Shown: positions 1 to 64,000 of the stretch, piece by piece | Layout: each line of letters opens with the position of its first letter | Numbering within the stretch: position 1 is the first letter of the stretch | NCBI GenBank assembly: GCA_950295325.1 | Contig: OX485804.1 | Coordinates: 7,006,001-7,070,000, forward strand | DNA: 64,000 nucleotides | Source of the DNA: Polytrichum commune | Taxonomy: Eukaryota > Streptophyta > Polytrichopsida > Polytrichales > Polytrichaceae | Reading direction: 5' to 3' | Position numbers and translations under genes: made by a program | Notes under the pieces: model-generated | What the model was told of the DNA's origin: nothing | What the model saw: only the letters and a program-made list of their open reading frames with translations | The model's database searches: none

Positions 1-55
1 CAAAGGGCTACCAAAAACAAATTCTGCTCTAAGACGTCCTATTCAAGAAACTCAC

Positions 56-3000
56 CATACTATGTCAACAAAAGGTTTGACCATTCCTGTCACCAAGCCT
101 GCCACATCACCACTCAATTTCTCCACATCCACTGTCATTCGCTGATCCGCATCCTCCAATCTTCCCTTCGTTAAATGCACAGCCTACAGATACAGATCAC
201 TGCAAGTTAGGATTAAGTTGGGTAGACAACTTGGCTATTGTCATGGTAGACGTATGCTGACAAGTGACTAAGGGTGGTCCCATTCATGTACAAGCTAGAT
301 ACTACTCTAATATCACTGCCACTCGGTCCTTCATGATTCTCTTGAATGGATCACACTATTTGGGATGAGAAACCTCTATAAAACAATTCAGGACACATAG
401 ATTAATGACATACTGAAATTAGATAGTCAAAAAGTTATCTTCTGAGTCATGTTATATCCACAATTATATTGTTTCACACAGGGAAAGTCATATTGAATCT
501 CTTCGGTACACAAATATCCTCATTGAATTTCTCTCATCAAACTATCATCTTGATCCAGCAAGTTGTGATCCTGATATATTTCACCCATGACCAACAGGTA
601 ACACACTCAAGCTACTGCCAGCAGTATCACTGGAGTCGTCACCTTATAGAAACCATAGTTCTGAAAGTAAAGATTAGAGAGATGTGAAGTCAGGCGATGT
701 CTCCAGCCTAGTGCCAGTGTTGCTGTCATATGTCTGCAAAAGATTAAGCAGCTCTCAGCTTAATACATTACATTTTTGAGTCCTGAAACTTGATGATGTC
801 AAAATATTTCTATATAACCCATATGCAGAGGAAATCCTCTAGGACAACATGCAAAACACAAAGTATGTAAGGTTCAAAACTGGTTTAAGGAAACTATTGC
901 AAGACAAAGAGTTTAGAATTATACTTATAACATTATGTGTATTCTTAACATACTGATAGATATTTCATGAAAATCATTTCATGCTCAGAGACTCTACTGA
1001 ACATAGCTCCAGTGCCCAAAGCGCACTTTTCAAGATTATAGTTTGTTTTTTTGTTTTTTTTAAATGCGAATGCAATATACTCTACCTGAGAGATGGAGCA
1101 AGAAATGCCGACACACCACTTTGCAGGATACTGACTCCCACAAGCCTAATAAAAGCCTCTTTGTCCTGTTGTAAAACATACTGCACACTTGTCCCTGCAT
1201 CCACACCAATAGGAGATGGTTCGGGTTTGACAAATTATCAACAAATGTAGCGTAATGTAGAGTAAAGGTTAGCCTTGAAATAGGCATGCCATATATAAAA
1301 CACGTATGTGTCTTCTCCCTGAAATCATGCCATCTGTAACGAACACCTAACAGTGATATGCATATTCCATTTCTATAGTTAGTTTAATTATTTTCTTCTG
1401 TCATAGTTAGATTCACTGGCCATCAGGGTTGACAGCTATATTCTCGGTACCACCGGCAAGCCTTCAAACCAGCACACACGGGTTCTTTTCAGAACATTCA
1501 GTCAAACTGGGCGCAAGTTATTGCACTTCAAGTAACCTTCATCACTAAAGAAATTCGTAATGTTTTTTTTAAGCGTGTCTTTTTGTCAAGATGGGTCTTT
1601 GATGGCAAACAGTAACATATGTGCTCAAGAAAGATTCCAGCATTCAGCTACATTACAAAGATGCAAACCCAAATAAGGCATAGCTATTCAAGCCATCATC
1701 CTTTGATAAAAGAAAGCTTCAAATCAAACAAAACACCACACCCCCTCATACAAATTTCAAATACAAATTAGCACCCATAATTTAACATGCATATCAAAAG
1801 CATCCCATAAGACCTGAAAGTGATTATCAAAGGGAAGGGCTACAGAAAAAGGACCATTAAGATCAGCAATTCGATCAGAAACCCAAGTGCGCCCAAGCAC
1901 AAGCAAGGCTACCACCAGCAACTGCCCGCCTTGTTTGTCAGATAGAGTTGGCACCTGTGAAATCGACCAACATGAGTGTTCTCGAACATGCAATCACTAC
2001 CATGCACAAAAATCATAAAAATCTCAGGTTTGCTTCAGAAGTTCAACTATGACGTGTAGTTTAAACTGCAGCTATCTAGTATCAGATACGGTGGTCAAAC
2101 TGGTCTGACTCTTTGAATGGTGGGTGGTTTACGAAATTTTCATCAAACACCAGTATCAATTCAAAGTTACAGAATGACAACAGGTCACACACATGCAACC
2201 ACGAGAATTATGCTAATAAACTTCCTTTCAAACAGCACAAGTCACATATTAACCTAAAGCAGAAATGACAGGTCCAGCGAGGGACTGACCAGAATTTTAA
2301 AAAGAGTGGAAATCCTAGAAGGCATGCTACACGGCTCAATGTGGAGACCAGCAATAGCCGGTACAACTGCAAGGGGGTCTGGTGGTGGAGAGGTTGCCAA
2401 TACAGAACCCACATATGTATCATTTGTTGTGGTGTCCTGTCCCGATCCATTCTGGAATGAAGTACCAGCCAAAAATATTCAGTGGTTGTCAGAGTTCCAA
2501 CAATAGAACATGCTCTCATATCAATGGTTGCTGGCTCCCATAAGTTTCCTATCAACTGTGTCCTCATACAGATGGTAAAGAGTAACAGACTCATTTATAC
2601 AGAATACAAGATCAAAAATGGTGTCTAGATCCACATTCTGTTGCATGTAAAGTGATGAATATCAATACCTGCCCAATGCTTGCAAAAAACTGCTTCTTAA
2701 CTGTCAATGCATCACTTTGACGCACTGTATACATGTCACCATCTTCTGTATCTTCATCTTCATGGGCACTTAGCTGTAGTTGACCGGCTGTATCCCTATT
2801 AACAAAAATTAATTCAATTACAAACCGCTTCCTCAATGAACTACCTATATTCATTACTAACCACTATCGATGCCGAATCACTTTTCCTTCACTTCTTGGT
2901 TACCCACATAACAAACATTGAGGCCCATTCAGAGACAAGGTGTGTCCTCAGAACTTGCATAAGCAAAAAAGGGAAGCCCTCTTAATTAACATTTCAAACA

Positions 3001-6000
3001 TCCAAATCTATCCCAAGCTTGATATTCTTGATATGTATAGTGAGAATTCTTGACTTACTTTTTGTAGTGAACAGTCCAGCCTCCCTCTCCATCAAGAGAA
3101 AGAACAGTATCATGGAAGGCCACAAGTGCTGGTCGATGAGAGATAGTCACACATGATGTTCCCATTGCACGTACTTGGGCACAAAACCTCTCTTCCATGT
3201 CTGTAGTGACTGCACTGGTGCATTCATCTAAGATAGCGAACAGAGGGCGATGGTAAAATAGGCGTGCCATTCCCAGTCGCTGCTGTTCACCTAAGGAAAG
3301 TTCATCCCCCCAATTCACCTCTTGAAATTCTGGATATCGATCCAGCAGGTACTCTAAGTCAACCTGATACCCAGATAATCTAGTGAATGTTAGATCAAGA
3401 ACCTTTTTTAAAACAATCAATGTTTTTTCTTTCAACCCACATACTCTTTACTGTCCAGCACAACAAACTCGGCTACAAAATGGACTCCTTTTGAGGGAAC
3501 TTATAAATGTGACAGTCGAGAATAAGGTGGAAGAGAGCAAACATTAGGATAACTGTTAAGAAATACTCACACCAGCTAATATATATGAACGTCATAGTAA
3601 TAATGGATTTGCAGCTAGGTTAAACACTTCAGATTTAGCAGACAACAGATCAGCTTGCCTCTACATCCCAATGAATTGAAGTAAGATGGTATTATTTTAA
3701 CTTCGTTAAAACTGCAACTAAAATTTAAAAACCAGCAAATCATGTCTAGTAGTGTAGCTTGAGAAACAAGTGGAGACAGTCAATGATACAAACTTACATT
3801 CCTCAACAACTCTCGCATACCCTCTCCTGTAAGGGGTTGTGTTTCTTCTGCTGAAGTTAGGGGATAGATGAGTTGATCACGAAGGGTTCCAACTGCTGTG
3901 TAAGGTCGTTGTGGCACATAGAATATCTCATGACTTAAAGCCGAGCCCATGCCTGGCTTTGCAATACGCCCCTCCACTAAAGGCCATAGTCCACCCAACA
4001 CTCTAAATAAACTGCTTTTACCACTTCCGTTTGGACCTGCAATTGCATTGGATCAAAATCCACTATATCAGTAGCAGAAAGCTATTCCTTCACTAACCAT
4101 TACCTTACAAGTATATCACTTCGGAGCAAACTTAAGAAATCACGTAACCTGCCTCATCAACATTTAGTGTTAAAGGTTGTTTACAGTGTCATTACATGTA
4201 ATAGTGCAGGAACAAGAGAAGATTCCAAGAATGGAACATGATAGTTTGGAAGTAAATAAGATTGGATATAATTGAATTTGTGCATAAAAAATCACAATCT
4301 CTACTACCAGAAATTTTTGTTCAAGACTGATGAATACCATACCAGTGATGAGAAGATTAGAGCCTGGCTCAACCCTCAATGTGAGGTTCTCGACAAGCGT
4401 GGTGCCTGTGGGTGTAACTACCTGCCATGTGCATATTCATTTAGAACAGTAATACATGCTAAGCAGTTCAAGAATTCAGCACTCTTTTTCTCATCTATAA
4501 TCTATGGTCTCGTTTAAATTACACGAAATCATTTGCATTGCAGTTCCGAACTAACAAGAGCAAGAAGTTACTGTTTCTAAATTACAGATCCAAGTTTCAG
4601 TACTCACCCTTACACCCTCAAACTCTATGTACGGTGCCTCAATAAAGTAGCTGCCAGTATCTTTCTTTTGGACCATCTCATTACCACCTGCAATGCGAAG
4701 TTCCCTTGAAACAGACATGAGCTCATGAATGCGATCGGCAAACCCACTGTCCAGAAAGCAGACCACCATTACATATCAGTAAATATATGCCGTGCATTCT
4801 CTTTCTCTCTCACATCGACCATGTTCGCCTCTACCCTTCTGCAAAGAGCAATATTGACTGCGTACCATTCCCAAGAGCAGTTTCCCTGTCAACACCCTTG
4901 AAGATTCTCATCTTGTCTACCAATAAGCTTCTTCCCAACATCTTACTTGACTGGTATTCATGTATCCTATATCCTAATATTTTGAGCGTAAGAATTATGT
5001 CTTAACATTGAAATCAAACCTGAGGCGGCCAAGTTTCCGTGTATTTGAAGCTAAAGTGCCCATAGACTGGAACAGGGCAATAATGACACTTGTATGATAG
5101 CGCATTAAACTCAGCATTTGAGCTCGGCCAAGCGTTGAACCATCTGGTCGCAACTGCCCCGAAAAGAAGGGTTCAAGTATAAGAACAAGTCCAAAAGTGG
5201 ACCCCAGATATTTCAGCACAAAGTCTTGGATCATACCGAACCACCACTGTGTGTGTAGGACTCTGCCTAAGTGCCTCACCAATTTCCTGCAACAAAAGAA
5301 AACTGTCAGATATTGTGTGCCACTCTTCTTGTTGACCCATCTCGCTAGTAAGATTGTCAAATCTATTCACCTCCTAACCTTACTGCACCATAGATTTCTA
5401 GCCAAGGGGAAAACACAAACACATACTTGTACAACATGCTCCCTAAAAATGTGCAACATGCAGTCACGAAAACAATTGGTGCTTAGCTCAAATGTAAGGC
5501 AGTGCCCAAAGATAAACCTGAATTGCTGAGTGATGATGGAGGCTTCTCTATCTTGACCTCCATAAAACGCAATGCTTTCTGAATGAGTGCGTAACCGTGC
5601 ATGCAGTTGCCGATATTCTCCCTCTAGTTGTTGCTCGGTGGACATGAGTTTTCCAAAAGGAGGAGACAACGCTTGGATGGTCACCCCTGCTCCAATCACA
5701 TAACCCTGCAAAAATGTTTACTTACATCAAGGATGTGAAACATCTTTAGCCCATGCGAGTAACTTTAGTTCAGTACACTTAAACAAATGTTGCGTGAAAA
5801 AGTTGACAATGTCACCTCATTTTTCAGGGTTTGAATCTTTCCAAAAAGATCCAACTTTAACTCTTTGTGCAACCTAGATGAATAAAACTGGAGACAAAAT
5901 GTGAAGTGGCCATCATCCCAATAATCAGTTCCATTGAGGTTCAAGAATAGATATTTTAACAGGCAAGAAAAGAGGAATCAGATACTTTACCAAAACACCA

Positions 6001-7607
6001 AACGCATACTTAGGGCTTGTATAGGTGCACAAGCGCCATGTATACAATAGGCCATCAAAGACAGCTGATAGGTTCTCTTGCAGAAGTTCACTCAATTCTT
6101 GACTGAATCTCGGCACATCACTGGCAATCCGCTGTTCAACACTGCTGATACGGTGATCAACATGTGACATTTTATAGTATGTCATGTTCTGAAATCAAGC
6201 ACTACGCAAATGTTAGGACTGAACTTTTTCAAGATGACATGTTCCAAGAATCTCTTAACTTCATTTTCATTGACAAAGGAGTTGATATCTCCACCATAAT
6301 CCCAATTAGGAGATTTAAAGGCACAGGCGTCCCCTAATTGGTTGGAGAAAATACGATGCGGATGTGTGCTAGTCTGGAAACCAAAACAATCTTGACATCA
6401 CAGAAGACCCTTGTTTAGGGTTGATTAAGTATTACTTCCAAACGGAGATGAAAAACAAATCCTTCATACTATGTGGAGATGTGGGCAGATATATCATGTC
6501 AATATGTAAATTTGAATGGCCTCTTAAAACTCGCAGTATTTCCTCCTGTATCACAGAGTTCTAAAGCTTCAAAATTCATGCAATCAAGGTAACCTCATCT
6601 CCTTGGAGTCCTGACACAAGAGATATACTCCAATTTGCTGGACAATATCAAAATCCTGACCCAAAATGAACTAAGATAAAAAAAAATTTGTAATCTCTGC
6701 AATTTGCTACAAAACAAGTAAATTTCAACAATGACCAGATCAGGCACAGAACTCACGTCATCCTTATTTAGATTCAGCTGTCACATCTAACAAGACTTCA
6801 TGACCATCCATTTAAGAAGCTGTGTAATTACCTGAAAGTAGTCTGAATGGATACGATCAGTGAGAATCTTGCGAAAACGTAGGCTTATAGTACCAGTCAA
6901 AAACTTTGTGGTAGATAGAAAAACTGACTGAAGAAAACAGAGAAGCAGGTTTTCGATTATGAGCCGCATAAACAACGGAGCCCGTGTCAAAAAAGCTGCA
7001 CGGAACAGCAAACCCTGAACTTTGGCAAGTCGGTTGCCCAGTGTTGTTTTCATTACCTGCTCCAATGTCATATCCCAAATCACAAGCCTGTAAGGACTCA
7101 TATCCAAATAAGCCGGAAATTAGTAAACTGCCCTTCAAACAAAAGCAAAGGGCACTCACCCCAATAGTCGCCAATCCTAGGAACTCTTTTATTCCTCGCT
7201 TTCCAATATGTTGCAGCAATATGACAGCCAACAATTTAACATTCTTTATGCCTCCACGCTTTTGTTGTCTCGTTGTAGCCCATTTTTTTGAATCAACTGA
7301 ATTGCTGTCTGGTACTTCCACTGAACCATTTTCGTACATAGACCTGGAGGATTGATTGGGAGACCTTTGGAGGCCAGCTTTAAAATACGCCAACCCACCT
7401 CCAGCCACCAATACAGCAGCAGCAACCACCAAAGCTTTCCTGAACCATCTCCATTGAGACAGAGAATGCCACTTTGCTTAGACCTAGTCATAATGTCACA
7501 GAGAGAAGCCACGCAATAATGTCCACACTTAAGTACAGCAAGGCCTTGTACCTTTTAGGAAAGGCAGATGCTCGCTGCACTACACGTGAAAGCTGTAGTG
7601 CCGCCAT
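56..7607 (-). CDS. ABCD1: Peroxisomal full-size ABC transporter, subfamily D (CTS/PXA1-like), 3' part beyond window
   Basis: In plants this transporter imports fatty acyl-CoAs and jasmonate or auxin precursors into peroxisomes for beta-oxidation. Sixteen exons join with consistent phase: 7552-7607, 7160-7439, 6832-7056, 5991-6188, 5518-5705, 5020-5286, 4608-4746, 4343-4421, 3798-4036, 3059-3363, 2669-2795, 2290-2451, 1855-1954, 1086-1194, 643-733 and 56-183, giving 897 codons. The start [12 protein letters not shown] resembles the N terminus of Arabidopsis CTS. Visible motifs: RLAKVQG, the EAA-like [10 protein letters not shown], Walker A GPNGSGKS (about 478-485), signature [14 protein letters not shown], Walker [11 protein letters not shown] and the H-loop SHRP. 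The linker and the second transmembrane half follow ([34 protein letters not shown]). The second NBD would lie left of position 1; the family is about 1340 aa. A splice acceptor just 5' of the ATG (about 7628) suggests a 5'-UTR intron. All exons appear intact. Confidence 0.93.
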
Positions 7608-10202
7608 TGCAAAGGTCACTCCTGTCTGCAAGAAGGAAGGGTCCTAGACATGAGATACTTTTATACCGCTACATGTGAACAGTTTTGGAAAGAAACGAGT
7701 TTGATGAGATCTTTAGTATCACAAGACTAATGTATCTCGGAAAAAACTGCAGTATTAGTCAAAGACACCAAGCATCTAGAAAATGAAAAGAAGACTTTGC
7801 TATTTCCAACTTGCATTGCTTGAAATAATTGTGCATCGTCCAACATTGAGGCTTGAAGTCGGTGCAAAGCACTCGAATGCTGCCTTCAAATAACCTCCTC
7901 AACCTTCATGTGAACAAGGTCAATTGAAGACTTTGCAAGTCTCTCTGGCTTCAGCGATACCACAATCCAGTGATGCTGATTCTAATGTTGTGGACACATG
8001 GATGTACACATCTGCGTCAAGGAGCTAAGCCCAGAGAAATTTTGTGATTTACAATTTGAACCTGTTATATCAGATGTGCCGAACTTCTTAACATATAGCT
8101 GTGCCAAGAGACAATAGTGTAGCTCCCGATCTTTCAAACTAATTATGATTGAATCGCCTACATATACCGAACTCTCAAGACTGCTTGGACACAAATTGAC
8201 AAGCGCATTTTCCTACTCGACTAAAATGTAAACCTATAGCAAAACTACAAGAAGAAACAAAACATGCACTGCATAACATCAGCTGTCTGTGCCTAGTATT
8301 ATAGTTAGCAAACCTCAGCTCCTCTATTGAAAGTCACGCAAATAACCAGAAATGAAGTCGGAATGAAGCAACGCGAGAGAAGAGGCCATTTATTATCAGC
8401 TCCCTTCCAACTTAAACAGTAGTAGGTGTTAATAACCGATACACAAAGGAGCAATTTCAAAATGAGGATGAATAGCTAATGTTGATCTTCAACTCTAGGC
8501 AGCACAACCTTTTGAGAGCAAATACGTAGCAGCACATGCTGATATCTCTAGTCAAGATTGCAAATGCTTGATCTAATAAATATAAGGACTGTGGAGCATT
8601 GAGATTTCCAGACCGCTGAATTACCTACTCCACAGTCTGAAGATTAAAGAGCCTACAAAATCTTCATCTCCACCGCCTGGGCTCCGTTGGCAGTAAATCT
8701 TTGTTGCAGAACACCCCGTACTACTGCGGACCTGCATTGCAGGAACAGGGAAAGTGCACGTTGCTCTTTTATATTTATAAAAATAAGAGATGTCAATGTC
8801 CCTCGAGCACAAAAACAATCATTCCAATTAAGAAAACATTGCAGAAACAGCAGAAACGTAAACCACGTTTGTAACCGCCTGGCTAAAGGAACAAATTTGA
8901 ACAACAGAAGTTATGGCCACAACAGTTTCAATCAAGTAAGAACCTGGATTATTACTTGGAAACCAAGTGATTGGAAACAATTGCCAGCATTGCTTCCAGG
9001 AAATCGTAAACATTTACACCTACTTACACACCATTGTAAAAGCCTCCTGGCGAATCCGAAAGAGCTCACAAAACATTGAGAAATAGATAAAGAAGATGAC
9101 AAAAAGATGTAGTAGCTATCTTCCAGCTCGAACCTACAGCTCAACCGCGACCAGTAATAAGCACAAATTTGAGGTAACAGCCTGGTGAAACAAACTCTTC
9201 TCAAACTTCCAAGCGGCCTTAGAAGATCCACCAGCTGATGAGATTGTTTCCAATCCTTTTCAAGCACTGCACTACAATGCAATGCAGTGCAGCGCAGCGC
9301 AACGCGACGCAATGCGACGCGACGGGACTCGGAAATACCTCCTAGCTGAAATATTATCACAACACGGAGGAAAGGAAAAATGCAGCAAAAATTTGCCAAT
9401 CAGCCAGACTTCCAGCACATTTTTGAAGACAAGCTCCCGTCACCAACCTAAAGAGGAGGCATTCACGTAAAACCGCCGTGCGACATCCGCATGCCATGCC
9501 TTTCAGCTCACACCGTTGCGGACAGGCCCCCAAACCTACCTACACCAAAAACCTCGCCAGAACAAGCTCCCCGCACTAAAACCTCACCGCAGTCAGCCAC
9601 AACCTCCGTCACGTCGAAACCGTGCAACCCCTACTTACCACCTACATCATCGTTGTCACCTCGGGGAGAAACCTACACATCCATCCATCCATCCTGCCAC
9701 CGTTTTATTAACCCGGCCGATGAGAGCCTGAAACTTATATTGAACCGGGGCTTAATTGAGAGGCCTGCAAGCGCAATTTGGAAGCGACCGACCTACCATG
9801 CGGCCACAAGAACGTCGTGTCGGAAACTCCAAGACTCAATGGGACGCTCCTGGTGCATGAGCTCCGTGCCTTGCTTCCTCCCTTCTCCCCCCCCCCGGGC
9901 ATGAACGGAGGCGCCAAAGGCACTGAGGAGGATTCTCCTCCCTTCCTTGCTAATTATTTACTTACTTACTTGGAAGCTTTCCCAGGCGGCCAGCATCGAC
10001 CGATCTGGGAAGCCTGCCAGGCCCTGCGCCAGCTTCGCGAAAGCTCGCTCAGCTGCAGGGCCCTGTTCCCCGATGATCCCCGTCTACAAGTTTAGCAAAA
10101 ACAAAACCACTGCAGTAAAAATTGTATTTTCGTCTCGCGTCGCTTTGTTTTTGCTCCGTCTTGGGAGCCGCTTCGCATGAGGTCCCCGGGTCCCAAGTCT
10201 CG
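7608..10202. other. Upstream region of the ABC transporter; no recognisable gene
   Basis: This stretch should hold the promoter and 5' leader of the minus-strand transporter. The sequence rises from AT-rich to mixed composition toward 9.2-10.1 kb. It includes a short degenerate GC-rich repeat (about 9275-9330) and proline-rich chance frames at 9490-9900 whose composition looks like leader or promoter rather than protein. I saw no conserved domain in either strand. The exact transcription start is not visible. Confidence 0.5.
9272..9332. repeat. Degenerate GCA/GCG pentamer repeat
   Basis: A run of imperfect 5-10 bp units (GCACT, GCAAT, GCAGT, GCAGC, GCAAC, GCGAC) lies about 1.7 kb upstream of the ABC transporter start codon. 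It is a small minisatellite. Any role in the transporter's promoter is speculation. Confidence 0.7.
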
Positions 10203-10701
10203 GGGCCACTTCACACACGAGCCAAGAGCCGTGACCACGAAAGTGTGAGAGCCCAAGAGAAAGTGTCCAAAGGCCATCCCAAGACACCTCCAAAATCATG
10301 CAGTGTGGTCACGGATCCTCAAGTGTAGTGTGAAGTTGTATGTGACCGGGCCCTCAACCACATGCTATTCCAATAAATTTATATTCGTGTGGGTCCTCAC
10401 ACATGATAAAATAGAATAAACTAACGGTTGTGAGTGTTCGGAGTGTCATGGTCTCCTGGTTTTGTGTTAGGTCTACCGACAAGAGGTGGTTTTTTGAGAA
10501 TAGTCCAAGTGCCCATGAAACATGGTTTGTTGATGCCATGCAGGAATCCATGAAGATTGTACATCCATCTTGCATGCCCTTACTCCGTTGGTCCCTCAAG
10601 CGTAGTGTGAAGCGAACTTGGACGAGCTATGCTTTTTCCACCAATGAGAGTGCTTGAAGTGTAATGGTCATGGGCTCTCAATCTCGTGTGTGAAGTGGCC
10701 C
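10203..10701 (+). mobile_element. PIF/Harbinger-like MITE (GGGCCACTTCACAC family), copy 1
   Basis: This 499-bp non-coding element starts GGGCCACTTCACACACGAG and ends with its inverse complement, CTCGTGTGTGAAGTGGCCC. It aligns along its whole length with the elements at 23818-24316, 23074-23450 (inverted) and the two pieces of 26455-27552. The target duplication has decayed here (TCG/TCA), but sister copies show clean TTA or TAA, the hallmark of PIF/Harbinger (Tourist-like) MITEs. Confidence 0.88.
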
Positions 10702-12657
10702 TCACTCATGTTAGCAAGTCCCAACTTTTGAGCCTCCAACAACCATTCAAATATGGTTGATTGTCATTAAAGTCGGATTTGGATTATCTTATGCAAAAAC
10801 TTTCGCGGGGCTTGTGTTGGGAGTTGGGTCTAGCTTTTTGCTCAACCCAACTCTCAACATTATTCCCAAACCTCACATTTACAAAGTGTTCTCATGTAGG
10901 CATTGATTTCGTACTTGAGACGTAGGACTTGAGACCCCATGTGAAGTGGTAAGTCCCAACTTCCATGCTCTCAACGGTTGAGATTGCACGGATTGACCTC
11001 AAGTGACTTGGGACTTAGGACTTGGGACCCCATGTGAACCGCCCATGATGATAAACCACATGTATAACGCCACCGACACTAAATGTAAACCTAACATCAT
11101 TTGTCATTCTTTGTAAAAAGAAGATTGGGCATTACAAATTTACAATGTGGCAATTATTGTCACATTCTGAGGGATTTCCATCCAAAATTTAATCATCCAT
11201 GGCAATATTGCATTAAAATTTTAATAGGATGCAAAAAAACACCAAACTTTGTTTCAATAAACAACATGGGTTTCATTCAATTTCGATCATCCATGACAAT
11301 ACTCCGCCCACTCTCCGACCAATCCCAGAAGGCCATGTGCACTTACAATTTAGATTTCTTATTGTGGTCGCTATATAGACAAATGAACAAGGATATAGTT
11401 CCCCACTACCTACTGTGGTGGGTATGGTAAAAATCTACACCCTGTAGGTTTGTTGTTGATTCATTTTAATTTAACTTCAATAAACTAATTTGGGGTCTAT
11501 GATCCTCATGTAGGTGTTAACTTGATTAAAAATATTAAATTTTAAGCTTGACATAACAATCAGCATTTTCACCCTTCCCTTGGTAGGCGCTACAAAATAT
11601 CACCCTATAGACAAAGTTATAAATTTTTGTAATGTGGTTTAGACCTCAAATCATCTACATGTGTAAAGAGTCAACCTATTCACACATATCAATATAGATG
11701 TGTATGATTAGGGGCACCTCACCTTAAACGGACACTCTTATTTGAGTGGTGAATCTAAGAATAGACACCCAAAAAACATGTGTTGTACAGAAATTAGACT
11801 AAACATTTAAAATTTACTACCTATTCTAAAGGGAATAGTTCATATAATTTAGGAAACCTATATTGAGATCGTTTTATAACTCATAGAATCTTCATTTTGA
11901 CAGTGGTTAAGATATCATACGAGCTTCAAAATTTATGAGAAAAATGACGACATGCACGATTTGGACTTGCTAATCATCTTGCACTAACTACACGTGTGGC
12001 ATAACCTACGAGAAGTGCGTGAAGAGAGAAAAAAAAGTGTCCATTTAAGACCCGCTTACCTTGCTTATGCTCACTATTGCTTTCCTTACCTTTAGTAGCT
12101 CACTTTGCAGGGCCCTGTTCCCAAAGAGCCCCTCCTCATGTAACAATGAAAACACTAACTAACTTATTACCGCATCTGGACTGGCCCACCTCCCATGCCA
12201 CGCTGGCCATGCGTCCACTTTCCGACCAACCCCGGAGTGCCATGTGCACTTCCACCTAAGCATGTTCATTGTTCCTACTTTATTTCTTGTGTTTTGTAGC
12301 GGCTCGAAGACTATGTAAGTACATGGTGGTTAGTGTGTTCCGAGACATATGGAATCGTACTTCATTGCTACACCCCCATACTATTGAAAGTTATCAAACA
12401 AGGATTGCATGTGCCTAGAGGAAGGCCATCATGATTTGAGGGCCGGGAAGTGGGCCATTGGGGAATTTTTGTTATTTGAGCATATTTAAAGGGGACTTTT
12501 TATATAAGAGCTTGAGGGCCCGTGATTGTTGAAATCGATAATCTTGTCTTGGTAGAAAAGGTCGCATAACATTGCTTAGGGGGGAGAAAGTGTTTGCTTA
12601 GGGGGAAGAAATTGTTGTGTGAGGCTAGCAAATCCAAGGACATGATTTTTGAACTTT
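10702..12657. other. Repeat-rich intergenic DNA, no gene seen
   Basis: This AT-rich DNA has no supported ORF. It contains internal near-duplications of a phrase about decayed ACTTGAGAC/GGACTTGGGAC at 10905-11035. It also holds a truncated copy of the ACACTAAAT-type MITE at about 11045-11305. A roughly 60-bp phrase (CCGCCCACTCTCCGACCAAT) at 11305-11365 recurs in diverged form at 12205-12260. Confidence 0.5.
11045..11305 (+). mobile_element. Truncated ACACTAAAT-family MITE
   Basis: The order of phrases (CACTAAATGTAAACC, CATTTGTCATTCTTTGTAA, GGGCATTA, TTTCCATCCA, ATCATCCATGACAATA) is shared with the full copies at 32704-33093 and 33714-34073. Both terminal TATTTAGTGTAG segments are missing, so this is a fragment. 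Confidence 0.65.
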
Positions 12658-13019
12658 CACTAGTACAAAACTATGCCTAAAAAAATCGCAGCCGTAGTCG
12701 GTTGCGGTTCTTTTGACTAGTTTGATATGCAGTCGTTAAATGATTACATTAAATGATTACATTTTTTATTTTGTGATTACAATTTCAAATTTTTTTCGGG
12801 CGTGTAATATATCGTTAGAAAGGTAATTTCAAGACCATTTCAAGACCTTTCCAAAGGTATATTACACGTTTCCTCCCCCCCCCCCCCCTCATCTTAAAAT
12901 TTCAGTCGCTAAACCAAAATAACAAATATGCAGTTGTTTAGCAACTTCATATTAGGTTGGTCAAAAGAACTACAGTTGATTTTGGCTGCGGTTCTATTTG
13001 GCACAATTTTCTACTAGTG
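12658..13019. mobile_element. CACTA-like foldback MITE, copy 1
   Basis: This 362-bp element begins CACTAGTACAAAACTATGCC and ends CACAATTTTCTACTAGTG, its imperfect inverse. Both arms continue inward as inverse partners (GGTTGCGGTTCTTTTGAC with GTCAAAAGAACTACAG; GTGTAATATATCGTTAGAAAGG with CCTTTCCAAAGGTATATTACAC), so nearly the whole element can fold into one hairpin. A homologous copy lies at 34184-34532. The CACTA termini suggest the EnSpm/CACTA class, but a clean 3-bp target duplication is not visible. A C-homopolymer at about 12875-12890 interrupts one arm. Confidence 0.82.
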
Positions 13020-14004
13020 CGTGTGTTACGATTCTATAGTTCCAGATTGAACCTATGCCATTTATGGAAAGTGAAGAGAGCTCATCTATTGAGCAATGTT
13101 ATAACTATCTTTTAAGTAAATCCATACTTATTCATAAGTTATGAATGAAATGAAATTTTTACATGTGCACTTCTATCGGCGGACCTTATGATAGAAATGG
13201 TAGCAACCACTCCTAGAGGTGGACTACATCTCTTGTTATAGGATATGTTAGTTGCATGCACACTATGTCACTTATGAAAAATACACATCTAGAGGGAATA
13301 AATATTTGATCATATTGCTTCTCAAATATGTATAATTGGGATTTTCATTATATTCTATTAGTTTCTTCCTTCAAATAATTTGTTGCACAATGTGCATGTC
13401 TCAACTCTACAAAACAAACATAGAAGGCTAAATAATTGTCAGTTGGAGGTTTTAGTTTTAAGTAAGAATCAGGTACCAAAACCTATATTAAACTTGGTTT
13501 CAAGTGATTTTTATGGGGTGATGTGAAATTAAAAGGCGGATTACAAGGGTCACTTGGTGCACTATGTACAATTGCACAGTCTTTTTCTTATAGCCAACTA
13601 GAGTCTAATAGTAATGACTTGCTATCCATGGATTTCAATGTAGGGAGTCACAACTCATAAATTTTTTTTCGAGTGCCAATAGTGTCATACAATGAGGGCC
13701 AAGGGTGCCCCAATATGAACTATAAATTTTCTTTAATTAAGTGACAATTTAATGGACATGAAATATTGTAGTGAAAACCTTGCGGGTTACTGGGTTAAGT
13801 ATCTTAAATTTGATTCAATGAATCTGTCCAACCATTGTCATGACATGGACCAACCAAAGGACATTCATCTATAAGGTTTGAGAGCTATTGTCCATGTCAA
13901 GTTAGGTAGGTGCCAAAAACAATTGTCCGCTCCTTGACTTTTAGATGATTTTAACTACTACTCACAAGTGGTCCCAAATTGATTAAATGATGTTTAGTTG
14001 TGGC

Positions 14005-14290
14005 AAATTGAACCACAGTCTTGGACAATAGTTTGGACAATACCCTCGACGACCAATTGCTTTGCTCTTATGTTCAGACGGAAGCTAAACAAATGTACGA
14101 TGAATTGCAACGATCATTTGAGACGTTTCAGCGAAACGTTAACAAACTGACATTGAATTTCAAGCGTGAAAAATTCCACGCATTCACAACAAATGACTCT
14201 ACATGACATGTTCAAACAAAAAAGTATGAACCCTAATTTTTTTGTCATAAATTTCACACTGAACCGGGATGTAACTTTACTTAAACAGGA
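14005..14290 (+). repeat. Dispersed repeat with decayed ORF, copy 1 (possible CENP-B/Tigger-type remnant)
   Basis: A short frame (14021-14206) reads DDQLLCSYVQTEAKQMYDEL and continues for about 60 residues. It aligns at the DNA level with 16885-17180 (GACGACCAATTGCTTTGCTC, ATGTTCAAACAAAAAAGTAT). The QTEAKQMYDEL stretch is reminiscent of the helix-turn-helix of CENP-B-like/pogo transposases, but it is too short to assign. The second copy carries stops in this frame, so both are probably relics. Confidence 0.45.
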
Positions 14291-15780
14291 GATTACTGGA
14301 TCCTTGAGTTCACGGATTCTATTCACGATCACCATACAAAGTAATAACAGTTGATACCCCTGACTACCATAGTAGTCTCATTAACACCTCCTCTCCCTCA
14401 ATCATCGATTCCAGCAAGTTGAGCTTCGCAGTTTCAACCATAGCCCTTTATGCAATGCAGTCATACACTTCATGTGATTGCCACAACCAACTTCATTTTG
14501 GAATGACTTCATTTCTCTCCTCCAGAGAGTCAGAGAAATGGTCAGTTGAAGAATCACTCTCGCAGGTTGTTGAGACTCTTCCTCCGTCAATTGATTTGGA
14601 TCTTCACACTCGGACTCCTTCCTCAATCTGTTTGTCAACTCTCCACAACTTGTCTTACAACAATAGAACCATAGAACAACAGGTCCCTTAGTTTCACAGG
14701 ATGATTCGCCACAGCCATACCCAATCCAAACAATATTTCCTCTACAAACCCACGGCTTCACCCCTCGGGAGTTTATTCAAACTATGGCTTGCTTCAAACC
14801 TTCGCTATGATTTACTCCTACTCTTCCCGAGAAACAAGCAAAGAATAGTTAACCCCTCATGTAAGACAGATTGGCAGCCATCACACTATGCACAAACATT
14901 TGAATTGCCACAGTCAAACTACTACTCGAAGAGCAAGGCCACTCCCCTTGCATCTACAGATGCACTTTTACATCTACAATGCATATGCGGATGTAGGGAA
15001 GTGGTCCACTCACCGCTATGTAATTTCAAATTCGATGAGGTTTGATACAAGAGTTGTTGAACACCCCGCATAATGTCGAGATATGCAAGGGGTCTTCTAT
15101 CACTAAGGACAAGTAACATTATTGCAGTTTTTCAGAAGAGACAAGTCAATATGGTACCTTCCTAGGAAAGCACTAATATTAGTTGCATGCAAGTGAGTGG
15201 GCTTCTATCTTGGATCGGCGTCCGCATCCAAGACGGTGGCGGCTTTTTGATCCTGGATGCAGATGCAAATCCATGAACCACTAGTCTTGCCCTAGTTCAT
15301 GTAGACAATGGTGACATTCAAACCTTCAGTTAAATAAAGCCTCACTCTTCTCAAGAGTTGCGCAAATAAACAAACATTCATATAAAACAATTGGTCACAA
15401 TCACTTGCAACTAAAAGACAACAATCTCACTGAAAGCACGGGCTTTGCACCATGTGGATTTAAACATATGAGAAGGAAACATGTGTTTTATGTGAGTTGA
15501 ATAGCAAATCCAAATCACACTTAGAGCCAATTTCCTTGTAATCTTCGGATCTTAGATGTGTATTCATTCTTAAAGTGAATTAATGGTCCTCCCAACTATG
15601 TTGACTATCGAATATGGAATGGTTAACTTATTAGGATCACATAAACCAATTTCTTGGAAGAAAAGAAATCCATGTTTTATTTTGTGTTCACTTTTAGATC
15701 AAGACTTAACCATACACTCAAATATAGGTGTCCACATTTTGGGGGTGTTGGATTAACACCGGTGTACCTTACAAGCCTTG

Positions 15781-15819
15781 TCATAGACTAGTCATAGACT
15801 AGTCATAGACTAGTCATAT
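15781..15819. repeat. 11-bp tandem repeat
   Basis: The unit TCATAGACTAG is repeated 3.6 times in perfect register. It has no visible relation to a gene. Confidence 0.85.
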
Positions 15820-16345
15820 GGGCGTCCCATTAAGATGAGTGGCCACGTAAGACCCAAACACCATATAGTTGAGCACATCTCCTCCCACTTTATGTGCAAG
15901 GATGGTACATACTATTTTTGTTCTAGAATCAAAATTTTGAGTACCATTCAGGTATCTATAGTGAGGATTCCACATTTTTTGTACTAGTATGGCCTGGGTA
16001 TTTGACAATATGTTTGTTTTCTATTTTCCATACAAGTTTATATACCATTCAAGGACCTTCACGCCTAGGTATACTTGTTACAATATCAATATGATCTAGA
16101 ATGATAGTGATCTGAATAATAACTTGAGTATACAAAGATTCTCTTGCCTTGACATACCCATCAAATATCAATATTTGACTAGTATTACAATTTTGATACC
16201 CACTGGTAGGTTCTTTGATGCCAATACGGATGTTGATTATTGGCACCATGTGTTCCCCTATACACTAGACCAACCTTGGTACATACCCAATCCAAGGCAA
16301 AGGTCCAAAATCTTTATAGTCCTCACATAGGCACATAATGGCTAG

Positions 16346-16582
16346 GGATTCGTGGTGTTTATGTAAACTCATCCATTGCGTAGATGAAATCACAATATAA
16401 TATATAGAACATGTTAACAATTAATTTTAGAAAATCTGACTCTGCAAACAAAATCAAATCCCTAGATTAGTGTAACGGGATCAAGCTAGAATGAATCAAC
16501 CCTCAACCTTATAGAAGAAATGGTTTTTACCAGAGTCCCTTCATCCACAGTGGATGAGTTTACATAGACACCACGAATTCCA
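16346..16582. repeat. Short inverted repeat pair
   Basis: GATTCGTGGTGTTTATGTAA at about 16347 is the near-inverse of TTACATAGACACCACGAATT at about 16559-16580. The arms of about 30 bp are separated by about 170 bp. It may be a MITE remnant, but no flanking duplication was identified. Confidence 0.55.
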
Positions 16583-16884
16583 AACCATACATAATGGTTT
16601 GTTGACAAATACCTACCAATACACTTGTATACACAAATAGTCAAAGGACGGACACACAAATCACTTGGAAGCTTCAAATTTATACTCTTTTTCTCCGATT
16701 CACCGGCTTTTGAAATGTTGGGCTTAAAGACTAAATGTATTCAACACATTAAAACAGGTTTTGGATGAAAAAGTAGGTGCTTCGACACCATCACCCCACT
16801 CAACATGAAACGGATAAAACCTAAGGCAACCTGCTATTGATTGAAATCCAACCTATCGAGACATTGGTTGAATTTGAAAGTGCT

Positions 16885-17180
16885 ACCGACTTCAAAGGCT
16901 TTGAAGCTCTACACAACATTGTCTTCGACATCGACGACCAATTGCTTTGCTCCAAATGTTCAAACGGAAGCTGGACAAATATATGATGAACTATGACGAT
17001 TGTTTGAGATGTTTCAACGAAACGTTCACAAACCGACATTGAATTGCAAGCAGAAAAAAATGCATGCATTCGGGACAAATGACTATGCATGATATGTTCA
17101 AACAAAAAAGTATGAACCCGTACTTTTGTCAAAAAAATTGCGCACTTAAATGAGTGCATTCTTAAACAGGTGCGTACTTA
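16885..17180 (+). repeat. Dispersed repeat with decayed ORF, copy 2
   Basis: This is the partner of 14005-14290. It shares GACGACCAATTGCTTTGCTC, the ACGGAAGCT region, TTTCAACGAAACGTT, and the segment around CATGATATGTTCAAACAAAA. Frameshifts and stops relative to copy 1 show that it is not a working gene. Confidence 0.5.
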
Positions 17181-17540
17181 AGCGGGAGCTTACTGTAGAT
17201 GGCACCTCTCTAAGTTGGGCCCCTACCACTATTACCCCAAGGTGAAAATCAAGGCAATTTTATCATAGAGTATATGTTTATTTCTTTATTTTGGTAAGAT
17301 TTGACTGTGAAATTAGTGCCAAAAGTCTCATATTGGTGTGAGAGAGACCCGCTTGAGATGATTAAACCACAAAACTATGGGGGTCATGTTTTTACTAGAC
17401 CCCCTTTACCTTGATAATGGTGCTAGGGGCCCAACTCAAAGAGGTGGCATCTAGTGCTAGCAAACAAAGTGCACCTCTTGGTGTAGATGTGACAGAACAT
17501 TGGCCATGGAGTCAAGTATGTTAGTTTGGGGGGGGGGGGG

Positions 17541-18324
17541 GGGGCATTCACGATTGGGGTACTACTTTTGGACAAAGGAATTAAGGACTATGTTGCGTTG
17601 GATCTCGGCGTTTATTATGATTTACTATTATTTAATCAATAAAATTTTAATAGATAAGTAGATAGGTCATAGGACTTATCAAGAAATATATTATTAAATA
17701 TTAAATATTCACCAATAATAGATAAATCCTTATGAAATGAGTAGATAGGTCATAAGACTTGTTTGGGCCACATCAATAGCAATTTCATTATTGAAGTGTA
17801 CATCGGAGGTGAATTGTTTCCTGTTTTCCATCCTAGTACCTTGGTGTAAGTGTCATGTGTCCATACATATAAACTTTTATGTCCAATTCTAGTACTAAAG
17901 GTTCCTTTTTCATGTAGCCATGTTATTGTGTATTGTTGGCCATGTTTGGTGTCATATGTAAAGCTATACAATTGGTATGCGATACATTTTTAGTTCTATT
18001 GGTACATAATTGAACGATAATTGTGAGGAAAAAAATTGGGATCATTTCAATTAATTCTTGTTGTCCTTTTCATTCCTTGATCCTAAGGTCAACAATTTTG
18101 ACATCACCCATAGAAGTCCATAAAGGAATCAAAATGATATCTTAGATAACCCTATTCCTTGTAAATTAACTTTGTCGGTGTACTCAATATGGAATATTAA
18201 ATGTAGGTATGATCCAAAATATGCTTCACAATACAAATCTAAGCACACCAACTATGTAAAGTTATCTAATTTAGTTCTTTAACCGTTAGACACCCAAAAG
18301 TAGTACCCCAACCGTGAATGCCCC
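17541..18324. mobile_element. Inverted-repeat transposon, non-coding, about 784 bp
   Basis: The left end GGGGCATTCACGATTGGGGT continues as ACTACTTTTGG. The right end is the inverse (CCAAAAGTAGTACCCC then AACCGTGAATGCCCC), giving about 30 matches in 32 bp. The interior is AT-rich and contains two copies of a GTAGATAGGTCATAGGACTT phrase (17656 and 17742). There is no transposase ORF, so this is a non-autonomous element. The left end merges into a long G run (17528-17544), which hides any target duplication, so the superfamily is not assigned. Confidence 0.82.
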
Positions 18325-18371
18325 TAGGGTTATATTCCTTCATACATAAATTAAGTAACTCAAGGCCATGT

Positions 18372-18862
18372 TTACACTGCGTTGTTTATGGTATTTAGTT
18401 TCACGGACAATATTGGCAAACGGTCTAAACTAGATATCTAGAGGTCTAGTGGTGTCATGCCTGCTAACTGTCAACATGATATTATTTGTCAACACAAGTA
18501 ACTTTTTGAAGTGCACGATTGTTTATGGTGTGATATTTGTTGTAGCACATCGGAGTGCTTGAGATGAGAGTTTTACATTATGGTATGCAAGAGGAGAATA
18601 CTACTAAGCATACTAATACCAAGTGTCATGAGTTTACACTTACGGCCAACTTGTTGACAATTGTGTAACTTAGGCATAGACCTCATAATATTATTGAACA
18701 TCTTAGTGCCAAAATATTAGTAAGCACACTAACGCCAAATGTCATAAGGTTACACTAATGGTCAAGTTATTGGCCATTAGTGTAACATGGCATATGCCTC
18801 ATAATAGGGTCAATGACACTATTACGAAAGTTACAATAAATGCCATAAACAATGCAATGACC
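18372..18862. mobile_element. MITE of the GTTTATGGTATTTAG family, copy A
   Basis: The left end reads ACTGCGTTGTTTATGGTATT and the right end carries the inverse, AATGCCATAAACAATGCAAT. Internal phrases (GGTTACACTAATGGTCAA, CCATTAGTGTAACATGGCAT) are shared with the copy at 35826-36447. The interior also contains a tandem duplication (about 18600-18680 and 18720-18800). No coding capacity. Confidence 0.8.
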
Positions 18863-20979
18863 ACATACTATGTGTTGACCAAGTCAGTGTGCAGTTTTGA
18901 TCAACACAAATTTGACTTCCCATCCACATGAAGTGTGCGTAATCTTCCCCTAGAGAATGAGAATCACTGGTCAATGTGAAAGTTGATTTGCAAACGCTTC
19001 ATGATGTAGACTCATAAATGTTTTATATTATAGTAAAGTTTGCCATTTATAGTGCAAACCTTGTCCATCATTTTCATACTTTCAAATGCTATCTTTAATT
19101 TCCTCAAAATCTTATGATATAAATTTCAATAAATCCACTTATAAAACATTTAAATTGGGTAAATGCAATGATGATGCCTTCCAACTTGGATGCTTGACAA
19201 CAAGGCAAAACATACTTTCTCATATATCGGTCCCACCACTCCACCTGGAAGTGTTTAGCCAACAAAATGTCGGGAGACCCCATCAAAGCATCACTGACAT
19301 TGGTGGAGTCTAAATTCCTCGCCATATAGTGAGCAAATAATCAACACATATATGTTCTATGACATATAACATAGAACATGCTATAACAAATGCCCCACCC
19401 AAATACTAACATTATGAAATCTTGCATAAATTGGTACATGTTGATTTTGAGAATGTCCACCACTATCAAGCTCCAAGTTGGTTTTGAGTTTTCTACTCAT
19501 AAGATGATGAAACTTCAATGGCTTTTCGCACATGGACCTTGAACAAGACATGCATTGTTGCATTGGAACACTCTTTCAACTGCTAATGAGAATCATTGAA
19601 CGCTTTTCAAATATAATAATAGAATGTATGCTCAGTGCTTGAACTGACAGCCTATCTTCCACCAATAATGCACCCATGTCATCAGAGTGTAGCATCACAT
19701 TCAAGTTGCACCCAGTAATTAAACGCTCAAAAGGCTTATAAGCTTGTTCAAATCAAGGTTTTCTTTTGAATTGCTGAGATATTTAGCATTGAGTTAAATA
19801 AGTTTTCAATACACTTGACAAGTCAACCTAGATATCATAAAACTAAAATTACAATACGAAATTTGCATTGCAATTTAACATAGCATACAAGTTTGGTCAA
19901 TTCAACTAGAACCCACAGGCAAATGCTGAGATATCGAATCAGCTGCAAGCCATGAGCTCAAAGAGTCTTGCTTTTGAAGGTAAAGACATTCGACAAAATG
20001 GACATGCTGCTCTGTTATATAGACATGGTGTATACATGATGCAGTCTTGTAACTCACAATTAACAAAATTAGGTCTAAACCAAATATTTAAAGTTTTGGT
20101 TGGACTTCGTTGCTGTGAGCTCTTACTGAGCAACCACAACAATTCTCATACAACAAAGAGGGATCGATTGTTGTCACATTCGGTAGGCACTTACTGTACC
20201 AGAGTGGCCCAACCAGTTGCAATCACATATTGGTTGAAGTTAATTGCATGGGTTATGATCGTAATACTTATATTTGGATTTGATATTTAGAACTGTTGGA
20301 GGTTATTCTGAATGATATTACCACTTTGCCCAGAATCGGTGCAATGATTTGTCTGTAAATTCAGAATGATTCCTCTGGAAGAACAATCCCACATTCAAGT
20401 AATGATGCCCACCAGGAAATAATAATAATCTAGTCCCAACACAGAAACAACCACAGTGCAGTGCAGACTGTACTGCTTATATTCAATGCTGCTTCTTCAT
20501 TGAGCCAAAAAGATCCCAGAGTTACAACAGAAATTGCCAAACCAAACAGGAAGATAGAAAAGCTTTCAGCACAATGAACCAGCCTGTACAAGCCGTGGAA
20601 CCCCTCGGTAATGGAGGAGATCTTGCTCCATCAATATGAATCTAATGAACCTAGAGAACCGGGTTGAAGTGCCTCATACTGCTTGTGAGCATGGAATGCC
20701 CCATGATCTACTCCGCACCCAGAAACTCACTTAATGAGTAACACCTTTTAAGGAAAACATTGGCTACGATTGATCAGAAAACCAAAAGTCTCTCCGAGAC
20801 CAGTGAAAACATTGTCACTTCCTGCCGAGCCTTGCCAAATACAAACATTAAAGGGCACAATGCACCGACAATCAAGCAAGGATGATTATCAATACCATAC
20901 TGCCATACGTTTGGGAACCGTCTACGAAGTCAAATTGTTCTTGGCTTTGCAGTGGCAGGCGAGTGTCATAATCCGAAGC
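18863..20979. other. Intergenic region 3' of the CYSTM gene
   Basis: This stretch is AT-rich and holds only chance frames of under 115 codons with no recognisable domain. The part nearest 20980 probably contains the 3' UTR of the minus-strand CYSTM gene. I see no repeat with a partner elsewhere in the window. Confidence 0.45.
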
Positions 20980-22286
20980 TCAAAAGCAAGCTTCAAGCAA
21001 ACAGCAACAGCATAGCGCCGCCAAACTGCAAGACAAAGGAAACACCATCAGCCCCGACATGACAGTCACATTCAAACCACAACACAAAAACTGAAAAGGT
21101 TAAGGAAACTTGCTGTACAATGTAGTTTTCTTATCACCACCTGAGAACTCCGTGGCTCAAGTCCTTTCCCAAGTTTCTAATACTTGCTACCAGAATGCTC
21201 TCTGCAACTGGAACAGTTATACGTGACTCACCAAGCTTCACAAAAGGATGGTCCGCTATTGTTTTGATATTGACCTTGTTGCTGATACATGCCCTGCTGT
21301 TGAGGAGGGTATCCTTGCGGAGGATAACCCTGAGGAGGATAACCTTGAGGATATCCTTGGGGTGGATAGCCTTGAGGTGGGTACCCTTGAGGAGCTGCAA
21401 ATTGAAGATAAACATATAAGACCTCCTAAATAATTCAAAATATGTTAGTTAATGAAAATCTGTTGTTCCAGAAGGTCAAGGGGATGATACCACCAGACTG
21501 CATGACTTGCCAAGAATACCCTGCAAATTATTGTATAAGTGATTAAGACCAATAGAATCGTAACCAGACGTTCCAGCTATATAGTAGGCTCTGTAGTTTT
21601 AGGGCTATGTTAAAAGGAGATATTACCGCCGTGTATCCCGACAAATTGATTCACAATCAAATCTTACAGGTTACCAACACGCATGACGAGTCTACCCGCG
21701 AACTCCTTGACAAAGTGCTGACACGACTAGAACGTGAAAGCGCCAGGAGTGCCGTGGAACAATATGGTAAGGAACTCCAAGAAACTATTACAAGAAAAGA
21801 AGCCGTGATAAAAAATTTAACTTGTCGACATCAAGTTATAGGCTGAAATGAATGCACTCATAATCTGTAATTCACAAAGAGTAGCTAATTAAGTAGCGAA
21901 ATTTTATAATTTCAAGCTCTGATTGCAATCCTGTGGCACCAATAACGTAAAACCATCTCTTCGATTTCACAACCCATTGAGTACATATCCGAGACGACGA
22001 TACAATCTAACGAAATCAAAGGGAGTCACCTCACACCAAAACATGCAAGATTGTCCAGAGTAAGTTCAAGCGACTAACAGGAAGATAAGTGCTCTACACA
22101 CACCTCGACAGCTGGTAGATAAAGGCACAGGGGTATCGATGGATCGACCAAAGTCAATCTTTCCATGACACCCCAGAATGCTCAAACAACATCCATACAA
22201 AAGAAAGAAACCGACTCTGGGCCAGAATGCACACCGTATTGTGGAGGAGGCGCTCCCACGGGAGGTCCCTGGTTGTAGTAACTCAT
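20980..22286 (-). CDS. CYSTM family small cysteine-rich membrane protein
   Basis: CYSTM proteins are short stress-linked membrane peptides with a Cys-rich C-terminal transmembrane segment. Three exons join in phase: 22235-22286, 21232-21394 and 20980-21025, giving 86 aa. The protein starts MSYYNQGPPVGAPPPQYAP. It continues with six GYPPQ or GYPQ repeats, a QQQGMYQQQGQYQ stretch, and ends CEACLAALCCCCLLEACF, the diagnostic CYSTM tail. The splice inside this tail (GCTTG|GTGAGT to CAG|TTTGGC) restores the motif exactly, which is strong support for the model; reading through would end at CEAW. Intron 1 is about 840 bp and contains a plus-strand ORF (21607-21846). Related plant proteins (PCC1 and WIH types) localise at the plasma membrane. 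The specific role here is unknown. Confidence 0.92.
21607..21846 (+). CDS. Unassigned 79-codon ORF inside CYSTM intron 1, opposite strand
   Basis: The frame encodes a charged, probably helical peptide (for example TRELLDKVLTRLERESARSA and EQYGKELQETITRKE) that looks more protein-like than the surrounding AT-rich noise. It lies antisense within the first intron of the CYSTM gene and has its own ATG, with an in-frame stop close upstream. I do not recognise a family. It may be a fragment of an inserted gene or simply chance. Confidence 0.25.
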   Translation: MLKGDITAVYPDKLIHNQILQVTNTHDESTRELLDKVLTRLERESARSAVEQYGKELQETITRKEAVIKNLTCRHQVIG

Positions 22287-23073
22287 TTTCTTCTGTTCTC
22301 AAACACCAAATCCACTAGACAACAACAACGCACCACCTTCCTGTACACGCGCCCAAACGCAAGTTCTTAATGAAAAACTGTCCTTGAAACCCGAATGAAA
22401 TGAACACCCTCGCAAGAAACTTTACAGCACCAAAGCCTATCCTCCCGGTGCACTTCGACAAGATCTATATTTCTGATCCCCGTAACCTTAGAATTTGCAA
22501 CACGCCTCAAATGAAACGAAACCCTCGCCACAAACCCAAAACCATTCCCCTGCAGCCCTCCTTCCTATGCCCAAGCACTGGTGCAACTAGTACAGCAGCG
22601 ACGCCTATCCCCCAGCCGCCGCCGCCACCGCAGCAGTCAAATACGATCTATACTTTCGAATACTTCCCCTGACCTTCGAATTGGCAGCAGTCCTCCACAA
22701 CTCGTCTTCTCCAACACAAGAGACCAAGAGAGAGAGAGAGAGAGAGAGAGAGAACAGTTTCCTAAGAAGTCAGAAACCACAACGTACAGCGGCAACAGCA
22801 CCAGCACCAGCACCAGCAGCACCAGCGGCGGCTCCCAGCAATTGCGTAATCAATGCTTCTTCCCGGCGCTCTTCCTTGTCGATGTTGATCTTCTTTTTCT
22901 TCACGTCGAGACTGCTCCTTCAAAGCTTGCTTCGCGGGGCGCGACGAAAGTTCTGGCGGATCGGGACACATGCTGGTTGGTGGCCCAAGCGCGTGGGCCA
23001 GGCTCGGGCCGGGCAGCTCCAAAAAAGGATCATGTGGATGGATGTAGACAGAATGAGCGCATCCACTAACTTA
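22287..23073. promoter_or_regulatory. Presumed promoter and 5' leader region of the CYSTM gene
   Basis: This region lies directly upstream of the minus-strand CYSTM start codon and is richer in C and G than the flanks. It contains a (GA)n tract at about 22731-22753 and a (CACCAG)n-like tract at about 22797-22835, both typical of plant leaders and promoters. Frames of up to 162 codons across it are low-complexity and show no domain. The upstream limit coincides with a MITE at 23074. Confidence 0.45.
22731..22753. repeat. (GA)n microsatellite
   Basis: A run of about eleven GA dinucleotides about 450 bp upstream of the CYSTM start. GA tracts near plant promoters can bind GAGA-type factors; that role is inference only. 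Confidence 0.85.
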
Positions 23074-23450
23074 GGGCCACTTCACACAGGAGGCTGAGGG
23101 CCCGTGGCCATAGCACTTCAACCACTCTCATTGGTGTTTCAAGGCCACCTGGACTATTTTCAAAAAACCATCTCTTGGAGGTAGGCCAACACAAAACGCG
23201 GAGACCATGGCACTCCCAAATCTCACAACTGTTGATTTTTTATATTTATCATGTGTGAGGACCTTGAATGAATAGAAATTCCTTGAAATAGCATTTAGCT
23301 GAGGGCCCGGTACATATGATTTCACACTACACTTGAGGACCCGTGACCACAATACGTGATTTTGAAAATTCTTGGGATGGCCTTTAAACACTTCCTTTGG
23401 ACTCTCACAATTTCATGGTCACGGCTCTTGGCTCATGTGTGAAGTGGCCC
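23074..23450 (-). mobile_element. PIF/Harbinger-like MITE (GGGCCACTTCACAC family), inverted copy
   Basis: This 377-bp shortened copy is in inverse orientation to those at 10203 and 23818. Its ends, GGGCCACTTCACACAGGAG and CATGTGTGAAGTGGCCC, are flanked by TTA on both sides (23071-23073 and 23451-23453). A perfect TTA target duplication is characteristic of PIF/Harbinger insertion. Confidence 0.9.
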
Positions 23451-23817
23451 TTAGGCCACTTCAAACTATGGTTGGAGAAGTGCACCGGTCGGTCATGAAT
23501 TTCAATCCAAGACAAGGTTATTTGAGGCAAGGGTTGTTATGATAGACAAGATGGGAAAATGATTTATTTTTTAAAATGCTTCAAGTTGGAGTTTTCCGAA
23601 GGCCATGTTTCTAAATTTGTCCAAGAAACTTCACCTCCGAACAACTACCCTAGCAAAAAGTGTTGCCATGTTGACAACGACGTCAATTTTTCATCCATGG
23701 TTAAAGTTCCCCACCATAGGAGTCTTGGCCGTAGTGTAAACCTTGGCTAGTGAAGAACACATTTCGTAGCCAATCCCCTACAATTCTTGACGAGTGCACT
23801 TCTTCACTGTAGTCTAA

Positions 23818-24316
23818 GGGCCACTTCACACACGAGCCAAGACCCGTGACCATGAAATTGTGAGAGCCCAGAAGAAAGTGTCCAAAGGCTGTCCCAAGAC
23901 ACTTCCAAAACCATGCAGTGTGGTCACGGGCCCTCAAGTGTAGTGTGAAGCCATATGTCACCGGGCCCTCAACCAAATGCTATTTCAATAAATCCCTATT
24001 TGTGCGGGCCCTCACACATGATAAAATAAAATAATTCAATGGATGTGAGCATTCAAAATGCCATAGTCTCCCAATTTTATGGTAGACCTACCTCCAAGCG
24101 ATGGTTTTTGAAAATAATCCAAGTGACCACGAAATATGATCCATTCGATGCCATGCAGGAATCCATGTAGACTTTACATCCATCTTGCATTCACATACTC
24201 CGTTGGTCCTTCAAGCGTAGTGTGAAGCGATCTTGGACCAGCTCCGCCTTTTCCACCAATGAGAGTGCTTGAAGTGTACTGGTCACGGGCTCTCAGTCTC
24301 GTGTCTGAAGTGGCCC
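23818..24316 (+). mobile_element. PIF/Harbinger-like MITE (GGGCCACTTCACAC family), copy 2
   Basis: This 499-bp element is the same length as the copy at 10203 and clearly homologous to it. Ends GGGCCACTTCACACACGAG and CTCGTGTCTGAAGTGGCCC are flanked by TAA at 23815-23817 and 24317-24319. No ORF of note. Confidence 0.92.
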
Positions 24317-26454
24317 TAAACCGGCGCTACACCATAGGACCCTTCATAACCGAGATGAATAAAGTGTGCATTTCCTCTTGTTTTTCATCCGGGATCGGTA
24401 GAAAAAAATTGATCTTCTGCCCGGGGCAGAGTGTGAGGAGGGTTGGACCCGGGAAGAGGCTTCCGGGAAGGGGGGAGACTAAGACCGACCGAGAATAATG
24501 GGGAGTCGCCCATTGGTGCATTTTAGCTTTCAACGGCACATTCTGGGATGAATTGTGGGACCCGGGATCGGGATTGGTGCACGGTCATGGGGCCCCTTTG
24601 TTTTATCGGTGGCTATACTAGGATTTCCGGAATGCTCCCGGATATTAATATTATTATTATTGAGGCCCTAGGGTAGGTTGCTATTATGGCGCAGTATCAT
24701 GACGGTTTCATTTATGTCACCATGTGGCATACTTAAATACTTCATTTCAAATTTGATTACTGCGGTCCTCTATTTTAGTCTATTTTGAAAGCAAGGGAGG
24801 TACATGTAGTGTGTGTGTGGTGGGTTTTTAATAAAAAAAATCTTCTTCCCACAATTTAGTTGCACAATTGTGGGATCCTAGATGCTAACCTTAGACCTTG
24901 TGGCAACAAAGAAAATTGGAGTATCGGTATATTATGAAAGGGGTTGTTCACATCATGGACTAGTATGGAGTCGTCCCTTGTACCCCTACAATAAGTGAGT
25001 GGCCGTTGAACTCGTCCGGGACCACTTTGGTTTACATCAAGGGGATAACATAAGAGTGAGCATGGAACTTGAGGTTCCCCAAAGACTTACTTTCAAGCCT
25101 AGATTAACACCCTGGGCGGGCTAAATCACATATGTGTTCGGTTGGGCCCCACCCCTTGCATGCTTCCTTCATTGTATGGTCAATCTACCCACACTTGCAC
25201 GGGAACTCTTCGTTGTTGGGAATCAATGTCACATTGGGAACTACCGAACACAGATGTGATTTAGCCTGGGGCTAGATTTTCCAATGTCATGGTCCAATGG
25301 GTTTTGCAGTGAGAGAGGCAAAAGAGGTTCTCACAATGTTAGGGGACCATGGCAAACAAATGCCATTTTGGTATATTTTGATATTTTAGTTTTATTTTTG
25401 GCCAAACCTTACCGTAGTTAAGAGGGAAAGAAAGGGGGAAGGTAAAACACGAACTGATTTTCCCGAAACTACCATATTTTGAGCACATTATAAAAAAAAA
25501 ACCCCCATCGCATCCACTTTTTGTTGCATGGTCACTCTTGGTTCATATTTGATATGCACGTAGTGAGGGGGCCAAAAGCTTCAAAAATTGCATTTTCCCA
25601 TAATATATGACCAGGAAGTGTAACCGTGAAAAACGACCATCTAACATGAGACAACTTTGTGGTCCATGATGTAAACAAGCCATGATCAATCCTATCATAG
25701 TGATTCCGGTAAAGAGAGATAATGAAAGACCCTATGTCAAAAGCAAGGTGAAGGCGGATAAGAATAACTAAATACCTAGATCCATTCAAAATCATGTCGT
25801 AGCCAGGATTGTCATCAACTTACCAAAGGCCAAACATGTTATAAGATTGCTATGCTATGTTAAAATTAGTGACAGTCATGAAACAAGTTCTTTTACGCGA
25901 GTTACAAGCCTTGGGTTCCTATCAACACCCGTTGAGACAACTAAGAAGCTAATCACACCAACCATTTCTAGCACCATTCATCAGCATCTCTAGATGTACG
26001 TAACAATATGAAAAGTAGTGGGCCAACATCTATTTCTCAAGATAATCCCCAACAATTTCATGACTAGAACCGAACGAAAAATTTAGCGTGATAGGGGACC
26101 CGAGCAAATGATCAAAGGCTAAGACTTAGCACGGAGAATGAAGCCCTCGATCTCGTGGGTCCAACCATAAGGCCCACCTCATCTAGGTGGTTTGGGGGTA
26201 TCTTGGTCCAAGGCAACCATGAGTTTGAGAAATACATTTACAACTATTGGATACTATAACTTAGACATGGGGTTCAAGACATACAATTGTCAACGAAAGT
26301 GGCTCAAAGAATGGGGTTCTTTGAGAAGTATTTCAGATGATATGTCTACAACCATGTCTTTTGCACTTACTCCTTAAATAGACGAGAACCCACTTCTTCA
26401 CACTTAGTTTATGCCCAATATGAATCAAGCCATATCATAAATAAAGGCCACTTC
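24317..26454. other. Intergenic DNA without recognisable gene
   Basis: Mixed AT-rich sequence. The only structured element I can support is the small inverted-repeat element at about 25107-25272. The frames present are short and domainless. Confidence 0.45.
25107..25272. mobile_element. Small inverted-repeat element, hAT-like
   Basis: The arm GGGCTAAATCACATATGTGT near 25118 is matched by the inverse ACACAGATGTGATTTAGCC near 25248, extending to GTTCGGT on the inner side. Flanks CTAGATTA (left) and CTAGATTT (right) form a 7/8 match, consistent with an 8-bp hAT-type duplication. The element is about 166 bp and non-coding. Confidence 0.65.
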
Positions 26455-27552
26455 ACACGCGAGCCAAGAGCCGTGACCATGAAATTGTGAGAGCCCAAAA
26501 GAAAGTGTCCAATGGCCCTCTCAAGACACCTCCAAAATCATGTAGTGTAGTCCTCAAGTGTAGTGTGAAGTCATATGTGATTGGGACCTCAACCAAATGC
26601 CATCTCAATGAATTTCTATGCATGCGGGTGGGTGCAAGCATGGTAAAGTGGACCAAAAAAGTGCTATGGTATACTAAAACCATAATGTTTTTGGTCAAAG
26701 GCCTAAAAGTAGTAGCAAAGAGTTATTTAAATTGGAATTTTTTTTTATGATGACCTCTATTGTTGTGTTAAATACTCAAATGTAGAATATCAAGTTGAGA
26801 TCTTCAATACTTAGCATCAAAAGTGATGCTCAAAAACAAATGGTTGAGTCTGGTTTTGGATGTAGATTTCATGACCTTAACTATTTTGAAGTTAGATTTT
26901 TTTTATGTTCCTTGAATTCATTATCTACTTGAGGGCATCACCACAAAACTTTGTAAAAAACATCAATTTAATGTAATTTTATCATATTTTAAACAAATTT
27001 TAGACAATCATTTATTCAATATCACCTACTTGCACGCCACTTGCACCGTCTTCTAAAATAGGTAGACTTTTCTTGGAATTATTTTTGCCATCATAAATTG
27101 CTTGGCTTTGTAGATCAAGATGTTTTTAAAATGTCTATGGTTAATTTCTTCACAAAATTTAAAGTTAGTACATGAAATTAAATCACTTTCACTTAACACT
27201 CGGCAAGGATCATGAGTTGTCCACTTTACCGTGCTTGCACCCGGATCCTCACACATGATAAAGTAGAATAATTCAACCGTTGTGAGCATTCGGAGTGCCA
27301 TGGTTTCCTGGTTTTGTGTTAGGCCTACCTCCAAAATGTGATTTTTGATAATAATCCAAGTGACCATGAAACATGATCCATTGATGCCGTGTAAGACTCC
27401 ATGTCGACTTTACGTCTATCTTGCATTCACTTAGTATGTGGGTCCCTCAAGCATAGTGTGAAGCAAACTTGGACTGGCTCCGTCATTTCCACCAATGAGA
27501 GTGCTTGAAGTGTAATAGTCATGGGCTCTCAGTCTCGTTTGTGAAGTGGCCC
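26455..27552 (+). mobile_element. PIF/Harbinger-like MITE copy 3, split by a later insertion
   Basis: The left part (26455-26629) and right part (27243-27552) together match the 499-bp copies. The outer ends GGCCACTTCACACGCGAG and TTTGTGAAGTGGCCC are flanked by TAA (26452-26454 and 27553-27555). The middle is a different element (26630-27242), so the host MITE is the older of the two. Confidence 0.9.
26630..27242. mobile_element. Inverted-repeat element nested in the Harbinger-like MITE
   Basis: This 613-bp element has inverted ends: GGGTGCAAGCATGGTAAAGT on the left and the inverse ACTTTACCGTGCTTGCACCC on the right, extending to about 24 bp with one mismatch. The flanks GGGT and GGAT, compared with the uninterrupted copies, suggest a 3-4 bp target duplication with one change. 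The interior is AT-rich and non-coding. Confidence 0.85.
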
Positions 27553-27740
27553 TAAGGTGTCACATGATAGATTTTCACCTTGCAACAAGGTGCTTCAAGT
27601 TGGCATCCTTCTAAGATTGTATTCTATGATCAACAATGATCCAACCAAAAATGGCATCAAACTTAATTCATTTTTGATATCAACATGTTGGCCTTTCGTC
27701 TCAAATTTTCACTTCATGTATTTTTTTTTTCTTCTTCTAA

Positions 27741-27899
27741 TTGCACATAACATCACCCAACAACATGGCCCCTCGTGGTATGACAATGAGATGTTGGGAG
27801 TTTAGTTTGAAAGTGAGTCTCCCTGCGCAACTTTTCGAGAATCTCACTATTACGAGGGCTCACATAACGAAATTTGTACATTGAGTGATGTTATGCAAC
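27741..27899. mobile_element. MITE of the CATAACATYACYYAACAACAT family, copy 1
   Basis: Ends CACATAACATCACCCAACAA and GAGTGATGTTATGCAA are inverse partners. Internal phrases (GAGTCTCCCTGCGCAAC, TTTCGAGAATCTCACT, GGGCTCACA) recur in the copy at 46572-46738. Length about 159 bp, non-coding. Confidence 0.75.
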
Positions 27900-30800
27900 A
27901 AACACAATCTTGCTACAACACTAAGTGGTGGAGCAATTTATCCACTAATTTCCAAATCTAAGAGACCCGTGTGAGCGGACATTTGTGAGCTTCCTCCAAG
28001 CCCCTTGCTTAGAGATTCTGCCCATATTCAATTTTAGATCTCAAACTACAAGAATAACAAATGCATAATCTGATAGTTGTACTTGGGCTATTGAAGCAAA
28101 CCCTATATATTTCTGTGATTATGAAGATATTGCATAAACTATAATCAAGTAGCAATCATGCTAGAATAATATGTGGTTTTTTTTTTGTTCTTTTTCTTTT
28201 TCTTTTGTTGTGCTTTTTGTTTCCCTTGAATTGTAGTATAATGAACCTAATTGAAGCAAACTTCAAAAGGGGAAAACAATTAGATTGATTAAAAATTGCA
28301 TTGTTCATGAATGAACTAAGGATAGTTGGATGTCTTGCCCTTTAAGATGTGCCCCCCCCCCCCCCTCAATCTTACCTAAGGTGGAAAGGCAACCAATACA
28401 CCTTTCAAAAAAACTTAAGTCCAAGATTAGCATTAACGAACTGCAAATCAATCACATGAGATTAGTGGGGATGATTCACTTGCCAACTTATGGGAGGGCT
28501 TTTGGTTACAAGGCCCCTTTATTTTGGCAAGATTGTTGAATATCCAGCTCAAAGAGCAAGGCACCTACCCCTTAGCCATCATGTTGGAGTGTACTTAACA
28601 CTGATATGTGCTATTAGGCTGCCCCAAACTAATTTACTGATAATCCACACTAATTTGAATATTTGTGTTGGATTTCCACTTAATAAAGGAACTTTTTGTT
28701 CCCACCATTAACTAGGGTTTTCTTGATGGTTCTTTACATGTAACATTACATAACTCCTTGACTACGTTTCATGAGACTGGATATCACATGAACATAATTC
28801 TCCTTCGATTATGAGATTCTCCTCCCGTTTGCAAAAAGCACTCAAGTCGTAAACTGTGAACAATTCAACAAGTAGTTGTAAATTGTCACAGTCATTTTTA
28901 ATCGCAATTTCTTTCTTTGAAAAAGAGACCATCGTATAACTGCTTAGGAATGTTATGAATAAAAAACACAAACCCCATCGTGTATTTTTGTAACATGGAG
29001 TGTTGTGTCTTATCCCCATGCTTTACCTCCAAGATTGCCATTACGTCATCCCGTGGGTCCACTTTGTGGAATGTAGAGGACATCATGTTCCCGAAGGTCT
29101 ACAAAGTGCGCCATCATTCCCGACCTTTTGGTGGGGGACCTTCAAAATATTGTTTAATTCCATCGGGAGGAACAACGACGAAGTTTCAACTTTAAGGGTC
29201 AAGTCAACACCGATGGGCTACCTATCCGATGCATATAAGAAAGTAATACAATCCACGCGATTTCCTCACACACAAATTTCCACATTGATGTGTTGTGGTT
29301 CTTCGAGGATCAACATCCATTCACCTCTCCCCAAGTTGTAGGTACCTAGCGTTGGATGTTATTGACCATTTTTTTCATTCCATTCGGGTGTGAATAACAA
29401 GCAAGAATTGTCACACCTAAGTAAAATTGTCTTGGTATCCAAATATGATTTAATATGGTATTGACCCAAAACAATAACTCTTGTGTATAAAGATTCTCTC
29501 ACCATGACGTACTCATCAGTTATCAAAATTTTATAATTAACTCGTATATCATAACATTACATGGTGTGGGGTATTTGTTCTTTCCCTACAAATAAAGGGG
29601 GAGAGCAGGGCCCGATACGGAACCAGGATGTGAGGCCACACCAGCCAGTCATTGACCACTGATAGGTAGTGGGCCCCGGTGTTTTTGACAACACCAGACC
29701 TAATAAGGTCATGACACTCAGTTGTTGCGGACATGGCAATTGCAATGGGATGGTGGGTAGGAGGGAGGGCCATGTATGTGAACCATAGCCCAACATGTGA
29801 GAAAATGTAGGGGTGGCACCTCATACAGTAGATTGTTTCAAATACGTATTATCATATTATTGTTTGTGACATAGTATGTTCACACACAACGAACATAGGA
29901 CATTGTTGGCTTCTTCTCAACAATGGAAGGAAGACCCCCATATTGGCAAGGGGTGGTAGTAGAAAGGGGCCCGATTGGCCAAGAGCTAGACCAGGGTATG
30001 AGTGTTGGATATAGCGACCGACTATAAATAAATTTAATCATAGGCAATTAGTGACATGCATTGAAAGCACATAAACCAACATGTCACAAGGGGTCCGGCA
30101 GGAGTGGGAGGCTGGGAAGAGGAGGCACTAGTAGGCATCGAAAGATTGCAAATGTTGGTGCACATATGCTAAGCCACAACATATACCGATAGGCAAAGGA
30201 TGGAGCTTGCTTCACCGATTTTAAGCACATAGTCCCATCTTTGACTACCGTACGTTAAGGGCAGCTTCGGCGCTCTCTTGCCGAATAATTATTAAAAGTA
30301 AAAAAACAGTGTCCGGCGGCAAAAAACAAATTACTAAAAATTTTGGCATTCTAAATAGTTCAATAATGCAATTTCGGCATACATCCAAGAAGTTATTATC
30401 TAACAGTAAACAAGGATGTTCATTCACGATTTCACAATTTGTGTGAAGAGTTTTACAAAAGATATAAATCTTTCACAATTTTGTGAAGAGTTGAGAATGC
30501 TCTGTGCTTTATACAAGTAGAGTGGAGTTGTGTTCAACAATGCATATGGGATATGTAAAGTTTGAGGTGAAGCACCTAGTTAGACTTCATTTTTATAACA
30601 CACATAACGTAAGCACACGTATTTTAAGAGTCCATTCTTAGGTTCACAACACATGCACGATGCTCAAATAAAGGTGTATGTTCAAGATAAGTAATCAAAT
30701 TGGGTCCGATTACCTTAGAAGGGGGTATGATGACGAACACAATGGAATTAGAAGTCCAAATCGAATGAAATAAACATGGTGATATTTGTCCTCGTATTGT

Positions 30801-31537
30801 GATGATCGTTCACTTTTGCGATTTGAATGTTTGAAATTGAACCAAATCATCCATGCAAATTCAAATAATAATCTCGCGATGATTGTTCTAGATTAAGCTC
30901 AAGTTAAAATTTTTAAGTGAGTGTAGACAAATCCGTATCAATCAATCATTTTTTCTTATTAGGACACCAATATTAGCACAAGTATGTGATTTAATGACTC
31001 CAAGAATGGATATCAAAAGGTCATGTGTATAAAAAAAAAGATTGGACTGCGTGCTTCAAGTACGACAATTAGTTCTAAACTCAACATTGAACATAATTGA
31101 AAGGGGGACCATATGACCATTTAATGTGCACAAGAATCTCCCCTTTGACAATTAATAAAATATTAATTCGAGCTCCGTAAACTACAAGGAAAGTTGATGC
31201 GGCCTTGTTTTAAATATCCTAACACATCTTGTGCGAATTGTGTGTTTCTTATCCTAGGAGAAGTAGGCTAGTCGGGAAAAGGTAACCATTTAAGACCCAC
31301 CTACCTTAGAGGTCACTTTGGGATGCCGACATTGCCCTTAGAATCATGAGGTCCATGACTCTTGTCTAACGACATAGCCTTTTTGGTGGAGCACAATTAT
31401 CTTTCAATAGAGGACAAAAACGTGTCGGAAATCTATATATACCGGAACATAGCATTAACTAGTAGACCACGTAATATGTTCTTTTCCAAAATCAAACACC
31501 ATTGAATATCATGCACATCGGATTTAGTAGTGGAAAA
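27900..31537. other. Intergenic DNA without recognisable gene
   Basis: AT-rich DNA with a C homopolymer at about 28350-28366 and scattered short frames lacking domains. A phrase at 29470-29560 resembles 16085-16190. I found no inverted-end element that I can delimit with confidence. Confidence 0.45.
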
Positions 31538-31937
31538 GTAGACCGAATATCGTACTTAGTGTCATACGGAATCTATGTCACTATGGTAACTTTTTAATGA
31601 CACTTCTTATGAATAGGTCTACAAATATTGTCGTGATTGATTGGACTTTGGATGAAAATTCATGCCAATACTTGGAACAAAGTTTGGTATCATCTGCATC
31701 CTAACGGTTACGTGATGAAGTATTGTCATGGATGATTGCAAGTTGGATGAAAAATCACTTAGTAACTGAGAGTAATTGCAACATAGGAAATCTATAATAC
31801 CAAATTGTTTTACAAGGAAGGACGAAAAAAATGTTAGGTTCACATTTAGTGTCGGTGATCCTACACGGATGGTTTACAATTGGTATTGAGCAAGACTAAT
31901 AGAATTGGTGACATTGAATACTATATTCAATGTAGTG
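31538..31937 (-). mobile_element. ACACTAAAT-family MITE, inverted copy
   Basis: Read on the minus strand, this about 400-bp copy shows the same order of phrases as 32704-33093: TCACCAATTCTATTAGTC, GGGTTCAC-type centre, ATCATCCATGACAATA, and CTTATTCATAAGAAGTGTCA near the end. Decayed ends (CATTGAATACTATATTCAATG region and CGAATATCGTACTTAGTGTC) still pair. Confidence 0.72.
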
Positions 31938-32703
31938 TGTTCAAAGGGGAAATGTGGTTCAATATGGAATAAGTAGGGTGCTTCGTTAGCATACATAACA
32001 CTATCCGAAGAAGTATATTTTGTTTCTTTGTCAAAGAACAATAGGGTGAAGATTGACGCACAATTCGTAATATTTTCATGACAACACGTTGATTAAACTT
32101 GAACAATTGATGCATGAGCATTTATGATTGTACCCAACAATGAGTTTTGAGGATTTCAATGTAGTGTTGAATGACAATGTACGGTTGACGAAGCTAATGT
32201 GGACACCTCCAGCTTTGTGAGATCATCTATCTGACGGGATTTAAGTAATAGAAACTTGAGCATGTTAGCAATTGCGAATTAGGTCCATCTTGCAGTGTGA
32301 TTGGGGCTTGATCAATGTACAAAAGTAGGGGCATCATTCTAAACACTTATAATTTCATAAAAGAAATGAAAAAGGCAAACCCCCCATATGCTAACGCCAT
32401 TGATGTATGTATTCCCCACGTCCCATAACTATTTAGGGATTGATTGATAGCCTATGAAAGACACAATTAATTCAATGATCTATTCCAAAACATGTTGATT
32501 GATTTTAAGTGAGAAGTCCCGAATTTTGCAAAACACATTGTATGGGGATCTCCAACAATTCCCTTGTGTATGTTGTCCTCTTTCATGTGATAAGAGTTTC
32601 CATGAAGGGGCAATTTTCTTTTGGTAAAGATAACTTTTCAATATTATGACTTGGTAGGGGGTGTGTGTGTGTTTTTGGGGGCAAAAAAATTGATCACTCC
32701 ATA

Positions 32704-33093
32704 ACTACACTGAATATTGTATTTAGTGTCATCAATTCTATTTTCCTTGTTTGATAATTGTATATGGCCCGTGTAGTGTCACCAACGCTAAATGTCATCC
32801 CCGTATTAAATATCATTCCTTGGGCATTATAGATTCACAATGTCGCAATTACTATCACTTACTGAGTGATTTTCATCCAGATTTCAATCTTTCATGACAA
32901 TATTTCATTACCGAATTATTAAGGTACATAACATATCAAACTTTGTCCCAATAATTGGGCACGGATTTCTTTCAAACTTCTTTTCAATCATCCATGACAA
33001 TGTATTTAAACTTATTCATAAAAAGTGTCATAAGAAAAATCACCACATTAGCATAAAACACCATATAACACTAAACACAATATTTAGTGTAGC
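32704..33093 (+). mobile_element. ACACTAAAT-family MITE, full copy
   Basis: This 390-bp element begins CTACACTGAATATTGTATTTAG and ends ACTAAACACAATATTTAGTG, the imperfect inverse. The interior aligns with copies at 31538 (inverted) and 33714 and with the fragment at 11045. Non-coding; probable target duplication not resolved. Confidence 0.8.
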
Positions 33094-33326
33094 AACCCAT
33101 GTACTAAGTGATTTAGGGCATACATTTGATACTTAGTAGATTGTGACCGTTTGATGGAAGCATGTTCACCTTCCCGGTTGTTGGGTTGTTTGTAGGTGAC
33201 ATCCATTGAACAAAGATTGAATAAACTCAAACACTTTCTAAATCGGTCAATATCGCAAATTGTAGGTAAGTCATGCAATTAATAACCTATTAAGGAAGGG
33301 GTAGGCCCCTCGATATTACATAGTTG

Positions 33327-33557
33327 CTACACTAAATATGACATTTAGTGTCACTGACTATTTGGAATTACGCAATGCTATATCTATTTATTGTATATCT
33401 CATATTTGATCAAATAGATGTTAAATATGGTTTTGTGGACATTATAAAACAATAACAACTTTACGTGGTAAAAACTTACATCAATATAATAAAAAATAGA
33501 ACATTGTGTATAAATCCAAATAGTAAGTGGCACTAAATATCATATTTATAGTGTAGT
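33327..33557 (+). mobile_element. Short element sharing ACACTAAAT-type ends
   Basis: Ends CTACACTAAATATGACATTT and TAAATATCATATTTATAGTG are inverse partners resembling those of the neighbouring MITEs. The interior of this 231-bp element does not obviously align with them, so it may be a deletion derivative or a related subfamily. Confidence 0.6.
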
Positions 33558-33713
33558 TTGTTTTGTTTTCAACTTTGATACTTGTACATCATACCCATGC
33601 CCTTTCATGATTTTAAATAAATAATTGAATAAATGTTTATGAAGTACAAAGTTTTTTTGAACAAAGGCGTGTTAACACATGCAGGAACAACTCTAACAAA
33701 TAAATGTAGGAGA

Positions 33714-34073
33714 AACTAAACTAAATGTTGTATTTAATATCACCAATTCTATTTGTCTTGTTCAATGGTAATTGTAAATCGTCCGGGTAGTGTAACTAAC
33801 ACTACATGTAAACCGAACATTACTTTGTCATTCTTTGTAATAATTTTGGGCATTATAGATTTTAATACAATTATCGTCACTTATGAAGATGTTTTTCATC
33901 TAGATTTCAATCATCCAGGACAATATTTTATTACATAAATTTTAGGATCCAAACCATACTAAAAGTGGATGAACTACAAGTCAATGAGGTTTGACACTAT
34001 TCGTGAACTTATTCATAAGAAATGTCATTAGAAAAGTTGCCACAATAACATTAAAGAAAATATTTAGTGTAGC
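33714..34073 (+). mobile_element. ACACTAAAT-family MITE, second full copy
   Basis: This 360-bp copy shares phrases with 32704-33093 and 11045-11305: ACATGTAAACCGAACATTAC, TTGTCATTCTTTGTAA, GGGCATTATAGATTT, CTTATTCATAAGAAATGTCA. The right end AAAATATTTAGTGTAG is intact and the left end is decayed. Confidence 0.75.
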
Positions 34074-34183
34074 AAGTTCATTAGCTATATCTACCATTAT
34101 ATATATATATATATATATAATATTTTTAAATCGAGCACACTATAGTTAAAATGACCACAATTAATATGTAAGGTGTTGACTAC

Positions 34184-34532
34184 CACTAGTAGAAAACTAT
34201 GCCAACATGAACTTCAGCCGAAATCGGTCGCGGTTTTTTTTACCAGCTTGATATGCAGTCTCTAAATGAGTGCATATATATATATATATATATATTTTTT
34301 TAGCGATTGACATTTTAGGACTTTGGGGCGTATAATATATGGTTGGAAAGGTCTTGAAAATACCTTTCCAACGGCATATTATATGTCTCCAAATTCCTAA
34401 AATTTTAGTCACTAAACCAAAAAGAAAAAGAAAAAGAAAATCTGTAGTCGTCTAACGACTACAGAACAGGCTGGTCAAAAGTACCTTAGCCGATTTCGGC
34501 TACGGTCTTTTGGGCATAGTTTTCTACTAGTA
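34184..34532. mobile_element. CACTA-like foldback MITE, copy 2
   Basis: This 349-bp element has ends CACTAGTAGAAAACTATGCC and GGCATAGTTTTCTACTAGT, an almost perfect inverse. It folds along its length (GTATAATATATGGTTGGAAA with TTTCCAACGGCATATTATAT). An internal (TA)n run (about 34272-34291) and a (GAAAAA)n run near 34420-34440 differ from copy 1, showing independent decay. Confidence 0.87.
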
Positions 34533-35825
34533 TAGGCTCTAACTTGTCATCCAAGTCGGCCAAGTTCATTAATTCTAACACAAAGTTGATATCTTGTTCC
34601 TTTTCATGTCTGCGATAAAAAATCAAATATTGACAAGTCATGTGACTATGCAACGCGTCTCTGTGGTCGTTTTAACAAACTGGGTGGTCAATTCAACAAT
34701 CCCCTCTATATATATAACACCAGTTGCTGTGAGAGTAAGCATAAATGAAGCGTCTTTTTGGCCTCATGCTATTTTCTCCTTTCAAAGGTGAGCTCTATGA
34801 ACGGGACTATAAGGGAATGATCGATAAGTGGCTCATAGGTGGGTTGGGTTAAGTATTGTGCATCTCGAAGATGCATTGGCTAGTTGGTCACTTCCATAAG
34901 CCAAAACTTATTTTGACGGCCCCGGTTCGAAACTTTGTGAGCCCCCAAATATCTTGAGTATGTTGGAGGCCACTTATCCCAAATATGGGGTTAAGGGAGT
35001 GGGGTTGATCGGCTAACAACGAATGCTTGGGGATTTGTCTTGGTCGGGCCGTGGGGATGCTTGAGAAAGGTGGACTTTGGTACCAATTTTCTTGTCTTGC
35101 AAATGTGGATGAGTTCATCATATAATTGAGCTCACTATAGTGAAGGGTCTCGATAGAATACATGAAAGTGGATGGGACGACACATACATGATGCTTAGAG
35201 GTAGTCTTTAGGTTGTTTAATTTCTATAAGGTTGGGGTGAACGTTCATGTTTGGGTAGTCATTATTGCCTAACAATACCAATGTACACATTTACATTATA
35301 ATCTTTTGATTTATGAAATTTGGATGGCTGAGAATTTGCGCGAATAATCCCATTTTGATTGAAATGCCATTTGTGCAGTCAAGTCTACATAAGAGCTACC
35401 AATTTTCTTTAAAATTCTGTTGAATTGGATTGATATGATTTGAACAATTTTGGGAAGGTTTCAATTCGGCCTTGAGGGACTTGGGAACAAAAGTGATTCC
35501 ACTCTTTGTACTGTGTGAACGTGGCCTTCATAACTTATTTGTAGTAGGTTGACAAAGGAAACTTGTGGGCACAAGTGCAAGAAAACTTATAATATTCTTT
35601 TGGAGAAAAACATTTAAAAATGATCATGCATGCTCATTGCAAGAATGTGTTATTTGTATTCACAGCTACTCATGCCGTGGGGGGAGGGGGGGGGGGCATT
35701 TCACATGTATCGTAATAAAAAATTACATAATCGGTGTTGCATACAAAATATTTTTGGAAGTTACTAGCTCAATTAGTTACAAGTCCTGGATTCAAGAGAA
35801 TTTGGGTCCCAACGACCTTCTCTCC
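34533..35825. other. Intergenic DNA without recognisable gene
   Basis: AT-rich sequence with a G homopolymer at about 35682-35697. Frames are short and show no domain. Confidence 0.45.
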
Positions 35826-36447
35826 TACTACACTGTTTTTGGTATTTAGTATCACATGTGTAATAGTGTCACTTACCCTATCTTGAGGGTATGCTAGGTT
35901 ACACTAATGATCAACAATTTCACCATTAGTGTCACCTCATGGCATGTGGAGTTCAAGTGCACTTGCTAATATCTTAGCATGAGTATGTTCAACATTCCTC
36001 TGTTACACAATGGCTTACAAGTTAACTAAAGCGTACACAAATGACACTTGCCATGAGCATGCCAAGAATATCTTCCCCTTGCATACTAAAATGTAAACAT
36101 GACAATTTCCAGTATTAGTATGTTCAATAATAATATGTATCCCTTGCATATTGAAACATAAAACTATAATCATCCCAATGCACTACTAAATGTAATGATG
36201 TAAATATCTTAACACTTTAAAGGCTTACGTTGACAAATAACCTTCTATCTCACACACGCTACCACACTCCACCACTTTAGTGAATTAGCTGATTTGAAAC
36301 TATCCTGATGTATTTTTCAGTCCCACTAACCATTTCGGCTTCCCAGACTTTAAAAACCGATTTCATTGGGAATTTGTGGACGTGACACTATGAGACCTCT
36401 TGGCACAAATAGTGTACATTACACTAAATACCATAAACAGTGTAGTG
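35826..36447. mobile_element. MITE of the GTTTATGGTATTTAG family, copy B
   Basis: The left end CTACACTGTTTTTGGTATTT pairs with the right end AAATACCATAAACAGTGTAG. The interior shares GGTTACACTAATGATCAA and CCATTAGTGTCACCTCATGG with copy A at 18372-18862. Length about 622 bp, non-coding. Confidence 0.83.
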
Positions 36448-37226
36448 GAGGGCAGATCAATCAATAGGAGAATACATTCACATATGCTCACACATACTTG
36501 GAAGGCAACGGTATTAAATATAAGTTAATGACTTCAAAGTGCAATTCTTGGACACCATTAACCCCAGCAAATTAGTAGACATATGTATAGTCACATTTTT
36601 TAATGGGGCTACCCATATAGCAAGCCACATGCTATATGGAAACTGCACACAAATGACCTCTGCCTCGTGTAGTGGAACAAAAACTGTCCTTAACATTATA
36701 CAGATAGCAGAACAAATAGAAAGATGGCTTGACAAAAGCAATATGACTTGATAATCAATTTCTTACCATCACTTTCAGAAGCAAACTTCAAGTAGTACCT
36801 ACATGCTGTGATGAAATCAAATGACAGGGTGCACACACTTGTACATGATTGTCATTTGATCAGAGATTATGCACAATACCCAAGCATAATATAGAAGAGA
36901 TCAATGACTCCTTTTAAAAAACACAGTTCTCATTTGATGTGCATCACATATTCTTCTCCCTGCAGCACTTGATTATAAGTTTCCCCTCGTAAGGAGAGTA
37001 AAGACAATGCAAGGAATAGACAAAGCTGTGAGCTACCTACTAGAGGCTAAAATACAGTATGTACAGACCCTCTTTATGTTGAACAAGTTTGATAAAAAAT
37101 CTTCTGTACCGGAGGAAGACTGCGCGCAAAAGATAATCACAACCTAGTGAACAAGAGGACAACAATATATATTACTTTTAAGTCTATGCAAAGTGGAGAC
37201 TTGTAGTAGGAACATTTAATGACAAC
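36448..37226. other. 3' flank of the AAGAB-like gene
   Basis: This interval lies immediately downstream of the stop codon of the minus-strand AAGAB-like gene and presumably contains its 3' UTR and polyadenylation region. No ORF or repeat of interest was recognised; the frames present are short. Confidence 0.4.
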
Positions 37227-40200
37227 TTAAAATTCATCATCATCCTCATCTTCATCACCATTGAACATGGCGGCCATTCGGATTGCCAATTGAGCAGCCA
37301 TTTCCTTTCTTTGGCCATCTGACATTGACTGCATATTCTCTCGCATGCTCGCCATCTCATACATCAACCGCTCCAAATCCTCAGCGCCATGCTCCTTGTC
37401 ATTTGTTGGCTTGGGTTTTTCTGTTGCCTTCAATGGCTCAGGTAGAACTGTCCTTGAAACGACACCTGAGGAAGTTGAAGCTTCTGGTTCCTCCACTCCA
37501 TCCGAATGTTGGACAATCACAGTAGATTCTGCAAGAGAATTCATGCCAGGAGGAGGGGAGACATCTGTTGGGTAGTCTTCAGAATCACCTTCCTTGTTAA
37601 ATATGATGCCACTTGTTTCGGGATCTGTGTACTCACCAGTGGAAGGTACTACATTCAGAGGTGGAGCATCAGAACCCCTGAAGGTCCACATCTCTTCATT
37701 ACCATCCCAGGGTTCTGTTGATGCATTAGACAAGAGCTCATACTCAATCAGGTAGTCCTCCCCATCTTCACTTGAGAAGTCTACGAGCAGACAGAAAAAT
37801 GCACATTATAAGTACAGGTGTCTTGCAAAGGGTGTGCATCTGACAAACTGATAGTGCATACGCTTTGAAGAACTCTATGCAAAAGATATGAAACAAGAAG
37901 AAATTGCCTCCAGTGCACATAACAAAATTCACTGTACCTCCATCATTCTCTTCAGAAACTGGTTGGACATTTGTGTGCTTCTCAGCAGGTTTCATGACAA
38001 GTCCGGGCCACATGTGTGCAGATAGTGCACCTATAATTCGAGGTATTCCTTGCAAGTCCCCATCAACTGACATGCCTATATGCAACAACAATGAAATCAT
38101 CATATATTCACAACCTTTGAAAACACTTTCATGGGTACACATGACAAGCCTCTTACGGCCGTGTGCTAGTGACCTTCCTCATATGCCCATTTAAGATACT
38201 AATGTAGCAGGTACTTGACACATTCAGAAAAACCTACTATGTTCTATTAGAATTGGAAAATAATGGTCCACCTGATCAAAATCCGTCCCTCTTATATAAT
38301 ACACTTCACATCCATGTATAATTCCGAAACCAATCAACATGTGTTAATCAGGTGAAAATAGAAGACTTACATTGATCAAAAACCTCATTAATTGCACAGG
38401 CTTCAATGTACTCAATGCCATGTTCTGTACACCATTCTATGCATGAATGCCGCCTTTGTTCGGGTTCCTCTTTTTGGTCTCCATCTGATAAAAGGCCACT
38501 ACCTTCTGTTCTATCTATACCAAAGTCCATGAAATCAGGATGTGGATCACTGAAAGACTCCCCACGTTTTTGTAATCGCCTGCGATACTCTGTGTGCCCA
38601 AAGTGAGTTGGCAAGCAATCAGCCTTGTTGCCCACACACATCAGTACTTCATAGTTCATAACATCTGCTGCTTCCACCCATTTCTGTAGTTTCTCAAATG
38701 ATGTTGCCTGGGAATTATAGACATTGAAGAATTCGATGAGAAATAGATTCATGTACAACGAACAACATTCACGTCAAGAAGGAAAGAGTGCCCTAAATTG
38801 GGGCTCACAGATGTTTGCCCTGATGTTTGCCCTACTAAGAATCTCAATGTCTGAAATAGATTTTTGAAGGACTATTCAAATGCAACCCTTATCAAGACAT
38901 AGTGCCTGAAATATATACCTTTACCAGGTTCTCCCATGGTGAGAAAACACAAATTTAGAAAACTAAACATACGTACAGAAGAAACACGGAGCACAAGGAC
39001 CTCTTAAGTAGGTTTGTAATGCAAAGGTAGTGGCTTGCACTCTAGAAAAGTTAGTAATATAGACAGCACCCACAACATTCAAGGAAAAAAAATAAAAAAT
39101 TGAAAGATGAGAAGTTCCTCACATCACTCAGGTCAAAAACCATGCAAAGAGCCTGACAGTTCTTAAACACAGCCTCCGTCATGTTCTCAGCGTTTGATCC
39201 ATCACTGTCTAAAGTCCAGATGCATGCATCAGCTGTGTAGTACTTGGTATCAATTGTCCACCTGCAGCACCAAACATGTAACTTAATACTTAAAATTCAA
39301 TGAACTCATCACCTGCTTTCATCTTTCTGGATGTTGACATCTGGACCATAAATGAGAAAAGAACTCGAGGAAGACAGTACATGAAGGAAAGCTGATCTAC
39401 TCGCTGAAATCGCATAGGAAGATGTGCTACGCTCTGGATATAATGACATCCAAAACATTGCATCTGCAACCATTATGGTCGCTGCTGATCCATGCACCAC
39501 ATTTGAAGTGTGCATATGCTCGCTAATTACACTACTTAAGAGCACCTAAGATCCAAATCCAGATCATAGTTCACACTACTGTGGGGAACTTGGATTGACT
39601 CAGCAGCCTTGGAATCAAACATTTCACCCCTGTCGGGGTTCCCCACTTTATACATTAACAAATAGTGCTGTAAAGGACTTCGCAACAGGCATTGAACAAT
39701 GACATACCCAGCCTCTAAAGACATCAGTGGACATCCTTAACGACCTTACAAAAACCACCAACCCTTGCACAGAACTGACAATTATCTTCATTTGGCTTGC
39801 TTTGTACTTATAAAGCATGTGAAAGCATTCAGAGTAAGGAGGTTGAGGTAGCTACCCATGGCAAGTAGCCTCAGACAAGGAAGTGGAGTTCGCACGCTCT
39901 TGTTTGCCTATCAACCCTGTCAAAGAGAATATCCTTCAGTTTCCACCTAATTCCTACTTTGCTCGAGATTAATACACTCCACGAACACAATTTCGCTCAA
40001 CATGCAATCAATCTCCTTTTATCTTGCAATATTTAGAAACAGAGCCGGCAATTTGGAAGAAAAAAAAATCCTGTGAAATTTAAAGAGTAATCGAAGCACC
40101 ACTGCCAGCAGAAACTACAAAAACCCTCATTGATTGAGTAACCGAAGCGCCATTTCTCTTGTTCTAGGAAAGGAGTCGTACGGCTTAATATGGAACGCTT

Positions 40201-40302
40201 GCCAACATTGTTCGGCCCTACAATCACAACACCGGGCCTGCTCGACACTCCATTCGACGTCTCTTCATCTCCCGTCATGTCAGCCGTCACATCCATCCCC
40301 AT
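37227..40302 (-). CDS. AAGAB: p34/AAGAB-like GTP-binding protein (alpha/gamma-adaptin binding)
   Basis: AAGAB-type proteins are cytosolic and act as chaperones for assembly of clathrin adaptor (AP) complexes. Six exons join in phase: 40182-40302, 39313-39403, 39123-39261, 38371-38707, 37938-38075 and 37227-37780, giving 459 aa. The N terminus has a P-loop-like GPNNVGKRSIL. Further matches to the plant family: WTIDTKYYTAD, CVGNKADCLP, TEYRRRLQKRG, CTEHGIEYIEACA, ALSAHMWPGLV, EYELLSNASTEPWDG, and a C-terminal DLERLMYEM plus acidic DEDEDDDEF tail. The P-loop has Arg after Gly-Lys, as in plant relatives I recall. Joining exon 1 to exon 2 is the least certain step: it yields ILSPSRS where relatives have ILSRLLS, so a small exon shift is possible. 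Confidence 0.88.
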
Positions 40303-40800
40303 CTGCAGAACGCCCTAATACTCCATCGTCAGCATAATTCATCTCGAATTCTTGTACACGGACACCAACAAGTTCCAAGATCCCACCCCTCCGCGCAAAA
40401 CCAAAGGATCCGCCACAGAAATTCATCCATCCTATGGGCACAATCTTGAACTAAGCTCCCTGAATCATCACACTGGGTCTGATGGCAACGCTAAAGGCAA
40501 ATGGGGGACAACATTCCGATGCTTACAAACTTACCTCGTGAAGAATTAGACAGAGTAGCAAATTCCCGGAGCTCCAAACGGATTGTCACCACCGATCGCT
40601 GAAACTACTTCCGCAAGCAAGGAATCGGAGCACAGATGGTGCCAGAAAAATAGAAAATTAAAAAATGGGCGCCTGCAACACCAACGAGCGAGCGAGCGAG
40701 GGAGGGAGCGCTGGCTATGGCGTCGGCCGGACCTTCTTGGCAAAGAAGCCCTAACTTGGAGGCGTTGGTTTGCGTCTTTCCTTATTCTTGAAGCATAGAC
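40303..40800. promoter_or_regulatory. Presumed promoter and 5' leader region of the AAGAB-like gene
   Basis: The half-kilobase upstream of the minus-strand start codon is less AT-rich than the DNA beyond it and contains a (GAGC)n tract at about 40685-40700. The short plus-strand frames here have no domain. The sequence becomes strongly AT-rich beyond about 40.8 kb. Confidence 0.4.
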
Positions 40801-43800
40801 CTAGCGTGACATTGAGCATTGTGAAGCTCTACTAAGCTCATTACTTATTAGCCAAGTAGGTGGCTTACCTTTCCCTAACTAAACAACTCTTTGGGACAAG
40901 CCAAATATCTTCCACAAACTCTACTTATTTACTTATTCTAACCCTCATGGACGAAGGGGCTCATGTACGACACGTATACACAACTTCTACGAGCCCCACC
41001 GAGTTTTAACCGAGTTTTGAAATCATGTTTTCAATCATTTTGTTTTTAGTTAGATTGATTGATTTGGGGGTTTCAAACTTTATCTGATACGTTTTCTTAT
41101 GTTACGGATAAAATGAAAAATACATTCAGATGTGACATGGTGATCAAAATATGAGTAAGTATGTGTTTGCATCCAAGGGTGTTCAGCCGGCCAGGGATTT
41201 GTGGCACTCAAGTAAAGTCATCCGGTAACCAAAATCGGATGAGTCCATCAAGAAGCTCGGATGGAGATTACTTTAGTGAAACGCCTCCGAGTTGGCATGT
41301 AAGACCTATTTTCTCCCTCATAGCTATTGTGAACTACTAGCTATTTTGTAAATATCAATTAGTTGGCAAGGGGCAATGATGTGGCCTTGGATGCTTTAAG
41401 CTTCTTTTCTAACCTCCCATGAGTTGTTTCCAAGGCCATGATGTGGCTTTGAATCCCACATGGTTATTTTGTTAAATATTGCAAGATATCAATGTGTGCA
41501 ACATATAATTATGACGTGTTGTCATAGACACTTTTTTTTTGGGTTCATAATTCATTTATTTTGCATGAGTATGATTGTTTAAATAATTGTAATATGTCAA
41601 AATAATATATATCACCTTATGGTAAATTGGTGAACTCAAAAATTCAATTCAATAGTATAATAATAATAATAATAATAATAATACTTGAGAATAAATATTT
41701 TACACCGTGTGATTTTAATGTTAATATAATATATGATGAGGATAAAATATTACAATAATTCGGATAGGACATGGTCAGAAACTTATGATTTTTTGAGTAT
41801 ACCCCATCCATAACATTGTCCTGCAAGTCTAATTCCAAATAATAAACTATCTATTTATACCTCATATTATATTACCTATAAAATAAATTTGATTTTTATA
41901 TAATTTTTTTTTGTTATAAGTTTTATATTCAATCTTCATTGTGTCATTTTGGTCATCTTATGAACACTTGCATTAATCTATCATTAGAATGATAATGATA
42001 ATTTTAAATGGTAAGTCACAAAACTATATCTTGAATGTTAATGAGGATTTTGTAATGTTTTTGACCTTCAAGTTAATTACGTGCTTCATTGATGGTTTCA
42101 CTTCCAGAATGAAGTCCCAATCAATTGCTTATTTATTAATTGGAAGTGCACATATATATTGGATTTTAGACCTTGAAGGTGAAGTGCACTCAATATATAA
42201 TAGGTAGTCAAGCGGCCTTCAAGAATGCAAGGGCAATGTTTTTTTTCGAAGTTGGACAAGATGGGCAATAGTCTTCAATCGTGCAATCGTCACTTTCTTA
42301 AAAATAAGCGGACTAGTAATGATACGTTGGCAACGCATGATGCACCCACTTGCTTTTATATGAGACAATTTTATTTAATTATTTAAATTTGTTTTTAATG
42401 TCTAAGCCCCTTTGTATTATTGCCTTAAGTATCAGATTAGATTAGGATTATTTAGAACTACTAAAACTTGGTATTTTTGAAACCCTTGAGACAAGGAGCC
42501 AACGACGTAAGGTAGTGTTTGAAGTGGTTCATCTCATCCGCAAAGATGAATGAACTCTCACTAATGAAAATACGTGAGTGCCACGAATCCCCGGCCGTGT
42601 TCAGCCTTTGAACTTGAACCTAAATCTCCAGTAGTATGATGTTATTCGACCAATTTGAAAAATGAACTTGAAGAATACGGGAAATTTAGTCAGGGTCTCT
42701 TTTGACATGATGAACTAAACATGAAGTATGTAGCTCAAATACATTTGTGTGTGTGAAAAGGTCTAATTTTGGCCTCATAGAGGTTTTACCCTTAACTTCC
42801 TAGACCGTATTGTGATTTCATTAGATCATCTAGAAAGTAAGATTTAAGGAGCTTGATTTTTATTGTACTTAAAAGGAAAAGTTGTTGCTAATGTTTTGAA
42901 GATCACACCAATGCAGTGGAAATATTTAATGAATTTCATGATTTGTTAATAATCGATTTGGAATTGTTCAACTTCAAGAATTTGTGATAAATCTATGCAA
43001 TAAAATTGTAGTCAAAATTGTCAAGATTATAACATTCTAAGATTGTCAAGAAAAGATCTTGGGGGTGCACTCCATTGTCAGGTTGAACACCATGTGCGAT
43101 AAATAAATAAATAAATAAATAAATATAATATAATATAATCAATGATTATGTACATGTAGAAAATATCATGATAATTCTTAAATTTATTTATGGCATATAA
43201 TATAGGGTAGCAAACTTTTATTGCACGTGGTTATGAAATGTAAGGGGGTGTGATCACCCCCAAAAAAAGATGCACACTTTGAGGTAAGAAAAATAAACCA
43301 TAGAATATTGGCAATTCTCAATCAAAATATTACGATGTTACTATATAGAGTAATATATCAACAAAGGGATATATTAGCTCATTCTTGAATTTTACGATCT
43401 CTCGTGAACAATCATCTTTTATTATTGGAATGGGATCATCGGTATTGACAAAAATATTTCACGGATAACACAATGACACCATGGTGACATTCCTTAGCAC
43501 GTTCCTTTGGAGCCTCCTTGCTAGGTTTTGGGGCAATTTTGTATCTTGTCTTGAGTTCTTTAGGGGTTGAGATTTGGTTCGTGGTGGGATTCTGCATTTG
43601 TTGGAGGGTGGTGATGTTGTATATTTATAGTTTGTTGAGGTGTTTTATGGAAGCTTGTTTTTGTTTGTGGGAGAATGAGGTGTAGCTAGGTGAACTTCTC
43701 TATTCAAGTTCTATGGGTGTGTTTTCAACGGGGATGTCCTAATTGTTGGTGTCCAAATGCATCTTCTGTATTTTTTCAAGCAGGAACATAGTTTTGGCGA

Positions 43801-44562
43801 TGGGTCACCTAGAGTAGGTTTGGTATTTTGGCCATAGTAGATGGTGTAAATCGCAGTATTTTGTAGTGAAGCATTTAGCTAGGCCTTGATAAATGTGGGC
43901 AAGTGGACCTTGCTCATCAAGTACAAGTCTTCATTGGGGAGGTGAGTGAGGATATTTGTTGTGTGCTTGGAGATGTTGCACATTTCTTTCATTAGGTTAC
44001 CTAGTACTTGTCTAATTTGTAATGTTTGGATTGGAAAAAAGGACACCGTAGTAAGCATGTCCTATGCCGATTTTATTCTTGTGTTGAGTATATGAATTTT
44101 TGTTTATGGTGGTTGGGGATGTCATCAAGTTTTTTGCTTTGTTTTTTTCGTTTTTTCCATGGAGATATCCTTTTGGTAATTTCCATTTCAGTATCAAGAC
44201 CAAGTATATGATGAGGTATGTGTGAGATGTTTGGGATAGGATGTGAAATGATTTGTTTTGAAAGTGTATGTTTTGTGCTTGCATGAAAGTCTTAAAGGTG
44301 GTGGGTTCTAGGTTGGATTTATTTGGGCACCCTATGATGGCACATTTTGGTGAGATTTACATACGTCTAGGTGTGCCCTATTTGCTAATTTCTACAACAA
44401 GAAATTATAGTGTCCTCTTATATTTGCCAATCATAAAATATCATACCAGTACTTGACTAATTATTTGTGATATACCCGGATTAAAAGATTTGATGTTGGA
44501 TTACGCAAGAAAGAAAGACAAACCATATTTTGTTGTACTTGGCATGTGAGCAGATGGTGTTT
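40801..44562. other. Very AT-rich intergenic DNA
   Basis: No gene supported. It includes a (TAA)n run at 41657-41684 and an (AAAT)n run at about 43100-43125. On the minus strand between about 43.5 and 44.28 kb, one frame has unusually few stops (90 codons open at 44012-44284). It may be the wreck of a coding element, but no motif is recognisable. Confidence 0.4.
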
Positions 44563-44989
44563 GGAGTCAAACAACTCCAACGAAAGAATCGGGTTAAACA
44601 ACCCATGAGTGAATGGTACACAAGGGCTAGACAACCCATGAAGGAATTGTGCACGTCGGGAGTTAGACAACTCCTGATCAAAGATCTTTGTGTTGGAGTT
44701 AGACAACCCCAACTAGAAGGTCTTTGTGATGGAGTTACACAACTCCAACTAGAAGATATGAATTGGAGTTAGACAACTCCAAACATATGGATGTTATGCA
44801 TCGGAGCTAGAAAACTCTCAATGAATAATTTAGTTGGAGTTAGATAGTTTCAACTAGAAGAATGAATGATTGGATCAAGCTGGAGTTAGACAATTCCAAC
44901 TAGAAGAATGGATGATTAGGTCAAGTTGGAATTAGACAATTCCAATTAGATGAATGCGTGAATGCATCAAGTTGGAATTAGATAGTTCC
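44563..44989. repeat. Array of twelve short palindromes (GGAGTTAGACAACTCC type)
   Basis: Twelve copies of a 14-16 bp inverted repeat with a 4-nt centre start at 44563, 44591, 44624, 44659, 44695, 44731, 44765, 44803, 44836, 44882, 44928 and 44974. Spacing is 28-38 bp for the first nine and exactly 46 bp for the last three intervals. The consensus is GGAGTT-AGAC-AACTCC. Several units change both arms together (GGGTT/AACCC at 44591; GGAATT/AATTCC at 44928), and others carry only G-T wobble pairs. Linkers share AACTAGAAG-like phrases. It is not a CRISPR array: linkers are related to each other and the context is eukaryotic. It could be part of an LTR or a transcribed hairpin array. Confidence 0.85.
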
Positions 44990-46571
44990 AACTAGAGGAT
45001 TGTGATTAAGCCAACATATAAGAAAAGATCATACGGTGAAATTGATTTATGTATATAGATAAGGAGCTTCAATCTAAATTTAATTAGACTTGAGACTTCT
45101 AGAAATATCTCTTACATATTATGAATGAAGACGAATAAGACTAGGAGTGCTTTTGGGTATAAGAGAGAGCTCGGGAGAGGAGAGAGGATCATCTTTTGCC
45201 TCTCCTATGGTCATGTGGTTCAAGCTCATAGCAATCACCATATTGTGTTTAAGTTGTAAAGCTTTTGTAAAGTGCAAAGTTTGAAAGTTCTTAATATTGG
45301 TGTCTCATGTGCATTCATGATTGTATTTTTTCTTATGTAAAAGAGGAATGTGACACTATTGATATTGAAAGTTATCACCAATATGAGTAAAAATGTGCTT
45401 CATGACGTAAAAAAAACTCATAAAAGACATGGAAACTAAGCTATTATCATATTTATCCATGATGTTCACAAACACTTAGAAGTCGTCAAATTTGATTTTT
45501 GTAATACAAATTATTGATAAAATCGTGAGACAATCGAACCATGTTTCAATGATCATCAAATGTTACGTGACCTTCCCAAGATTTACTAAAAGTGGGAATA
45601 CATGTTTGCAACAATTATTGACTCAGGCTAAATGTTGACCTTTCCAAGACCCTGCAACTTTCTTTGGGACAAAGATGGAAATTCAACCTTACATAAGCAA
45701 GTAGAGCTTAAGTCATGGGCAATAGCGATGTGCCAATGCCTCTAAAACATGTGATGTTTTAAGAATGGTATGATCAAGGTCTAGACTAAACTTAAACCAA
45801 AGAGAACACATGGACGTGCTCAAAATGTGCATACAACACTTCTCAATACATCTGCAATGACACACAAGATGAGAAGGCATGCAGAAGGGTTGCCAACATA
45901 ATATTGGCATGTTTGTAGATTACAATGTAGTGAGAGATACTTTCTTATTTAGACCCGGAAAGTTTGTAGTTGAAGAAGCATGAACAACATCATACATTTA
46001 CAACTTTCGTATACTAAAAAAAAATCAATGTATAATCATTGAATAAGACAACACCACTAGCTATATTTACAAATAAGAATATTAAATCAAAAAATGCCTT
46101 TCTTGGTGTCATAATTGTCCATGGGAGTCCTTTGGCTAACCAATTTTGACACCATGCAGTTGGAGAGAGAGAGAGAGAGAGAGAGTCCATGATTGCTTCC
46201 ATTATTCTTGTTGGCATTGCGATACTATTGTAGGTAACTATGCACAATGTTTGTTTCTCTCAATTATATCGTGTCTCCATCAATAGGTTGATTGTCTGGC
46301 TCCACTGCCTTGACCATATTGTAAATTATTCTTTTGGGGGGAAGTTTGGAGAAAGAGGTTGATTCGTCGTGTCCACCCACATGAACTTTTTGATGACATT
46401 GCAATTTTGTATACATTGATAAATGTCCACCCTAATTAAGTAGCTGATGTGTCTAAACTCCAATGTTGTGATAATTTTGTGAGCTTACATTTATATACAT
46501 AACATTGAGGATGTTCTACGAACAGACACTGTAGTCACTCCGGCCTCCCCCGGAGACCGGAGTTCTTCTTC
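44990..46571. other. Intergenic DNA downstream of the palindrome array
   Basis: This begins with sequence that has some look of a promoter or LTR (TATATAGATAAGG near 45053, then a purine-rich GGGAGAGGAGAGAGG near 45172). No matching partner or target duplication was found. A (GA)n microsatellite lies at about 46162-46184, and a 7-bp-stem GC palindrome (ACTCCGG/CCGGAGT) at 46537-46563. No ORF with a recognisable domain. Confidence 0.4.
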
Positions 46572-46738
46572 TTCTTACATAACATTACTTAACAACATGG
46601 GCCCTCATAATACAACAATCAGATGCTAGGAGTTCAATTTGAATACGAGTCTCCCAACGCAACATTTCGAGCATTCCACTCTTGTACCCTAAGGGCCCAC
46701 AGAACAAGAGTTGCATGTTGGGTAATGTTATGTAAGAA
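46572..46738. mobile_element. MITE of the CATAACATYACYYAACAACAT family, copy 2
   Basis: Ends TTCTTACATAACATTACTTA and GGTAATGTTATGTAAGAA are inverse partners. The internal GAGTCTCCCAACGCAAC, TTTCGAGCATTCCACTC and GGGCCCAC phrases match the copy at 27741-27899. Length about 167 bp, non-coding. Confidence 0.8.
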
Positions 46739-47825
46739 GGTGAATTGATCGCTAACTAGTGTGAGCCAGAATGTATGAATAGAAAATGGATATTCTTATT
46801 TTGTTCATGGGGCCCATAAAATATAAATGACATAATGCGATATTCCGAGGTCATTGAACCAACCCACATGGCTGATGTAATGTTATGAGGGTTTAGAGGT
46901 TATCACAGATTCATCCGAGTCACTGAAACAAATGCCCCTAGCCATATGCTCAGAACATATCATGCAACTGATATTCCTTCCTTATGATTATGTATATACA
47001 AAGGCTTGTATTGCGAGCTTGAAATTGGGATGAGCTTCTCATTTTGGAGAATTTGGGGCGCTGGTCAATCTATTAAGGCCAGGTGATGAAGGCTGGTTGT
47101 GAAGATCTTGCAAGTAGGTTAGGTTGTAGGTTGTAAGGTTTAAGTTCTTCCTGGGGCAATGCAAGGTGCAATCATGGTAGTCATTTATGAGGAGCTGATG
47201 CAATCGGAAATCTCTACTTGTTATGGTTGCATAGTTTATGCTCTGATTGCTTTAGTGCATGAAACTAATGAACTTGACTTTGAGCAATTCTAGCACACGT
47301 TGTATTAGGGTTCAATCGCTTAATGACTTCAATACAAATTGTAAAGAACACAATATAAGCTCCTCAAATGCCCATAGAACACAATTTAGGCTGCTATTAG
47401 GTCTTGGAGTTGTGAGTTATTGATCAGGTAAGCGCGGTATTCAACTGATCTATTTGTGAGATAGCTACTTTCTGTGAATGTGACTAGGGGAGTGAAGATT
47501 TCCGGTTTTGGCTGCGCAGACGCCCGGAGCTATTCATTTCTACTCTTATGCAAAAATTCTTTCCATTTCGACCAAACCCTTGGCATGTGTTATGCCACAA
47601 TCGCACGCTTCTGTGCAGGTTATCGTTAGGTTTAACCTTGTCCTAGATGTGATTTAGATTTTCAGGGTTTTTCTTTGGGGTAATGATTTGCTCTTAGCAT
47701 GTTTGCTTGTGGTGTTTGCGTGCACTGGGAATATCATACCCATAAATGACATACAACACAATCGCATAGTTGTTGCCAAAAAACAATTAGTTTCTGTGGA
47801 ACCAGATAACAGTCTACAACAACGT
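46739..47825. other. Intergenic DNA without recognisable gene
   Basis: Mixed composition with no open frame of note and no repeat partner recognised in the window. Confidence 0.4.
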
Positions 47826-48160
47826 CAGCCAAACAAAGATGCTCTCAGGAGATGAAGGAGTCAAATTCAGTGACTGCAAAGAATATGTGACAACCCTGGC
47901 AGCAAATGGGCATGACAGAAAAAGGAGCTACATACAGGTGAAAGCAATCATCTTGCACCTTGGAGAGGGCTGGTGGCAAAAAAAGTCCTACTCCCAACCA
48001 ACAAACTTCCTGAGCATTCTGTTTCTTAAGGGATTTCAGCCAAACAGGATGAAATTAAACTCGGTGACTGCGAAGGATATGTGACAAACCTTGCAGTAAA
48101 TGGGCATGACAGAAAGGGGAGCTACATACCGGTAAAGGCAATCTTCACAAAACTTCACAA
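47826..48160 (+). repeat. Imperfect tandem duplication abutting the piggyBac left end
   Basis: A segment beginning CAGCCAAACAAAGATG at 47826 is repeated from 48037 (CAGCCAAACAGGATG). The shared core includes GTGACTGC, AAATGGGCATGACAGAAA and AGGAGCTACATACAGGTGAA or its close variant. The period is about 200 bp. The duplicate ends about 40 bp before the TTAA where the piggyBac inserted. An 81-codon frame runs through it but has no recognisable domain. Confidence 0.8.
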
Positions 48161-48905
48161 ACTCTTGCTATCATCTCTTTCCGACTCCTCTTCTCTTAAC
48201 CCCTAACTGCCCGAGCGACCATATATGGTCGACCAAAAATTTCGGCTCGTTTGGGTGTGGGCAGTTAAATTCCTTTGACCGTGGAAAAAAAATTTACGGG
48301 CAGTATAGGGAGGTAACTTGTGAGTTGAGGCTTTTTTGACAGAAAAAAATAAATATTTGATTTTAGAGAGGGCCTCAAAGGCATATATGTCATACTAGTA
48401 GAAGCGGGCAGCATTGGAGAACCAATAAGAAAATCCCTATCTCCAAGCGGGCAAGGAGAAAAAATAAATGTGGGTGCAATGGGTGTGGCTCTTGACAGAG
48501 TGAAAGATAATGGGCCCTTCATTGTAGGCAGCGGTACGTAGTTTGGCGCGGTAAAACATGAAATCGTAACCAATGGAATCACTCCATGCTTGCAACCTCC
48601 CAAATACAAGAATAGTGCACTGTAGCCACTGTGGCGGGGGGTAACGACCACCTCATCAATTCCAACCGCCTCTATTACTTTCACGCCGTGAAAGTAACAA
48701 TTTGACGGTGGTCACAACTTCTTCAAATGAAAAAACCCACAAAAATTTATGCCAACAGAACGTTGCAAAGTAGTCCACCTAACTAATCGGTAAGAATTTT
48801 CATAACATACACAGACATTGTGCAAGATAACGGGTAGTAATGTGTTGAATGCAAAAGACGTGTATATATGTTTGATGAATTCGAATTTGAATTCACAAAT
48901 CTCTA

Positions 48906-49634
48906 TTGCCATACAAATTTGTCACAATGGACGAAATTCCTAATCCTCCTATGTCTCTTTGCTACTTGGGAGGACCAGTAGACATAATCCGAAATTGGGT
49001 GAAGTTGCAAGGTGCAAGTGCACAACAAGAGAGAATCATACTAGCTGCATTGGATTCTAACTATCTTACAAAGTTGCCCAAGCCAAGGAAGTGGCGAAAT
49101 ATCGGCACTATCCCAAGGAATATAGCGTTTAGATCTAGGTACTATCAACAAGTAGCTCACATTTTGGGGTGGAAGGAGAGACATGTCCGAGGATTTTCGG
49201 ATGCTGTGAGAGACACATTGAGAACAGTGGTCTGGCCAGATGGTGGAGAGGCACAAGGAGACATGGCAACAGATTGTCCTCACGGAGTTGGAGGAAAGAG
49301 GAGCTTTGACATTGATGTTGCAAGTGAGCGATCTGGGATGGCCAAAGGATGTGAGTGCAAGAAGGAAGCTGCCCAAGTTAGCAATCAAGAGGGGCACATC
49401 CAAGACAACAACAAAGACAGGAGTCACTTACACAAAAGGTTGGTCGGAGGGAAGGAAGCGTGCGGGAGAGAGATTGAGGATTGCTGCAAAGAAGGCGAGC
49501 ATATCGATGGCGGAGAAGGCATCAACAACAACAAACGAGCAAGGACACAAGAGGAAGGCCCTGGAAGCAATAGGGCTGCCACCAACACGAAAGGGAGAAC
49601 GGGACGTGTGCTCCCAAAGTGGTTCCATACATGA
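48906..49634 (+). CDS. piggyBac-internal ORF A, N-terminal part of the accessory/leader protein
   Basis: This 242-codon frame starts MPYKFVTMDEIPNPPMSLC; the second Met at about residue 8 is an equally good start. It reads like real protein up to about residue 110 (for example RNWVKLQGASAQQERIILAA, GWKERHVRGFSDAVRDTL). Beyond about 49240 it becomes hydrophilic and poorly structured, while the +1 frame (ORF B) becomes protein-like. The natural reading is therefore ORF A then ORF B, joined by a frameshift or an unrecognised splice. No known domain is recognised. It may be the missing N-terminal part of the transposase or a second transposon protein. Confidence 0.55.
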   Translation: MPYKFVTMDEIPNPPMSLCYLGGPVDIIRNWVKLQGASAQQERIILAALDSNYLTKLPKPRKWRNIGTIPRNIAFRSRYYQQVAHILGWKERHVRGFSDAVRDTLRTVVWPDGGEAQGDMATDCPHGVGGKRSFDIDVASERSGMAKGCECKKEAAQVSNQEGHIQDNNKDRSHLHKRLVGGKEACGREIEDCCKEGEHIDGGEGINNNKRARTQEEGPGSNRAATNTKGRTGRVLPKWFHT

Positions 49635-51237
49635 CAGATTCACAGAGCTTATGGTAGAAGACCATGGAGTAGCAGTGAGGGTACCAAAGTACGTTGTGAA
49701 TGACTTAGAGCAATCGCAAAAGGATGAACAAGATTTAGATTGGATGTTAGGTGTTGTGCAAAGGAGCTACATTGATTTGCAGTCAAATGTTAGTATGTAT
49801 GATGTTTTATTTGCTGATGGAACTAGCAAATGTATTCCAAGTGGCTTCACGGAGCACATTTTGAGGCATGAAAACAATTCAATACAACCCATGAAAAATG
49901 TTGAGGCAACTTGTAATATTTCGAGTGATGATGAGTCTGAAGATGAAGAGGGCATTAGAGATGGAGACGACTGTTGGCCATGTGAATCACCTGATGACAT
50001 TCATGAGCAAACAGCAGAATGGGCGGGCTGGGCAGAAAGGCTAGAAAATCACGATGATTTGCAGCAACAAAATGGAACTAACTTGCAGCACAGCAAAGGA
50101 GCAAGGATGGTTGGAAGCAGTAGAATACCTTCTGTCACAGAGAAGTCCGAAGCACCGAGGAAGAATACTGCAGTAGCCTCACTGCTCCGAAAATCTGTGG
50201 GAGACGGCAATGGCTATCAGAAGGCAGGGCAGAAAAAAAAAATACCAAAATTGAGGCGGATCGGAGACGTACCTGGTCGAACAATGAGGCTCAGGTCGGC
50301 GACGATGAATGCTGCAGTGAAATCGCAGCACAGACTTCCAGCAATCTGCAATGGTTCTCACAAACAAAAACAAAAAACAGCACAAAAGGATGGGTGCGGG
50401 GACGTACCTGGTGATGTCCACCTGCAAGGTTTGGCTGAGCCGAGTGTGACCCATCTGCCGGAATGTGCCAAGACATTCACGAACGGCAACAATCAGCCAA
50501 AAAATCCAGTAAGAAGGGGTGGGTGCGGGGACGCACTTGCTGCAGCGGAATTTGATGTCGCAGCTGGGAGCAGTCGATGTTTGACGTCTCCGCACGGATC
50601 TCCGAATTCGGTGTCGCCGCTGGGACAGTCGGGGGACGCACCTGCTGCCGTGGGGTTCCTCGGAGCTGCAATCCTCCACAATCCTGCGCAGGTGGCCACA
50701 GGGGCAAGCTGCAATCCTCCACAGAGGCCACAGGGTGAAGCAATCACAGCAAAAAAAAAGATTTTCTGCAGACAGAAGGTGAATCGACCCTGTGAAGAGG
50801 GGTGCGTTCACTTACAGCAGCAAGGGGGGATCGACGACGTCCTCGGCCTGACTCCAGTAGCTGCGCCTCCACTGCAATCCGACGTTCCAATCCGGCGCAT
50901 CTGCAATCCAGCAAGGAGGGGTGAGATCGGCCGGCCAAGGGGGAAGCGCCCGGCAGGAGCTAGCGCTGGAGCTCGCAAGAAACTGAAGTCAACAAGGCAG
51001 GCAAGCATCGGGGAGAGTGATGGAAGGGAGACTACTGGAGGGAAGAGCAATGCCGCGTACAGCAGGGAGAGGGCGGGGATTGTGCTGCTCGGCGAAGCCA
51101 GCAGAGCACCAGTGCAGACAGCAGGGCACCACCCAGCAAGACATGCTGGTAACTTGTTTTTTTTGGTTTTTTTTGGAGCTATATTCATCTGTTTCTGTTT
51201 CTGGTGGAATATGAAGCACCATGTGAGAGTGCAGTGA
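49240..51237 (+). CDS. piggyBac-internal ORF B, long low-complexity frame
   Basis: This 665-codon frame is open from about 49210 in the +1 phase relative to ORF A. The first half looks proteinaceous (MVERHKETWQQIVLTELEER, KYVVNDLEQSQKDEQDLDWM, YDVLFADGTSKCIPSGFT) and contains an acidic patch (SSDDESEDEEGIRDGDD), a feature also common N-terminal to piggyBac transposase cores. From about 50200 onward it is Ala/Gly/Pro/Gln-rich and covers GC-rich imperfect repeats, ending in a hydrophobic phrase (LFFLVFFGAIFICFCFWW) that is probably untranslated or intronic. The real exon likely splices out before the transposase ORF; GTGAGA near 50921 and an acceptor near 51358 are candidates. Confidence 0.5.
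   Translation: MVERHKETWQQIVLTELEERGALTLMLQVSDLGWPKDVSARRKLPKLAIKRGTSKTTTKTGVTYTKGWSEGRKRAGERLRIAAKKASISMAEKASTTTNEQGHKRKALEAIGLPPTRKGERDVCSQSGSIHDRFTELMVEDHGVAVRVPKYVVNDLEQSQKDEQDLDWMLGVVQRSYIDLQSNVSMYDVLFADGTSKCIPSGFTEHILRHENNSIQPMKNVEATCNISSDDESEDEEGIRDGDDCWPCESPDDIHEQTAEWAGWAERLENHDDLQQQNGTNLQHSKGARMVGSSRIPSVTEKSEAPRKNTAVASLLRKSVGDGNGYQKAGQKKKIPKLRRIGDVPGRTMRLRSATMNAAVKSQHRLPAICNGSHKQKQKTAQKDGCGDVPGDVHLQGLAEPSVTHLPECAKTFTNGNNQPKNPVRRGGCGDALAAAEFDVAAGSSRCLTSPHGSPNSVSPLGQSGDAPAAVGFLGAAILHNPAQVATGASCNPPQRPQGEAITAKKKIFCRQKVNRPCEEGCVHLQQQGGIDDVLGLTPVAAPPLQSDVPIRRICNPARRGEIGRPRGKRPAGASAGARKKLKSTRQASIGESDGRETTGGKSNAAYSRERAGIVLLGEASRAPVQTAGHHPARHAGNLFFLVFFGAIFICFCFWWNMKHHVRVQ
50260..50655. repeat. 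GC-rich imperfect repeats with antisense splice-donor-like motifs
   Basis: The phrase GGGTGCGGGGACGTACCTGG or a variant occurs at about 50262, 50393, 50521 and 50631, spaced about 105-135 bp. On the minus strand each gives CAGGTACGTCC or CAGGTGCGTCC, which are near-consensus 5' splice sites, followed by pyrimidine-rich tracts. The composition is more GC-rich than the rest of the element. This could be a captured gene fragment or a minisatellite. Confidence 0.6.
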
Positions 51238-51319
51238 GCTTTGGGGCCAAGGTGTGCATTTTTTGGTTATTTTCTCTTTTCTAAATAAATGACTTGTTCA
51301 CAGCAGAGACTGAAACCAT

Positions 51320-53008
51320 ATGCTTATCAAAGTTTATGCTTTTGTGGTGTTGGCAGCATGTGCAAAAAAGGGTGAATTGTTGGATAATGAAGTTGTGGGT
51401 AGACAGAAGAGGGGGCATATAAAATTACCAACCTTGAAAGAAATTTACTGTGATGCATCGTGGCAAAAGACAGTCTCCACATTTGATCCGGCACCTGCTA
51501 AATTTAGGGGTCCGTCACCAGGCTTGCCAATCCCTTCTAATAAAATGCCCACGTTGTATACCTTGTTCCATAAGTTCTGGACTCCTCACACATTACGTAA
51601 AATATGTGCGGAGACAAATAGGTATGCATCGGAGATAAACCCACGTTCTAAATGCACTCCCAAAAAGTTACGGGGTGGGGATACGTGGTTTGCCTTACAC
51701 CCACCGGAGTTGAGGGCCTTTTTAGCAATTTCTTTATATATGGGGATAAAAATTGAGCCCAATGTAAGGTCTTATTGGAAAAAATCCTGTGATTTTTTGT
51801 GGTGCCCGGTTATATCCTCAATTATGACCCGGAATCGCTATGAACACATTATTCGTTGCTTACATGTGCATAATGACCATGCCGCAACTACGGATCGGTC
51901 AAGCGGGGACTTTGACAAATTGGTAAAATTACGGTGGCTATTGGATGAGATTAGGGATCGTTGTAAGGGCATGTGGAATTTAGGGAATAAGGTTACCGTA
52001 GACGAGATGATGGTACAATACAAGGGCAAGTATTGTCTCATCCGTCAATACATGCCTAAAAAGCCCACTAAGTGGGGAATCAAGGTATGGTGTCTTACGG
52101 ACTCTACATCGAGATACGTATGGACTTTCGACGTATATTGTGGGGCCAATAAGGGGGTTCCCGGAATCAAAGGGTCTAAGAAAGGGGAGGCTAAGCAAGG
52201 GGCAAATGTGGTACACGCATTATTGAAGGGGTTGGAGAATAGGGGCCACATAGTAGTTATGGATAACTTTTTTTCTTCAGTGCCCTTGTTTATGGAACTT
52301 TTGGAGAAGGGCACCTATGCGACGGGCACGGTTAGGGCCGACCGTATTGGCCTTCCAACCGCCCTCGCTAAAAAATCACTTTATGCAAAGTCCCCTCAAG
52401 GACATTTAGAGTGGAGGATGCATGCATCCAAAAAACTTAGTGCTATTGTATGGGTGGATAAAAAACCTGTCCTTGTGATGTCCACCGTGGCCCCACCAAT
52501 CCATGGGGTAGGGGAAGAATGTCCGGTGGTCTCACGGCGGGTGGGTTCCGTGCGTAAGGATGTTGAGACCTCCCCTATGCATTACCAATACACAACCTAT
52601 ATGCGGGGGGTAGATGTGGCGGACCAACTAAGGGGAGAATATTCCTCTCAAGTTCGGACTCATAAGTGGTGGCACAGGCTTTTTTTCTTTCTTTTGGACA
52701 CTACCGTGGTAAACACGTGGAAACTACATTGCGCACAGTCTTTGACTCTAGGAAACCGACCTTTGAGTCACAAATCTTTTCAATTACGCTTGGCCAAAGT
52801 TTTGGCCTCACACCACCTCCGGTCCCGCAAGTGCACTTCTCGGTACAATCGGCATGTCGGACTTCTTCATATGCCCATGTGGAGCCCACACCGCAAAGTT
52901 TGTTGTGAATGCCGCATACGGTGCCAAACTTATTGTCCTTGTTGCCTTGGGCATCATATGCATATTGGAGAATGTTGGGCGGCGGTGCACCGGCCCATTT
53001 TCGATTGA
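51320..53008 (+). CDS. piggyBac transposase (DDE_Tnp_1_7 core)
   Basis: This enzyme excises and inserts the element at TTAA by a DDD catalytic mechanism in the nucleus. The 562-aa ORF has the family's landmarks: an N-terminal WQKTVSTFDPAPAKFRGPSPG box, GDTWFALHPPELRAFLAI, the first catalytic Asp in KVTVDEMMVQYKGK (about D228), the second in IVVMDNFFSSVPL (D315), and the third in YMRGVDVADQLRGEY (D432, with D435 three residues on, as in piggyBac D447/D450). HKWWHRLFFFLLD follows. The C terminus (about 525-555) has a Cys/His-rich domain, CCECRIRCQTYCPCC with HHMHIGECW, resembling the piggyBac cysteine-rich DNA-binding domain. The ORF is uninterrupted, so the enzyme may be active. The first about 12 residues may be intronic, because a splice acceptor (TTGGCAG) lies near 51357. 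Confidence 0.93.
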   Translation: MLIKVYAFVVLAACAKKGELLDNEVVGRQKRGHIKLPTLKEIYCDASWQKTVSTFDPAPAKFRGPSPGLPIPSNKMPTLYTLFHKFWTPHTLRKICAETNRYASEINPRSKCTPKKLRGGDTWFALHPPELRAFLAISLYMGIKIEPNVRSYWKKSCDFLWCPVISSIMTRNRYEHIIRCLHVHNDHAATTDRSSGDFDKLVKLRWLLDEIRDRCKGMWNLGNKVTVDEMMVQYKGKYCLIRQYMPKKPTKWGIKVWCLTDSTSRYVWTFDVYCGANKGVPGIKGSKKGEAKQGANVVHALLKGLENRGHIVVMDNFFSSVPLFMELLEKGTYATGTVRADRIGLPTALAKKSLYAKSPQGHLEWRMHASKKLSAIVWVDKKPVLVMSTVAPPIHGVGEECPVVSRRVGSVRKDVETSPMHYQYTTYMRGVDVADQLRGEYSSQVRTHKWWHRLFFFLLDTTVVNTWKLHCAQSLTLGNRPLSHKSFQLRLAKVLASHHLRSRKCTSRYNRHVGLLHMPMWSPHRKVCCECRIRCQTYCPCCLGHHMHIGECWAAVHRPIFD

Positions 53009-53430
53009 AGGTAATGCTCATCAATAAGTTTTATTTTTTTTACATTTGTACCCTCAATATGCAAAAGGCAGCTAAAATGCCATTAGAAACAATGTTCATA
53101 TGTAAAAGTTAGGCATGTTTGAAAATATATGTAAAAACCACGAGGTGAAAGTGATTTTAGTGACATTCTAGGGGGCTGTGATTCCTTTTTGTTGGATTGT
53201 ACAACTGAGAACATGCACAAACATTGTAGCTACCGGTCAAAAAAAGTTGCACGCTAAAATAGTTGATTATGTAGAAGTTATGACCTATTGACTAATGTTG
53301 ATTATTGGGGCAGCACCTTGTATGGCGGGACCGGGAGCGGCGGGCTAAATTTTAGAATAGATAAGTACTTCATTTAGTGGATAGGCTCAATTGAGGTGGC
53401 AAGTAGGTGGCAATTAGGTGACGACTAGGT

Positions 53431-53557
53431 GGTAGGTTGGAGGAAGTACCTTGTTAGAGGGAAAAGGGAACCACCCATGATGTAGGCAATAGGAGGTAGG
53501 TTGGACAAGGTACCTTGTAGGCGGAGAGGGGTCCCACCCATGATGTTGGGAATGGGC
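53431..53557 (+). repeat. 63-bp imperfect tandem duplication in the piggyBac 3' region
   Basis: GGTAGGTTGGAGGAAGTACC at 53431 and GGTAGGTTGGACAAGGTACC at 53494 begin two units that share CCACCCATGATGT. The duplication lies in the non-coding 3' part of the transposon. Confidence 0.75.
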
Positions 53558-54175
53558 GGTGGTAGTTCTTCATTATTTCCCAAATGTTTTTGCTAATTGG
53601 ACCAATTTACTTATTTTTGACATCCACGGAGTTCCCGTATGTCATTTCTTTTGAGAATTGTTGCACTGGAAAGAGTAAAAAAATCCTGTTCTTTTCACCG
53701 TCAAATATTACTAATCACGACCATTGATGTGAAGCAATTTTCCATATGAAATTGTCAAGTGTTAAAAAAAACAAATGCGTTTCACCAATTGCAAGGAGGA
53801 GTGCGAATTAGATTTGGGTAGGTCTACATGCACACATAGGGTCATTGGATTCACATTTTTGTTCTCTTCAACATGATGGGGTTGTTCGTGTCACCTCTAA
53901 CTACCAAAAATACTTATGACCAATTTTAGCCAACATTGTGAGGAGGGGCAGCATACTAAAAAAAGATTACACACATTTATCTACATTGAATTTCACAACT
54001 ATTATGCAATCAAGGACTCAAAATTGGTGTACTTACTAATATACAAGTTCTAATCACATCTATACGGTTAGATTTTGGATCAAAGATCAATTCATGGCTT
54101 GGGGATTGTAGTAAAGACATGCACTATTTTATTAGAAAAAACGTCCATGGAGGGACTCGGGCATTTAGGGGTTAA

Positions 54176-54712
54176 AGGCACACCGAATTTGAAGCGAACC
54201 CAACTCATCCTCATCACTTCATCTCTGCTTTTTCTAACCTTACACCCCCACCTATTCCACTGCAACTATTATAAGTTTCAAGAAACATGTTCAATTCAAC
54301 TCTAGTGTAGAAATCTACATATATAAAACATGCCCAAAAACAATGGTTGAAACTTTCATGATTGAGCACTTCGGAGTTCATCACAAAGGCATAAGCCATC
54401 TCCAACTTTAGGTCATCAATGGAATTATAGTTGACCATCATCATGCAATTATTTGCTCACAATTCTCAGCTCATCCTTTTCTTCTTGATCACCGCAACAT
54501 CAAATTTGACGAAATGAATAATATGCATCCTAAACTCTATTTTTTCAAGTTGTCAACACTCTTTATACAAAGCTCTACCATACTTTGACAAAACCTGAAA
54601 TAACGCAAGATATATGTCGGATTAAGTTTGCCATCTACCCATGATCTAAAGGGGGCTTGCACATGTTATAAGACTTGATCCATGGAATTAAGCCAAGTCT
54701 ACCTATGGATTA
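54176..54712. other. Gap between piggyBac and the receptor kinase 3' end
   Basis: AT-rich DNA that probably includes the 3' UTR of the minus-strand receptor kinase. Nothing else is recognisable. Confidence 0.4.
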
Positions 54713-57700
54713 CTATCTTGGGTGTGGATATGAGGTTTCCGAGTCCCCCAAGAAGGTGCGAGAATCATCAAATTCGTTCAATGATGGTTGTGGTCCCATG
54801 GGGGCATGGTTGTTGTAGCTTTCACAGCCGTCACTGTTAGAAGTGGGTTGGCCATTGGATGAGTGTGTTTTCTTGTCTTTCATTTCGAGATCCCAAGCTT
54901 CACGAAGCTCACGAACGACGTCCCTCATGAAAGGCCTATGAATTCCTCTTGGTTCTACACTTTGGATCGCTAACTCTGCAACCTTCCAAACACTTTCCAT
55001 GTTGGGATTCCATTTCTTGATACTAGGGTCTAATATAGCTTCAATATTCCCCAGTTCTAGTGACTTTCTCACCTGCACATATAGATAGTACAAGTCCAAA
55101 TTAAGTCTCATATGTATATATCCTATGATGTCATAATAATTTCAATATTAACTCATAATGTCAACATCAAGATATTCTGATAAGGTAGGCCAGAGTCCCA
55201 AGGCTTCATGCAAGTAATACCCTGCTGTAGCCAGGGCATGCATTCACATGTTGCTATGGAAGAAGAAAGTAAAGCTTGCCATGTGTGTTTAGGAAACATA
55301 GATTTTAAAGATCTATTTGAAGTGTCCACATGCACCCACAACCAAACATATTACAATATGGAATTGGAATTGACTATATAAGAGTATTGGAAATACATCA
55401 ACAAGTAGATCGGTCAAAGCCCAGAAAATGAAATTGGCATCAACTTTCGCCCATGAAATAATATATTTTTATGAACACAAAGGAATATTTTAACTCAAAA
55501 TGTATTACTGAAAAACTAGGTTGGAAATTACAGCCATGGAGGGCCCTGCCAAGGCATTGAGAAGTTTCTTGCGGTTCGTTACATTATAAACATGATTGGG
55601 TAATAGATGTACATACCAGCTCATTGATGTTCCAATGGCTCCGGTCCGGAAGGGTGTTGTCAATGGGTGCTCGACCGCATATAAGCTCCAACAAAACCAC
55701 ACCAAAACTATACACATCACTCCGCTCTGTCAATGAATTTGTCTGCCAATATCTGCGAGCACGAACTCATTCCAAGTCATTTTCATGGCTTCCACCACAT
55801 TAGAAACACAAATCTCTTTTAGGTGTCATGAGACTCGAAACATTTGAACAACCACTCACTCATAACATGGATCTATGTGCGTAAATATCAAGCAACTTGT
55901 TTCTCTTCAAATTGCCAAACCAATTCTACAAATAGTGAATGAGCATTTACTCGGGATCCAGGTAACCGGCTGTTCCTTTAACCACGGTTGACACATGAGT
56001 AGCCCCTTCATCAGGTGCAAGCTTTGAAAGGCCAAAGTCGGCGACCTTTGCCACAAACTTGTTGGTGAGAAGAATGTTGCTACTCTTAATATCACGATGA
56101 ATAATGCGTGGATTGCATCCTGTGTGTAGATACTCTAACCCTGAAAACATCACCACCAATACAGAGGTTACAGATCATCCAACTTTACTTCAAGTGTTTA
56201 CATAATTCATGTTCTTGTTGATTATTCAAATATGTGATCCTTGTTGACCAAGTTGCATGTCAACAAGGACAATAAGGTGGTAACTCTTGGCACACAATCA
56301 CAAACAGGCTACCCAAAAACAAATATGGTAACTAGAGTGATTGAAATGGACATGATTTCTTGTGTTTGTTGCTACCCTTATGAAAATTGATTCAATAGCA
56401 CAAGTACTTCCTCCAATGTCAAAAATACTTTAGCAAAAATAGAGAACTCCAAAAAAAACCAAGAGATCCACATAATGACACAAGGAAAGTGTTCCTCAAC
56501 CACATGGCTCAAGTATAAACTTTGTGATAACTTACATAGCTACCCCAAAAGAAAATTCTCTTGAAGAAGGTTGGTCTCTTATAAGTGTGCGCACAAACGT
56601 CTTCCATTCCTCAAACATCGAAGTGATGCAATGACTTCACCTTCGGTTTCTTAGGAAACCAAGTGTTATGTTGACTAAACTACTTTGCATGTTTTTCCCA
56701 CTGCCCACTTCGGGTAACTAACCACATGTTGGTTCGAGTTCTCATGCAAGTGGCACTTTTCCCCGGGTGCCATTACATGGTTCAATGAACAGACTACCAA
56801 TAGAAGATTGCTATGTTTTTTGGGGGCCTGCTTCTAACAACCCCATTTAAACAAACAATATCCATGTCCCAGTGACTGTCAAACATCCAGAATGAGCATC
56901 CGATGGGAGGACTTTGGAGCTGAAGACAAAATGAAATCCTGACCTTGAATTCGAAACATTTTTGGAGGTCTTAGGAGACAAACCTTGAGCAGAGTTCAGA
57001 GCGATATCAAGTCTTGCTCTCCAATTCAATGGGTCCTTGATTGCCAAGTCACTCCCTGAATGAGGCACCAGCAACACAGCATTAAGCTCATACATCCTGG
57101 CCATAAATCTGGAGGATTAGATCATTTGCATGTGCCCATTTACCAGTCCGATTCCTGGAAATCATGATGATTGATTCTTCAAGAACTACTATTCCACAGA
57201 CATATGGTTTGTAGATTATTTTGCAAAATTTGTACAGTTTGCAGGAACATACCATAAAGGTGTTCTCGTATAGTGCCCTTATGCACAAACTCATACACCA
57301 ACATTTGATGGTTGTCTTCTTGGCAATATCCAACCAAGGATACGAGATTCTTGTGATGCACTCTTGATAGTAACTCCACCTGGGCTCGGACAATTTTAGC
57401 ACCCAAGTAACAAATTCGAACAAGCCAACCATCTATTAGCTATGGGGACAAGCAAGCCCGATCAAGTTAAATGGTGACATGTACAACATATGGGTCTGTG
57501 TTGTCCCGGCCTTTTCTATCCGTGCGTATGACACATCATCTTAAACGTGGTCTCCCCACCTTTTGGAAACAATGGAGAACATATAGGCCTTTGTTGTCCC
57601 AACCTTTTGCACCCGTGCATAATTTCATATCACTGTACCACAGTCCCATGGGTCCCATGCAACCCCCTACCTTTCCACAACGGTTGGCAACGGCAAGGCG

Positions 57701-60700
57701 ACGGACTCACCACCACCACCACCACCACATTTGTCCATTGTATATAAATATGGAGCTCTAGACAATTTATCACCTAGGGGATCATGTGGTAATTTGCCTC
57801 CCTTTCACTAGAATTCGTCCCCTTTTAACTTACCACATGTTTTCGTATGTGGTGATGTGGCCAAAGTCCCTCATGCAAAAGTGAAGATTGGGAAGATACC
57901 CTAAAACCCTAAACCTACCTCATTGTTGAACTCTTGAGCTCCTTGACGGGAATTGGCATCTGAGACCTTCACAGCTACCTCTTGGCCATTTGCCAACTTC
58001 CCCAAAAACACAGCACCAAAGCCTCCTTCTCCAATCTTGCTTTTGAAATTGTTGGTGGCCGATACAAGTTCAGGATAAGAGTATGCTTTTGCCCCTTGAT
58101 TTGGAGCACTACTTCCTCCTGTTGTATCCAACATCGTAAAGAATCATTTAGATTGTGGCCCATCCAAAATGTGAGTATATTGGTGATTTTGGGAAACAAA
58201 ATGACATGTATATTTCAATATTAGGAGAAGTAGATATACCAGTTCCATTTTCGGAGGGCACTTTAGGGTTCGACAATGGAATTGTCTCCGGATTACTCGA
58301 TTTGAGTCGTTCTCGGCGCACGCAAAACACAACCAAACCAACAATGAACAGAAGGGCCGCTACACCTCCACCAGCCGCACCCGCTATAACCCCCACATTT
58401 GTGGATGTTGTTTGGTTTGATGGAGAAGGGGACGGAGAAGGGTGAGGTGCTAAGCCTGGGTTCCCTGTCACACTGCCATAGTCAACATGAAACATGAGCC
58501 ATCCCAAACTATGTTCATGCTAATTTTGAGAAGCATGCAAATAGCAGCAGTGGTAATTCATGTCATCGCATGAAGACATCTAACAACGTCACAAGGAATT
58601 GAAGTAGCGTGCATGTGACTACATTCACAGCATGAAGCAAATGTGAAGTCAGTAAAGTTGAAGAGAAAGGAGTGCTCACTTGACTGTCAACCCTGGTTTT
58701 GTCAGGGTGGAGGGTATGGAGCCTGTGAGGTTGTTGTCTTGTAGAAAGCTGATGGAAGAGGCAAAAATGAATGAATTTGCGAGTCATAAAATTGTTTGCT
58801 CCATGAATTGCAACATAATTTGTGTCAGAGTACACCAATCTATAAGGTGGTGTTTATCAATTATGTATGTTGCACTAGCTTTGAGGTTTGGTAAAGATTC
58901 TCACACTTCTTTCAAGGTTGGGATGGTTCCCAAAGAAGCCGGGATAGTACCAGTTAGGTCATTGTGTTGCAGATGCCTGCACAAAAACCATTGCCAAAGT
59001 ACATCAATCTATACGTCTATGTGCTAACTTGGGGCAATCTGACAAGTCAAAATTGAATCCCCAACAGCTAGTTTTATATTGATCCAAGCAAATTTGAAAA
59101 ATGGTGAATGTCTCACTCACAATGACGTTAAACTTTGAAGTGCACTTAAATCTGGAATGCTCCCTGTGAAGTAGTTGTCATCCAAAAACCTGTGGGACTT
59201 CAAAATTTAGTTAGTTAGATACATAGATACATAGATAGATAGGTAGGTAGATACGCAGCCATGAAGAGTCCCTACACCAGAGAATTACTAGGACCTCTTG
59301 GTGGTGGATGCAAAAAACAAAATTACCAAGCTCCCAAACACACTAGCACGTTGACCACATGGAAAATGTTTCTCATTGGAAATTGATAAACTCATGCAAT
59401 AGAGTGGATGAGGGACTTACAAGGATGTAAGCGCAGTCAAATTAGCAAAACTTGCAGGTATTTGCCCTGTTAAATTGTACGAGGACAATGTTCTACATAG
59501 AAGATGCACACATCAAAATGAATAAAGAGAATACCCATTTATGTTCATTGATTGAGTGCAAATGGATGAAACAGAAGGTTCTCAATAAAATTTTATACGT
59601 GCTCTTACTTCATATCTAGAACAACACTTCATATAGTCATTTTTGATTATTCAAAACATTATTGATTCTATCATCAATATATTCCAACACCATACAGGGC
59701 AATCACAGAGTCATGGACCCATCTATATGTATTCAGAAAAGTAATCATAACTTGTCAAATGTGCCATCACATCATTTACTCATGCGTAAATATATACTAG
59801 GAAATTAAAACTAGCATAAATGTACCAGTCTCAATCATATAACAAACTTATCCTTCGTAAGGTAACATAATATATACATATATCTTCATGCATTCAACAT
59901 GCAAAAATGCTTACATTGTAGTGACCCTTGGAACGGCCCCAGCTGAACATGTGACCCATTCGATAGGCACAGGAAGGCATGGATCTCCACCATAGCTCAA
60001 CGTTAGATTTAATGCCATTTTGATTGCTGTAATTGCAAGAGCTATTGACAACCACCAAAGAAACGTTAGTCTTACACTTGTTCTAGAAAAAGGACAAAAA
60101 CAAGTTGCATGGGATCAACTTTAAGTAAGGTAGACCTACTTCCATTAGTCAAGTCTAAGTTAACTTCTGTGCCACTAAGAGCACTGAATAAAATATTTCT
60201 ATTGAAACGAAATGACATGAACCGTGAGTTGAAATCACAATGTTGCACCTTCCAAAGTCTTAAGACTTAGTCTGACTCAAATGAAAGTACAATGATGCAA
60301 GGCAAGCACACCTATAGTCATCCTTTCAACACATTACATCGCTATTACTAAACCACCGTGATTTTTGTTGGGACTTCTTGGTAATTGAAAAAGGATTTCA
60401 CCACATCTTCGAATGTAGTGTATGGATGTGCCATGACAATTAATAATGAGATTTTCCAAGTATTAGATGTAGCAGTGCCTATAAATAACCCTAGGCTCTC
60501 ATGTTCGAACCATGTTCCTTTCAGGCAAGAATCTACAGAGGTCGCTTTTGGATATTTAGTCACAATTTCAGTGCAGTTACCATACATCACTCACCATCAG
60601 CCTTGTTAGTAGGAGCCGTGAATGTTGACGGGAACCGCATATGAAGCTCGAATGCATTCAAAATTGGAGAGCGGGCAGATTGGGTAGTGGGTTCAAGTTG

Positions 60701-63375
60701 GATTTTGAAGCTTGCGTCAAACGTGTAATTCTGATAGTAGAACAAATCAGCCCGGAAGGCGCCACCCGTGTCATTGTAAGGGTTGACATAGGCTTGCGGC
60801 TGGCCTCCCATAATGATGAAAGACCTTGAAGTCGCATTTGCATTTGAGTCCAATTCTGCAAAGTAATACTGCAGCAAGCTTGAGAAAGATGTACTTCCCA
60901 ATGCTGAAGTGATAGAAGTAAACTGCATGGTCAATGGAGTGGCAATAGTCAGGGACGAGGTTTGGCCACTTTGCATTACGACCGAAGGGGGATTCAGAGC
61001 ATATGCATTTGACACTGGTGTTGCTACCGAGAGTGCTGTCGAAGCACTGTCATTGTAGGGCGTCCAAATGCGGTCATATGCATCATCCGGATATCTGCAA
61101 AAAAATTAGTAAACTTGTGAGCAAGTTTGAATACATTCTTGATGCGGTAGACTTGAAGGCTTCTTTGCGTCCAACGTTTATTTAAGTTTCAGAAATCAAT
61201 AAATCTAAGAGTTGCATTCGTAGGATAAGCATTCTTCAAGGGTATAAAGTTTCGTGGAAATGGTAATCCATACCTACTAGGGAGGGGTTTGGATGGTGAC
61301 CCATGCTTTAGAAAACTTGTAAACCTTTTACTAACCTGTACACACACCGTCTCAAAGAATTCCTCTCAATGCTCTCTTTCTGAACATTTTACTCCTCTTT
61401 GTGTAATAGCACTTTATCAACCCGTTAAAAACATTAGAAGTGACTTAGAAAAAGTTGTTCTATAGGGGGGAGTTGCCACCCCGCACGGGCGAATACATAA
61501 GAACCAAGTCATCAAAGTCTTGAAGGCATTGCATATCTCTCAATATGTCATTAGGAGTAGGAATGTGACGAGGACTCACCTGACTACCACACTACCACCG
61601 ATATTATACCGGAAAAGCTGTAAGTAGAAATTCCCATCTTGAAGGCTTTTTTCTGAGTAAGCACCGGCTTCATATGTGCGGAGCTCCAAAGACGAAATGA
61701 AAGGATTGCTCCCACCGGTTTGACCACGAATCAAGCAGAAGTCAATTGTATTCTTCGTAGCCATGTATAAATGTTCATATATGGTGGTATAGCTATTATC
61801 GAAGCTAGTTGGGTCTAAATTCCATACTTGAGTTGCGTCGATCGATACACTGAATGATGGTTTTGTGGCAGCATTGTCATATGAGCCATACCAAAAACTG
61901 TAGCGGATCATGTAAGCCATGCCCACGACCGTGCCCGGCAATACGTAGCAATACTTTCCCCGAGGCTCGTCAAAGTATCGGAGCGTTGAAAATGCTTGTG
62001 CCCACACCGAGCTACCAGGAACATTGGCGAAGTTTTTCCCAACAGAGGTGTAATTACCATCGGGCACCCAGTATACACCCGTAATGGAATCCGTGTAAGC
62101 TGCAGTAGCGCCACAGTCGATGCTAATGAACCCTGAAAATATCAACCAGGTAGGTGTGTAGATCTCAAATTAGGCATAAATGATGTACATGAGGTTATGG
62201 AAACACTTCAAATGGAATTTCTCCTCAATCACTCAATAGGTAGGTCCATCTGATGCGATTCCATTTGCGAGCTTATGTTGGACAATCATCTGCCTTACGA
62301 TATACAAGCAAGGTACGTGGGCATTAGGTGCTCACTCTTCTTAATCACACACCTGCATTGCATGGTATATGGAAAGGCTTGTAGATAAGAACAAACTCCA
62401 GAAAGACACTAGATATATATAACTCGTGATTTAGGCGTAAATGATGCATGAGGTTTGAAGGAAATGTTTCCAATGTATTGTCATCAATGATTCAGTGGGT
62501 CCATGTACAATGTGATTCCATTTGTGAACTCTGATTGGACAGTCATGTGTTTTACATTTATAGAAACAAGGTGTGAGGGACTTAGGTGCACACTCTTCTT
62601 CATCGCAGACGTATATTTGAGCAGTCCATATATGGCAAGGCTTGAATTCAAGAACACGAGCAAGAACACACACCAAGAGAGACACTTGATGCATATCTTC
62701 ATTTAGAATCAAATGATGCATGGGCTCAAGGAAATGTTCCCAAAGTATATTTCTCATCAATGACTTGATAGGTTAGGTGTGCGTAATGTGATTCCATTTG
62801 TGAACTTTGGTTGGCGATTCATGTGCTTTGCCTTTATATGAGTAGGTAAGGTATGTGGGCCTTATGTAGTCACTCTTTTGAACCAATCACCTAGATTTGG
62901 AACGTCTATGGCAAGGCTTGTAGTTAAAAAACATTCACCAAGCACATACTCGCTATGATGAGATTGAACTATGTGCTCAAACAAACCTAGACAACACTCT
63001 AGGTTCAAAAGTGAATACAATTGAGAGGGCCTATGTGATTGTCGTAAGAGAACCAGAATCTTCACTTCGACCCCTTCAAACTTTTGCATGTCAGTTCGAA
63101 AGATAATCTTTGTGATTAGCAGTTGCTATCCAGATGAGGCAGTTCCTGATCGCATCCAGTGGCCAACATTGTGTGACATGAAGTTGGAAGTGCTCACAAT
63201 AAGGCCATATATATTACGACAATAGCATCTCAAAGACCTATACTTGAGTGAATCAAAGAATCACACCTGATTGAGAAGGAGCCTGTGCACATGTTGTTTG
63301 CACACTGAAGATAACTGCAACCGCTAATGCTATTAACACTTGTAAGGTCTGCACATGATGCATCTTGTGGTCCAT
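54713..63375 (-). CDS. Malectin-like LRR receptor protein kinase (LRR-I type)
   Basis: A plasma-membrane receptor kinase. Fifteen exons join in phase to 921 aa: 63267-63375, 61580-62132, 60595-61094, 59915-60026, 59421-59492, 59121-59189, 58905-58976, 58680-58748, 58240-58472, 57919-58118, 57253-57379, 56984-57055, 55951-56140, 55617-55752 and 54713-55072. Order: signal peptide ([18 protein letters not shown]); malectin-like domain from GFISIDCG to about residue 375; a [15 protein letters not shown] cap; LRRs, one per 69-72 nt exon; transmembrane segment about 508-534; kinase with [15 protein letters not shown] lysine (about 611), HRD (D710), DFG (D727) and [11 protein letters not shown]. All catalytic residues are present, so it should be an active Ser/Thr kinase. 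Arabidopsis relatives include FRK1/SIRK- and IOS1-type kinases. The ligand is unknown. An upstream in-frame ATG at 63480 is an alternative start. Confidence 0.93.
57705..57729. repeat. (CAC)n microsatellite in a receptor kinase intron
   Basis: A run of about eight CAC triplets lies inside the intron between exons 57919-58118 and 57253-57379 of the receptor kinase gene. Confidence 0.85.
59211..59252. repeat. Degenerate (TAGA)n microsatellite in a receptor kinase intron
   Basis: A run of tetranucleotide units (TAGT, TAGA, CATA, GATA, GGTA) in the intron between LRR exons 59421-59492 and 59121-59189. Confidence 0.75.
62165..62965. repeat. Three-unit tandem repeat (about 260-270 bp) in receptor kinase intron 1
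   Basis: Three diverged units start near 62166, 62428 and 62698. Shared landmarks include TTAGGCATAAATGATG or variants, GTGATTCCATTTGTGAACT, AAGGTAYGTGGGC, CACTCTTCTT and GGCAAGGCTTGTAGTTAA-like phrases. The array occupies most of the 1.1-kb first intron, between the signal-peptide exon and the first malectin exon. Confidence 0.85.
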
Positions 63376-64000
63376 CGCAACCTGCCAATCGGATTCAAAT
63401 AAATGCTCAATGTTTTTGCCGATCACCAATGTGGAATTAAACAGCAACAAAATACTGACAAGCATAATCTGCACTGTCAACTCTGCATGCAGCTGAGCGA
63501 TGCTATCGAGACTAAAAGCCTATGAAGCTGAACACCAACTCAGCCTGGAACACTGCACTTTTGTATAGTCTGAAAATCAACGCTCGCTTCATCGCCTTGA
63601 GCCTCTCTAAGTTATGAGGCAAACTTCACCACCTTGAGTCTCTCAAAATTGAAAGGTATAAATGGGAAGTTCGCTCCAACAGGAGTATGCATGTTCAAGT
63701 AAATGGGGAAAAATCCCTGTGGACGTCCTAGTATTTTGTTTTTCATGAGTAATACCAAGAGAAATAAGTGACAACTACAAAACGGAATCACCTGAAGGAC
63801 ATAAAAGTTATAACTTTTAGAAAGCAGCATAACATGGGCAGCAACTAAGGTCAAAGTGCCCCAATTCCCATTGTTGACCATCTATTTACGTAGGACATAC
63901 GTACTAATTCAATACTAATTATGAGATTATTCTAGGGATGACCAAATTGTAGCTCATTGGTTGAGACAAAGAGAGAGAGAGAGAGAGAGAAAGAAGTCAA
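63376..64000. promoter_or_regulatory. 5' flank of the receptor kinase
   Basis: The region upstream of the chosen start contains the alternative in-frame ATG at 63480 and a (GA)n run at about 63969-63990. The promoter is presumed to lie here and beyond the right edge. The 89-codon minus frame at 63612-63881 shows no domain. Confidence 0.4.

Follow-up and report, generated by a model that had tools for sequence, protein, structure and literature searches.

A complete, recently mobile piggyBac element with a conserved upstream domain in the genome of the moss Polytrichum commune

We analysed a 64,000-nucleotide stretch of the Polytrichum commune genome (the window; contig OX485804.1 of assembly GCA_950295325.1, positions 7,006,001 to 7,070,000), in which positions 48196-54175 hold a complete piggyBac element of 5,980 bp with TTAA at both sides and three long frames. 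The two TTAA target-site copies (48196..48199 and 54172..54175) are outermost in inverted repeats of 20 nt (48196-48215 versus 54156-54175) that match at 19/20 positions (95% complementary), which confirms and extends the 15/16 matching ends of the original prediction, made from these letters alone. The left terminal inverted repeat, CCCCTAACTGCCCGAG, occupies 48200..48215 on the plus strand and its right counterpart 54156..54171 on the minus strand. Directly inside the left end is a palindrome, CGACCATATATGGTCG (48216..48231), a possible binding site. A near-palindrome occurs at the equivalent position in a second group of elements in this genome, family II. When the genome was searched with the end pattern, allowing up to 1 mismatch, there were 216 occurrences versus 0 for the reversed control, a count that exceeds chance. 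A search for RNA families found no match.

The catalytic part of the transposase is encoded by a stop-free frame of 562 aa (51320..53008, plus strand), which matches Pfam PF13843 (DDE_Tnp_1_7) with an E value of 2.5e-80; the solved structures that its sequence matches are piggyBat (9c0f) and the transposase 6x67, with scores of just 84-88 bits. D228 (52001..52003), D315 (52262..52264), and D432, which we take to be the catalytic residues, align with the DE, DN, and GVD motifs of both structures and, together with D435 (52613..52624 for D432 and D435; all plus strand), are invariant in 10/10 aligned sequences. By inspection, the protein ends in a Cys/His-rich domain (52901..53005, plus strand) whose Cys 528, 531, 539, and 542 are likewise invariant in all 10. 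The predicted DDD transposase with a Cys/His C-terminal domain is therefore borne out. The 562-aa frame is indeed uninterrupted, but as a single gene model it is probably incomplete; given a candidate splice acceptor (AG) at 51355-51356, its first codons could belong to an intron. The ATG at 51320 probably lies inside an intron, and the true gene start is very likely upstream of it.

The chief novelty, absent from the original prediction, is a conserved domain of ∼85 aa upstream of the transposase, on the same strand and without a Pfam match. It lies in ORF1 (48927..49634, plus strand; 235 aa), where the conserved region covers approximately residues 20-121. In the 408 Mb of genome surveyed, transposase matches merged into 72 loci, and the ORF1 domain was found upstream on the same strand at 40/72, including 38/40 of the loci spanning at least 1.4 kb; it was on the opposite strand within 25 kb at 0 of 72. 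The 32 transposase loci with no ORF1 match include 30 that are shorter than 1.4 kb, and 8/48 ORF1 matches had no transposase match downstream. Seven proteins, including 5 ORF1 domains, were compared with Pfam at E ≤ 10 and none matched a family, so that no Myb/SANT domain was found among those 5; a PDB search with one family II ORF1 domain gave no match. Between two subfamilies, the ORF1 core has a dN of 0.104 and a dS of 0.261.

A second frame, ORF2 (49240..50045, plus strand), stays open to 51237, is conserved between subfamilies to ∼50045, and contains an acidic stretch; it is likely the N-terminal part of the transposase. The variable middle that follows (50045..51220) differs among copies and is probably an intron. 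Capture of a host gene in this region was considered and rejected because it matches element copies only. In family II, the ORF1 domain ends at a conserved donor (CAG/GT) in 9/11 cases among the matches listed, and the acceptor (YAG/GTGGA or GTGGG) is present in 6/6; the two appear phase-compatible and could join the upstream domain to the transposase in frame, so the 562-aa frame is probably only a last exon.

Family I, to which the window element belongs, has ORF1 and ORF2 overlapping in different frames, and its introns are listed only as candidates, the best in the window element being 49351-49438 and 49351-49660. Alternatively, ORF1 could be a separate accessory protein rather than the transposase N terminus, and its overlap with ORF2 true dual coding. 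Both frames remain open in the 6 family I copies scored, an outcome reached in 0.2% of neutral simulations, although the two lineages that these copies represent differ by 80 substitutions in 342 nt, and in family III the ORF1 frame continues and overlaps another long frame at 3/3 loci read, with C-termini that look similar by eye. Yet substitutions in the overlap (80/342) are as frequent as in upstream noncoding DNA (142/696), and family II instead has its donor and in-phase acceptor. We regard this reading, a separate protein with dual coding, as possible but doubtful.

The genome contains five intact near-identical transposase copies, that of the window element included, on 4 contigs (98-100% amino acid identity), which answers the suggestion that TTAA-flanked copies be counted. 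The other four, found by protein search, have the same ends with TTAA and different flanks, and the closest (L009) differs at 9/5,980 positions and occupies a different TTAA. Finding nearly the same sequence at several sites indicates recent activity. In addition, there are 7 decayed members of the window's family and a young, internally deleted short family of ∼834 bp, 10 copies of which (832-834 bp) are 96.6-99.8% identical to one another; the TTAA at these copies is not independent evidence, since the search pattern contained it. As to the empty sites whose search had been proposed, two paralogous repeats run uninterrupted across the insertion point, but they carry many differences and gaps and are not alleles.

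Beyond these copies, a second subfamily is ∼80% identical over the left part and also has decayed copies, and further families at ∼40% amino acid identity share the ORF1 domain. Family II elements span 7.5-16.7 kb. We initially read them as domesticated genes, with no TTAA ends nearby, and dropped this reading once left and distant right ends were found. Domestication of some family II loci from piggyBac into host genes would suit their pairwise omega of 0.05-0.11 at dS 0.47-1.57 (8 loci compared), the 9/13 full-length loci that are stop-free within the match, and the fact that no other locus exceeds 93% amino acid identity to the query. We nevertheless consider it unlikely, because matching ends flank 13/15 loci, homology starts right at a TTAACCC-type left end in 7/7 examined, and 4 full-length loci have one stop each. 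Ends were also found in family I and in one family III locus, whereas domesticated genes would lack functional ones.

Among nine flanking frames scanned, one has an adaptin-binding p34 (AAGAB) domain and two have a malectin-like domain; Pfam found no match for the remaining 6, among them a kinase-like frame at 54.7 kb. Contamination or an assembly artefact might be suspected given that piggyBac is unusual in land plants, and we give this virtually no credence: the near-identical copies lie on 4 contigs, the 72 loci are spread over all 7 large contigs, the genome contains hundreds of ends, and the paralogous sites are continuous across the insertion point. The window element is not contamination, as the original prediction had argued.

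That prediction left a choice between a neglected plant lineage and a horizontal arrival, and the first is favoured by the divergent families, the decayed copies, the short derivatives, and the common extra domain, with age in plants judged from this one genome. A recent transfer of the window element from an animal, fungus, or alga followed by amplification would fit the near identity of the youngest subfamily, and piggyBac is described as patchy and thought to spread by horizontal transfer in the available text of PMC12732532. We think it improbable, since the ∼80% subfamily with its decayed copies resides in the same genome, the ∼40% families have the ORF1 domain in common, the PDB relatives are distant by score, and scans of IMG/VR viral contigs confirmed no relative.

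We therefore hold with considerable confidence that this is a complete, recently mobile cut-and-paste piggyBac transposon in a moss chromosome, belonging to a long-resident lineage. By known piggyBac chemistry, the transposase would bind the element ends, excise the element through hairpin intermediates, and reinsert it at TTAA. From the anatomy, and because the family II splice sites indicate joining, the active protein would be longer than 562 aa, with the ORF1 domain and the acidic region spliced onto the catalytic exon. ORF1 probably aids recognition of ends or chromatin, and an ORF1-only product of unspliced message could serve as a regulator. More tentatively, mosses may have a distinct piggyBac branch in which the new domain is obligatory for transposition and is made both spliced to the transposase and alone, from unspliced message, as a built-in regulator, with many single-copy lineages that coexist intact within the same genome.

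The element resembles Trichoplusia ni piggyBac and piggyBat in its duplicated TTAA target, its ends starting CCC (CC(C) in the superfamily), its DDE_Tnp_1_7 transposase with DDD, and its Cys-rich C terminus, and differs from them in the extra upstream domain, the probable introns, and the plant host. The P element, PIF/Harbinger, and CACTA are two-gene or alternatively spliced DNA transposons, and PIF/Harbinger ORF1 is a Myb-type accessory protein; the element here may share with these an additional protein or a short form regulated by splicing, but their transposases are unrelated and the ORF1 here has no Pfam match. At ∼6 kb, the window element also departs from the usual, though not defining, compact single-ORF form of ∼2-3.5 kb, as do the family II elements; according to the available part of PMC12732532, beetle piggyBacs measure 2.1-3.5 kb and have a single ORF of ∼500-725 aa. 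Nor is piggyBac as such new to land plants: the parts available report piggyBac repeats in a table (PMC4438587), a C-fern table (PMC6890710), and a mention (PMC8086355), which share the label, whereas we describe the elements themselves with their ends, their gene structure, and their recent mobility. The available portions of PMC10905368 and PMC9499001 contain nothing on native plant elements, and PMC10619864 was discarded because its matches are to the word "piggybacking." Searches of open-licence literature listed no paper whose title or abstract describes piggyBac elements in mosses.

The superfamily is best known from animals, and piggyBac, taken from an insect, is a main genome-engineering tool. 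A recently mobile plant piggyBac that has its own ends and short derivatives as well as an added domain would reveal how the superfamily adapts to plants; it could yield a plant-native excision tool, and it allows the age of piggyBac in land plants to be tested over bryophyte genomes.

The piggyBac transposon at 48196-54175 of the window was present as the original prediction described it, with inverted TTAA ends and an open 562-aa frame. The ends consist of TTAACCCCTAACTGCCCGAG and its inverted copy, which match at 19 of 20 positions, and the transposase frame (51320-53008) runs without interruption. Pfam assigned it to the DDE_Tnp_1_7 transposases, and comparison with PDB entries related it to the piggyBat and 6x67 transposases. 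D228, D315, D432, D435, and four C-terminal cysteines were unchanged in all ten members of a transposase alignment picked among loci already fetched. Around the insertion (window 47900-48146 and flanks) the sequence is repeated: a genome search with the joined flanks returned 61 match rows, and a direct repeat pair, 87% identical, occurs in the left flank. The original prediction also proposed looking for empty-site alleles with a single TTAA. Comparing the joined flanks with the genome identified two unoccupied paralogous repeats (C2:61196614-61197012 and near C5:3793000), each continuous through the insertion point apart from small gaps at that position; neither has an intact TTAA at the point, and the two are related repeats, not alleles.

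We searched the host genome (G000; 407.8 Mb in 64 contigs, with large contigs C1-C7 of 42-78 Mb) with the transposase protein and obtained at least 83 match rows. The near-identical, TTAA-flanked copies sought at the outset were found: among the matches listed, the 562-aa frame is intact at five loci on four contigs, at 98-100% identity. The four intact copies besides the window's are 5,979-6,384 bp long, with TTAA at both ends and differing flanks. Over 5,980 positions, L009 departs from the window element by nine differences, of which eight are transitions and one is a gap. L010 and L011 are ∼98% identical to the window element except in the variable middle (50045-51220). L012 (G000:C1:11752800-11759800; frame intact) and L015 (G000:C6:21416800-21423400; frame interrupted) are mosaics whose left half belongs to one subfamily and right half to another, the right 2.9 kb being 99% window-like and the left 1.8 kb only ∼81%, which points to recombination between two subfamilies of what we call family I. 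The second subfamily (L016-L020) has DNA identities of mostly 77-83%, with short pieces down to 71%, and the protein search placed stops in all five of its loci.

The family I end pattern, allowing at most one mismatch, occurred 104 + 112 times versus 0 + 0 for a reversed control, and by our count 66 of the 82 exact end matches listed had the G-type end. Eleven candidate short copies were fetched, all from C1: ten of 832-834 bp and one of 1,619 bp. Because the search pattern contained TTAA, its presence at their ends reflects selection. The ten 832-834-bp copies are 96.6-99.8% identical to one another, and one of them matches the second subfamily at 95-96% over its right part, where its identity with the window element is 79%; these copies are second-subfamily elements with an internal deletion.

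Two further families, again under our own names, were distinguished. In family II, which comprises large elements, homology starts at the left end TTAACCCTTAAA... in seven of seven loci examined, with one pair aligning ∼10 nt beyond. Its end pattern, at up to two mismatches, occurred 25 + 24 times versus 3 + 0 in the control, and its ends bracket 13 of 15 loci; twelve of these measure 7.5-16.7 kb and L014 measures 33 kb, whereas the remaining two loci show one end. The 33-kb element probably contains a nested insertion. Nine of the 13 full-length loci have no stop inside the match. Eight catalytic regions gave dS 0.47-1.57, near saturation, and omega 0.05-0.11 by Nei-Gojobori; a single stop codon in L065 was skipped, and the L035 sequence was shorter than the others. 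Many diverged family II lineages are intact and have no close copies. Mutator-type-transposase-like frames were noticed by eye upstream of the L014 transposase (G000:C7:6711000-6719000). In family III, L063 has a TTAA-flanked pair of ends matching at 13 of 16 positions, and no such pair was found in the incomplete L038. L062 and L063 (G000:C6:30.06 and 30.48 Mb), 420 kb apart, share a 5.5-kb stretch, 99.5% identical, that takes in part of the family III element and its flank.

Upstream of its transposase, the window element carries ORF1, a 235-aa frame (48927-49634) holding a conserved extra domain of ∼85 aa. ORF1 protein searches with three queries from different families returned 34, 24, and 36 match rows, and a script compared the 48 merged ORF1 places with 72 merged transposase loci (the first transposase search plus 17 further rows of a second). 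Among the matches listed, 40 of the 72 loci have ORF1 upstream in the same orientation, within 9 kb at 38 and at 14 and 23 kb at two, and no opposite-strand ORF1 lies within 25 kb at any of the 72. Among these matches it accompanies 38/40 loci spanning at least 1.4 kb versus 2/32 shorter ones. By family, ORF1 was present at 10/12 (I), 15/15 (II), and 7/7 (III) loci, and a further group (C2:2.25, C3:38.02, C5:39.59, and C7:39.30 Mb) has it ∼1 kb upstream of the transposase. A Pfam search with ORF1 gave no match. Six other ORF1 domains are only 26-31% identical to the window's, and W24, P51, P53, R69, L80, G81, W82, R85, and F90 are invariant in all seven. Eight of the 48 ORF1 places had no transposase match. 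A 3.9-kb element (G000:C6:37908946-37912869) has both family II ends and ORF1 and no transposase match. Five ORF1 matches with no transposase match nearby (G000:C4:2292815, C2:67233517, C6:43982776, C4:4064934, and C1:33680720) may be isolated remnants, elements with deletions, or host genes.

In family II, the similarity across the ORF1 exon ends at a predicted donor (CAG/GT in nine of the 11 shown, one GC donor, and one CAA/GT; exactly GCAG/GTNAGTC in five loci), and the transposase frame starts past a predicted acceptor, YAG/GTGGA or GTGGG, at six of six loci. Both predicted sites are phase 1, so that on our reading splicing would join the two exons in frame. A spliced arrangement with candidate introns is also possible in family I, where we infer a second intron across the variable middle, ending at 51356. 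Another possibility there is dual coding, in which ORF1 and an overlapping frame in another phase, ORF2 (from 49240), would both be translated. Between the window element and L012, dN and dS were 0.104 and 0.261 for the ORF1 core and 0.165 and 0.421 for the ORF2-only part, indicating purifying selection on each. Both frames are open across the 342-nt overlap in all six scored copies, which represent two lineages (L010 and L011 lay outside the scored set, and L018 was excluded because its left part is non-homologous); 80 simulated random substitutions left frame 0 open in 5.2% of runs and frame 1 in 4.5%, and 0.2% of runs kept both open. However, at 80/342 the overlap has changed no more slowly than the 5' noncoding part, at 142/696, which argues against dual coding.

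The same genome contains a LEAFY exon whose closest PDB entry is 4bhk (201 bits), which we take to be Physcomitrella LEAFY, versus 181 bits for 2vy1 (PROTEIN LEAFY), presumably from Arabidopsis. Three LEAFY DNA-binding exons (G000:C1:40.57, C1:62.30, and C7:8.64 Mb) comprise one H/R form and two D/C forms as in 4bhk, which we assume to be types I and II, respectively. A fourth SAM_LFY match lies at C7:14.03 Mb. One study reports that types I and II occur together in one liverwort and in non-Bryopsida mosses, Polytrichum commune among them (PMC6588583). The combination seen here makes the host probably a moss of this kind.

In published work, PiggyBac is listed among superfamilies occurring in all groups studied (PMC4438587), a C-fern repeat table gives 1,230 PiggyBac entries totaling 122 kb (PMC6890710), and plants are named in a list in a piggyBac context (PMC8086355). 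The open-licence literature searched yielded no description of moss piggyBac elements or of the ORF1 domain. The families described here have in common TTAA ends starting CCC (families I and II and one family III locus), the catalytic residues, and ORF1, and these shared features make it likely that all derive from a single ancestor that this plant lineage already carried.
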